Assembly: GCA_030549175.1 (NCBI GenBank)
Contig: JAUKUA010000005.1
Span: forward strand, 2,418,001-2,482,000
Reading direction: 5' to 3'
Origin: Lasiosphaeris hirsuta
Lineage: Eukaryota > Ascomycota > Sordariomycetes > Sordariales > Lasiosphaeriaceae
DNA: 64,000 nucleotides
Shown: piece by piece, positions 1 to 64,000 of the stretch
Position numbering within the stretch: position 1 is the stretch's first letter
Layout: each line of letters starts with the position of its first letter
Notes under the pieces: model-generated
What the model saw: only the letters and a program-made list of their open reading frames with translations
Databases searched by the model: none
Told to the model about the DNA's origin: nothing
Translations under genes and position numbers: made by a program

Positions 1-1746
1 AGCCCTCCGAGCGTGGGCAGCTCAGCAGAGCAGAAGAAGCGCCGGAGTAGCGGGGTGAGCGGCAGAGCCAGCAGCCTGATAGCCCAAGCTAAAAACACTC
101 TTTTTACGCAGGCTGGGGGTCGTACCAACAGCGAACAGGGTGCTGACTCGAAGTCATTGAACCAGACTCCTCTGCAGAAGCTCGGCAAGCAGGACCAGGC
201 TCTTGCCGTGCCCCAAGGCCAGCATAACAATGCTGCCGGCGAATCGCTTCCGGGCCCTCGGTCGACATTCCGAGTGGGCGTCTGGGAGGACCGGAATAAG
301 AAATGCAGACGAACCATGGAGGACACCCATGCCTTCCTCTACAACTTCCTGCACACTCCCGCTCCAGTCCTCGGCCCCGATGGCGTCACTCAAAAGTTGT
401 CCAAGTCTGTGGACGACACGGGAGAGCCACGGGCCCAGGATATGATAGAGACCGATAATGGGTACTTCGCCATTTTTGATGGCCACGCAGGTACCTTTGC
501 CGCGGACTGGTGCGGGAAGAAGCTACATATCATCCTCGAGGACGTCATCAGGAAAAATCCGAATGCGCCCATACCGGAGCTTCTTGACCAAACTTTCACC
601 TCTGTTGATACTCAGTTAGAAAAGCTGCCTCTCAAAAATAGTGGCTGTACAGCTGCTGTTGCCGTACTCCGCTGGGAGGACAGAGTCCCAAGCGCGCTGT
701 CAGCCACTGGTTCACAGGCTATTGCACCGGCGGTGGCTAAAGCTGCCGAGGAAGCTTTGAAATCGGACGACATCAAACCTGCCGAGGCTACAACATCATT
801 GGCTGCCCCGGAAGCTGCCCACGCGAGGTTGAAAGGGTCAGCATCAAGACAGCGCGTCCTCTATACCGCCAATGTTGGCGACGCTCGCATTATTCTGTGC
901 CGCTCTGGCAAAGCTCTTCGTTTATCCTATGATCACAAGGGCAGCGATGAGAATGAGGGAAAACGCATTTCTAACGCCGGCGGACTGATATTGAACAACC
1001 GTGTCAATGGTGTGCTTGCGGTGACAAGAGCCTTGGGTGATACATATATGAAGGATCTCGTTACTGGACATCCGTACACCACCGAGACGGTGATTCAGCC
1101 CGAGCTCGATGAGTTCATCATCATAGCTTGCGATGGGGTACGTTCAGAGTCTTGCTTGGCTTTTTCTTTTCTTCTTTTTTTCCAAAAAGAAAAAAAGTTT
1201 ATGCGTTGAAATGACTATACTGACGATATATTGTAGTTGTGGGACGTCTGTTCGGACCAGGATGCTGTTGATCTTGTCCGACATATTCAGGAGCCGGTGA
1301 CAGCTGCGAAGCTACTTGTTGACCATGCTCTTGCTCGCTTCAGCACCGATAACCTCTCCTGTATGATCATTCGCTTTGACAAGCATGCCGTTCTCGAGAA
1401 CCAGACCAACAAGGAGAACGCCATTGGGGTGGAGGGCGACGCATCTACAGCCTCGGGGAAAGTCAGCGAAGTAGAAAAGATTATAGGCACGACAAAACAA
1501 AAGATTGCGGAAGGGGATGCGCCGGCGGTGGGCGTTTCCGCCAGCAACAGCGGTCGCGGTCACGACCCTGTTCCAATCGAGGATAGGGAAAAAAACTTCA
1601 CCCCTACCATCATTGAGGGATCAGTCGAGGAGGAACCCAGCCTGATCGAAGACTCGCCAGATGCGGAGTTTGACGGATCCGCGAAATGGAACGCGGATGA
1701 GCCGCGCAAGAGTGCTAGCGATGAAGCCGCAACTAAGGGAGCTTGA
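1..1746 (+). CDS. Protein phosphatase 2C, Ptc1-like (5' partial)
   Basis: Mn2+/Mg2+-dependent Ser/Thr phosphatase; yeast Ptc1 dampens stress MAP-kinase signalling. Exons 1-1137 and 1237-1746; the 99-base intron begins GTACGT and ends TTGTAG, and joining restores the PP2C signature ACDGLWDV across the splice. The reading frame is open to the first base, so the true start lies upstream of the window. About 548 residues are visible. PP2C motifs in order: [17 protein letters not shown] (metal-binding Asp), [43 protein letters not shown] and [12 protein letters not shown]. The RRTMED motif with the surrounding NKK resembles Ptc1 more than Ptc2/3. The last ~120 residues after the catalytic core are acidic and low-complexity. 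The family call is firm; the Ptc1 subfamily is an inference. Confidence 0.9.
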
Positions 1747-2404
1747 CGGCATTCCTTGCCGTTTTCTATCTCGGACGACTTGGGAACATCGCGCTCACGA
1801 AAGTCTTGTTGAAGAAGGCTACGCAAGGCTGAGGGGTCTCGCTTCTCGGCGGGCTTTTGTCATGGGCTCTATTTTGTGCCTCCTCGGGAGAGATTCTGGG
1901 TCACCTTCCGAAGCTGGTTTGGACACCTAGAAATTTCGGGGTGCTACGCGGCTTCAAGCCGGAGAAGTCATGGCTGGATTGTTGATTAGGGGAACAGGAC
2001 AGGTGCATCAGGCGATGAAAATGAAGGAGAACATGTAAGATGAATGTGCAGTGCGTTTTTGGTACAACCATCAAACTAGCCGTAGATATACGGCACTCGT
2101 TGCATTTCTCAACACGGGCGGAACAGATACGATACAATACGTCCGGTTACTCTAGGGCACAATGCGGATGCAGTTCAATATGAATGTGGTTTCTTTCCTC
2201 TCTCCCACTATGGATGGCCCTTGTGTGTAAAAAATGGAAGCGCTGCCTTAGCCTTCCAGGCTAGCCATCATCTTCCGCATCAGGTCCCGTTTTGACCATT
2301 TGGGCCGGATCCTTCAATGGCCTCAGCTAACATTCACAGCTGCATCGGACAGATGGAGTTGCCATAGTGCTCGATAATGTCGGGCTTACAATACAGCCCT
2401 GCTT
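1747..2404. other. Intergenic, 3' flank of the PP2C gene
   Basis: No ORF with recognisable protein features on either strand. It holds the 3' flank of the phosphatase gene and runs into the repeat copy that starts near 2405. Confidence 0.5.
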
Positions 2405-2602
2405 TGTTTGTTAGCGCGTGACACTCCCTCCAAGAAGGATATTAAAGCTCTGATAAGGCCCTTGTCGTATTGGGGAAAATGGTATTCTGGCTTTTCGAGG
2501 GGTATATTTGGGTTCGAATAAGGCCTTTTTGGCGTATCAAAAAGAATATTTGGTTTTAAGAAGGCCTTTCCTCATCCTGGAAAGGGGATGAGGAAAGGCC
2601 TT
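2405..2602. repeat. Dispersed repeat copy A ending in a 17-base foldback
   Basis: The stretch from about 2405 (TTTGTTAGCGCGTGACACTC) to 2560 aligns by eye with 18578-18740 (TTTGTTAGCGTGATCACTCC), sharing an ordered series of blocks such as AAGAAGGA, TTCGAG and GGTTTTA-like tracts. It ends in a perfect inverted repeat: arms 2561-2577 and 2586-2602 around an 8-base loop. It abuts the place where the neighbouring MYND gene loses similarity to its family. Non-coding; probably an old non-autonomous element or a retrotransposon fragment. The class is not identified. Confidence 0.5.
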
Positions 2603-3057
2603 ATAAACTTTGGATGCATTCCACCACCCCGGGAGTAGACCGAGCCTGAAAGCGGCGAGTCGGAGATCGCGCCCGGACTCGGAAGGGGAGGCTGTTTCAC
2701 CCTCGTCGGTGAGGCGGAGGCGGTACAGGTCAACGGGGACGCGGTATACGTCGGCCTCGGAGCGGTCCTGCAGGTACGTGCCGTTATCAAGCCGGGTGAA
2801 GAGGTTCATAATTGTGGAGTCTAGATTCTTGGTGGCCTCGGCGGCGGCGGCGGCGCTGGTGAAGAAGTTGGGGTTGTCTGTGCCTCCAAAACTGGTGCAA
2901 GGCGGTCTCCCACACTCCTTACTATGCTGTTTCCAGTCGCCCTTTCGGCAGTCGCGAGAGCAATACTGCGACTTCCGGCACTGAGCGCAGATCTTGAGAG
3001 TGACTCTTGAGAGTGGCCTTAGGGGGGCGACTTGTTGCAGCTGGCGCAGGACGGCAT
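2537..3057 (-). pseudogene. MYND zinc-finger protein, frameshifted and truncated
   Basis: On the minus strand an ATG at 3057 opens MPSCASCNKSPP and then hits a stop (TAA) after 12 codons. In another frame it resumes as CAQCRKSQYCSRDCRKGDW, with HSKEC following: the remaining Cys/His ligands of a MYND finger. The break coincides with a 10-base motif repeated at 13-base spacing (2993-3002 and 3006-3015) plus a run of six C. Removing the duplication and one C gives exactly the 11-residue spacing usual in fungal MYND proteins. Downstream, TRLDNGTYLQDRSEADVYR and LLPGWWNA match the common fungal MYND family, but similarity stops at about 2615, where the foldback repeat begins. The conserved C-terminus is missing. 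No intron explains the break; an assembly error is a less likely alternative. Confidence 0.7.
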
Positions 3058-5284
3058 GGTGGCCTAGAGAGGTTCGTCAGCGTTTTTGTATAGGAACGGG
3101 GAGCCGTTGTAGAGATCGTACCTTGAGTTTCCGTTCCCTACGTGCTCTTCGCTGTTGGCCGGATGTGGGCTTTGAGGTTCAGCTGACTGGCTAACCACAA
3201 CAAGCCTACTTATCTGGCGGGGTTTGAGAAGCAGAAACCTAGACCAGCGAAGGCCGCGGGTATGGCTTGAGAGGCAAGCATCCTCATTGCCGCTTGATTG
3301 GCACGATCTGCATATGTGGGGTCTTGAGCTTGAAAAACCAGCCAGGTGTCCGTATGCAACCCGTGATAGCTTCATTGTGTGTGTTGCCATTCTCGCCAAT
3401 GTCCAAACAAACCTACACCGCCTTCCTAATTACTATGCGAATCTAAAACGGCTAGATTCAACGGCGTCAAGTACCCTATGGTAGCCTTTACAATTACTAT
3501 AATAAATCCAGGTCATCATTCACCGAATCCCTGGCGCAGTGGGCGCCTCTATGCATAACACCGCGGAGGGAGAGAGAGAGGGGTCAACTTGGAAGAAAGG
3601 GGAAGGGATGTATCACAGCGAATTACAGGAATGGAGCAAACATGCATGTCGGTGGTGCAGGTCAAAGCGTGTCCGTGGCCATGTAGAAACTTGGAGCGCT
3701 GGAGGGGTTCACACCACCATTGATCCCCAAGCAATGCATGCTGCCGGGGTGGTGATGGCAGCTCTCAGTTCTCCCACGCGGTCGAAAATGCCCAGAGGTT
3801 TGTTGCCTCTTCCCCATCATGTTTCGATCTTCTCAAGACAGGGCTCTAAGGTACGAGCTGATGTGTGTTTCACCAAGGCACTAGTGCACCGATCAGCGCC
3901 AGCGTTCTTGTCCGATGTCCTGACGACTTGTCATTTTTGTGCTGGCGTCGTGTAACTGTCGATGGCAATCTTGGTCCTTAAAGGTGCTGCTATATGGCCA
4001 TTCCTGTGGGCGCTGCCATCCATTACAAGATATTGAGCAATGCCCCGTCCTGCTTCTACGAGTGTTCTGGCCAGCGAGAATGGCGTTGTTCAGGGATATA
4101 AGTGTGGGGGGAGGACCGAGAATGGGTTAGGTAGCATCTTATACAAGGTGTTACCGTGCCGCCGAACCTCCAAAGCAGCACAGCTCACTAGAACCTGGGT
4201 GGAAGGCGGTTGGCGATTGGGGGCAGCTATCCAGAGGAAATGTCTAAAGATGGGATATTACTTGCAGCTGGCAGGACAGGACAGGCTGACAGGAGACGGG
4301 TCAATCCGTCGCGCTCGTAGGTGGTGTTGATGATGGAATTGATGAAATAGAAACTTTGTTGGAAGAACGCCAGGACACGCCTGCTGAAGAGGGCGCCATC
4401 ACCCCTCCCTCCCCCAGCGCCCGTGCTCGCCGCTTTAGGGTCCCTTTGGCAAGCCACCCCTGGTCTGCTCTCCTCCCAATGCATGCCGAATGCACGCCCC
4501 CAATCGTCAATCAGGCGAATAGGACATTCACAAAATATCTCGCCTGGAAGAAGAGCGGCCACCTGCAAACCGGCCATTCCTCTCACCTCCTTTCGCACGC
4601 ATCTCTCCGATTATTTTTTTGCCCGGTCCCTTCGTTTGGCGCATCGAGAGAACGGCAAGGCATTCCGTCCTTCGTTGCTTGCTTGGTGTCGTCTACCCCG
4701 GCATCCTGCAACTATCTCGTCTCCCCGTCTCTCGCTCAACGTTCGTTTAACCCCTACCTAAAATCAATCACCTCGCTGCCCTCTCCTTCCCGAGGTGGCC
4801 TATCATTTGTCATTGGGGGTGCCAATGGTCATTGCCAATCGCCCGAACACTCCTCTTGTGTCATCCGCAGCCAACGTTGTCAGGGTCGTCAACGATTGAG
4901 AAGCAGGGGGCTCCACCGGTCTAACTACTGCGCAAATCTTCCTCTGGCTACTTTTGGACCGTTTTGATCCCCAAGTCCCCTCTGGCTTGCTGCCCCGACT
5001 TTTCAATGCCAATCCTAGACCTGTCTCCGCGCCTCGAAACAAGCCGCTGATCGACTGCAACGCTTCCGCGAACCAGCTTCCTCCCATGATTTTTTGCGCC
5101 CTGTCCGGGCTGCTTCTGTAGGCTCGGCCAGCTTCTGTGGTTCAGCCTCGCCGACCCCTGAAACCAATCGTCTGTGGCCCTCGCAACACGCCCGGATCGT
5201 CATCCAAAAGATTTACCCACAAACTCAACCATTTAACCTGCAGTCGCGGATAGAGCCCAGGGAGGTCCAAAGGGGGAACCGGAG
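3058..5284. other. Intergenic, 5' region of the ADF-H gene
   Basis: About 2.2 kb with no convincing gene. Short ORFs on both strands lack family features. The stretch from about 4560 to 4790 is rich in C and T on the + strand, as is common in fungal core promoters and leaders, and probably belongs to the ADF-H gene that starts at 5285. Confidence 0.5.
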
Positions 5285-8200
5285 ATGTCGTTGAATGGCC
5301 TGGATGACGCAAAGGTCAAGGAGGCGCACGATGCTGCTGTCGCGGAGCCTGGAGGATGGTATGAGAAACCCCAGCGCATTTCCTATATCTTGTCGACCAT
5401 CAATTGCTAGGCGCAAACCCGAGATGCATGTGTTTTGTCACTGTTCTCTGTCTGGCCTTATTCCGCTCTTGTTTATTGGCTTTAGTCGTATGCTGATCTT
5501 GAACCAGGTTCCTTCTCAAATACACCAGCCGCGATGGGGTCGAGCTGCTAGACCGCGGCACTGGGGGTGTCACCGAAGTCCGCAATGCTGTAGAGCAGTA
5601 CGAAGAGAAGTCGCCGCTGTTCGGATTCTTGAGATACCGGCGGCGGAACGTCATCATCAAATACCTGCCTGAAGAATGTTCCAGGCTGGTCCAAGGTTTG
5701 TTTCAGCATGCCCTTTGCTATATACCCCCTTGCGGCATCCAGCGTGTTTCTGGTGTTTCCGCTGTGTCGCTTTGCTCAAAGGAATACAAGCTTACTTTGA
5801 GATGCGCTAATCCCGCCTATAGCACGAGTAACGGTACACTTTATTTCTGTCTGCGACCGATTTTCGCCATACGATACCGACTTCTCGATTAGTGAGGCAA
5901 AGGAGCTTAAGGACACCAAACTGTCTGCAGCCTGTTCGTTGCATGCGGCATCTGGCTCGACATCATCGTCAACTAGCTCGTTGCGACGGAGACGGTTGGT
6001 AGAGATTACCGAGGAAGAGGAGGAAGATTTAAGAGACAGAAAAAGACAGTCCATTGTGAAAGAGGAAGAACAGACAAGGCTTCCTGGCGCCGAGACGGAT
6101 CCACCTGCTTCATCCTCAGACCCTCCTGTCACACTGAACGCAGAGCTCGCCAGCTCGCCCGAAGCATCAAAATTCGCCGACGAATCTGACCCTCCCCGCT
6201 TCACCGGGGCGCCTAGGTCATCTTCGCCAGCGAAATCCTTCGACGATGCGGGGAGGCGCATGTCATCGCAGTCATCACGACCGGATATTTACAGCACGTC
6301 TGCTTATCCATACGGAAAGCCGCGCGTGAAGCTTGCTCCCCGCCCTTCTGCTGATTTGAGTGGTCGGCCACGGACTTCGGCTGGAGCTGCCACGTTTAGA
6401 CCAGTCTCTACAATTCCGGCGGGTCTCAAACTGTCCAAAACACCCAAAAAAGGCAAGGTACGCGACCAGGACGACGACGCGCCCGAATCGCCAATCAAAG
6501 AGGAGCCGGAAACGCCATTTTCAGCAGTCTCGAATCCCAGCCTCGGACTAAAAGCACCTAAACTTGGGCCTGCCCGACCGCATACCAGCAGCGGAGCCCA
6601 CACCGACGGCTTCTCGGTTCCTTCCTTTCGGTCAAACATGCCTTCGATGCCGCCGCCGCCAAATAAGCAAAATGTCATGACGCCCGAGAAGCAACGGCTA
6701 TTGAAAGCGATGAAACTCAGAGAGAAGAAAAAGACGATGACCCTACAGCTTCCACAAGATCCATTGGCGGCGGAATCATCATCAGGACCTAGCACGCCTG
6801 GTCTTGCTGAGCAAAGCACCGAGCCTAAGACCCCAGCCAGTGTGAAGGAAATGGAAGACGTGCTTGCTCCCACCGATGCTGGACCGAGCAACCGCCTATC
6901 CATCTCCAAGGCAGACTCCGGCGTCGACATTGGCACTGATCAAACGTCAATCACAGACTCCCACCCTACCTCCCCTTTCGGCACCTCCGAGATTGGTGAT
7001 TCTACCCAGGCGTCGTCTCTATCCGAATCGACAGACGAAACCATTCTGGTTGAAAAAGAATCAAGCCTCAGATCCGAGGATGATGATGATGCTAAGAGCA
7101 GCGTTGCAGTGCCGCCATCATCGGCTACTGATGAGGACCAGCCGGCCGACGAAGATAACCGCCTGGTAGAGGTTAGCGTACATGACAGGCAATCCGAAGA
7201 GCCCGTTGTAGAGAACTTGGATGCCGATGAGCAAGAGGCTACAGAGGAGGGAGAGGCTCCTATTGCAACCCAGGGAGCAAAGGATAGGAAAGCAGCTGGA
7301 CTGGCAGAAGTCTCTCCACCTGCACAAGTGTTGCCAATATCCAAGTTCTCCGTGGCGCCATCTTCGCCGGCCGAGCAAAGGACACAGTCGGAAGAAGCAC
7401 TTCATGGCTCGGGAATATCCCCCGTTGAACCGAATGGCGGGGAAGCTCCACGAACACCGCAGATTCGGATCCCAGTCTCAAAGTTCTCAACTCATGAGAG
7501 CAGGTTGCCTACAAGCACCACTAGCCAGGCAATTCCGTCGATTGTCACGCATGTGTCTGACACAAACGATAAGGCTGGAGCCAAAGCTGAAGGGAGTTCG
7601 CCTACATGTAAGAAAGAGGCTGAAATTGGAGATGTTTCCGAGACAGCCTCTGTTGAAACGAGGCGATCCAAGCGGATAGCTGCATTGGACCCAATACGGA
7701 CCGACTTGAACCTCCCCAAAAAGGAGAAGCGGCATTCAGAGGCCAGACATTCTGAAGCTAGCCTGTCAGACGACGATGGCTTGATGGATGAGCTGCAATC
7801 AGCAACCGTTCAGCAAGCACAGCCCATTACTGTATCAAAGTCTCCTATTAACCAATTTGTGTCGGGTGATTCAGGCACGAAGCGGATGGGTGCTGCGTTG
7901 GAGGGTGGCTTGTCCCCGCCTCGTGTTGTGAGGACAGTATCTAATCCCATCCGCGGACCTCTTCTAACCCCGGACCCCTCCATGAGCTCAGCTAGGGCTG
8001 TTTCATCGGGTGCTGCCTACCTGCACAAGATAACGCAGCAGCAATCGTCATCAGATCTGCGACCAAAGACCGGAAAGATTGGCTCGAGCATTTCGCAGCG
8101 CATCAAGGCTCTTGAGAAGCTATCGGCCAACACTGCCAGCACTGGTGATACTGTGCTAAAAGAGCGTCCCGCGTCTTCATTCTTCTCTGTTCGTAAGAGA

Positions 8201-9765
8201 GAGCCATCGAGGTCGCCATCCGTGGTTGAGCGGACGAATTCCCTTACACGGGTGACTACGACGCCTTCACCACCGGAGTCCGGGGAATCATCTCCCGAAA
8301 CCGGGAAGACTTCCCTACGGGATAGGACCGGGTCTATGGTGAGCCGACTTTCCATGTTTGAGGGTGGCAAAGTGCCCAGAGGCCGACCTGAATCGATTCA
8401 AGTGACAGCTCGAATTGTCCGTGACACTGCCCAGCGATTCCCCAAAGCCCCCGAACTGAGGGCCGACCCGACTGATTACGAGCCGCTGGATCTGAAGCAA
8501 TCACCTTTACTTGTGGATCTTAAAAAACGTGCACATTCCCCGAGTCCTCGACGACCACCGAACACCGCGCCAGCCCTGAGTGTGCCAGAGCAAGAAGAAA
8601 AGAAGTCTCTTTTACAGAGAAGGTTCTCGACAAAGGGCCGAAGGTCGCAGTCCCACGACCGACATGACAACGACGAAAAGGAGGTGGACAAGGATACTGA
8701 GCCAGCGCTGCGTTCTCGACGTCGGTCATCGCTAACAGTAGTCAAAGACTTTATCAAGGATCGCCGTGAGTCCCTTCTAGGGGCAAGGTCACCATCGACA
8801 GACAACCTAAACCTTGACATCTCGGCCTCGCTAGCAAGCCTTGCTTCTCCCACTATCCCCACACCGTCAAAGTCGCCATCGCGACCACCCTCAGTGCACC
8901 AGAATGGCATCTTCCCCCGTCGCCTTAGTATCAGCAGCCGGCGATCATCTATTGAGCAGAGTAGCCCTGTTGTTCCTGCCATTGGACTTGTGAGCGCGGG
9001 ACAGTCCCCTTCCCGCGCAACAGAGGCCAGCGGCGACTCGGACCTGGAGGGCAGAAGCGTCCACGGGCTTGGTGATAAGGCTGGATCTATGTCTGGCGGT
9101 TCTAATCCCGGGTCGGCTACCACCAGCCCAAACCCAGGAAAGGGAAATGCGAGCCGTGCAACCCGGTTTATCCGCCGTCTTTCTAATACGCTTGTCTCGA
9201 CGAGAAAGACGATAACGCCGTCTATCTCACCAACTGTGGCCGAGGAGGATGCTGATGAAGTTGAAGCTGCAGGCATGGGCATCTCGCAGTCGAGGGGAAG
9301 CACAGCAACCGGAGCACCGTCATACCTGCAGCCAAGTATTGTAGCATACATGGGTGACGTCAACGTCCAGTTTCCTGACAACTTGCTCTGGAAGCGTCGG
9401 ACTATCTGCCTTGACAACCAAGGGTTCCTGATATTGAGCGCGATACAGGGCGTTACAGCCACAATGCCCTCCACTGTCCCCAGCAAGGACAGACATCACC
9501 AGGCTGGCGCTATCAAGCGTTATCATATGAGCGACTTCCGGCCTCCCTACCCACCCGAGATGGAATTGCAGGAATTGCCCAACAGTGTGGTCCTCGACTT
9601 CGTGGATGGCAGCGGGCTCCAAATCGCCTGTGAGGACAGGGCCGGGCAGACGAATGTTTTGCATGGTAAGTCACACTGTACCATATCTGCGTCCGGAGCA
9701 ATTGCTGACAATTTCAAACAGTCCTCCAAGAAGCCCACCGGAGCCATACCAGCTTTGGGAAGTGA
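5285..9765 (+). CDS. ADF-H (cofilin/coactosin-type) domain protein with long disordered region
   Basis: Exons 5285-5358, 5508-5695, 5823-9665 and 9722-9765; 1382 residues. The splices are supported because they rebuild a continuous actin-depolymerising-factor homology domain (residues 1 to about 140): EPGGWFLLKYTSRDG, FLRYRRRNVIIKYLPEE, then ARVTVHFISVCDRFSPYD. Such domains bind actin. Residues of about 150-1240 are Ser/Pro/Glu-rich and low-complexity with basic patches. The last ~130 residues are conserved-looking again (VAYMGDVNVQFPDNLLWKRR onward, ending LQEAHRSHTSFGK) and could be a small folded domain with a PH-like strand pattern; that is inference. The start was chosen because it gives the full N-terminal strand of the domain after a C/T-rich leader. 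The biological role is not known to me. Confidence 0.85.
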
Positions 9766-11027
9766 ATGTCCCAATGGCCACTCAAAGCAACGCCTAATCC
9801 TTTATGACCACATCAATGATCAGGGCTCACACAACACTTGTCTGACGACTACTACTATTTCCTTTTGTGGAGCCAAGCGCCCTAATACACCACCTCCATT
9901 CACGCCCTACGGATTCCTTGTTACCCTTTCCCACGATTATTGGCTCATTCGCGCCGGGGCTCGACCTAGCTTTCCTCCCTACACGGCTGAGCACAATTTC
10001 ACTTCTGTTTCTGTCTTTACATTACACATGTATACCTTGGGATGTGGGATCCGTCCTTGTTTACGGTCGTCGGGTTCCGTGCTTCATGATACCACCATCT
10101 CCCTGTGAGGGATTCTGAGCATTTCTTTACTTGATCTTGGGGGGTCCATCTAACGGATTGAACGCCAGCATGGAAAGGGGCGGCTTTTGATTGTCGACGG
10201 GAAGACGGTTTAGGACCTTCTCTCCAAAAGCGTGGAGGATATGGCCGCGGAGAGGTCTCTACAGGCAACAACAGCCTATTCTATGGGAAGTTAGCATTAC
10301 TTCTCCATGTACAAAGTAGCAGACTCATGTCCGCATAATGTTGTTTGTACATAAGTCAAATGTGTAGCCTCGGGTCCCTACAAATTTGGACCAGAGTGCT
10401 GGTGGCTTGCGATTCAAGCATTTTAAACAACACTGTCAACTTTCTGTGCGAGTGATGTGTGCCTCACAAGCTGCTGCCTTCGCCTTTTCAAACATAGAGC
10501 CAGGCTCACAGTCAGCCATGTTGCAAGGATTCAATGCGTCTGTTTGCCACATTCATTATGGGTGAGGGAGATGAGATTTAATGGCCCAAATAACGCCACC
10601 TCCCCTTCCTTTCGTTTATCTAATTCTTCTCACTCGTGCAAGACAGGTAAAGTGTATTATGACATGCCAATTCGTCCTCGTCCTCCCCTCTTCATCATCT
10701 TGACTGAATGAGCAGACCGCGTATGCACCGGAGGCTTTCAAGCAGTAAAACAAAAATAAATGACAAGTTGCAACGCCGTCCAGCCGGGGCGATGCAGTTA
10801 ATATATGATACAAGTCAGAAAAGACGAGAGTGGGCGGTATTCAGTTTGGAGTGAAGGATTGGTGGATCGGTATCGTCGAATGGCCGACAGAAACACACAC
10901 CGATCATTTATCCCAGATTTTCCCACTTGCATTCCGCCATGTTTCTCTTTCCTCTCTTTTCCCCTGTTCCTCTGTCGAGTTCCGCCCGGGAGAAGAAGCA
11001 GAGGGGGAAAAAACCAACTAGCCCCGC
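9766..11027. other. Intergenic between convergent genes
   Basis: 3' flanks of the ADF-H gene (+) and the tom22 gene (-). No supported ORF, RNA gene or repeat was seen. Confidence 0.5.
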
Positions 11028-11594
11028 TCACAACGACGCCTGCGCTCCCAGGGCCGCGCCGACCCTCTCGGCGGTGCCCTCCTCCTTGCCGCCGGCCGAC
11101 GTCAGCAGCTCGCTGCCCATCTCGCGCATCTGCTGCTCCTGCTCCATGGCCAAGATGCTCTGGTCCTCGGCATACGCCAGGGCAAAGGGCACGCCAACGA
11201 GCAGCGCGCTGACCGACACGGCCCAGGTCGCGCGGCCGGCAAACGTCAGCGTCGACTTGACCAGCCCCGCGGCGCCCTCTACCTTGTCCCACACCCAGCC
11301 CCGGGTGGTGGGCGGCACGATGTCGCGCAGGGCGAAGAGGCGGTCCGCGAGCGTCTCTTCGGAGGGGTCGTAGTTGGAGTCTGTGGAGATTTCAGAGTCT
11401 GGAGGGGGGGGGGAGGATGTATGTTAGTGGCAGTGTTTCTCGGTGGGAGCGGGAGAGAAAGGGCAGTGGGCTGGCGAGGCAGAGACTGGATGGCGAAGCG
11501 TACCGGTATCAGAGTAGTCATCCTCGTCCTCCTCGCGTAGGCGCGCCTGCTGCTCCTGGAAGTGCTCGTCCTCGACTTCGGTGAGTTGGACCAT
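11028..11594 (-). CDS. tom22: Mitochondrial import receptor subunit Tom22
   Basis: Central receptor of the TOM complex in the mitochondrial outer membrane; it accepts presequence proteins from Tom20 and Tom70 and organises the Tom40 pore. Exons 11594-11504 and 11398-11028 (minus); 153 residues, the usual fungal size. The intron begins GTACGC and ends in a C-rich tract before CAG. The acidic cytosolic half ([25 protein letters not shown]) is followed by [16 protein letters not shown], one membrane segment (about residues 90-110, [17 protein letters not shown]) and a short Gln/Glu-rich intermembrane-space tail ([13 protein letters not shown]). This matches Neurospora Tom22 in layout. It is one of two clearly mitochondrial genes in the window. 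Confidence 0.95.
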
Positions 11595-12337
11595 TGCGAC
11601 GGGTTTTTCTGGTGGGGATGCTTGGAAGTCGTGCACTGATTGACGACCTAAGTTCGTCAATTGATTTCGTGTCGGTAATCAATGGACGAAAAGAGGATGC
11701 GTGGTTGTGGATATGGTATTCGAGTGATTCGTAGTTTTGGAGGTCGGGACGTTGTTCGCAGGGCTTTCTTTCAGAGCTGCTTGCAAAATGTCTGTCCCCA
11801 GCTGGGAGCATGACGAGTTTTCCAGGGGTGGCTAAACCTGAAGCGGATTAGCGCTTTATCAACGACGAGATGATTGAGCGGTTTGATGGGGACGCCCCAC
11901 TTTTGAGCCCGAACGTTCTCCCCCTTTTGTTCACAAGTCATGTCGTATTCTGTGAAGTCATCGAACCCGTTACTTGCTTGTTATTAACGGTAGCAACACC
12001 CAAATCAACTACCGCCCGTTGAACCTGGCAGTGGTGTTGCCGTTCTACCAGGCAACGGCTTGAGTCCATAGCACATACCTTGTTAGAACCCACTCATAAT
12101 CACCCAAGAAATCAAATGTTAAAAGCCGGAAGATATAAGATGCGCTGAGCTCATGATATTCTATCTTTCGCCGCTGATTCAAGCTATGAAACTCTGACCC
12201 CCGGATTCGCTGCATGCAAAATGCTAGATCATGGAATTTCCTTCTCTCCAACCCCAAAGCAGTTCCGCAGCCAGGCTCCACGCTGATGCTGACCCCCCAC
12301 CCAAAAATGAAAAAGCCGTTTCAAATTACTGAGGAAA
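11595..12337. other. Intergenic, tom22 promoter side
   Basis: 5' flank of tom22 (-) and 3' flank of the antiporter gene (-). No supported gene or structured element. Confidence 0.5.
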
Positions 12338-15300
12338 TCACTCATCCTCTTTCTGAGGGGCATCTGCAAACCGAATCCCTCGCCTGGGCGGAGGGACTCT
12401 CGGGGTATCATCGTCGTCGCTGTCCTCATCATCGTCTGCGGCCGTCGCCGACATGCCAAGGGCAGCCTCTCTACGGCGCCGCTCGGCTGCCGTCTCGCCG
12501 CCCTCATCGCCATTGTCGCCAACGCCCTGAAGCACCGCCAACCTCCGCCTCCGCTCCACTGCCGTCTCCGGCTCGTCTCTGCTATGCGCATCCGTCTTGC
12601 CCCCTGGCGAAGGTGTCCTCGAATCCGACTGGCTGCGGCTGCCTTCGTCCGAGCTGGGTGCATCATTCCCTCCAGACTTTTGCTGCCGTTCCTGCTGCGA
12701 AGTGCTGCTGGCGGGGACAGCAACATTCTCCTTGCCACGAAGAGAATCCTGACCCGACGACTCTCCTTGCTTCTCTGGCGCTGGCGCGGGATCCTGCTTG
12801 GCAAGCACCTTGATGGTATGCGAAGCCGTAGACTGGTCAACGACTTCCTTTCGCGTGCTCTTGTTTAGCCCCCGCATTTCCTTGATGAAATCCTCTTTCG
12901 TCATGCGCTGGTTAACACCGCCAATGGTGAACCGAATATGCCGATCGTCTTCCTCTTCCTGTTCTTCTACCACGCTCTTCTTCCGAGCCTTCTGCGCCGA
13001 CGACTCCCCCGCAGTTGTCCGACCAAATCCAGACGCCCAGTTTGACATACCCGGCCTGGAAAGCGGTGCGACTTCGCCCTCGGATATGACCTCTCCGGGA
13101 GTGCTGGGTTTTTCAGGCTTGATAAGACCACCCATTCCCATATACTTGAGACTTTGGCTCACGAGATCGCCCCCCTCTGGTCTAGGGTCGGATGGCAGCT
13201 CGTATTTCTTGACGACCTCTCCATCTTCATTCTCAACAATAATCTGCATACATTGTCAGCCTCCAAACCTTTCGGACCACAAGGGTGAAGACATACCGTA
13301 TTGCCGAACTGATACGCTCTCGCGGGCTCGCCTCTTCGTCCCGCCTTTTGCTTGTCCTTTCTCTTCTCAATCTCTTCATCACGCCAATCAACAATCTTCT
13401 TTTTGATCGCCTCATAGCTCCAGCCAGACGAACCCGGCCCAGATTCAAGCTTAGCCTTGATAGCCTCGGCGTGCTTGGTGCCGCCCCCACTGTCGGGATG
13501 GGTAGGAGTGGGCTCAACGGCCAGCACCTCGCCATCTTGGTTTTCAATGATAATGTTGTCGCCCTCATCGTAGACCTCAACGGGTTTCCTCCCCCTCCCG
13601 GGGCTTTCCGACTGCTCGGCAGAAGACGTCCGTGGAGAGACGCCTTCACGCTCCGCCTTCTCCGACTCCCGCTCCAACATGCGCTCCACTCTCGCGGCCT
13701 CTGCCGGCGATATTGACATGGAATCTGGCCGCTCGGCTGGCTGCTGAGCTGCCGGTTCACCCTGAGCCCCGGCCTGCTCAGGTGGGCTGCCTCGCTGTGG
13801 GAAGATTGCTGACTGGGTAATAGGACCACCAGGGCCAATACCGTCATCCCACTTCTTTCTCCGGCGCCGCGTGGTCGAGGATGCCCTGCTTCCCTGCTTG
13901 GCGGGGGTTTCCTCGTTCTTCATGCGTCGAAGGAAGTGCCCCGGCACGCCTACAGGGGGCAGGGTTCCTGGAGGTAGTTCGGGCATTTTCAGCTCATCAA
14001 TCTCCGTGTCGGACAGGGTCCTGGCCTGAGAGCGCGACTGTGACGATATGCGCGGGAGGCGATTCATCCAAGTAGGACCGTCCTCGATGGCTTGTGTATA
14101 AGACATCGTAAGTGTCAGGGTATTGATGTGCTTGCCTAGCGTAAAGACAGCGATAGAGGAGCCGTGAACAATGATGGAGGCAACCACAAGGAACGTCACG
14201 ATCGGCCAGACAAGCAGCAGCAGGTCGTAATGAGGCACTCCTTTTTCTGGTAGCTCAGGGAGCGGGACCGTCTTCTCGATTTCGAGCTCAGCGCGCGCCA
14301 GAATGGCAACGAAGATAGCGCCAACACCTATGGGTCCGAAGTGACCGGCAAAGAGCGCCTCACGCCATGTCTTGATATCAGGAATGATTGGTTTCAGAGC
14401 CATCATGATGGGAACCCGGCGAACGAGAAGGACGAAGATGGCTAGAACAGCCAGTCTCCAGGCCCCGAGTCCGATCGAGGAGTCGTTGTACATCTCCCAC
14501 GGTATGATTGTACCGAAATACACAAAGTATGTCAGATTTAGCAACAAGTCGATGACGTTAGAGACGTGAGACTCTTCTGTTTTTTGCGTGAACCAACCGT
14601 CGTTGGAGAATCCGACGCCACAAGCGAAGCCGACCAAAAGGTCGTCAACACCCAATATACTGCCAGACCCAGCGCAGAAGAGGGCTAGGACGAAGTAGAA
14701 GACGAGAAAACTCTCGCGGTCGATCATATCGCGCTTCTCGGCGGCCTTGATCCCATGCCGGGCGAAGTATCCGATCAGGAAGCCATATACGGCACCGAAG
14801 ACACACTCATACAGGATGGTGTAGACAATCCAGTGGTAGGTCACATGCTTGGCGTCCTGGTGGTCCTGGATGAGATAGAGGGATAGGTAGATGAAGGGAA
14901 AAGCCATGCCGTCGTTGCACCCCGACTCGGCTGAGAGCAAGTCTCTCAAATGCTTGGGCACCCGCTTGGCAAACTTGCCCTTACCAACAACGGAAGAGGC
15001 GAGGACGGGATCGGTGGCTGTGACGCAGGCGGCAACGACTAAACTATCGAGCCAGTTCAGAGGTGGGATCAGCCACCAGATGAAAAGACTGGTGATGAGC
15101 CATCCAACGGTCATGACGGGGACGAGAAGGAAGAAGACGGACTTCCAATGTCTCTCCATGTAAAACTTGGGCAGTTCGACACCGACGGCAAAGCATTGGA
15201 CGACGAGGACGATACGGGAGAACTCAATGGTAACAATGTCGACGCTCCCCCATGAGGCGGGATCAATAAGGTTGGCGGCATGAGGGCCGAAGATGACGCC

Positions 15301-15441
15301 GCATAGAGTGGCTACCGTGGCTTCACCGATATACATGCGCTCCTTGATGATGGAGGAGCAGAGCATGAACAGCGAGGTGAAGCCGCCCAATATGATGTAG
15401 ACCAAGTGCGGCTTGGTGATGGATAGATGGTCCCAGGCCAT
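12338..15441 (-). CDS. Plasma-membrane Na+(K+)/H+ antiporter, Nha1-type
   Basis: Exchanges protons for Na+ or K+ across the plasma membrane (CPA1 family, fungal NHA clade). Exons 15441-13297 and 13243-12338 (minus), joined through a 53-base intron (GTATGT to TGCAG) in phase 0; 1016 residues. The first ~440 residues form about a dozen membrane segments with the transport motifs TATDPVLASS (143-145 is TDP) and AESGCNDGMAFPF, plus GVDDLLVGFACGVGFSNDGW. The remaining ~570 residues are a hydrophilic cytosolic tail, as in yeast Nha1, rich in Glu, Arg, Pro and Ser. The tail carries two copies of an IIxENxDGEV motif, one either side of the intron, and two copies of ERRRRxAxL. The start codon directly precedes the first membrane segment. 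Family call firm; ion preference unknown. Confidence 0.93.
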
Positions 15442-15780
15442 GGCTGCAGTAGGGTGGCGGCAACTGGCCGCTTGCAGCTAGGTAACAGTGCAACACTTCA
15501 ACCGGATGTCGTCCTAGGATGTCGTGAACCTCGACGTGTGCCAATGGCCTGAGGAGGTCGAGGAGGATGTGGTATCAATACCACGCGAACATGAGTAAGC
15601 GGGGGCAGAGCTGCGGCCGCTTCCCAGCTTCCTCCAGTTGGATGTGGGTGAAGCTGAAGCTTGCGAAGGGGTTATTTGGAGCTGATGCATTCAGGAAATA
15701 CCAGGCGCGCCAGAGTGGCCAGGTCTAAAAGGCGAAGACGAGGGGGAGGAGCGGGATCGCTCAACCGCGATCGGCCGGCT

Positions 15781-15812
<32 letters not shown>

Positions 15813-16980
15813 GGGGGGGGGGGGGGGTTTTGCGCGGCACCAGGGCCCCACACAGCGCAGATTCTAGGCCGAGAAAAAACGAGAGCGACAAAAAAGCCAG
15901 TGAGGCAATCGCAATCGCAATGGTAACCGGCTCAGGTACCGGTCTGTGGGATGTGAAATGTGAAATGTGAGATGCGGCGGGTGGGTTGTGTTGTGGGTTC
16001 TGCGTGGTCGACAGCAGTGGCAGCAATCAGTTGCCGAAGCGAGGAATGATAATGTGCGGGAGAAGAAGGCGCGTGTTGGGCGTCCGCAGCATCCGCATCC
16101 AGACGAGTAGGCGCGATGCTTGAGGATCGATGCCTTGGAATGGAGCGAGAGTGGCGGGCAAGATACAAAGTAACAGGATGTAGGCGCGTCTGTCCATATA
16201 AGAAGAGCCGGCAAACCTTTGCGGGTGGCCGTTGAGGACCCAAGCTGTTTTTCATTCTGATTCCAAGCCCGTCCCAAGGATCTTGTTGCAGTGAGCTAAT
16301 GGCGAGTGGCGCAGGTGTGTGGTGGGTCATGGGCGGCTGGGCCGAACAAGGACTCGATCCATCCGGAAGTGACTGCACTCGTACCGTCCCTTGGCTCCTG
16401 CTATTGGATTCTGCACTTGGCGATAGTGGGAGGAAGTGCTGAATTCTGAATTGCGGAATCTTACGGACTGAGCGAGGGTATAGCATCCCCCAACCACATC
16501 CGGGCGCAGCGCCATTCGCCGCGCTCTCAAGCACGGATGAGGTGGTAGATAAGTGGTAGACAAGCGGTAGCGCTTCCAGTAAGTCGGGTCTGTCCAATGT
16601 CTGTGGCGCCCCCATCAGCCCTTCCGCTGTTGCACGGATATATTTGTGGAAAACCTCAGACTCTTGTCCTCTCGAGCATTCTCTCGTGCCTCGTCTCTTC
16701 TTCCGAGAATGGGCGAAAAGGGGTGCTAACACCGCCCCTGGGGCTCGAGCTGAGACAGCTATGTGACACCGGACCCTACCTACACTATCTTGAGCCCAAT
16801 CTGTCTCTCTTGGCTTGCTGATATTGCTTAGAAACCCGTCCCGCAGTTACGGCAGACAACAGAGCCGCCATCAGTGAGACCGTGCAGCGACGCCGAACTA
16901 CCCCCACTATACATGCCGAGTACAGCCAGGCAGCCCAATGAAAGTCGAAAGACATGTACCCGCACGCATGTACCTCTCAG
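15442..16980. other. Upstream region of the antiporter gene
   Basis: Probably promoter and leader of the antiporter gene. It contains the long T/G homopolymer at 15782-15827 and small tandem repeats near 15905-15975 (GCAATC and GTGAAAT units). No supported gene. Confidence 0.5.
15782..15827. repeat. Homopolymer junction T30 then G16
   Basis: Thirty consecutive T (15782-15811) are followed directly by sixteen G (15812-15827), then TTTT. Read on the antiporter gene strand it is C16 followed by A30. It may be real or a length-uncertain sequencing or assembly product. Confidence 0.9.
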
Positions 16981-18577
16981 ACATATTAAGTGTTAAGGGT
17001 GGCTTTGCGAAGAACGACACCAAAATGAAAGGATGGTACTGCAGAGCTGGGATTGCCCGCCAAACTACAAGCAATGAGCACAGTGACCCTGAGTAGTGAG
17101 CACATTACAGCTGAAGCCATGGAGTCAGTTGTGCCGCCTTTTCTCCTTTTGACCTCCAGTCGTTTGGTCCACGGGGGTCGCGCCAAGCTCCGCCCAGCTT
17201 TGCCCAGCATCGGATTCAGACAATCAAGGCAATCACTCCAGTCTCTGCAAACTCTGTGAGCTTTTGGTGAAGCTTATCCGAAAGCTTCATAATTTTGGCA
17301 TTTTGGCAGAGGTTGTTGATTGACAGGGGCAAGGGTCCAGCCAAGAGGCGAGATCGACACTCTAATGCCCGTTATTCTATTTCTGGTGTTTCTGCTTCCC
17401 ATTGACAAAAACGTCAGGTGAAACAAAACCATTTTGGTTGCGGCTCTGTGGTGGATTGTCCCGGAAACATTACACGAGATTCCTACCCATGGAAGCAATC
17501 TAGAAGACAGAAGAAAAAGAGACGAGGAAAAAAAAAAAGATGTCCCGTGTGATTGATTCCCTATCTACCCGCTATACAAGCACGGGCCATATCAGCCAGC
17601 TTTTTGCTTGGGTAGTGACATCGGTAATTCCTAGTGCATCGTCAGCGGAGATTGGGATTGGTGCAAGGTGGCCGAATGGGCAGTTTGTGTGGCGGTCTGG
17701 ACGCGCCGCTCGGCGGAAGGTGACGGGAGTGCAGATACAGCATGCGCAGAACCTTTTAGCTAGCAATTGTCAGATCCCAGTGTTCTATCAGGTTAGCACG
17801 CAGCATTTAGGTGTCTGAAACCCAATTGACCATATTCCCTCTATATGCCGTGCCTGGGCTGTGCTTGCGCCGTGATGAGAAGATGTCTGGGAAACATCCG
17901 ACGCCTCGGTCCGCGTCACCTTGGCCTGGTGTCCGTATCCATTCTCGGGGTCCACCAGGTTGCGCGGTTGGGGTGCTTTCCGTGGCCGTACCGCTACCTA
18001 GGGGTCACGAGACCACGTGGGCGGCCATAGAGCCATGGCCACAGGCGCTACTAGTACTCTGCACCTGAGACAGCCAACCCCGTCGACCCTTTCCACTTAG
18101 CTTCTGCTGCATTTTCCACGCCCCAAAAAACTGGATCGCAGGTGGCCATGCATGATTCGTGCTGTTGTCTGCAGCAGACCCAATTGGGCAGGCGAAGCTG
18201 GGGGGATATGCCCCATGATCTATGCGGTTTTACTGTTTTCGCTATTTTCTTTCATGAGGATCGGGAGAGCAAAGTTCCATGATTCCTTCGGTAGGATGCC
18301 TTCAAGTCAATCCTGAGACATGTTCGCGCTGGCACGCTAGTGACTATGGTGGCTGCGTAACATTGGTGCCTGAGGCAGAAACCCGGTTCGATATAGCAGA
18401 AGCGGATGGACACCTCGTCGCTTGTCTGTTGGCTCGTAACCCTCCCATAAAAGGAGATGTTGAGGTCGCTAAAACTGACATTCATGGTATTTTCAAGGCA
18501 TACCTGGCATTTTAAGGCTTTCCTGTATCCCAAAGCATAGTAATCAGGAGTATGTTTTCTTCCACTTTAACCCTGGA
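16981..18577. other. Gene-free stretch
   Basis: No ORF with coding character; scattered short ORFs on both strands overlap each other. I recognise no element here. Confidence 0.45.
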
Positions 18578-18740
18578 TCGTTTGTTAGCGTGATCACTCC
18601 CGTTAAGAAGGACGTTGAAGCCTCGACGAGGCTTTTCTCTCATGAAAAAAAGGCATTCTTACATTTCGAGAGGTAAATTCAGGTTTTATCAACGCATTTC
18701 CAACGTCAATAACGGCATTTTCTACATTTTAAAAGGTATA
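18578..18740. repeat. Dispersed repeat copy B
   Basis: Diverged partner of the repeat at 2405-2560, in the same orientation. It starts with the shared TTTGTTAGCG block and continues through AAGAAGGA, TTGAAGC, TTCGAGAGG and GGTTTTAT-like blocks. The differences are mostly transitions plus small gaps. No coding potential. Confidence 0.5.
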
Positions 18741-18921
18741 TCTCAGTACTTTAAAAAGGCTTTTACCATGTCCCCAACGAGCTTCGAAATCACGCGCTCG
18801 CTGAACGTCAAACAAGGGTTGGATTTTATAGCTACAGTTTCGAAGATGCGAACAAACAGGTGTTGGGTTGTCGTGTTGCCAAATGGGAATGGAGGCAGAG
18901 CCTGCAAGCGCTTTTCTGTAG

Positions 18922-19806
18922 GCAATTGCTAGGGGCGCAGTAGCCCGATGCAGGGTTAGGGTTATGTATAGGGAAAATTGCAGGCCCCCACTCCCTAGCC
19001 CTCGCCGCCTTCAAAAGTTCACACCGCCTTTGACCCTCCATGCCAGCCAAGGTGCCATGCCGGCCCTCATGCCAATTGCGATCCGACTGCCCACCACCTA
19101 AGCACCTGTAACGCCAGCCTGCGTACGGCCCCACCACGTTCAATCACAACACCAACAACGAAGGTTCGCGATGTCACGCCCACACGACTGCGTTCAATGC
19201 TAATATCGTCGTTATAGATCAGTTCTAGACCCTTCAAAGCATTGAATTCGGCATTTTTCAGTCAAATACCATCGCGCGCGCCTGCAGGGAGCCCGCATGT
19301 TACCCGCACAGGAAGCCGACCCCGTGCCAATGCGTACCCAACCCCGCGCACACGACCGCAATTGAAGACTCCAACTTTCTCGATATCGTGACTGCTGATC
19401 AATAGAGGTGCTGAGGAGCCATCTGCCACTAAGAAAAGGCGTGTACCTAGCCTCTCGGAACCTCCAGTGGCAAGAAAGGCTACTCGAGGTGGTCGCGAGG
19501 TGCGGCTGACGGCCAGGGCACTGGGCCTGGATTGATCTGGCACTTCAAAGAGTACGGATCTGGCGTTTTCCAGGGCCAGGCCTGCGTTATTCAATTGCGC
19601 GGCACCTCAAGGACCGTTTTTTCCTGGCCAGGGTACTGCGTTGGTGATCTTGTTGTCATAGTGTTCATCGAGTCAATTGATGCATTGTATTGGTGCGATT
19701 TTGGATGGGATTTCGACAGCTGGCAACGCACATGTTGAAGGGCTTGAACTTACTGCCGGCAGAATGACCTTAGGATGGGGGTCAGCACTGCGCCCCTAGC
19801 AATTGC
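18922..19806. mobile_element. 885-base segment with exact 20-base terminal inverted repeats
   Basis: 18922-18941 (GCAATTGCTAGGGGCGCAGT) recurs as its exact reverse complement at 19787-19806. The inside is GC-rich and holds a broken reading frame with protein-like composition (about 19262-19535: ATKKRRVPSLSEPPVARK preceded by an Arg/Pro/Thr-rich stretch and an internal stop). GGGTTAGGGTTA, two telomere-type units, lies at 18953-18964. I see no target-site duplication just outside the repeats. It could be a decayed DNA transposon or non-autonomous derivative, or two inverted copies of a shorter repeat. No transposase motif was seen. Confidence 0.45.
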
Positions 19807-19870
19807 TTTTTTGTATCGAATCACCAAGATAGCTACACAAGAGCCTATGACATGTATGGCCAAATGGGCC

Positions 19871-20160
19871 CTGGCAAGAGGGAGGATGTTATAGTCTAGC
19901 CGTACCCTCACCCGGTCAAGTGTTCATGACACCATCGCTAGACGGCCTACCCGTGCTGGCAAGACATTGTAGTCCGTAGTCAAATAGTCCTACCTTGATC
20001 ACCACACGTTGTGACCAAGCAACTCTTGCGAGAACCACGGGGGCTAATAGGGCCACGGGTACCCGTGGCCCTATTAACCCCCGAGAACCACCACCGAATG
20101 ACTAAGCCACGCGCTGCCAAGTCCACCGATTAACCCCTTTTAGCATATAGCCTCCAGTAA
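19871..20160 (+). mobile_element. Possible retrotransposon LTR remnant with polypurine tract
   Basis: A purine run at 19877-19886 (AGAGGGAGGA) is directly followed by TGTTATAGTC at 19887, the arrangement of a polypurine tract next to the TG end of a 3' LTR. No matching 5' LTR or reverse transcriptase was found in the window, and the right end is not defined. Weak call. Confidence 0.25.
20039..20082. repeat. 44-base near-perfect palindrome flanked by a direct repeat
   Basis: Two 22-base arms meet with no spacer at 20060/20061 (the centre reads ACGGGTACCCGT) and differ at one position only. The 10-base CGAGAACCAC stands on both sides (20029-20038 and 20082-20091), like a target duplication around a tiny inserted foldback element. 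It lies about 250 bases upstream of the Pif1-type helicase start. Confidence 0.9.
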
Positions 20161-20337
20161 TGCCGTCCACTGCCAGTTTTCTGCCAGCGTTCTGCCAGTG
20201 CCAGGCGCTCAGACGCGATTTTTCGACGTGGACGCGACGAAAGTGCTTTTTGGTTGTGACTTCCGCCGCTGTCAACACGCTACAGACACCCACCATCCCA
20301 CTCATTCCTCAGCTGCATCCATTGGCACTGGGCTCGC

Positions 20338-22996
20338 ATGAAGACTGGTATTCCCAGTTACGCCCTCCGCCGAGCTGTCACCTCCCTCACTATCAAGCGA
20401 ACCCCCTTGCACCCGGCTGGCCCTATTTCATATGTGCACTCGGTCGGTGTCCAACCCTCTGTTTCCCAGGGCCAAATGTTAGCCAAGGCGGTCGTTGATG
20501 CCAAAAAGGCTGCTCCTCTCAGGAAGCAGCCCTTGCCCTCGAGCGGCCCGGGCGTCACAGCTCAGAATGGGCCTCACAATGGAAATATTCTCGACATGTT
20601 TAATAAGCCACACACTTCCTCGAGCTCTGCCCGGCAAACCTTCGCCCACCGCTCAACTGGGGCAGAGTCGTCGCAAAACCTTTCTGTCCGGGCCACCCAA
20701 CCCCCGCCACGCGCTGGCAGCAGTGGCTTCGCTTCGCTCTACAAGCAGTCCGACTCGTTCAAGGTGTCCCCCGATCCCATCGACCGCTTAGACAACAAGC
20801 TGGGCGGTGCAGCGGCCTCACGATCAAGCACCGTTACATCGTTAGTCGATTTCTCAGACGACGACTTCAGCGACGACCTTGATTTCGAGGAGCCCTCTAC
20901 TCTCCCCGCGTTGTCGAAACAAAAGCCTGTTCAGGTCGATGCTACTGTCCCGACGGATCCGATTTCTGGTTGGTCACAATCATCACCTTCGCACCTTACT
21001 CGTCCACAGCCGGCTCAACAATCTACAAAACGGAAATCCCCAGACAATAACGAGTCCGATCCAAGGATAACTAAAAGACAGCTGCCCTGGGGTCCAGGCC
21101 GTAAGGATGCCGAGAATGACAAGGAGCTCCACGAGGCAGCATCTCGCCCAACTCAGAAGAAAGATACTCAGATATGGAACAAAAGTGTAAGTGACTTGAC
21201 AGCTCAGAAGAAGCAGTTGAAGACTCAGCATAAAGGTTCCGCGTCTAGCAAGACTGAGACTACCGCGGAAGAAATTCACAACATTGTCTCGGGCACGAGT
21301 AGGCCTCGTACCTCGAAGAAAACAGCAGCTATCGTGCTGAGCGAGGAGCAAAAGCATGTCAAGAAGCTAGTAGTTGAACAGGGCCAGAGCGTTTTCTTCA
21401 CTGGCCCCGCTGGTACTGGAAAGTCGGTGCTGATGCGAGCCATTATCTCTGATCTCAAGAAGAAGCATGTACGAGACCCGGAACGCATTGCCGTCACCGC
21501 CTCGACAGGCCTTGCTGCGTGCAACATCGGCGGAATGACGCTGCATAGCTTTTCAGGCATCGGTCTCGGCAAGGAAGATGCCCAGGCTCTGGTCAAGAAG
21601 ATTCGGCGTAACCCCAAGGCCAAGAATCGGTGGTTGAAAGTCAAAACTCTGGTTATCGACGAGATATCCATGGTGGACGGTGATCTTTTCGATAAACTAT
21701 CCCAGATAGGGAGGATCATTCGAAACAACGGACGACCGTGGGGCGGTATTCAGCTTGTCATCACGGGCGACTTCTTCCAACTTCCCCCTGTGCCGGATAA
21801 TAGCAAACAAAGGGATGTGAAGTTTGCTTTTGATGCGGCAACATGGAACACGTCTCTCGATCATACAATCGGCTTGACAGAAGTCTTCCGTCAAAAGGAC
21901 CCAGGTAACATTTATCTCGTAGCTCGATAATGGCAATCGCTAACTTTTACACAGTATTTGCCGAGATGCTCAATGAGATGCGCCTAGGCAGAATAAGCGA
22001 GCGGACTGTACAAACCTTTGAGGCACTCAGCCGGCCTCTCACTTTTGACGACGGGCTCGAAGTTACTGAACTGTTAGCGTTTCTGTACCAAAGCTGTAGA
22101 GGTGTGAAACTGATGTGCTTTTTAGGTTCCCGACGAGAAATGAAGTAGAAAACTCCAACCAAAAGCGTCTCAAGGCATTGGATGGCCTAGGCCACCGATA
22201 CGATGCCATCGATACTGGTGATGCGCAGATCCGGGATAGGCTACTTGCCAATATGATGGCACCGCCAGCACTTGAGCTGAAAAAGGGCGCCCAGGTTATG
22301 CTGATCAAAAATATGGACGAGACCCTGGTGAATGGCTCGCTGGGGACAGTAATAGGTTTCCAGACTGAAGAGGATGTGGAACTGATGACTAGCTTGGATG
22401 TCGAAATGATGGATGGGCCAAGCGACATCAAGAAGAGGATTCGGGCTTACAGCAACGCGCTCGACACCGGCGGTGATAAGAAAAAGTACCCAATGGTCCG
22501 CTTCCATGCTGTTGATGGTACCAAGAGAGATCTCCTTTGCGTCCCTGAAGATTGGAAGGTGGAGCTGCCCACTGGCGAAATTCAAGCGTCTCGCAAGCAG
22601 ATTCCCTTAATCTTGGCTTGGGCGTTGTCAATCCACAAGGCCCAGGGCCAGACGCTGGATCGGGTCAAAGTTGACCTTGGTAAGGTTTTTGAGAAAGGAC
22701 AGGCGTATGTCGCGCTTAGTCGTGCTACCACACAGCAAGGCCTTCAGGTGTTGCGCTTTAGGAAGGATAAAGTCATGGCACATCCCCGTGTCATCGGCTT
22801 CTACAACCAGCTGTACAGCGTCGACATGGCGGCAAAGAAGGAGGCTACTCCGATGGCCAAGTTCGTCACCAAGCAGCCGCCGGCAGCGGCGCCGGCAGCA
22901 CTTGCAAAGCCGACAGCACCTACAAAACCGAGCGGCAGGACTTATATCGATGTTGATGATGATGAGGAGGAAATGGCGGCAGCAGCATGGGGCTGA
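20338..22996 (+). CDS. Pif1-family 5'-3' DNA helicase
   Basis: Superfamily 1B helicase; yeast Pif1 acts on mitochondrial DNA, telomeres and G-quadruplexes. Exons 20338-21904, 21955-22072 and 22126-22996; introns of 50 and 53 bases; 851 residues. Both junctions restore family sequence (FRQKDP|VFAEML and VTEL|FPTRNE). The N-terminus (MKTGIPSYALRRAVTSLTIK) is basic and amphipathic, consistent with a mitochondrial presequence (inference). After a disordered region to about residue 330 come Walker A GPAGTGKS (about 356-363), DEISM (about 441), GDFFQLPP (about 477), AWALSIHKAQGQTL (about 726-739) and YVALSRA (about 755). The tail is Ala/Pro-rich and ends in an acidic stretch. All helicase motifs are intact. 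The upstream gene-free region is full of repeat remnants. Confidence 0.95.
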
Positions 22997-24202
22997 TCCG
23001 AGTGCTTGTCCGAGCATAGCCAGCTTTTGGTCGTCCGTGGGACTCGGCAATAGCATAGTGCGCGGCGCTCATTTGGTATAGCATTGTTTATTTTAGGCGG
23101 CGCCCCTGGGGGAGTCTGAAAGACAGAGAGACCGTGTTTTTAGCGCCGGCCGATCCACGCTAGGCCTAGAAGGGGGTGGCCAAATGAGTTGCCCTGGATA
23201 GTGGGTGGTACGGTACACGATGGGTGTAATATATTGGAAGGTCAGAAGTACTACCTTGAGTCATGACATACTAAGTTGTTTGAGCCAAGCAACTGATCCA
23301 CAGGTGTGTTACAGGTTGTTGTGGCGTATCTTCGTGTGTGAACCTGGAGTAGTGATAAAAGAAAGCCACCTACCCCGGCTCCGGATAGGAAATGTTTTGG
23401 AAGTGGAAAATCATCCGAACTTTCGTGGCAATACATTTCGTCGGGAGTACTGGCTGTGAAAAGGTACCTTGTACAAAGAATAGCTGCAGTGCAGCAGGGT
23501 GCAGCCAACGGGGAGAAGGACAAGCTGTCGAGTGCCCCGCAAACCGGGATCACGCTGTCGCGGGAACGCATGGTCTTGGCGCGGCTCACAATGGGGCGTA
23601 TCGATAAGCAAAAAGTGGAAGGACATCGCAACGCTCATTAAACTCCCGATTCACCTCACTCTGGGGCAAACAACGTCTTACGCCGACCACGAGGATAGAC
23701 CCAGAAAGCATCCCGCGCTCGCCTTTTCAATTATCGAAATACCTAGTCCCAGTGATTTTTTGTCGGCATGCATTAGACACATCAGGCCCTCTTCGATTGT
23801 GGATAAACACCAAGGGGAAAAAAACTTCGTCCCTCCACCGCCCCGGCGCGTGCAGGCTGGGCATCCGCGCCTTGCTCGTCACTAAGAAGGCCTTGAAAAT
23901 ATATCTCCGCCCCCTCTCCCAACCCGTTCAACGCACGGGGCCTCGGAACTTGAGCCCTCAGAACCTATTGAAAACGCCCAAGAAAGACCATACCGCCCAA
24001 TCTCCTTGGCTCACCCGAGTGAACGAGGCACCCGCGCCGTGTGTTCTTCTCGGTGAACGCCTCGAAAAGGAATATTCACATCCTCCCTGATTCCTGCCAC
24101 GCGCATTCACAAAAATTCCACGTCTTTTTCTCCACGGAGGACGCCAATACCAAATACTAGCACTTTTCGGTCAATCGCCAAGTGCTCCTTCGATTCGGCA
24201 AC
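22997..24202. other. Intergenic between helicase and EDC3 genes
   Basis: 3' flank of the helicase gene and 5' flank of the EDC3 gene. The last ~300 bases before the EDC3 start are C-rich and probably leader. No supported gene. Confidence 0.5.
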
Positions 24203-26744
24203 ATGGCGACTGACTTCATCGGTGTGCAGATGCTGGTCACATTACGCGACCCGCCTGTGAGGCTCAAGGGGACCGTCAGCCAGGTAGAAGCCGGATCTGG
24301 ACTGACTCTGAGAAACGGTAAGCACAATCCCTCAACCCAGCGAGCACTTTGCCATTTCTTAGGTAATTGATTACTGACTTGGATTCTGTAAACTTCTAGT
24401 TTGGATGCTCGATACCAACACGTGGAAACACGAGGTTACTATAGCTTCTTTGAACATTGCAGATCTATCCGAGATTCCTAATGCGACCCCAACCGCCCCG
24501 GCTCAGACGAACCCTCTCCCAGTACAACAAACATATATACCCATTGCGATGCCTACTGCTCCCACTCTTACGAACCCCTTCGCTGCTGCGAAGCCCCGTA
24601 TTCCCGCACTACCCACTCCTCCCATTGCGCCTCGAGATGTTGTACCGCAGCAGCCACCACCCAAGCCAGCATTTGTTGATCCAGCGATAGTGGGCATGGG
24701 AAAGCCCCAAGGGTCACTGTCGCTACCCAGCCGCGTGCCCGAGGCCAATACCAAACCGAACACCAGCGAGAAGCGGGACCCCGAGCCAGTTGTCATTCCC
24801 TTGGTTCATATCCAGAGCGTTTCCCGGGGCATAACCCCCATAACACAAGTCGCCAATTCCCTCAATGCACTTCACGTTAAACCCAAGGCAGCTGCTGTGG
24901 AGTCAGCCGACGAAGAGCTCGTTCCCGAGTTCACTCTCCAGGCCGGACAGACAGCCGGTCAGAAGAAGAAGCGGCGATCTCGCCGGCCAGGAGGTGTCAA
25001 GGCAGGGCCCCAGGAGGACGTCGAGGCATCGCCACAAGCGCCAAAGGCGGCAGACCGAGGCAAGGGCTGGAGGCAGACGCCAATCTTACAGAGCACGTCA
25101 TCTTTCCAGCCTTTCAATTCTCTCAAGACCGCGAAGGGTCGACAGGCGAACGAAAACGGGTGGGCCTCAGAAGATGTCACAGATGTGCAGGAGGCAGGCG
25201 ATTTCGACTTTGAGGGAGGTCTTGCTAAGTTCGACAAACAGCAAATATTTGAGCAAATGAGAAAAGAGGATCAGGTTGACGATGCCGACCGCCTCGTATC
25301 TCACAACCGGCAGCCTCAGCCTCGTGCGAAGCCAGGCACGGGCGGTGGCAAGAACTACCACCACTCTGAAAATGTCTTGGGCACGGCGCCCGTGATACTG
25401 AAAGCAAACAAGGACAAGCCGACCAAGGAGCCAGCAAACGATTTTTGGAACAGTGAAGCCGACGACGGAGCTTTGAACGGCGGTGAGCGTTTAAGCGGTA
25501 GGGAGCTCGGTATGGGCAGCAGACAGGGCTCACGGCGTGGTGAGAGCAAGGTCTCGGCTGGTCGAAGATCCCAGTCACGTAAAGCCAGCGGTGTCACCCC
25601 GGTAGCACAGGGGTTGAACAGGGTCAACTCTAGTGTAAGCCACTACCGAACTCACTCAGCCAAAGGAAGCCGGCCAAGCAGTCGGCTGTCAGCGAATGCT
25701 GTAGTCATTGACAAAGCAAAACAGCTCTCAACACCTGCAACATCCCAGGGGCTATACACGCTCCCATCGAACCGTCGCATTGAGCCCGTCTCAGCCCTGC
25801 AAATGCTCAACCTTGAAAACATTGCGCACAACGAGATTGGCCTCACAGAGGAGATGATGACGGAGAATGCCGGACGCGGCATCGCCGAGGTGACACTGAC
25901 AGCTCTCTCAGACCCGGCTATCAAGGTGCGCCATTCTGGCAGCGTTGACGCATCAGGGAACCTACCTCCGCAGACTGTCGTTGTGCTGGCAGGCAACAAC
26001 AAGTCAGGCATTCGCGCTGTGGCAGCAGCCCGGCATCTGCGCAACAAGGGTATCAACATTATTGTCTGCCTGGTTGGGCTGGAGCGCGGTGAGCGCGACC
26101 TTTTCGAGGACATGCGGCAACAGGTACGGCTGTACAAGAATCTCGGCGGCAGGGTCTTTTCCAAGAGCGACTTTTTTGAGCACATCCGGAAAATTAGCAT
26201 CCCAATGCTGACTATTGACACGCCGCGTACATCACTGAGCAGTCTGGCGAATCCAGCACCCGTCATGTTGATTGTAGACGCGCTGTTGGGTCTAGCTATC
26301 TCGTTTGAGGAGCTGCGTAATGGGGACCAGGCAACGGTTTATGAGCTGATTGAGTGGGCGAATCGCAATGAAGCGTTTGTGCTGGCCGTGGACATTCCGA
26401 CGGGCATTGATCCGTCCTCGGGCAAGGTCAGTGTCATTGACGGCAACAGGCTGTATGTCAAGCCCCGTTACGTGGTGGCAGTGGGCGCACCGAAGCGTGG
26501 CTTGCTCGAGGCCATGGTGGCCGCGGACAACGACGATGCTGACACTGTGCTGGCGGGCGGTGCCGGAACGGTGGTGCCGGATGACGGGGTCACGGAGTGG
26601 AAGCTGTTCCTGGCTGATATGGGGCTGGGGCCAGCGGTTTGGAAGAAGGCGGGGACTAAGAACCGGCGGGGGGTTGACTTTGAGGACAAGTGGGTGCTAC
26701 ATATGAGGTTTCAGGGCCTGGCGGTTGATGAGGACGAGATTTGA
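24203..26744 (+). CDS. edc3: Enhancer of mRNA-decapping protein 3 (Edc3)
   Basis: Scaffold of P-bodies; activates the Dcp2 decapping enzyme and binds the helicase Dhh1. Exons 24203-24317 and 24400-26744; an 82-base intron (GTAAGC to TTCTAG) splits the LSm domain; 819 residues. Domains in order: N-terminal LSm (residues 1 to about 65; VQMLVTLRDPPVRLKGTV joined to WMLDTNTWKHEV), a long disordered linker, an FDF motif near residue 306 (GDFDFEGGLAKFDK with FEQMRKEDQ), and a C-terminal YjeF_N Rossmann domain (about 500-819) with VVVLAGNNKSGIRAVAAARHL, LIVDALLG and VDIPTGIDPSSG. Layout and length match filamentous-fungal Edc3. Confidence 0.95.
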
Positions 26745-27829
26745 GATTGCTTCGGGGCTGCCCTGCTCTTGGGGCTTCGAGAGGAATGCGGAGACGTGGA
26801 CGAAGGGAGCAATACCCGACGCGAGGGAAAGAGTGCGTCTGAAGACTCGATTATTCTCTGTAGCGATTCTTGGTTGCATTCAAGGCGTTTTTGTTTGCTG
26901 CCAGCCAGCGCGGGATTTATAAGGGCGGACAACACGGTTTGCCGTAGGCTATCCAGGTCTATTGCAATTCTAGGGGAGCATAAGTCTGGCCAGACAGCTA
27001 GCAAAGGATGGCTGCATTACCCAGGTGCCTCGGGCACGAAGCACATTCATGATAAGCTCACTAATGTACATTTCATATCCCAGAGTAGCGTGCAGTGTGC
27101 CCGCGTGATTGTGTGTGATTGTGCGTGATTGTGTGGAATGTTGATCCCGGGAACGATTTCAGGGGTAAGTGGGTAAGTGCCACTAGTGCCGGGAGGAGCG
27201 GTTTGGCCACTCAGCGATGGGAGCGGTGACGTTTCACTGGACATGGAGGATGCCAGGCGGGATGACGTCAAGACTGCTCATTGCGCGGAAGATGGTGCGA
27301 CCCAGGAGCCATTACCATGACCAACTTACTACTGTTGGGCTATGTATGTCTAGGATATGTGGATATGTATGTCTGGGCTGGCTGCTTTTTCTCTTTCTTT
27401 TCAAACACTTCCCTCCTGATAACTAAGTTTCTCCAAGGGAAGAAAAGGGAAAACAAAAGAATTGAAGCGTTGCGAAACGGAAAAGTGTGATGGGCTGGGC
27501 TGAGCATAACTAAGCACCACTCATGCCTGCGGGTGACATATGCATCGTCTGTTCGTCCTGTCTTCTGTTTGGACAATTACTCACCTTCCTCGGCTCTCGC
27601 TGACTTTTTTTAGACCGAGACCCGGAGGTGTTCGTCGAAGGGAAGAACAGAAATAATTCCCAAACATCTGGACACGGATTAAGAACGTTACAAATCCCAT
27701 CTGAAATTAGCCAGCCAAACCCGCGAGACTTGCACAACGGCCGCCGATGGTATAGCGCAACCAAAATACCACCACATCCTGACTTGCCCCTCCCACAACC
27801 ACCGCTGCCATCACACCTACACGCACGCA
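26745..27829. other. Intergenic
   Basis: 3' flank of the EDC3 gene and promoter of the DUF3074 gene. Contains a small tandem array of GTGATTGTGTGTGATTGTGC type near 27100-27135. No supported gene. Confidence 0.5.
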
Positions 27830-30019
27830 ATGGCTCACCACGAGCCGTTCAAATCGCTGGGACCCCTTACCTGGGGCGCCGTCACCTCCCCATCCACCAC
27901 CCTCCCGGACCTCCTCACCACCACCTTCGCCAACGCCCAGATCCTCGTCGACTCTATCCCCGCCGACAATCCTCCCCCCGTCGCACCGAAGCCGCAAACG
28001 CCCGGCCGCGCCCGGTCGCAAACCGCCTCCGCCGTCCTCCCCAGCGCCGCCGCCGTTGCCCATGACCGGACGCGATCGGCAACCAACCCGGCCGCCGCCG
28101 CGCAATTACGCAAGGAATGGAAGGATGTGAAAGCGAGCGCGAACCCGCTGGGGATCAGCGTGTACAAGCTGGCGGGGAAGGACGGGAAAGGAAGCTGGTT
28201 CGCGCGGAGAAGTGTTCACCGCGGGGTCGAGTTTGAGAAGTGGCGGTTGGGACTGAAGAGGGAGTTTGCCGAGGCGCTGGCCGGAACAGTGGAGGATATA
28301 CCCGAGAGCGAAAAGGGACTGGCGGAGAAGAAGGGGAGTGTCAGGGGGATTGGGGCGGAGAGGAGGGTTGAGAGGCTCGTCGTGCCGGGGGTAGGGGTTA
28401 TAGAGAGTGAGTTCGGTTTTCTTACCATGAGGCAGGCAGGGTTCTGGTTCTTGCTAACCTGAATCGCAGTTTTCTTAGTCTCGGTCAGGTTTCCCGGCCC
28501 GACGACGCCGCGCGACTTCGCCACCATGCTGTTTATGCCGGATGACACGGACGAGCAAGACAAACATCCTGTCACTGGTCGACCGTTGAGACAATTCATG
28601 TTGGTTTCGAGGCCCGTTGAACATCCCGACTGTCCCTCCCGGTCCGGTTTCATCAGGGGCAAGTACGAGTCTGTCGAGTTCATCCGCGAGATACCCGTTG
28701 AGAAGCCCCTGAGGAGAGTTAGGTCCTCGGTCGACCTGAGTAGAGACGAGGCCGAAGACCTTTTGGCAAACGGAATTTCGGACCGCGAGAGCCTCAGTAA
28801 GGAAGCGGTACTGCGGACTGCGATACAGAGATCAGCAGGGGAAGATGGATTTAAGACATCCGCGAGTAGCCCCTCGAGGGCCGAAGATCACGATGACGAC
28901 CACGAGATGGCCATAGAGTGGCTCATGGTGACACGGAGCGACCCGGGCGGCAGTGTCCCTCGATTCATGGTTGACAAGGGTACCCCAGGCGGCATCATCA
29001 ACGATGCTGGACGCTTCATGAAGTGGTTGACCTCGAAGAATATCGAGGACCTTGCCGCAGCAGTAGATGCCAGTGCCGGGGAGGTGGACGAAAACGGTGA
29101 ACTGGCCAGCCCCGAGATGAAGAGACTATCTTTGGACCTGATCCATCGGCCCTCGGAAACCGTTAAAGCAGTCAACGCACACAGCACACTTCACGTCCCC
29201 GGCGTTTCCGACGCTCATCATCAGGAAGTACCACCCCCCAGCGGCTTCTATGGGATGATAGCAAGCGCCCTCGAGGCCGCCGGATCCGTGGTTATCAGCA
29301 GGATGTCGTCCCTCGCCGGCTCCGCCGCTCCGACCGACTCGGAAGCAGCCGATGACCTAACGGACGACGACACTTCGTCCGAACTCAGCTACGCTTCGGC
29401 CGAAGAAGGTGATGAACATCCGACCGTATCCGAAACCATTCCCGACACAAGCAACAACCCCTCCCCTTTAGACAAGAGCAAAAACCCATCTCAACCCTCG
29501 CTCGCCCTGTCAGTCCACTCCACCTTCTCCGACGCATCTCCAGCACCTTCAGTCTCGGCAGCCACCACGGAAAACGACAAGGCCCTTCGCAAACTCGAGG
29601 ACCGCCGCCGCCGTGCCCAAGAAAAGATGCACAAGACCCAAAACCGCATGGCCTCCAAGGCCGACAACGACAAGGAGAGCCACGACGCGCAGGAAGCCGC
29701 CCTCGCCAAACTGCGCGAGAAGCACGAGCGCGAGCTAGCCAAGCAAGAAGAAAAGTACCAACGCGACCTGAAAAGGCTGCAGGAGAAGCGGTTGCAGGAG
29801 CAAAAGCGCGCCGAGGAGCGCCGCCGCAAGGCCACGGAGCGCGAGGAGAAGCGCAACTTGCAGATGGAACTTGAGAAGGTCCGCGCTGAGCGTGACGTCG
29901 CCCATCGTCAGATAGAGATGTTGAAGGGCCAGGTTGGAGAGTTGCAGGCGCAGAATACAATGCTCGTTGCCAAGCTTGGGAGGGCCAAGGGGAAGGGTGG
30001 GATCAGTATCGGGGACTGA
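27830..30019 (+). CDS. DUF3074 (START-like) domain protein with C-terminal coiled coil
   Basis: Exons 27830-28406 and 28470-30019; a 63-base intron (GTGAGT to CGCAG) in phase 1; 708 residues. The fungal DUF3074 domain, a START/SRPBCC-like fold that may bind a lipid, spans about residues 1-380. Signs are WFARRSVHRGVEFEKWR, FPGPTTPRDFATMLFMPD, LVSRPVEHPDCP, GFIRGKYESVEFIREIP, IEWLMVTRSDPGGSVPRF and a closing GTPGGIINDAGRFMKWL. A Ser/Thr/Asp-rich linker follows, then a charged helix from about residue 560 to 690 (repeated KREKHERELAKQEEKYQ-like heptads), predicted coiled coil. The start codon follows a CA-rich leader and gives the domain's usual N-terminus. The molecular function is not established for the family; lipid binding is inference. 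Confidence 0.88.
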
Positions 30020-30835
30020 TGTTGCCGGATTGTGAGCCTGAAGCGTGTTTGCTTTTCTTTGCCTACATTTTTTGGGGGTGAAAAGGGATGGCGGTATTCT
30101 GCTAGCGAGCATCTGCATTCATTGGTATGGCCTCTATAAGAGACAGCATTTCAATTTCCAATTTTTGTACATTTCCAAGGGCGTAGGGTTCTTTCTGGGG
30201 GTTGTGGTGAATAGAGCAGCTCAACATATATCACTTGTTATTCCCTCTCAACTTCTTGAGAATCCAGACTGTGTGCAAGGTGAAGAGGAGGAGAATAGAA
30301 GAAAAAGGAGCTTGTCGAGTGGGATTGTTGCTAGCAGGGTGCTGGAAAGTGCTACGGATGGTGTTCAGTGGCAGACGGCAAGGTTCACTCACAGGAGCTA
30401 ATTACGTGTGCCTGGGCATGGTCCGCCATGGAACGCTTTGTTAACGGTATATCCACGTATCTGCCTACACCTGTGCTCCATGCTCGGACAGAAGGGAAGA
30501 AAGTCAGGTCAATAAAAGTCGTAACAAGAGTCGTAGCCCAGTCTCCCATGCTCATATGCTCATATGCTCATATCCTCGTGTAGTCATTCCCGGAAACATC
30601 CGAGCCTCGAGACCTGCTCATATCCCAAAGTCACGAGCACAAACTGAATAGGTGATCCAAAGAATGGACAGTAGCCAAGGAAAGAAAGGAATGATTAAAG
30701 GGGGAGAAAGAAAACGAGGGACTACCCCAAGGTAGTATTAAGGCAGGGAAGGGAACATCCACCAAACCATCGCGCCACCACTACGCCACCACTAGGCCAT
30801 CCTCCAACCCTCAACGCCATCTCATTACCCTCCCC
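30020..30835. other. Intergenic between convergent genes
   Basis: 3' ends of the DUF3074 gene (+) and the RRM gene (-). Holds a short tandem CTCATATG repeat near 30550-30574. Nothing else is supported. Confidence 0.5.
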
Positions 30836-32334
30836 TTATTTCTTTTTCTTTTCCCCCCCCTTCCCCCTTTCCCCTCCACCGCCCCTTACCCCAAAGCTGC
30901 CATGAGCAATCACGGGCTTCTCCTTCTCCCTCTCATTCCTATTCCCCTCACTAGCGCGCATCGCAGCGGGTGCGCTCCGCGGTGCACTCGGCGGCACGCT
31001 CGGCGGCACGCTAGGCCAGCTTCCCACAGCGATGACAGGCGCCTGCGTCTCCTTCCCCTTCCCACGGGGGTCTTCGTCCGAAGGGTGTGCAGGCGGCGGG
31101 TATGCCGCAGAAAACGAGCTCCCACCCCCATAGCCGTAGCCATAGCCGTATTCATCGCCAGCGCCGTATCCCGCCCCCGTATGACCCTGGCCTGCCTGGG
31201 CCATACCCACCACCTCCTCCTCCTTCTCCTCCTCCTCCTCCTCCTCCTCGCCTTCCGCCCTCACCCCGGAAGCCGCAGATCCACGGCCACGGCCCGAATA
31301 TCCCCTGCTCGTAAAGGTCGCGGAGAGCGTGCGCTTCTCGGCCCGGACGCCGTTGAGGACGTCCACGGCGGCTACGGCGCCTTCGAGGGATTTGAAGTCG
31401 ATGAAGACGAAATCGCGCACGACCCCCTTCGCGTCTCTGGAAAAGTTCCATTTGTCGATCTCGGCGGTAACGTCATTGGGGAGGAGCCCGGTGATTGTGG
31501 CTTTGACGGTTTTCACGGTGATTGAGCGCTGGGGGAGGTTACGGACGATGATGGACCTGAGACTCTTCTTGGCTTTCTTGGGGGGTTTACTGGGAGCAGG
31601 GAACGGCGCGGTGATGGGGACCGTCGTGGTACCGTATCCCTCCGCACCGCTGGTGTAAAAAGCCGCACCGAACCGCTGGTCGCCATACTGGAAATTACCA
31701 TACTGGTTATTCTCGAACGGAATGTTGTCGTCCTGGTACTCGCCGTAGGCTTTGTCTGTGGCTGCATCCTGGCCAGCTTCGGTGTGGAATCCGTGGCTTG
31801 TGACGGCATCAGAAATGGTTCTTGTAGTTACACTGGCAGACGTGGTGTCATGGGGGGTTCCCTCGGTCCCTGGGAAAGTAGGATCGTTCCGTGTAGGTAT
31901 GAACGCTCCGAATGACATCCTGACAGGGATCTCGCCGGTCTCATTCGTCTTCCCGAGCAGCAAGAATCGATTCTGAAACTTGTTTGCCTTGAGATAATCT
32001 GCCTACCTGGTCAGAAAGCAAAAGTGTCAGGTGTGCAGCCAACCTACTATATGCTGCCTGGAAATTCACCGGCCCTCTCAGGCGAACCCAACCGCCAGTC
32101 CCGGCAGGATAGATCTCGACGTTTTCCACGCTGCACACACGCATGAGAAAGTCCTTTAGCTGCTGCCACTGTGCGCTTACTGGGAGCTGACAACCGACCA
32201 GTCAGTATCCGACTAGATTGTTACCGCGGTGTTTTCCTACATACGTTACCGACGGGAATGTAGTAGAGTCCTGTGACGCTCCCAGGATCGACCGTCACGG
32301 TTGCTAACCCGATTGGAGGACCTAGGCCCGGCAT
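30836..32334 (-). CDS. RNA-binding protein with two RRM domains
   Basis: Exons 32334-32245, 32186-32048 and 31998-30836 (minus); 463 residues. RRM1 (about residues 20-95) is rebuilt by splicing: VTGLYYIPVGN | LPVSAQWQQLKDFL, then VENVEIYPAGTGGWVRLRG, then NKFQNRFLLLGK. The acceptor of intron 2 was chosen from three nearby AG sites because only GGCAG keeps the frame. RRM2 lies at about 220-305 (SLRSIIVRNLPQ, RDFVFIDFKSLEGAVAAVDVLNG). The C-terminal third is low-complexity: an acidic run coded by a CTC/CTT microsatellite, then Gly/Tyr repeats and a Ser/Pro/Ala-rich stretch ending in KKKK. The pair of RRMs resembles a fungal RNP-domain family often called simply RNA-binding protein; targets are unknown. 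The end of exon 2 is the least certain point. Confidence 0.82.
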
Positions 32335-33913
32335 TGTGGGTGACGGGGCACAGGAGAGCCACTGTTAGGAGGCTCGAGGCAGTCGCTACTGCTAAGCGTT
32401 GGGAATAGGGCGCTAGGCAAAGACACCGCGTTACCGAGGGGGGAACGTAATGCTGATGCCAATGAAGATGGTGATGGCAGCAACATCGATAGGTCGGCGA
32501 GAGCAAGTGCTGGCCTCTTATACACACAAGAAATGCTCGGCCAGAGTTGCCTCGCGTCTTCCGATGCTGTTATCGCAAGTTGAATGCCCATGCTAGGCAA
32601 ACATTGCTTGGATGGGGGCGGATGTCACCTTGTCAAAGAGCAGGTGGATGCAAGAAATGAAACAAACAGTGACAAAGCGTAGATATTTATTTTGGGACCA
32701 ACAGCGATGCCGTCCTCGGCGCCGTCCCGGCCGAGCACGACGCCTAACGGCACGACGGGTACAGACACCGACATGTCTTGAACCTGTCACATTGTTGGGG
32801 GCTACCAACGAGCGGGGTGGTATCTATCGTCATGCGGCCCGATATGCGCAAGAAACAAAGAGCCGCCAAGACAACTCGGGAGGGCGAGAAGGAGCGCAAA
32901 CACCAACGCGTAGGCCGGTTAGCAGTGAGCGCAGTAAGTGAACATCTCGATGCTGCCTCCTTCTGCGGACCAATCATCCCAAGCCAGCCACAATTGGGGC
33001 AAGCTGGGGGCCGGAAGACAAGAACCGGGTCAACGGACCACTGGGGGAGACTTGACAGGCCCACGCTGCGGCTCGAAATCATGGCATGGGAGTGACAAGC
33101 AAGATGCTAGGTGGTGGTTGGGAATTCCCTGGCGTGTGGGAGATGTCGTGGGAGGAAGACAAGGGTGATGACGAAGGTAGGAAACCACCCAGTCTGCAGC
33201 CACGGAGCAGTGTGTTTGAGGCTCGAAGAGCACAAGCTAGTAGCCCGATCAAGACTTGGAAAAATCCCCTTGGCAAGCTGAAGTCCGATGTTGAGAGGGG
33301 GGTGAGTTGGGGGAAACATCTCAGCCACACGGACACCTTACCGACAATTGTTACGTCCGCCCTAGAGCAAACATACCACAGACCCGTAGCCTAGTCTCAA
33401 TGCCGCAGTGTGGAAGCATGCGGTGTGGCGCTTAGGTTTGCTTCGTCAGAAAAGGTCCCCATGATCTGACAAAAGCAGCGGTTCCCATAGCCCGAAAACG
33501 ACTTATCCGCACGCGAAATCGTGTGCGCTGAGTGCATGGCAACGAGGCTGGAGATCGAGATCCTGCCACGAGCAATGGAATTGTTGCGGGTGGCATATCA
33601 AGACAACTGCCGAACTTTGTGTTGAATCCGCCGTCCCGTCAAGATAGCCACCGCTCTTGTTTGCTCAGGCTTTCCCGGATTTGACCGGGCTTGCATGCGC
33701 CAGAAGCTATCACGTCGGCTTGGTCAAGACGATGAATCACTTTTTTGAGGTTGGTGGTTGTTTAGGTGCTGCGCACAATAAGCCAATCCAGGTTCCCGGG
33801 TCGCTCACTTGACCTGATTCGCCCGTCTTCAGCCTATGAGGGACGGCGCGCCGATTCCCGGTCAGAGTCCAAACACGCATGCTCTTCGCAGGGGTTTTGT
33901 ACACCGTTGGTGC
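32335..33913. other. Intergenic, RRM gene promoter side
   Basis: About 1.6 kb between two minus-strand genes; 5' flank of the RRM gene and 3' flank of the WD-repeat gene. ORFs of about 100 residues on both strands show no family features. Confidence 0.5.
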
Positions 33914-35621
33914 CTATCGTTTGTAGACGAAAGTGTCCTCCAACTCACTATCGTCCTCGTCATCGCCAACCAGGTCGAGGTCAGCCGCAGGGACAAGCTC
34001 CAGTGGCGACTCTTCTCGCCTTGCCGCGATGCTGCCACCAACTAGCTCTAGTTCTGGGCTCCCGATCCCGTGGTCACCCCACGGTGGGGGTCCTTGGTCC
34101 AACTCGACGAGCGATGCCAGGACATAGTTTTGTGCGTCGGAAACAAAAAGGGATGGAGGGCTTGACGTGTCAAGGGCGAGCCACGAAGCCCGCGACCTAC
34201 CGATTGCCTTGGCACCGGGCATGTGCTGAGCAAAGTCAACCGAGCGGGGACCTTCTGAGAGGGGATCCCATACGAAGAAAATACCGCTATACTGTTCTCC
34301 TTCGCACCGAATAAGCAATGTCTCACGTATGGTGGGGTGCCATGACAGGCTGCCGATGTTGCCGTGAAAGAGAAGCACGGCGCGCAGTTCTGCAGCTTGC
34401 AAATCCCAAATCCAGGCTGTACCTGGCGAGTCGTCAAGGCGCGTAGCCACCAGGGCCGACGACGGGTCAATGACTATCGATATGCAGCCCGATACTGGGT
34501 CAGAGCTATCCTGTGGCCGGGCAGTTGGTGAGATGATTTGCGTAGTTCTCATAAAGGTGTGAATCGAGGGACCGGCCTGTGAAATCCCAACTTGTTCTTG
34601 CCACGTCTGTTGGCATAAAACGGTCAGTCGGTCAGTTGCCCACTCAAACACGGCTGCTAAGCATCGGGGGTTGTACCTGAACAGTATCTTTCGGCACCAA
34701 GCTGCTAGGATGCTCGAGCCGCATGGTCTCGGTGACCGACGTCATATTGAAAATGTACAGCGACCTGCTGTGGTCGCCAATAGCAAGATGACGGGCATCT
34801 GCAGAAAATCGCACAGCCCTGACACCTGCACCGGCGGCATAATCTTTGTTCTCATTGGGGGGGTGGGTAGGACCCGACCAAGTCCTGAAGATGTGGCCGT
34901 CGGACGTGTAGAAGAGCACCTTGTGGCCCTGGGCTGCCGACTCCCAGACTATCAGCCAACGGCCATCGGGGCTCCATACAATCCCCTGTGCGTCGATTGT
35001 GTCAGGAGCCCAAGATCTCTGCAGTTTCCTGCCTGGGAAGGCGTGGATGCTTATTATGTCCTTCCCGGTTGTCCTAGTCAGCAGCGCCAGATGACGTGTC
35101 TGGGGCCGAAATGAAAAGAATCGAGAGGTGGCCGAGGGGGAAAAAACCTTGGGGCTGGAAATCTCGACGGCCTTGGACGACGCGAGATCGTAAAGGGCAA
35201 GCTTGAGACCAAACGAGGACACAACACATATTTCAGTGTCTGAAGCACCAAAGCCGACATAGGCAGGCTTGGAACCAGGGGCTACGGGATTGCGGACGGT
35301 AGCATTGAAGCTCCCGTCAAGAGCGGAGAAGACCCGGACCTGGTCGGCGCCGGCTACAAGGAGCAGGCGAGACGAACGAGACCACTGGAAGCTGAAAATA
35401 GGGCCCGTGAAGTCCTGGGGCAGCTTGATGACATTGACGACCTCGAGGTTGCGAACAGCCCGCACACTGACCACGGATGGGAAGAGGGTAGCAATGTGTT
35501 TGCCATCGGGGCTTGGGAGGCAGTGTGCCGAAGCTGTAGGTGGTGGTTAGCCATCATGACGACGACGATGCAGGGTGTCGACGGCGTGTATCCCACATTT
35601 TACGCTGTTTGAGAAGCGCAT
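33914..35621 (-). CDS. WD-repeat protein, WRAP73/Wdr8 family
   Basis: Orthologues act at microtubule organising centres: in fission yeast Wdr8 works with Msd1 at the spindle pole body, in animals WRAP73 is centrosomal. Exons 35621-35597, 35533-34677 and 34606-33914 (minus); 524 residues, close to family length. Blade-like motifs include SPDGKHIATLFPSV, GPIFSFQWSRSSRLLLVAG, GIVWSPDGRWLIVWES, VRFSADARHLAIGDHSRSLY, NIGSLSWHPT and a DFAQHMPGAKAIG segment. The second intron (CAG|GTACAA to CAACAG|ACG) is clear and gives KDTVQTWQEQVG. The first exon, only 25 bases (MRFSNSVK), is inferred: the donor GTGGGA is weak, but it is the choice that keeps frame with the good CTACAG acceptor and gives the family's MxFSxxxK start. 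Confidence 0.85.
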
Positions 35622-36450
35622 TGTGCGCCAGCGGAGGCTAGCGAAAAAATGGGTTTGGGCTGCAACTGATGCTGAAATTGGGATTGGGGGTGCTGGGACA
35701 AAAGGTCCATGCGACGAAACTCGGAGTGGTATTGTTTGGTGGTGGCCGGTTGGGATGTTGTGCGGTGCAAAGCAAACTGCAAACTGCAGCATCTGCAAGC
35801 ACTTGACAACGCGTCAGGACAACCGAAGACGCGGACGCGCAGCTGCACTGGGCTTGCTTCCTTCCCTTCGATCCATCCAATGGCCCTCCCCTACGGAAGG
35901 GCGACCAGCTCACTGTTCCAAATCAATTTTCGACCCCACATCTTTACTACCTACACCCTCTGGTGTCCTACAAGTAAAACTGAGCCACACCATAACCCCA
36001 CCTAATTGATTTCTCGCCTGTAGATCTCACACTCCGCGCCGTACCCAGCAGATTCATACAGCGCTTCCTTCGTCGCTCACTCCAGCCATCGATCAGCCCT
36101 GATCGGAGACCCCAGCAGACCCCAAGTTCCTCGGTTCTATGGAGTCTAGAAGGCTCCTATCTTATGGGAGCCGTTTCCGACTAGTGTACCAAGACGGGTT
36201 ATCCCGTCTTAGCACCCAAAAAGGGTTATCAACTGAGCCAGCGAGATAGGTAGAAGGAGCAAGTCAAAGATATACCAGAATTGGCCTTGGAGGGAATAGA
36301 GAACAAACAGCGATTGGACGACTTGGTACCTTATATATTACACTCCCGCGATAGCGCCCACACCGGCATACGTGGCCCCAACAGCTCAAAGACCAGGTAA
36401 AAAATGCTTAAGGAAAACCACCGACTGCTCTGTTCAAATACATATATACT
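35622..36450. other. Intergenic with repeat-derived sequence
   Basis: 5' flank of the WD-repeat gene and 3' flank of the alcohol oxidase gene. The right half carries the dispersed repeat at 35892-36116 and two hairpin-forming inverted repeats (36152-36172 and 36191-36210). Confidence 0.5.
35892..36116 (+). repeat. Dispersed repeat, copy 1 (pair with 53836)
   Basis: From TACGGAAGGGCGACCAGCTC (35892) through CCAAATCAATTTTCGACCCC it matches 53836 onward with only a few changes over about 65 bases. A second block, CAGCCATCGATCAGCCCTGA (from about 36083), matches again near 53934. The order and orientation of both blocks are the same in both copies, so they are parts of one repeat family. Its class is unknown. 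Confidence 0.7.
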
Positions 36451-39016
36451 TCACTGCTTCTCCTCGGTCAACTCCTTGGCTACTCCCCTCGCAATCCAGT
36501 CTGCCACCGCCATCGTCGTCACCATCGGATTCACCCCGCTCGCGCTAGGGAAAACGCTCGCATCGGCAACAAACAGACCCTCAGTGCCCCAGACCTTGCC
36601 CCACGAGTCCACTACACCGCCGCCGGCGTGGCTACTCATTCGACAGCTCCCCATCTGGTGGGCCGACGTGTACGGCGCATACGGCGGGCTGTTCCCTACA
36701 GCACGGACGGTAGCAAGCCATGCAGTGAACGCAGGATCGGTGATACCCGCGTCCAACTTCTCCTCGGCGGAGGGAGGCGGGCGGATGAAGGGCTCAATGC
36801 CAGGGAGGAAGGCGTGGATCTCGGTGGCGCCCGTGACATATAGCATCTTGGCGATGCCGAGAACGCCCTCGAGGACGTGGGCCGCGTCAAAGGGAGAGAT
36901 GGTGTAGTCGACCTGCGGCTTGCCTGTGGTGGGGTCGGGGAACACCCGGCCCGTGTCGCGGTCGCGGGCGAGCGAGATGAAGCCGGCGAGGTGGCGGAAG
37001 CGGAGAACGGAGAGCTTATAGTCGAATCCGCTGCGCCACGGGTATTGAGTGAGGAAGGCAAAGGGCTGGGATGCGTTAGAGCTGTTTGCAAAATTGTAGG
37101 ATGGGCGGGGGTCATACTAGCATGCAGGTTGCTTCGAGCTTTGCCCCGTGGCCGTTGCCGTCGAGGTTATCGAAGTTGGTGCACACGCTCGTGATGATAC
37201 CGCCTGTGTTCCAGTCAGTGTTTGCTTGGGGGGTTTGGGAGGAGGCACCACAATGTTCCCTCATGGGGCCACATACCTTCCCAGGGCTTCATGTCTTCCT
37301 CGTAGAAGCCTCCCACGAAGTTTACCGGGTGGAGGTGCAGATTGCGGCCAATATGTGGATTCTGTTCAGGACTGTTAGACATGGTAACTCCAGCGCCTTG
37401 TCACCAGGGACACTTACCGTCAAGCCACTCCTCATCAGTACGAGAGGGCTGTTTAGAGTCCCAGACGAAACGACCACCTTCTTCGCTCGAATGATGACCT
37501 CGCGGGTTGTTCTATCTGCGATAGGGCTGGCTACTCCTCCAGAGGCGTCCCTGGACGCCCAGGTTCCCCGGACGCCGATCGCTCGCTTCTCCCCGGATGA
37601 GGAATCATCCCACAGAACCCGATCGACAGTAAAGCCCTCAATAAACTTGGCCCCCTTCTGAGCCGCTGCTGGCAGCCTGATGGACTGCCCAGTCAGTTTC
37701 CCCCGCTCGGTTTTTTGGTTCCCGCAAAAGGGGATCGGGAGAATACTCACCAGCTGACGGCCGGCCCCTGCTTCTCCGCACTCCCGCACCCCAGATGGCA
37801 ATGACCACACCAATGCTCCTTCCCACCACTGTTTTGCGGACATACCTCAGCAGGCCATCCGAGCTTCCTTGCCCCCTCGAGCAAAATCCTACCCCGGTGT
37901 GTCTGCTTCACCTTCTCCCCGCTTACAACCCCCATAAACTCGCACACGCGGTCCAGGCTCGCCTGAAACTCGCCCGTCTCAAAGAAGGGCAGTCCGCACT
38001 CCTGCGCCCACTCGCGGCGGACAAAACCTTGGGTCTGCAAGCTGACGCTCCAGTTGACAGTCCCACCACCGCCCCAGCACGAGCCCGAGACGGTGGTGAT
38101 CGACCCGTCGACGCTGTTGATGACCCCGTTGTTCTCAAACAGGTGGTACGACCCCTGATCCTGCGACATGGGCAGCTGAGCGGGAGGGAAGTGGTACCCC
38201 TTGTCAACGACTAGAACTCGGTGCCCGGCGTCGGCCAGGACCTTGGCAGACACGCCGCCACCGCAGCCGGAGCCGATGACGATAACATCGGTTTCGATCT
38301 CGGCTGGTTCGTCAGCTGACGGGAACTGCATAAAGTCATACCCAAACACTGGCGGGGTGGGTTTCCAGCCGGGCGGCACCGCGGGGAATCCTAGGAGCTG
38401 TCCCAGAAGGGGATCTGTATTTAGCCAGATGGCCTTGGCTAGAGTAGTGAAGGTCTTGAAGAGGAGGCGCGGAGTACCGAACCACGAGGCACTCCAGGCC
38501 TGGAGGACAGCCTCGCGAGCAGCCAGGGGCCGATCGTGAATGGGGGTGATGGAGCCTGTCAAGAGAAGGCTGCCAGGTCGAGTGCTATGGGAGATATTAG
38601 AGGCACGTGCGGGAGTGTAGTAACTGTAAACAAGATACTTACGACAATGCGTAAAGGGCCGTTCCTAGGGGCTTCAGACTTTCCCCTGGGACACTGCCGA
38701 GTGTCCTCCGGACCGCATCCTTAAACCCCGGTCGGGCCGTTGCCCGGTCTTCAAGATAGGCCTTGATGAGGTCGGTTGAGGGCGGCTCGGCCGCATTTGG
38801 CTGAGCTCGGGCAGCTGATTCCTCAAACTCTCCGTCGGCAATGCCCCGTTGGGCCATGTCATCTGCGACCCTGGAATTTGCCGTGATGGACGGGATGACA
38901 GCGTCAAGCAGAGCCATCAACACCGTCCATTGCGTCTCATCTAAAAAAACCCCAGGCGGGGGCGCTGGGAGCCCGGGGAGTGTGGGACCAGTTTTGGCCG
39001 CTGTTGAATGAGACAT
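36451..39016 (-). CDS. Long-chain fatty alcohol oxidase (GMC oxidoreductase)
   Basis: FAD enzyme oxidising long-chain alcohols to aldehydes in alkane and fatty-alcohol breakdown or omega-oxidation. Exons 39016-38643, 38584-37751, 37676-37418, 37361-37277, 37203-37118 and 37065-36451 (minus); 750 residues, normal for FAO. Every splice keeps frame and family sequence (ALYALS|TRPGSLLLTG, AVSW|LPAAAQ, SGLT|NPHIGRNLHLHP, KPWEG|GIITSVC, EATCML|PFAFLTQYPW). The ADP-binding motif is VIVIGSGCGGG (about residues 225-235). Other features are the FAO segment GSCWGGGGTVNWS, the Cys-rich HWCGHCHLGCGS and the C-terminal GMC block HQMGSCRM (about 680) with FVADASVFPSASGVNP. No C-terminal SKL-type peroxisome signal (it ends ELTEEKQ). 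The gene is divergent from the ELO elongase. Confidence 0.93.
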
Positions 39017-41160
39017 TTCGAGTGTGACACCCCAGTGTTTACGTGCTTCAAGTTGTTTGATTCAGGGCGCACAAGGTTTTTGTACTCGGTGCATCGCCCA
39101 ACATCAATAAATTAGAGAAGATTTGGTGTTGTGATGCCTTTTGGACATCAAAACAATATACGATGCGATCATAAGAACACTGGGCAAGTCGATGAGCTGA
39201 GTGTCCTTTGGTGAGCCTTAGCTTATGATGTCTGTTACGAGCCCGCGACGTGGTCCCCCGCCTTCGTTCAAGACTGGCGTGACAACGGGCGCAATGAAAT
39301 GTCCGTGCTACAAGCTAAGCCTCAGACCCTGGCATAATTCGCACCTCATGAAGAACGCGGTCAGCAGCAGTGAGGCTCTATGATATCATCAGCATCACCT
39401 CGCTATCTTATATAAGAACACGGATGTGGTCAGATTTATCGCATGAAGACGATCCGCCTCGGACCGGACCGTCGAGCGTCGGAGTCGCTTAAGTCACCTT
39501 GGGCGGCACAGCGCTGTGTGCGACGCCGTGCTGTGGCAGCAACCTTGAATGATGCTTTGGGGTCTTGTTGGGGTCCTTCCAGAACAAAACTGCCAAGACG
39601 ATCGTGCCCGCAGTAGAATATGCATGACAAGGGTCCGGGGAAGCGGGACGCCAGGGATGCCAAGCTTTGGGGCGAGTCTTCGCATAACCTGTTGGGGATT
39701 TGTGGATAGAAAACTAGCCTTTTCACAATTGTTGAATCGAGTCGGCGAATAGGCGGCTGGGCAGCTTCCTACAACGACCCGCCGTCGGTTTGTCCGCTGC
39801 CATAGCCTCGGGATCTCTGGAACCGATCTTGAAGTGAGTGGAAACAAGCTTAAACCTTCCGCCAACCTTTTGACATCTGATATTTCCTCCAGCAAAGCGA
39901 TAGAAAATCGCAGCGGGATACTCCTTGTTGCTTTGAACTCCGAAGATTTTGCCAGCACTGCGTTGCCGCGTCAGGGCTGCCACACCGAGCCGTAGCAGCA
40001 GCACCAGTCCAATCGGGGGACATCGGCACTCTGCTCAGCGGTGCATAGCACACAATGGGACGGCTGGAGGCCAAGTGCCGAAAGGGTCTAAAGGGATGAA
40101 AAGGCGGGGGACTAACAAACTTGGCCAGTGCCAGTGGTGAGACAAACCTCTAGCAATCCCCGCCTGCTTGCATCGCAACAAATTCCAACCACGGAATGAC
40201 AACGGAGCTCCAGTGCCCTGAAAAATCCCGTTGGCCGCGGCCTGCATTCTGCTGTCCCAGCCTTCAGGTCGGCAAACCCCCGTGGATTCCGCCCTCAGCT
40301 GCCTGCTGGGGATGATATCGCGCGTGAGACCCTGATGGTCGTCGAGTTGAGCCAATTGCAGGACTCCTGAACTTCCCCTAGGGTTCCTGGGGTCCCCGGG
40401 GCCCGGGGCCTCGGCATCCCTGTGGTGTCGTTATGGGTCACTTGATGGCCCGCTTGCCTTACCGCCATCATGGATGGACGCTAGGATGGCAGTCACATGG
40501 GAAAGGCTGGCTTGGTGAGGATGAAGGGCTCGATCGATTTCTTCGCCAGCTGTTTTCCCAGACCCACGATGTCCACGATGAGTAATGCATCCCGGCTACT
40601 GCTCGTATCCAACGGCAAAGGCAAGCCAAGCGTCGAATACCAGCAAGTGCTGGAGAAGACCGTGCAGTCCTTATTCAGCGCTCCAACAATACTTCATGGC
40701 ATTTTATGCAAATGGGCGACTGTGAGTATGCGTGGGTAGGGTGGTGAGTCGTGGGTGATTTTGCTCTGCTTTTTTCTGCGATTTTGCGATATATGAACTT
40801 CGTCTAGACAAGAGTTGCCATTCTCTTTTGCTTGTCATCTACGCTAAGCGCTCCCTCCGCTGTCCTAATCGTTTTGCCTTTTCGGGCCCTGCCCCTGCTC
40901 TTTCCCGCCGTACGCCACCTGCGTACCTGCTTGCCGAGGCGTGTGCCCACCCCTTACACCCCTGGCTTGTGTGACGCGCAGATTGGCCGATCTTGAAAAG
41001 CGTTGGGAATTCAATCATTGAGGGGGCTTTCAAACAAAAAGTAAAAGGCGGATCGCCCGTCCACCACTCGGTTCCTCTCTGCCCCAAGAGACTTCAAAGA
41101 CTCCCACAACAACCCAATTGAGCTGTCCGTATCTGCAGGAAGCTTACACAATCAGCAAAA
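39017..41160. other. Divergent promoter region between FAO and ELO genes
   Basis: About 2.1 kb separating the starts of two lipid-metabolism genes. A TATATAAG-like box lies near 39410 with no obvious gene attached. Short ORFs show no coding character. Confidence 0.5.
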
Positions 41161-42534
41161 ATGGCCTTCAATGCGCCAGTTTTCCTGGCTTTGCCCCAGA
41201 GCTCTCTCTTCACCTTCCCCCCAAACAGCAATCCTACTTTTATCGCCCCGCCCCCCACAGGGTCGAATGCCTTTGCTCCGCCTTTCGATATCCCGAACCA
41301 CGTCTACCAGGCCGTGCTCGATCCCAAGGTCCCTCTCACAATCGCTGCCGTCTACACCGTCACGGCCAAGCTCCTGAATGCCTACAATAGGTCGACGGGC
41401 AAGAAGCCCTGGGCCGTGAGCAAGACCACCACCTTCCGCTGGCTGGTAGTCTTGCACAACATCCTCCTCGCCGTCTACTCGGCTTGGACATGGTGGGGTA
41501 TGTTCGGTGCTCTGCGCCGCAGCATGGTGAGCCCCCTTGGCCCTTCCGGCCTCTCGGGATTCGTCGACTCAGTCTGCTATCTCAACGGCCCTGGTGGCCT
41601 TGGCAACGCTGTCTTTTACAGCGAGGACGCCAACGCTTGGATCTCGCACTCTTCTGAAGTCGTCTTGACAAGCGATGGCGCCCCGAGCCCCCACGACATG
41701 GGCCGCATCTGGAACGAGGGACTGGCTTTCTACGGCTGGCTCTTCTACCTCAGCAAGTTCTACGAGGTCATTGACACCCTCATCATCCTTGCCAAGGGCA
41801 GACTCGGATCGACCCTGCAGACATATCATCACGCCGGCGCCATGATGTGCATGTGGGCTGGTATGCGCTACAACTCGGCTCCCATCTGGATGTTTGTCTT
41901 CTTCAACTCCGGGATCCACGCCATGATGGTAAGTTCTCCGCTCTGTGTCCCTTTTTGGTGGAACCTAAACTAACTAAATTGCTAGTACACATACTACACC
42001 GTCACGTCTTTCAATGTACGCGTGCCCATGTTCATCAAGCGCACGTTGACTTCGCTCCAGATCACGCAGTTCATTGTCGGCGCTTCGTACGCCATGTTGC
42101 ACTCTTTCGTCAACTACACCATCCCCGTCGCCTCCGCGACTCAGGATGAGAACCCCACCGCCTCTGCCGCTGCCGTCAACAACTCCGCGTCTGCAGGCGT
42201 CATTGACATGATCAAGGGCTCCTATACCCAGCAGTCGATGCCCTGCATCACCACCACCGGTGCGACTTTCGCCGTCTGGCTCAACGTGTTCTACCTGGCG
42301 CCCTTGACCTACCTCTTTGGCAGCTTTTTCGTTCAAAGCTACCTCCGTCGCAGTAATGCGGGGGCCAAGTCTGCTGCCAAGGCCGGAAAGGAAGCCGCGA
42401 GCCGCCGCCTGAGCAATAACGTTGCGCTGGCTGAGAAGGCTGGTTGGGAAGCTGCTCGCAACGTCGAGCGCGAGGTGTACGGCAAGGACAACGAGGAGGC
42501 GATCGAGGATGAGAAGAACACTAATGGTCGGTAA
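41161..42534 (+). CDS. ELO-family fatty acid elongase (QxxHH-type)
   Basis: Membrane condensing enzyme of the ER that adds malonyl-CoA carbon to fatty acyl-CoA. Exons 41161-41928 and 41986-42534; a 57-base intron with CTAAC-type branch point (ACTAACTAAATTGCTAG); 438 residues, longer than the usual 270-350. ELO signatures: FYGWLFYLSKFYEVIDT, TLIILAKGR, the histidine box LQTYHHAG and, across the splice, FFNSGIHAMM|YTYYTVTSF. About seven membrane segments. The box reads Q-T-Y-H-H rather than H-x-x-H-H; the Gln form is associated with polyunsaturated-type elongases. The C-terminal tail is Ala/Lys/Glu-rich and hydrophilic. Substrate is an inference only. The FAO gene is divergent upstream. Confidence 0.93.
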
Positions 42535-44580
42535 AATAGCCGGGCGCTTCGCAGCCGCCAATAAATGGCTATCGAGACACTAAGGAGATGCAAAGAAAAA
42601 GAATACGTTACAAAAAGAGTTACTGAGAGTAGACTGAGAACAGGAAGGGTTTATCGAGAAACTCTAGCCAGGGGGACGAAAGCGAAAGCTACATTCATGA
42701 AGTCAAATATTTGGCTGGGCAGTATGGTTAATGTCTGTAATGTTAAACACAAAAGTGATGAACGATGGACAGCGAATAAGGGGTAGGCATAGCATGGCAA
42801 GGCAAATAAATCATTAGCGTGGCATGGCGAGGGTCACGGTGAGCGTATTCTAGATTTGGATAGGAAAAAAAAAGATGAATATTCACACTTAAACTGGATC
42901 CTGTCATTTGGTGCTGTCTAATCGGAGATAAAGTCAGGTAATGTCGTTGAAAAAGCGTCAAGCTTCGGAAAGGGGCTTGGCCACGAGCTTGATTTCAGGG
43001 GTCTTTTCAGGTTGGCCGTTGACTGGGCCCTCCTTTGTCAGCCGGGGTGACAAGAAGAAAAGCCAATGTTGATTGTGTGCATTGGATGGAGCTTCCGTAA
43101 GGAAATCCCGTATCTCATGCCTGAATTTGCATGTGAAATATTGGGGAGATCCGGGCGGTGCAACTCAAGATTGAACAGGCATAGAACCTAGGGAAGAGGC
43201 TTCACGAACGTACGACCTAGGTTTGTGGGAAAATATTTGGTGGAGGATCCCCCAATGATATACCCCTACCCCAGGCCATTACCTTTGGGGTGTGGTTGCG
43301 ACGGAAACCACCTCGCCGATACTCAGGGGGGCAGGCAGACTCAGGGGAGGCCTTAGGGGAGGCCTCAGGAGAGCATTGGAGAGAAAGAACAAGTTTCAAC
43401 GTGCTTCAACAAATTTGAAGTCACACATCCCCTTCTTACTCACCCCTTTATTCACAGACAGAAGCTTTGGTTTATCATGTTTGGATTAAATGTGTAAAAG
43501 ACCTATACCCATATCCTATCCGATAGCTACCGTAGCCCATAAACCCGATTCCATCCCAACCTAAGGACCTGTCGCAACCATCTAACCCACCAGCCTCATA
43601 CCAGAAGCCCACAACCCTAAAGCCTAGCCTAACACCTCTGGCTGACTCCACCCAACCACAAACTCAACACAAAAGCAACACAACGCCTTGACCAAATGCC
43701 TCATGGGTACAGCCACATCCGATCATGATATTGATCCGCGAATCGTCCTATCGCAACTAGCTACATGCACACCAAGATCCCCTCCTGCAGCGTAGTCTGT
43801 TGCCAAGACCCCTTCCCTGGAGACAGCCGTAAATAATCCCTTTTTTATGTAATATGGCGGTAGACCAACGCGCCTCCCAAAATCCACGACTAAATCAGGC
43901 AACGCCAACCAAGGCTTGTCGATGTTGGGATAATGACAGAGTCAAAAACCAGTGCCGTTCATCGCAAATCAAAAGGCATCGGTAACCGTGCAACGCTTTG
44001 CTATCACCCCAACAAGCAATCAAAACGTGCGCCTTTGTGCTTTCGCAAACAAGTAGTCTGGACGAAATCTGAAAGTGCGAGAAAAAAATCGTCGACGTGA
44101 ATAGCAGTGATGAAGTGGCCTGGATTCTCGGCTATGGCCGACGTTTCCGCCCATGTGCATTTACCTCTCGCTGAAGTACCAAAAGGTACATGATGTCGTT
44201 GGACGCGCAACTGGGGTATAATGGCCCCATGTAAACATGGCTCAATCGGTAGGAAAAATAAAAAGGCTAGACCAAGCTCTTGAAGAGCTGAATGTCCGGC
44301 CAAGTATCGGGTCAGGGGGTTCTTCCCTAAAATCTATGGTGTCGGTTGTCGCTCGTCGTCTAAATTCTTTGCGCGAAAACCCATGTAGACATACTGCCCC
44401 TCTCTAGGCTTGAGAGAACATTTTCTCTTTCTTCGGCCGTCTCGGGTCATTATCAGTCATTGCCACCGGCTGATGACTGTCGTTACGGGACACCATGCAG
44501 TCGACATTATGGAGAGTACGTGGGGGGGGGGGTGTGCATAAGCGAACAATGTTGTTTCTGTCAGATCAAGATATGGTCTT
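42535..44580. other. Intergenic between convergent genes
   Basis: 3' flanks of the elongase gene (+) and FYVE gene (-), about 2 kb. A short direct repeat of AGGGGAGGCCT type lies at 43343-43366. From about 43495 to 43700 the + strand is strongly C/A-rich. No gene supported. Confidence 0.5.
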
Positions 44581-45546
44581 TCAGAAAGTGCTCCAGTTCC
44601 AGTCTCGGGGGACGCTGAGTGCGACATCGGGGGCATTGGGCAGCCGATGGCTAGCGACAGATGCGGGTGAGGCAACAATAGGACTTGTTGGGGTATCAGC
44701 AAGGGCGCCGTCCGACGAGGTGAGACTAGAGGATTGGCTGTTCGTGCGCGTGCGCCACTCCTTGAACTGGGAATAGCAGTGCGCGCAAGCGCGACTGTTG
44801 ATGCCGCGGGGGTTGTAGTTGGCGTCCTGGTCCAGGGGGATCTCGAAATTACTGTGGGTGTCGCAGAAAATGTTTCCGCATTTGCGACAGTGGTGCCGGC
44901 GCGTGAAGTAGCTGAAGTAGCGCTTGCATGTTGCGTGGTCGCACACAGCCGACTCTTCATCAGCCTGCAGCAAATTGCGAGGTTAGTTGTCTGGACTGGC
45001 TGTCACAGTGGTTATCTTATCGGGAAAACATACCTTCCAGTGCCTGCGAGTGGGCGTTCCCGTGGGCTTGGGGAAACGGTCAAGATTCCACTTGCCGTCG
45101 ACACACTTGCCGCTGTCACCTGTCGATCTCCTGCTCAGGCGCCCCAGGGCACTCAGTCCGCCGAGGCTGATGAAGCTGCTGTTGGGTCGCAGCGTCCGCT
45201 CCTCGGATTCGTCCTCGCCCTCGCCCTTGGGCCGGGGCGGCGGGGCCTTGGACGGGAACTGGGTCGGGCGCAGCACGGCAGGCATGTAGAGCGGGCGGAT
45301 GGGGCGGCCCAGGTAGTTCTTGGGGGAGGTAGGCGAGGCATTGCCCGAGGTGCTGAGGGGGGAGATCTGCTGGGTGGTGGTGGTGGTGGTGTACTGGGCG
45401 CTGGCTGCGGGCGGCGCGTACGGAGTCGGAATGGGGGCTTGGGGAAATGTCGGCTGCTGCTGCAGCTGGTGGATCTGTGCCGATTGTTGCTGGGTGAAGA
45501 ACTGCTGCTGGTCCGGCAGCCGGGGCATTATGAAGTCGGTCGCCAT
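44581..45546 (-). CDS. FYVE zinc-finger protein
   Basis: Predicted phosphatidylinositol-3-phosphate binder of endosomal or vacuolar membranes. Exons 45546-45034 and 44964-44581 (minus); a 69-base intron (GTATGT to TGCAG) in phase 0; 298 residues. The FYVE domain (about residues 169-235) shows WKAD (the WxxD motif, formed across the splice), CDHATCKRYFSYF, RRHHCRKCGNIFC and SRACAHC (RAC in place of the usual RVC), so all eight zinc Cys are present. The N-terminal 165 residues are Gln/Pro/Thr-rich and disordered, with PKNYLGRPIRPLYMPAVLRP as a conserved-looking segment. The start MATDFIMPRLP is the first good ATG, but the frame stays open upstream to 45972, so a longer N-terminus cannot be excluded. 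No other domain seen. Confidence 0.85.
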
Positions 45547-48240
45547 GACGAAAGGGTGGAATTGATCAACTGTGTCGCTCTGTGGCCGGGCCCGATCTCG
45601 CAGGGCCGAAGGTGCACCACGATGTGTGGGCTGGGCGAGCAGTGGGAGCGCAGTGGGAGCGCAGTGGGGGTCAGTCAGTCTAAGAGAGTGCGCGCGGTGC
45701 GAAAGAGCGAGAGACCGTTGCGTCCAAGCCCTAGGAACCGCCACGTTCGCGGGGGTCTTGGGCCTTGAGCTGGTTCCGGCGGTCTCTTGGTTTTGTTGTC
45801 TTGTCTGAGTCGCCAAAACTAGGCGAAGGTCGGGCTGCAGAGGAGAGAGAGGCGGACCTGGTTGCAGTTGCGGTTGCAACGGGGAGAGAGGATGGGGAGA
45901 AGGGCCTCCTAAGCTTTCGACCAGGACAGCGAAAGTCACAGGCGGCGAAGCGGCGAGGATCCCACTCGGCAATTAGCGGGCGAGCAGAGAGCGCAAAGCG
46001 TGTAGGGGTCGGGTGGGCACTCGAGACGGAGACTCGAGGCACAGGCACAGAAGCTCGGGAGCACAGACAAAGTGGCACACGAGCCGGAGGAGGAGGAGCG
46101 GGCGGCGGTAGACTAAGAGCGTTCTGAGTTAGAGCTCGAGCGAGGGGCGCCGTCAAAGGTGAGCCAAAGTGAGCCAAAGTGAGCCGTCCGAGGGCACGCG
46201 AGCGCCTTGGCGTTGAATCAATGTTCTTGCTCTTACTCTCCCGCGGCCCGCTGCTTATGTACTTGTGTGCTTGTGCTGAGGCGCGGCGGAGCGGGTGCTG
46301 TTGCGGCTGCGACTTTGTAGACTTCCGCGACTGCGGGTGCAGACAAAGGTTAGGCTAGACAGTGTTGAGGTTGGCCCAGATTTGATTTCGCGCTATCGCG
46401 GTTAGGTGGGAAGGTAGAGGACACGAGGGCTCGAAGCAGGACAGGCTCAACATGTACGTCAGGTAGGTTTGTTATCATTCTTTATTATTACGGGTGGGAA
46501 CCTAAATAAGGACCGACCACGTTGATGGGGAGCAGACAGCCGCTCTGCAGGGAATGCGAGTCGAGGTCCCGGGCGAAGCAGCAGATGGGGGGAGGGGGGG
46601 GGCTCCAGAGATGGCCTGCTTGAGCACCAGATGTTCCGCCCAGGCAAAGAGCGGTGGAGCAGGCCAGCGTCCAGCGTCGGGACTCAGGACTCGGGACAAC
46701 GGCGCGATGATGGAAAGGAACCTTGGAAGGCACATCCGGTTCGGCGAACCCTGTACGGATATATCATCTACGAATACACACACATCCTCACATTCAGGCC
46801 GGCCACATCTCGATACTGGGGCCATTGCGAACCGGCTTGCGAGGGCCCAAACTGCTGGATCTGGTGCATCTGACGCATCTCATCGCATCTTCCATCATCT
46901 GGCGGCCGTATCCCCACGGAATGACGCTTCCATCTCGCGGTTGTCTCCTTATCGCCCCCGGGTCATCGATCCTCAACGTCTGCTGATAAGAGGTGACAGG
47001 TGCGACAGAGACGCGGCTCGCGAGTGCCAGTGATGACATTCCGTGCATGGGCGATTGGACGATTGGCAGATTGGCTGCCGAGCCTGCGGAAGAGGGGACG
47101 CTCAAGCATCCATGGGTCCATGGGTCCCGGGGTTCCATTCATTCGAGGGGACGGCCTGGGGGCTTAGGTTGAGCTCTGCTCCGTGCTCGGAAGCCGTTAC
47201 AGTTCCTTGGTACCCTGTACGCGTGCTCCAACACCGGGCAGCCAGCCAGGACCAGCACACTCCCTGTTGCATGAACACTCAACCCTTGCAACAAGAAGTC
47301 GAGACCCTCGGCTAATCGCCCAAGGGACTTCCAGCCCTCAGCGTCCGTGCCCTCTCGAGACTCGACTTAGATAGGACCCGGCCCATCTGGCAGGCCGACA
47401 GAGCGCAACCAGGACGCAACCAGAACGCAGCATCCCGTCGGCTCGTCTGCTTGCTGCGAAAGGAGAGCAAGCTTAAGTGATCGAGATGCCTACGGTCCTA
47501 AGCACACGTGTAGACAGTAACACAATTGGAGCTACGCATGTGCGACATGCGAGCTGTTCCCTTTGGAGCCAAAAAGGTTACTAACAGCCCACGATGCGCA
47601 CCAGGCCAGTACGAGCGGATTTATCTTATCGGTTACTGCATGGACACCTCAGGATGCAATGCATGCTAGTGGAAGAGCCGCCGCCCGCCTGTGACAGGCC
47701 GAGAGACCGCTGGCGACAGGCGGCAAGCTGCGAACCATGGCTAAGGTAGGCTACTAGGTACGTCTGGCAGCTAGCGCGGGCCACATGCACAGCGGGGAAG
47801 CTGTTTTGCCGACGTCCGTTCTGCCATGCTGGGCCGCCTCGTTGTGCTGCGTCAGCTGAACCACATCATCGACTGCTAGGCAGATAGATGCAAGAGCCGA
47901 CCTTGAAAATCGACGCAATCCACCAAACGACACCCTCACGAACCCAAGAGCTGACGATCCACACGAAGACACGCAGCCGCCCTTACCAAAACGAGACGAG
48001 CATAACTACCCTAAAAAGGCCGCTGCGTACCGGGGAAGCCCCCCCCGCATATCCGAACCACGAGTGGATTGGCGATATCCTACAGTCGGTCATCGACGGC
48101 GACAACAGAGCGCTACCCATCTTCGCTCACCGAAGAGACGTGCTCGCCGCCAACAGCTAGTTTGGTTGCAGACAGCTGGGCTTACGGTTTGCCCACGAAT
48201 CTCCCCATTGAAGGCGGTTGCAGAGCCCAGACCGCCCATC
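45547..48240. other. Intergenic / long leader between divergent FYVE and Ykt6 genes
   Basis: About 2.7 kb. The part next to the FYVE gene (45547-46200) is G-rich on the + strand and open in several minus-strand frames, likely leader. A 10-base tandem GAGCCAAAGT repeat lies at 46161-46185. The rest holds no supported gene. The last ~350 bases before 48241 are probably the Ykt6 promoter and leader. Confidence 0.5.
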
Positions 48241-48948
48241 ATGAAGGTCTACTATATTGGTGTATGTACGATCCATACCCGCCGCCGACGGGACATAACT
48301 AAGACTCCACTAGATCTTGAACAACACGAAGAAGCCGGCGGTAGCCCTGAGCAGCGTCTACGAGCTGAGCGAGTTTTCAAGGTTCACCCGGAGTGAATAT
48401 GGCAACTTTATGACCATGATCGGCAAGACGGTGGCGGAGCGGACCAAGCCGGGACAGAGACAGAGCGTCGAGGAGCAAGACTACGTGGTGCACTGCTATG
48501 CCCGCTCCGAAGGCATCGCCGGCGTCATCATCACCAAGGACTACCCAAACCTGGCGGCCCACAGCGTCCTGTCCAAGCTTCTAGACCAGTTCCTTGCCGA
48601 GAAGCCCCTCTCTACGATAGCTGACAAGACAACCGACAACTCAGTCCCCTTCCCTGTGCTGGATGAGGCCATCGTCACATACCAAGACCCCAACCAGGCC
48701 AACAGCATCGCCAAAATCCAGCAGGAGCTTGACGAGACCAAGATTGTCCTGCACAAGGCTATCGATAGCGTACGTTTCCTCCCTCCCGTCGAGCATGGTT
48801 TCGAGACATGTGCTGATCCAGTAAATAGGTTCTCCAACGTGGTGAGAAGCTCGACGATCTTGTCCAAAAGAGTTCGGATTTGAGCAGCCAGAGCAAGATG
48901 TTCTACAAGACGGCGAAGAAGCAGAATTCGTGCTGCATTGTCATGTGA
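48241..48948 (+). CDS. ykt6: SNARE Ykt6 (longin R-SNARE)
   Basis: R-SNARE working at Golgi, endosome, vacuole and autophagosome fusion; cycles on and off membranes through lipidation. Exons 48241-48261, 48314-48769 and 48829-48948; introns of 52 and 59 bases; 198 residues, the family length. The 21-base first exon (MKVYYIG) joins [10 protein letters not shown] to give the canonical longin start. The longin domain spans about 1-125 ([39 protein letters not shown]), and the SNARE helix about 133-190 with the zero-layer Arg in VLQRGEKL. The C-terminus is CCIVM: a palmitoylation Cys followed by a CaaX farnesylation box. Complete and intact. Confidence 0.97.
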
Positions 48949-50961
48949 GGCTGCGGTATCTCGTCTCACTTCGTTCGGGCGGTGTCTTTTGCAGCTCAGC
49001 GGCAGTACATATAACCCCAACCTCGATTCTGAACCGTCCAGGGTATGGTTCGGCATGGGGGAGTTGAGGACGGTGGCGTCCTGATGAGGCTATCGAGTGT
49101 TAATGCTCAATTGGGGGCATAGATAGGGGCAGGAGGAAAGAATCGGGAGGGGAGGCACATCACTTTGGGGTGCCATGCCTAGCGATCGTCGCCATCAAGC
49201 ACAGATGTCCAGTCTTTCTCAGGAGTTACGGATGCACAGAAGTACACACAGATATTTTGCCATAAAACCCCACACCCCAATGCTCCGATGCGCGCAGTCA
49301 AAGGGTTATTTCCATAGGGCGGTACTACTTAATACAGCAAGGTTCAGAAGTGCAGTGTGCTACTTCACCGCGTGTTTTGGACTCGAGCTGATGGCCTGTG
49401 CTGACATAGTCTCAGATTGCTCGGCGGTGTAGTGCTCGACTCGTGGCCGACACTTTTCGAGGGGTCACTAAACCTCAGAAGACCCGCGGTCAGTCAAGAG
49501 CAGCGTATTCCGAGGCCAGTTTTGGTCTCGGAGGGGAAAGGGTCATGGCCGCCAAACGAGGTGGAATTAAAAAAACGACGTCGGTAGCATAACCTAGTCG
49601 GCTGGGCTGCCACCGTTTGATATGGTTCCCAGGACACCCTTGAGTCGTACTACAATGGCTAGTATCCGGAGTCGGAGCTACAAAATAACATGTACAAGTT
49701 CTTCTGCCCGGGGACCAAGACGCCACCCACCGTATCCATACACCGAGACGTGCCCCCGCCCCCAGTGTATTGCGAGGGGGGGCTCCCCGCTTAGCAATTA
49801 CAACCCTTTGGCTTCAAGACGAGATCTCGCCTCTCTTGGCCAGATCTACTCCTCCCCTTTGCTTAGTGGTGCCCGCTCGTCTTCTTTTTGAGCTGACCGT
49901 GTGCTATTGGATGGGCGCGGTGGCCATGGGGAACAAAGGAATCTCAAAGAATGAAACAGCCACTGCCAAGACGCAAAGCAGTGTCTGGCCGCTTTCTGCG
50001 GCTCACCCGCCAAAATACGAATGGGGCAGGTTGACAGACGACTAGCAAGGTGAATGCCGCGATTGGGTCGACATGTAAAAGGGCCAAAAAGAGAGAGAAA
50101 GAAGGTTATCGTGTGCCTCTGATTGGCTGGGTATGCTGCCCATGGATGCGCCGTGGTGGAGCGGAGGGCAAGAAACGGCTCTGGGTAACGGGCGAAAGAA
50201 GATTCGGCGCACTGGAGGGGGAGGAGGAGGGGGTTGGGGGGCTTGGGACGGCAAGAACGGATAGTGGGTTGGGGCGCTCGGCAGGGCGAGGCCCGGCGCC
50301 GACTCCGTTCACTCGCGCATCCCGATATATAGGCACCAATTTGTCCATCCCGTCCATCTGCATTCCCATACATTGACCGCTGCGACCCTGGCGACGCCGG
50401 CCGGCCCCTTGCGATGATGACCTTGTCTTCTGCGTTGGGGCACTTTGTAGCGAGCCCTCGCGCCTTTTCGCGCCTTCAATTGCAGAAAGCGGAAGGGGAA
50501 AAAAAAACATGGCTTGGCTCATATCAGCGGAAACTAGAATGAGAAAGCCTAGAATCCTTTCCGTAACATCTCCGCGCTTACCACTTGCCGCGACCCCCTC
50601 TCAGCAAGTTGTACTTACGTCATGGTAACAGGGGGAATTGGCCACTCGTGTTGAGCCCTGCTGTTTTAGTGTCGGAACGGCATCCGACAGCCGGGTTCGG
50701 ATCCCGATGGCAACTGTCGGCATAGGTGGTTGCAGACGCGCAAAAAATGAGGCCTGTGATGGGGGGGGGTTGGGTTCCTGAGAAGGGGCATGTATCGCGT
50801 GCCCCCTTTTTTACACTCGACCAATTTGGTCTTGGCGTAAACAAACAAATGGCCCGAGAATACTCCGTACAGAGAAGACAGCAATATCAATATCAGCCAC
50901 GACCTCAGGTACTTGATTCTTAAAGGTTAGCTAGTAGTCGTAGAGGTATGTATGTACACAC
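48949..50961. other. Intergenic between convergent genes
   Basis: 3' flanks of the Ykt6 gene (+) and the molybdenum cofactor gene (-), about 2 kb. ORFs of up to 175 codons overlap in several frames without family features. Nothing else identified. Confidence 0.5.
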
Positions 50962-53344
50962 CTAATCCGCCCTCTCCCCTTCCGCCCACCGCCCACTCTT
51001 CCCTCCCTCCTTCAGCACCACCCTCAACCCCTCGATCACCATACCCTTGTCCACCGCCTTGCACATATCATACACGGTCAACGCCGCGGCGCCCGCCGCC
51101 ATCATGGCCTCCATCTCCACCCCCGTCTTCCCCTCACACGACACCGTCGCGTTAATCTCAATCCGATCCCCGTCCCCTGCATCAGGCCCCCCCGAAACTA
51201 GCTCAAACTCCACCCCCACATATGTGATCGCGATGGGGTGACACAGCGGAATGATGTCCGCGGTTCGCTTGGCCGCCATGATGCCCGCCACGCGCGCCAC
51301 GCCAAGCACGTCGCCCTTGGCCATCTGGTTCTCGCGCACAAGCGCCAGGGCGGTGCGTGATGAGAAGCGGACGGCGCTGCGCGCTGCAGCGGTGCGCGTG
51401 GTGGGGGCCTTGGAGGAGATGGACACCATGTGGGCGGAACCCGAAGGGGAGAGGTGGGTTAGCTTTGGCTTTGGCTTTGGCTCTGGGGTTTCAGTTTGTG
51501 GCGGCAGTGCCGGGCTGACGTTATTGGACGAGGTAAGTTTGGTGGTTGTGGTTGAGAAAAGACGGAGATGGGATGGGGAGGGCGGTGATGAGGCTGGAGA
51601 CATCACGCCCGCCATGAAGCTAGGGAGGCCGGTCGAGAGGAGGGGCGATGCTCCGGGCTGGTGCCATTGGACTGGTGATGGTCGTGAGAGAGACTGGCGA
51701 GAACGAGACTGGGACCGAGGGGCAAAGGTTGGCTCTACAGATTTGATTACTTAGTATTGGCTCCAAGATATATATATTTCGTGACATCATGCAGATAGAA
51801 TAGATCTGATCCAAAACATGACAATCGCGGTATTTATTGTGTGCCCTCCCGATATGTACCAGTATCATGCATGAACCAACTCCGTCTCGCATGCGAAAGA
51901 AACAGGAAGAGCCATTTCACCCACCAATAAGTATCATCGGTCGATTCTTCATGTGCTCGAGCTCGCCGATGCCAGCATGCTTCTCCTTCTTATTTTTGAC
52001 AGCCATGCGGATGACATTGAGCAGCTCATCTGAATTCGGAGCTAGTAGAGGCGATGGGCCCGACAGCGATAACTTGTCGCTGCTCATCTGGGCCATCGCC
52101 GCTTGCTTCATCGACTCGAGGGCTTCCTCGTTGATGGGCTCCCCTTGGTTCACCTTGCGAATAATGTCTCTCAGCGAGACCTCCGCGTTACCAAACAGAC
52201 ACACCTTCAGGTTGCCGTCGCCAGTGATGCGGAGCCTATTGCATGTCCCGCAGAAATTGTGCGTCATGCTGGTAATGAAGCCGATGCGACCAGCAAAACC
52301 GGGCACCTTGAACGTCTTGCTCGTGTCGTTCTTATGGCCGGCCTCCCGCCGGAGGTCGGGATACTTTGCGCGAATCACCTCGAGCATCTCCTCGTAGCTA
52401 AACATCTTGGCCTTGCTCCACTTGTTGCCGTCGAAGGGCATATACTCGATGAAGCGAATCTCGATGTCCTCGTCGCGCGTCATCTCGACAAATGGCAGGA
52501 TTTCGCGGTCGTTGAGTCCGCGCATGACGACGCAGTTGATCTTGAACTTGATGCCCGCCCCCGCACGGTTCATCTCAAGGATGCGGTCGATGCTCTTGCG
52601 CACGGCGTTGAAGCCAGGACGGCGCGTCATGATCTGAAACTGCCACGGGTCGAGGGTGTCAAGCGACAGGTTGACGCCCGTCAGGCCGGCTTCGACCATG
52701 GCGTCGAGCTTGCGGTGAAGGGTGAGCCCGTTGGTGGTGAGGCATATCTCACGCAAGCCATGCTGGCGAAGTGCCCCGATTTGCTGCATCAGGGGCAGGA
52801 TATCGCGACGGACCGTTGGCTCGCCGCCGGTCAGGCGAATCTTGGTCACACCTTGCGAAACAAAAAGAGACGATATCAAAACAATCTCGGGCGTAGTTAG
52901 GAGCTCGCGCTGGGGCGAGAGAGGTACGCCCTCCTCGGGCATGCAGTACGTGCAGCGCAAGTTGCATCGCTCCGTCACCGAGATACGCAGGTAATCGTGC
53001 TGGCGGTCAAAGGTGTCGGTGAGGAAGTCCGAAAAGGGCTTGGCTTCCTTGATACGGTCCTTGCGGGAGAGAACCGGCGGGTGTGGAGAAGTCACCGGGC
53101 TCGCCCCGGGAGCGTAGGCCGGCACCCGAGGGTCCCGAAGGGCTGATGTGGCAGGGGGTGAATATAGCTGGCCAGGCACTTGGGCTGTTGTCTGCACCCG
53201 GGAATGGGTGGTTGCTGCCGCCGTGGCTACATGCCTCGCCTGGGCCGACGAAGAGCGGTTTTCTCGTGGCACCGGTGGCACCGGTAGCATCTGCAGTGTC
53301 CCGACCCGGAGGCGCCGAACAGCGCAACGCGTAGCTGCTGTCAT
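50962..53344 (-). CDS. cnxABC: Molybdenum cofactor step-1 protein, MoaA-MoaC fusion (MOCS1/cnxABC type)
   Basis: Converts GTP to cyclic pyranopterin monophosphate, needed for nitrate reductase, sulfite oxidase and xanthine dehydrogenase. Fused reading: exons 53344-51925 and 51734-50962 (minus), 730 residues, joined by a 190-base intron beginning GTGGGT and ending TGTAG. The MoaA half is a radical-SAM enzyme: N-terminal cluster ERCNLRCTYC (Cys127, 131, 134), RLTGGEP, and C-terminal cluster FCGTCNRLR...C (Cys365, 368, 382). The MoaC half: THLSPSGSAHMVSIS, KGDVLGVARVAGIMAAKRT, IPLCHPI, GVEMEAMMAAG and TVYDMCKAVDKG. Without splicing, MoaA ends at 51917 as ...MILIGG-stop (475 residues), the double-glycine end required in human MOCS1A. 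Splicing removes both Gly codons and the stop. The N-terminus is Arg/Ser-rich, possibly mitochondrial. Both products are probably made; this is inference. Confidence 0.93.
51735..51924 (-). promoter_or_regulatory. Optional intron deciding MoaA versus MoaA-MoaC product
   Basis: Donor at 51924 (ATT G|GTGGGT) and acceptor at 51735 (AAATCTGTAG|AG). Retained, it gives Gly-Gly-stop at 51922-51917. Spliced, Gly474 becomes Glu474 and the frame runs through a basic Ser/Arg/Gln-rich linker of about 60 residues into MoaC. The phase and total length (2193 bases, a multiple of three) fit exactly. Confidence 0.7.
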
Positions 53345-53835
53345 GGTTTTCCAAGTTCAGCCGTTCTGTAGGATCATTGGTGATAGTGCAACATGGCTCA
53401 TGGCGGGGAACTTATGCCTGCGATTGTGCCCGCGGAGATGTTGGCATTGTTACACCACCGAGGATGGCTTGGAAGGTTGGAAGAGCAAACACCCGAAAAG
53501 AACCCCGAGGCAAATTGAAGAGCAGATGTAGATATATATATGTGTGGATATATGTGTGGGTGAGAGTCCCTGAGATTGCGGTCCTCTGTTGTGAGAACAT
53601 AGTCTGGGATGAGTAATTGGACGTGTCAACAGTCATCGTCCTTGCAGGGTTTTGTCATGACGGATGAATGACAGTGCTAGGTAGACGTAGTAGTTTAGCG
53701 CAAATTGGAGGAGGTGGGGTCCGCTCCGGCTACTTACCGGACAACGGCGAACTCAGGCCCTGAGGTGGCCTAGAGCCAATGAGGGGTCCGCCGCCTTGGC
53801 GTTCGTTGACTTCACGGCGTTCACGCGCGGGGGAG
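53345..53835. other. Upstream region of the molybdenum cofactor gene
   Basis: Probably promoter. A TATATATATGTGTGGATATATG-like alternating tract lies at about 53531-53555. No gene supported. Confidence 0.5.
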
Positions 53836-53970
53836 TACGGAAGGGCGGCCAGCTCACTATTCCAAATCAATTTTCGACCCCACATTTTCCACTACCCACA
53901 CGCCCACAACCTACAACCAATACATGGCAAGCCACAGCCATCGGTCAGCCCTGATCAGAGGCCGCAGCAG
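53836..53970 (+). repeat. Dispersed repeat, copy 2 (pair with 35892)
   Basis: Starts TACGGAAGGGCGGCCAGCTC and continues through the shared CCAAATCAATTTTCGACCCC. The second shared block, CAGCCATCGGTCAGCCCTGA, starts at about 53934. The differences to copy 1 are mostly C/T and A/G transitions. It adjoins the AT-rich block, so may be the edge of one large element. Confidence 0.7.
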
Positions 53971-54179
53971 TAACAGCCGCCTACGCATTCCCTCAGCTTT
54001 CTCATTTATTGACCGTGCCTGTCTATTTGCCTCTCACTGTCGCCGATTCACCTTTCCGAATGAAAACCCAGAGGAACTTGCTGCAGCGCTAGCTGCTATG
54101 CCCTGGAAGCCGGCAACGAAGTATCGGCTCTTGTCGTCACTGTATGGATTCTAAAGTGGCTCTGTGAGACAGACATCAC

Positions 54180-55440
54180 CGATGTCCATGTTTCTATGCG
54201 TGCGCATCAGATAAATTACACTTCCGTTTTATTTCTAAGTAGTTTCTAATTATTTCTCTCAGGAAGTTAAGAGTCTCTTCAATCGTTTCGAATTCTAGGA
54301 CAAGTCCGCCATGCAGAATATCCATGTCGGCCGGAAATTAGAGACTAGTCATAATTGCCTTGCCCTTACGGATGGCATTCTCGCCCCGAATGGTACGATC
54401 ATACGACACATTGATTGTACGACGTGTGGTGAGACCGGTCACAGAGGACCGCTTTAAATGGGTTCCAAAGTTCATAAAACTAGTTTAGTAATGATACCCT
54501 AGGACTAGAAATGTTTACGGATTTACATACTGGGATCAGTAAGTTATATAGCAGTCTCCCATATTTAGAAGAGACTGTGAGAATGCTGGCTGGGTTTCAA
54601 AATAAAACCTTAGCTCTAATGGAAATATAGCTGGATCTCGAACTTCCCCTCCCTTATCTTAGAATAAGTGATAATATTTCCATTATCTTAATAACCTATG
54701 ATAATACCTTAGTAAATACCGAGGTGACATCAATACTATATAGGCTAGTGACCTAAAGGGAATTATCAGCTCAAATGACTCCCGAGCGGGGTAATACATA
54801 AGAGTTAGATAAGCTAGATCTAAGGTTAGCTAATAGTAGTGAGGGATTTATATAGCGATGAGTAGAGATGAGGGGTTTATTGCTATCTAGCATGAAGGTA
54901 AGGATGTGTGAGGGGTTATGATAAGTTGCCTCAGATAATCATTAGATTATTAGATCTGTAAATGTATCTAGAGGTTAGCAGAAGACGAGTATCGAATCAT
55001 ATAATCCAGAGCCGAATCATTACAGCGGTTTAAACGATTATATTATCTAAGCCTTAGACTCATAGTTGGTTCAAGTCTGATAGGAACAGCTCGGGAGGGT
55101 CTTAATTACCTCTGATTGATACAGGCTATAAACGGGTATATGGTGTGGGATCCTAGAAGAACTGTTGTTTTCATGGGCAAAGTGAGGTCATCATTTAATC
55201 AAAGATATGTTCTCGTATCGATCATCAGGTATCTTCCGGGTTTTCAGGGGCCATAACAAGGCCGTCGTGTAGTTAATTACCCCCGTCAATATTCCCGACA
55301 AAGGGGTCTCGAACGGGCGCAAATGTCTAATTTACCACGGGGAAATGTCTTGCCTGCTATATGAAAAGGCATCAATCGTAATAACGTGGTGTTAGCCCCA
55401 TGGAGTAATAGCCTTGGCTTTGGCTAGCTGGGTGTGTACG
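54180..55440. mobile_element. AT-rich, probably RIP-mutated repeat block
   Basis: Base composition changes abruptly to AT-rich, with many TA steps and stop codons in all frames, unlike the GC-rich flanks. This is the look of repeat-induced point mutation on an old transposon. At about 54408-54441 one + frame reads CTTCGETGH, a C-x2-C-x4-H start of a retroviral-type zinc knuckle, hinting at a gag-like origin. No intact ORF. Edges are approximate. Confidence 0.6.
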
Positions 55441-56056
55441 TGCAGGTGTAGATGGTATACCCGACAGATAGTTTGCGGTTCAAACCCTCCTCGTACAGGA
55501 AGCACAGAAGCAGTGGGAAGGGATGACCATGGTCGAATACGACAAACGGGTGGTCCCTCTCGAGAAGTCAAAGGTGATGGATCTAATGGTCAGACTGTTC
55601 GCTGCTTTACATTTTTCAGTCCTCTTTCAAGCATATTTGGCCGTGAGATGAGATATTACTTCGATTATTACTATCAAAATTTGGCCATCTCTCCAACGGC
55701 CCCCCAGTCGACTTGGCTCCGGCATGGTGCGTGACACCAGGAGGAAGGGACAATTGAGAAAGAAACCCAACCCCACGGGTAGACGGTGGGAACCTCGATG
55801 CGTGGGGAACCCCATTATGACTGTCCTGCCAGCTATGTCTCTCGGGCACCAGGCTACGAGAGTGTGGCGGCGCGAGTCTTGGGTCATCCCTCCCCACACA
55901 CTTCCGGCTAGGCAAGTACCTATATCCAGGTATAAAAGGGCTGCTATATACAGACAGACACGGTCGAGCAAACCCGAGAAGGAAATCGGGTTGCCACCGC
56001 AGCCTTCACGTTGGTTCTCAAGCTCATTGGGTATCATCTGCCGCTCGACGGATGCT
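55441..56056. other. Intergenic, 3' flank of the membrane protein gene
   Basis: Normal GC again. A TATAAAAG box at about 55932-55939 on the + strand has no gene following it. ORFs here overlap the neighbouring minus-strand gene and look non-coding. Confidence 0.45.
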
Positions 56057-58235
56057 TTAGCGCATATCCTCAACACGTCTTGGCTTTTCGTCGTCCATCA
56101 TCATGTCGTAGCCCTGCTCGTTGGGCGGGTTGTGGATTCCGGGGATGCCCGTCTGGCCAGGTAGCTGCGGCACCGGAGGAGCGGTCGACGTCTCCTCGCG
56201 CCTTTGTGCACGCTTGATCCGGCCAGTCTGCTGGTCAACCCAGGAGTTCACCGTTCGGAATCGAGGCGGCATATCTTCGCTGGTCTGGGTATAGATAGTG
56301 TCTCTTTTACTTGGGTCCTGGGACATCCAGGAGAAACGAGAACTGTAGCGGCTAGATGCCGTGCGAGGATACGCCGGCGCGGTCGGTTGGGGTGCGACGA
56401 TGATGTCGCCATCGCCAAAGCCTGACGAGAGCGACGATATCTCGCTTGCCCGGTTCACTTGTCGGCGTTGCGGGTCATGGGCTCGAGATGGTGTTCGAGC
56501 AAATTCGGATTGGTTATAGTAAACCGGCCCCATCTTGGAGCGCAGCGTACTAGTCGGATCCGTGCTGATAGTGCCAAACTGGGCTGCACTTGTGGAGCTG
56601 AATGAGTCCTGTGGGGAATGAGATATAAGACTTGGCGGGATTGGAGGCGCGTTGTCTGTTATAACGCTCACGGCAATAGGGTGCGAACTGAGAGGCCTCG
56701 GACTCGAGGGTGGAAGAGTCGGAGCCTCTGCGGCGACGAGTGACCGAATCCGTGATAGCTGCGGTTTCTCCTGCGACGCTCCCTGCGGCGGTTGCTGTTC
56801 TTGCTGGTCTGGATGATAGGGGTAGGCCTTCTCGTGGCCGTAGAAACCACCCAGGGGCAAAGATTTTGGACCTTTGGCTTTCTCATGGTAGCTTGGTGGC
56901 GGGGTTTTTCCACTTTTGCTGCTTTCAGCACTTTTTCCTGCGGGTGCGTCGTCCAAGTTTTCCCACCCTGTTTGCTTGAAGAAAGGGATGCTGGCAACCA
57001 GGCGCTGTGGAAGCATATTTCGCGGAATCATCTTCCGGAAAGCATCGGTCCTCGTGCCACCATTCTTCTTTGACTTGTTCATTGCCCGCCATACATACCA
57101 GCCTACACAGCCAATCATAGCAAAGACCGCTGGACAGGTTGTTAGCCCCAAGACAGCAAACCGTGGGCAGGGGGTCCTTACCTATCGAGCCGACGGATAT
57201 CATTACACGCTCGGCCATTGGGTCCATCCCTTGGGGTGCTTCCACCGTGCTATTTTGCCCAGCGCTCGGATTGACATCCTGGCCGGGGCTGGGGCTAGGA
57301 GCGGGAACGAGAGTAGGAAAAGAGGTGGGGCTCTCCGTGGTGTTTGATAGTGCCAATGGAGCCGGCTCTCGGCCCGGTTCAGCCACTGGGGCCGGGGTAG
57401 GTAATAATGAATCAGATAATGGGACGCTAGGAACAGCGTTGAGGGCCTCGGCGCTTGAAGAAGAGCCTGGTGTAAGCGCCGTAGTCTCCGTTGTCGTCAT
57501 AGGAATAAATGCGGTGACAGTAGCCTTTGAAACGAGTTAGTAACGGGTATCGTGGACTTGTGACCGAGTTGTTCTTACTCCATCTGACGGGGTGATCGTC
57601 ATAGTCGATACCATAACAATCGTTGTTGGCTCGGGTGGAGTTGGAGGAGGTGCGGCTGTCTCGACTGGCGCCACCACAGTGTCTGGGGATGTTGCGGGTG
57701 GCAGAGGAGGTGATGGCGGCAGTGGTGTAGCTTCCGGAGGAGGAGGCGGAGGAGCTTCGGTAGGAGGAGCAGGAGCGGGAGCGGGAGCGGGGGGTGGGGC
57801 GACCGTGCTTGGTTTGTCGTCGTTCTGTTTCCCTCCTCCTCCGCCTCCACCTCCCCTCGACTTGCCGCCGCCGTTGCCGCCCTTATCGTCGTCATCATCA
57901 TCATCATCGTCGTCGTCGTCGTCGTCGTCATCACCGCCCTTGCCCTTCCTCCTCTTTCCACTCTTTGCTTTTCCACTTCCTGGGTCTTTATCATCATCGC
58001 CATCGTCATCGCCACCACCTCCCCCTCCTCCTCCGCCGCCACCTCCTCTCCCGCCGCCCTTGCCTCTGAACTTGCCGCGGCCTGAGCTTTCGTCGCCTTC
58101 ATCGTCGTCACCTTTCTGCCTGACGCGAAGATCACCAAGATGGTTTCGGCGCAATATTTGGAGCTCTCCATCCATCCATCTCCGCACTTCTCTCCTTTTC
58201 TGACTTAGTGGCGCCATTCCATTCCCCCCCGGCAT
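56057..58235 (-). CDS. Single-pass membrane protein with poly-Asp and poly-Gly tracts
   Basis: Not recognised as a named family. Exons 58235-57579, 57524-57182 and 57129-56057 (minus); introns GTAAGA to CAAAG and GTAAGG to TCCAG; 690 residues. The N-terminal ~100 residues are charged and contain Gly runs and 16 consecutive Asp (codons 57885-57932). Then comes a Pro/Ala/Thr/Ser-rich stalk with TTTETT- and PPPxP-type repeats and an NTT N-glycosylation site. One membrane helix at about 330-350 (VMISVGSIAVFAMIGCVGWYVW) is created by the last splice, followed by a basic stop-transfer (RAMNKSKK) and a ~330-residue cytosolic tail with QPT and SSRYSSRFSW segments. No signal peptide is visible after the first ATG (a second ATG lies at 58217), so topology is uncertain. 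Layout resembles Mid2/Wsc-like wall sensors only loosely. Confidence 0.75.
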
Positions 58236-61200
58236 CCTATGCTGACCCTCTACGTCGCCAGGCTGTAGTTCAGTTCAGGGCACCGGATGTAATGTTGCCT
58301 TTGGGGACATGAAATGGTCCCTGGCGGACTGGATTCGGTGCTGAATACTGTGGAAAGGCACAAAAGAGGGACGTGTAATAAAAGTGGCACTTCGGAGATA
58401 TACTTGAGTGTCGTGTAAACAACGGTGCCAGCCAAAAAAGAATATACAATGCGCGAACAAAAAAGATTGGAAGGCCCGCCTTGGGGGGAGAAGAAGACAA
58501 TGAAGGAGTGTAGTGAGGATGACTGGGGAAGAGAAGGAAGCGGCAGAGAGGTGCTTGAGATGATCAACGAGGTACCGAGACTTGGAGCATGATGGATCGG
58601 GCCCCAAGCTGGCTCCCGCGACAGGGGGTTACTGACGAGCACCAAGAGGGAGTGAATGCGGAATGGGCATAGACCGACGTGGGGATTTTGCCGGCGCTCC
58701 CCCAGACGGAGAAGACCAAGCTTGGGCTGAAGGTGTCTCAGGGATCTTGCTCGCGCATCAGGTGTCCTGGTGGGTGCCATGACCTCGGGAGATGGGATCA
58801 GGTCGAGACCGCCCGCCATGGATCGCATTGGGATCGTAGCTGTGAGCAGACGAGGCCACGGCCGCCGCACTATCAGCGTGCCGCACGCTCCGGTAGGCAT
58901 CTGTGGTAGATGGTGGGAAGGGTGAGGCGCCTCATCGACGCACGGCAGGCCAGGATGAACAGAATGCCCAGCAAGACCTGGGGGACGCAGGCAATTGCCA
59001 GGTAAGGGGACCGATCAGGTTCGAGGGGGTAGGATGGACCGAATGCCCTCCCTCGGCTTCGTGACTGTTCACCCCGGTGCCACCGATCTGTAAATCGTGT
59101 AGCAGCAGGCTGCCGGCTGCGAAGGTGCGAGCTTGCATTGACAGACGAAGTGGGAGGGTGAAGCAATCGAGCTGCGTTGCGACAGCGAACGACAGGGCGA
59201 CAAGGGGTCCGACGTCTCAGCCAGGGCGAGGCGGCGTTTCAGCACACCAAGAGACAGGGGTTCGGATAGCAGCTACACTCGGACGCCGCCATTTGTGGGT
59301 TTCAAGTGACCTCTTCAGGACAAGCGACCGCTACACCTCCAGACCATGGCATCATGTCCATGTTCCGTGCAGCCTCAGCATTTTATTTCGCCGCTGCAAG
59401 GGAACCTGCATGCAGAATCCCACTTGGGATGATCTCAGGGCTTCCCGGTTGCACAATGTGCATCTCGTGCAGCTGGGGCGATGGAAAGAAGCCAGCCCGA
59501 TCAGATCGCCTGACAGGGAAGGCTGCCAGGGAGTCAATAAGCCGGCAGGTCGGCCGCGTCTCCGTGCTGCTGGCGTCCTGACGCGGCTCACGCTTCCGCT
59601 GTAGGGTTGACACGCAGAATCGCATTTGCAGGGATCGCGACCCTCATCATAAGAGGAGTGGTTAAGGTGGCCCTGGGAGTGGCAGTGTGGCGTCTCTCTC
59701 TAGCCTAATCATCGCTCGCGTCTTAGCATCAAGACTCGGAGGCGGCATGGAGGAGATCGATCAGTCGCGTATAATTATCAGGCCCGCTCTTCCTGAATGT
59801 TTCGCAGAACCCATGATTCTGGCAATATTGTGCGTGAGCCTGAAGGGGACAACGATGGTCTCTCAGGACGCAAATCAATGCGTGGCCGACTTCCGGACTA
59901 AGCGATAACCTCGTGGCAGCAGTTCGGCGCGTCTGATGATGGGCAAACTGCCGGCTCGAACGGCCAGGGGCGTCGAAGCGTCTAGAGAGACATTGGCTGG
60001 AGGGGTTGAAATGTTCAATGCGGGACTTTGGTGATCAATCATGCCAACCAAAGGATAAAGTAGGCACGCTCTCTTCTGTCAAGCCGTCAGAATAGCAACT
60101 AGCTCGGGGATCAGTTCACTAGGCAAAATAAACCTCCGAACGGATCCCGGCACCGGGCAAAGAAGGAAGATCAGGTGGTTGGCGTTGAGGAATCAATTCG
60201 GAGGGCGATCAAAAACGATCCGCCCCTCATTCGCCGCTCTTCCCTCCCGATGTTCAACCTCAGACTCTAGACCGCACCTGGCAAATGGCACTCGGGGTCC
60301 GGCGTAAGAGTAAGCGCCGTTTGTTCCCTCTACCACATGTTGCACACACGATGGAAGCCGCACCTGCCTCGGCATCCTGGCGGGGGCTTTGTGAACCACT
60401 GGAAGTTTTCCAAGGCAGACTTGTATCATCTGATTAGGCGTTGCTCTTTACCTGGATCAATGTGAGAGCCATGCGATGCTTTAGAAAACAGAGAGTTGGG
60501 CCTTGTGGGGTCCTCCAGCGTGTTTTGACAGACATGTTTCGCTTCGGCAGCTTGCACTCGGCGGGATGCATCGAAGTAGAACACCCAATGCCTGACTGAG
60601 CGGAAACTGGGACACCAAGCGTTGTTTGTTTAATCGGGCTTCATGGACTGAGACATTGCCGGAAGCCCGTGTCAGCCCGGGGGATATCGGTCCTACGTGG
60701 TGGCTCCGGGCCGGCGCACTCATCCTGAGCCGGGCTTGGCACGCCTACGTGACTCTGTCGTCTCCTTCTGGCGCAGCGCAGTCGTAGTTCTGATGGAGGT
60801 TCCCCGGTTCTATCCTAACCCGGGTGATAACGGCCGAGTAAACGCTGCAGTTCTAGCCCGATAGTGGAAGGGATCGCAAGTCCCAGTTGGAGCACTTGGA
60901 GTGAAGACAACGCGGGGTTGCATGTGATTCTGGCTTCCATTTCATGTCATCACAAGCCAAGCCCCCTTTTGCGGGTAGCATCCCCGGCAGGAATGCGGTG
61001 TAGTGCTTGTTGGTAGAGTTGGAAAATCAAAAGTCGGACGTGTCTGATGATCTCGACAGGAACCCGATACGCACAACTGTGAGACTCGCAAGAATTTTAA
61101 AGCGGGAGCTTGTATATGCAGTGCAGGCTAGATATTCGAAGAGGAGGTGAAGTGGATGTCGCCTTGCACCGACGCCCTGGCTTCCGATCCTGCTAGCGGT

Positions 61201-61880
61201 TCCGGCAAGTCTTGCAGTCGGGTGAAGCGAACGGCGAACATTGGATGCAGGCGCAGGCGGCATCCATGTCTCCCCCCCACGGCATCACGGCAGGTGGCTG
61301 GCAAGATAAGACTCAACCAAGTCCTGCAGATGGCAGCTCCGTGTGATTGCAAAGTCTGAAGAATTTAGCTCAAAGCTGAGTGCGTGAGTGCAAACAATAG
61401 GCGCAATTCACTCGAAGCGCGATATAAAAAATTGAGAGTTTTTCGGGCCGCCCTATCACCTCAGACGACAGCTAGCCCAGCCCGTGTGCGGCCCAGGATC
61501 CTAGCGTCATCCTCTAAGATCCCTGCACTCCTTCCTAAAATTCCAGGGTAGCGGGGGCCCAGCGCAGCCAGAGCCCCACCGAAGCCGCTGTCGAGGGTAG
61601 GCTTCCAAGCTCACAAGGAAAAAAAAGCCGATACGGGCGGATAAAAAGAGGCCAAAGAAAAAAAAGACGCGGCCAGCGCTAAGGTTGTGTACCTTACGCC
61701 TATAACCTGAGTCACCAACCCTGGCATTGCTTATCATAATCACGCTCCCGGCCTAGATAACTCAGCTCTTTTCTATTCTCATTTCTCCTCTACAGAGTTT
61801 TACTTTATCAATTTTGCGACCTACCATCTTCCACGCGCCTCAATCGTCGTGATCGCGCGCCGGCATCGCCAATTGGCACC
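58236..61880. other. Large intergenic region
   Basis: About 3.6 kb between divergent genes with no supported ORF, RNA gene or clear repeat. The last ~150 bases before 61881 are C/T-rich, the probable leader of the NADH dehydrogenase gene; a CTCTACAG at about 61788-61795 could be a leader-intron acceptor. Confidence 0.45.
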
Positions 61881-63751
61881 ATGGCGTCTTCTTTGCGAGC
61901 TCTGGGCAAGCTCCCAATGCCCTCAATGGGCCTCGTGCGGACCCAGCCCCAAAAGGTAGCCCGACTTCTCACACAGGCCACCCGCCGCACGGTCACAACA
62001 AGACCGACCCTGAGCAGTAGGCAAGATGCTGTCTCGCGACAGTTCCGCCGTGGCTACGCCGATGAGGCTCCTGCCGCAGTTCCCGCACCTAAGCAGCCCC
62101 GGCGGTTCCGCGCCTGGAGGTGGACATGGAGGCTGCTCAACCTCTCCGTTCTCGGCGGCATAGCCTGGGTCGGCTACGGGATATACGACGATCGACACCC
62201 CGAACCCCAAGTGGCACCCGACCCGAGCAAGAAGACGCTCGTTATCCTAGGTAGGCTTATGGCGCATCAATAGCACCCCAACTGTCCGATGGGACTCAAC
62301 TGACCCGGGAACGCAGGAACTGGCTGGGGCTCTGTCTCCCTGCTCAAGAAACTCGACACTGAGAACTACAATGTTATCGTTATCTCGCCCCGCAACTACT
62401 TCCTCTTCACACCCCTCCTGCCGTCATGCACAACCGGTTTGATCGAGCACCGATCTATCATGGAGCCGATCCGGACGATTTTGCGCTCCAAGAAGGCAAG
62501 CGTCAAGTACTATGAGGCCGAAGCGAGCGCTATTGACCCCGACCGCAAGGTCGTGCGCGTCTTCGACAACTCAGACGTCCGCGGCGCGGTTGTTGAGACC
62601 GAGGTGCCTTACGACATGCTGGTGATTGGTGTTGGTGCCGAGAATGCCACGTTCGGCATCCCCGGCGTGCGCGAGAACTCGTGCTTCTTGAAGGAGATTG
62701 GCGACGCCCAGCTGATCCGCAAGAGGATCATGGACTGCGTTGAGACGGCTGCGTTCAAGGACCAGTCGCCTGAGGAAGTTGACCGTCTGCTGCACATGGT
62801 GGTGGTTGGCGGTGGCCCCACTGGTGTCGAGTTCGCTGGCGAGCTGCAGGACTTTTTTGAGGAGGACATCAAGAAGCTGATTCCGGAGATCAGTGATCGC
62901 TTCCGGGTCACGCTTATTGAGGCCCTCCCCAACGTTCTGCCCAGCTTCTCCAAGCAGCTGATCGAGTACACCGAGAGCACCTTTAAGGAGGAGAAGATCG
63001 ATATCCGGACCAAGACCATGGTCAAGAAGGTGACTGACAAGGCAGTTGAGGCTGAGATTACCGGCCCCGACGGCAAGAAGGAGAAGCTTGTCTTCCCCTA
63101 CGGTCTGCTCGTTTGGGCTACAGGCAACGCGGTTCGCCCCGTTGTGAAGGACCTGATGACCCGCATCCCCGCGCAAAAGGACTCGCGCCGCGGCCTGGCT
63201 GTGAACGAGTACCTCGTAGTGCAGGGCACGCGTGACATTTGGGCGGTTGGCGACTGCGCTGTGGCCGGATATGCGCCCACGGCTCAGGTGGCCGGTCAGG
63301 AGGGCAACTTCCTGGCACGTCTCTTCAACAACATGGCCAAGACTGAGGCTCTGGAGGAGAAGATCCGTGAGCTCAGCGGCTCGCTGAACCTTAAGCCCGG
63401 TAACGCGGCCGAGATCTCGCGCCAGATTGAGGACCACGAGCGTCAGCTGCGGCGCATCAAGGACGTCAAGCCCTTCCACTACAGCCACCAGGGCAGCTTG
63501 GCCTATATTGGCAGCGAGAAGGCGGTTGCCGATGTCAGCTGGTTCAATGGCAACTTTGCCACGGGCGGCAGCCTGACCTTCCTCTTCTGGAGGAGCGCAT
63601 ACTTATCCATGTGCTTCAGCAGTAAGTTTTCCCCATCGCTGTTTTGGGTGGAGAATATTGTACTAACAGACATGCAGCACGCAACCGGCTGCTCGTTATC
63701 AATGACTGGATGAAGTCGAAGCTCTTTGGTCGTGATGTTTCGCGGGAGTAG
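61881..63751 (+). CDS. Alternative (type II) NADH:ubiquinone oxidoreductase, external NDE-type
   Basis: Single-subunit, non-proton-pumping, rotenone-insensitive NADH dehydrogenase of the mitochondrial inner membrane. Exons 61881-62250, 62317-63621 and 63678-63751; introns of 66 and 56 bases; 582 residues. The N-terminus is a typical Arg/Ser/Thr-rich presequence (to about residue 60), then a membrane segment (LNLSVLGGIAWVGYGIY), as in enzymes facing the intermembrane space. First dinucleotide fold LVILGTGWGSVSLL (formed across splice 1), then PRNYFLFTPLLPSCTTG, the NADH fold MVVVGGGPTGVEFAGEL, WATGNAVRP, IWAVGDCA and QGSLAYIGSEKAVAD; the end is SKLFGRDVSRE. No EF-hand insertion is present, so it resembles Neurospora NDE2 rather than calcium-regulated NDE1. 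The external orientation is inferred. Confidence 0.94.
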
Positions 63752-64000
63752 ATTGGGCCTGTGCTCAAGCCTTCCACTTTCTTACAACCCCTGAAAAGGG
63801 GGTTTGTTGTGCCACCAGACGGACTTTTTTCCTGACTTCGAGCGACTGGTAACGGGCATTGCGGCCTTTTCTTCGTTGATAGGAGTCTCGGGGTAGGTTT
63901 GGGAACCTAATAGAACGGGTCTTTATTAGAACTGGGTTGACGGCAATAGATGGCGATGGGGATCGGGAGGGGGAGGGGGAGGACAGGGGCTGAGATGGAG
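63752..64000. other. 3' flank of the NADH dehydrogenase gene
   Basis: Probable 3' UTR, ending in G-rich GGGAGG repeats near 63968-63980. Confidence 0.4.

Follow-up and report, generated by a model that had tools for sequence, protein, structure and literature searches.

A MoaA-MoaC gene of Lasiosphaeris hirsuta with a Gly-Gly-stop at the donor of its single intron: a candidate splice-or-stop arrangement like that of Neurospora crassa nit-7

Introduction

How can one fungal gene provide both MoaA and MoaC, if the MoaA frame closes on a stop codon and splicing across that stop joins the two halves into a single protein? The question is raised by a gene on the minus strand of a 64-kb stretch of DNA from Lasiosphaeris hirsuta, which is called the window here. 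The Gly-Gly tail of MoaA reaches into the active site, and human MOCS1A is inactivated by loss of its Gly-Gly. The original prediction, made from the letters of the window, was that this fungus obtains both enzymes from one gene by intron retention. A mechanism of this kind has already been published for nit-7 of Neurospora crassa (PMC7232280); what is new here is this species and, at the protein level, the listed relatives.

Results

Structure of the gene and of the splice junction

As shown in Table 1, the gene has two exons separated by one intron. The MoaA frame (53344-51917, minus strand) encodes 475 amino acids and has the C-terminus KNRPMILIGG followed by the stop codon, that is, Ile-Leu-Ile-Gly-Gly-stop, so the predicted Gly-Gly-stop is present. 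The DNA at this end reads ATT G/GT GGG TGA, where the slash marks the border between exon and intron. The original prediction had placed the donor exactly before the two Gly codons. A GTGGGT donor is indeed found there, but the position given was slightly off, as the donor is made of the Gly codons themselves: its first G, at 51924, is the middle base of the first Gly codon, and the exon retains the initial G of that codon alone. Exon 1 is 1420 nt long (3 x 473 + 1), hence the phase-1 start of the intron. Within the first 45 residues of the exon 1 leader, seven are Arg or Lys and one is Asp or Glu.

Table 1. Features of the MoaA-MoaC gene and its upstream region (positions in the window)
Feature	Position	Strand	Description
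Exon 1	51925..53344	(-)	Basic leader, MoaA radical-SAM and Mob_synth_C, to ...RPMILI and base 1 of the following codon
Intron 1	51735..51924	(-)	190 nt, GTGGGT...TGTAG, phase 1
Gly-Gly-stop (GGT GGG TGA)	51917..51925	(-)	Overlaps the donor; 8 of its 9 bases are intronic
Exon 2	50962..51734	(-)	Linker, then MoaC domain; contains an ATG in frame at 51615
CTCCGCGG	53430..53437	(-)	NirA/NIT4-like site, 93 bases upstream of the MoaA ATG; weak evidence

The intron acceptor AAATCTGTAG ends at 51735, and a TACTAAG branch-like element is located about 20 nt upstream of the intron 3' end. Removal of 51924-51735 brings the MoaA frame into frame with MoaC, as had been predicted for an acceptor 190 bases on. 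The spliced coding sequence is 2193 nt long, a multiple of three as claimed, and encodes 730 amino acids plus the stop without an internal stop; the codon that spans the junction becomes GAG (Glu). Traits of the nit-7/MOCS1 type are therefore read directly from this gene: MoaA is followed by MoaC, the unspliced form would end at Gly-Gly-stop, and splicing, judged by the sequence and by the deposited model P0002, deletes the Gly-Gly-stop and fuses the two halves in frame.

P0002 is a protein of Lasiosphaeris hirsuta (Sordariales) whose record is partial. It is 100% identical over the aligned stretch, which covers 80% of the MoaA query, and its junction reads ILI/EPTFAPRS (the slash marks the junction), exactly as proposed. 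P0002 may be an automatic gene model.

Domains and predicted structures

The MoaA half matched NCBIfam TIGR02666 with 343.5 bits (cut-off 284.05) and the MoaC half matched TIGR00581 with 181.8 bits (cut-off 141.5). Pfam concurs, with Radical_SAM and Mob_synth_C in the first frame and a complete MoaC domain (176.1 bits) in the second frame, which was read from 51735 to 50962. In addition to passing the curated cut-off for MoaA (GTP 3',8-cyclase), the first half contains two cysteine groups (C127/C131/C134 and C365/C368/C382), which we take to be the groups with roles in MoaA.

Both forms were modelled with AlphaFold, using proteins from the best 120 matches of the first protein search described below. 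The A form, predicted from the window protein and 38 of the 68 proteins ending in GG, had a mean pLDDT of 65 and a low-confidence tail, the last block having a mean pLDDT of 29. The fused form, predicted from P0002 and 40 other fused proteins, reached a mean pLDDT of 63.7, its linker having low confidence.

Protein ends and the junction residue in relatives

Relatives were taken from two protein searches, as the best 120 of 7990 matches to the window MoaA and the best 120 of 7987 matches to P0094, the protein most divergent over the common core among the first 120, which was chosen to reach further relatives. Together they comprise 190 distinct proteins, all close relatives; those with names are, as far as we recognise them, from Sordariomycetes. 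Among these 190 listed proteins, which are not mutually independent and include many automatic gene models, 103 end exactly in RPMILIGG, 84 have the fused form and three (P0004, P0060 and P0164) belong to neither class.

ILI is followed by Asp (59), Gly (16), Ala (7) or Glu (2) in all 84 listed fused proteins. For comparison, 33% of all residues of the same proteins are D, E, A, G or V. The codons for D, G, A and E all begin with G, and the residue found therefore fits a phase-1 junction after one G. Five of the 84 (P0063, P0065, P0083, P0156 and P0174) keep Gly-Gly after ILI; these may be annotation errors, or their donor may lie a few bases downstream. Both kinds of protein have been deposited for two species. 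Ilyonectria robusta has an A-only protein ending in GG and a fused one in which D follows ILI (P0117 and P0180), and Colletotrichum tofieldiae has an A-only protein and a fused one (P0167 and P0174), the latter being among those that keep GG.

To judge from these protein ends, the Gly-Gly-stop of the relatives probably lies inside their intron as well. The original prediction had named orthologues in which the Gly-Gly-stop is not conserved as evidence against it; at the protein level none was found among the listed relatives, which, but for the three of neither class, either end in RPMILIGG or, in the fused class, continue with a codon starting with G. The fit of ends and phase in 84 of 84 listed fused proteins suggests that the Neurospora arrangement is no peculiarity of one model species.

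Junction geometry and alternative joins

The bare geometry of this junction is a GT in the last codons with, 45-300 nt on, a TAG or CAG from which 200 or more codons stay open. Of the 200 stop-to-stop frames in the window that are at least 100 codons long, 16 have it, the MoaA frame included. Geometry alone was rejected as evidence on this count; some of the remaining frames with such geometry may hold real introns. What sets the junction beyond chance is that the Gly-Gly end is conserved, that the phase is conserved and that the deposited P0002 has the identical junction.

Besides 51924/51735, seven further GT-AG pairs give a join without an internal stop. None of them is used by P0002. Two, with the donor at 51920 and introns of 301 and 406 nt, would leave Gly-Gly in the fusion.

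Elsewhere in the window, an open frame at 57537-58235 (minus strand) has long Gly, Asp and Pro tracts, with open frames overlapping on both strands; its neighbour is a frame at 56057-57151 on the same strand.

Copy number and pathway genes

MoaC was detected at one place in the 44.4-Mb genome and so was Mob_synth_C (MoaA), in searches that score the best candidates only and that a very divergent second copy could escape. The N. crassa protein, searched against the genome, matched only the MoaA and MoaC stretches of the window. This gene appears to be the sole detected source of the first step of the pathway. MoaE was found at one place and Oxidored_molyb, a domain of molybdenum enzymes, at three, which makes it probable that the pathway is used.

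Promoter and RNA elements

The octamer CTCCGCGG upstream of the MoaA ATG matches CTCCGHGG, which we take to be the consensus of the nitrate regulators NirA and NIT4. Ten such sites occur in the window, one of them within 1200 nt upstream of the ATG (0.19 expected). HGATAR occurs twice in the same 1200 nt against 2.8 expected, and GATA sites are thus not enriched. The predicted fold of the intron region (51715-51944) was no better than that of shuffled sequences (z -0.78), and Rfam gave 0 matches at the gathering score in 50700-54000; no regulatory RNA element was therefore found there.

Discussion

Relation to nit-7 and the proposed mechanism

The L. hirsuta gene is the orthologue of N. crassa nit-7. 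Its A stretch shares 76% identity, and its B stretch 60%, with the N. crassa protein P0035. In nit-7, which has two exons and one intron, unspliced RNA gives NIT-7A and spliced RNA, from which 1460-1696 is deleted, gives NIT-7AB (PMC7232280). NIT-7A takes its coding sequence from exon 1 plus a short piece of intron 1, so that its functionally relevant double glycine is intron-encoded, whereas NIT-7AB has an inactive A domain and serves as the source of NIT-7B, which is freed from the fusion in mitochondria (PMC7232280). Both NIT-7 proteins are needed, and nitrate raises the level of unspliced nit-7 RNA (PMC7232280).

For L. hirsuta we favour the same course of events, with a probability of about 0.92: one transcript with one intron that is either retained or removed. 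If the intron is kept, translation would end at the intron-encoded Gly-Gly-stop and yield active MoaA (GTP 3',8-cyclase). If it is removed, Gly-Gly and the stop would be lost, and the A part, then inactive, would carry MoaC into mitochondria, where proteolysis would free MoaC from the fusion. The structure of the gene, the detection of each domain at a single place, and the conserved Gly-Gly end and phase are observed. By analogy with N. crassa, both RNAs are presumably made in L. hirsuta, the fused A part is presumably inactive and nitrate may shift the balance. The original prediction of two enzymes from one gene is in this way supported by the ends of the relatives, the phase of the junction and nit-7, with intron retention as its presumed step.

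The intron might instead always be removed, the fusion being one bifunctional enzyme and the Gly-Gly-stop a leftover. The fused form is found in 50 of the best 120 relatives, that of L. hirsuta among them, as this reading would have it, but we consider it very unlikely. In the genome searches, which score the best candidates only, no second MoaA turned up, and 103 of the 190 listed relatives end at Gly-Gly, whereas an unused leftover should decay. Moreover, N. crassa with NIT-7AB and NIT-7B in the absence of NIT-7A does not show wild-type-like growth (PMC7232280).

Even less likely, in our judgement, is an intron that is never removed, with MoaC starting separately at the ATG at 51615, either through re-initiation or with a promoter of its own. 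This ATG is in frame and precedes a complete MoaC domain. However, the junction is in frame and its phase is conserved, and three observations in N. crassa also run against this reading: NIT-7B alone is not mitochondrial, wild-type-like growth is not regained with NIT-7B and NIT-7A together, and a strain incapable of the main splice, with the donor mutation 1461T>C, shows no significant growth on nitrate (PMC7232280). That the stop reflects an assembly error or gene decay has almost no likelihood at all, since P0001 (92% identical) and 102 other listed proteins, independent relatives among them, stop at the same Gly-Gly, and the MoaA and MoaC domains are both intact.

If retention and removal of the intron divide the two products as the Neurospora rule has it, active MoaA would be absent from the annotation wherever the fused model is the sole record, as is listed for Lasiosphaeris hirsuta.

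A possible origin of the Gly-Gly-stop

A search for the KNRPMILIGG-stop DNA pattern gave no match in viral contigs, and a shorter end pattern, RPMILIGG-stop, searched in genome contigs, gave 39 records titled bacterial and no fungal match. The 39 loci are mostly titled Rhodothermales or Bacteroidetes; all of them have this end because they were selected by it. Their MoaA is 43-53% identical to the fungal one at 38 of the 39 loci and 33% identical at the remaining one. MoaC was found at 26 loci, in every case on the same strand and within 700 nt downstream of MoaA, and was not found at the other 13 in the stretch searched, some of these stretches ending close to the match.

A bacterial MoaA ending in RPMILIGG is possibly the source or the sister of the fungal gene. 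We put forward, tentatively and as a rather unlikely history, that the Gly-Gly-stop in the intron arose early and not late, having been the stop codon between moaA and moaC in an ancestral operon. The intron would have formed around this stop and the intercistronic gap, with its donor recruited from the Gly codons, and the choice between splicing and stopping would have been kept across Sordariomycetes. The adjacency of the bacterial genes and the shared end fit such an origin without proving it.

Comparison with known systems

N. crassa belongs to the same order of fungi as L. hirsuta, and the one intron of the L. hirsuta gene matches that of nit-7 in place and phase. In nit-7, exon 1 is 1-1459 (1459 = 3 x 486 + 1), the NIT-7A construct is 1-1467 and the intron is 1460-1696 (Table 1 of PMC7232280), so the last 8 nt up to and including the stop codon belong to the intron, which is in phase 1, in nit-7 as in L. 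hirsuta. The intron is shorter in L. hirsuta, 190 nt against 237 nt in N. crassa. A further, non-essential N. crassa variant lacks 1469-1696, its donor lying 9 nt downstream and one base past the stop (PMC7232280); unlike N. crassa, L. hirsuta has no GT at the matching position, 51915.

The bacterial moaA and moaC are two separate genes without an intron, in contrast to the L. hirsuta gene. Aspergillus nidulans cnxABC has been named as a nit-7 homologue and discussed as bicistronic (PMC7232280). Human MOCS1 follows the same principle: the choice of splice sites at one locus gives either MOCS1A or MOCS1AB, which is cleaved to MOCS1B (PMC9607355). Unlike the L. hirsuta gene with its two exons, human MOCS1 has ten; the choice is made in exon 9, exon 1 offers another, and an internal targeting signal precedes MOCS1B (PMC9607355). 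The N. crassa fusion, by contrast, stays in the cytosol when its N-terminal signal is missing (PMC7232280).
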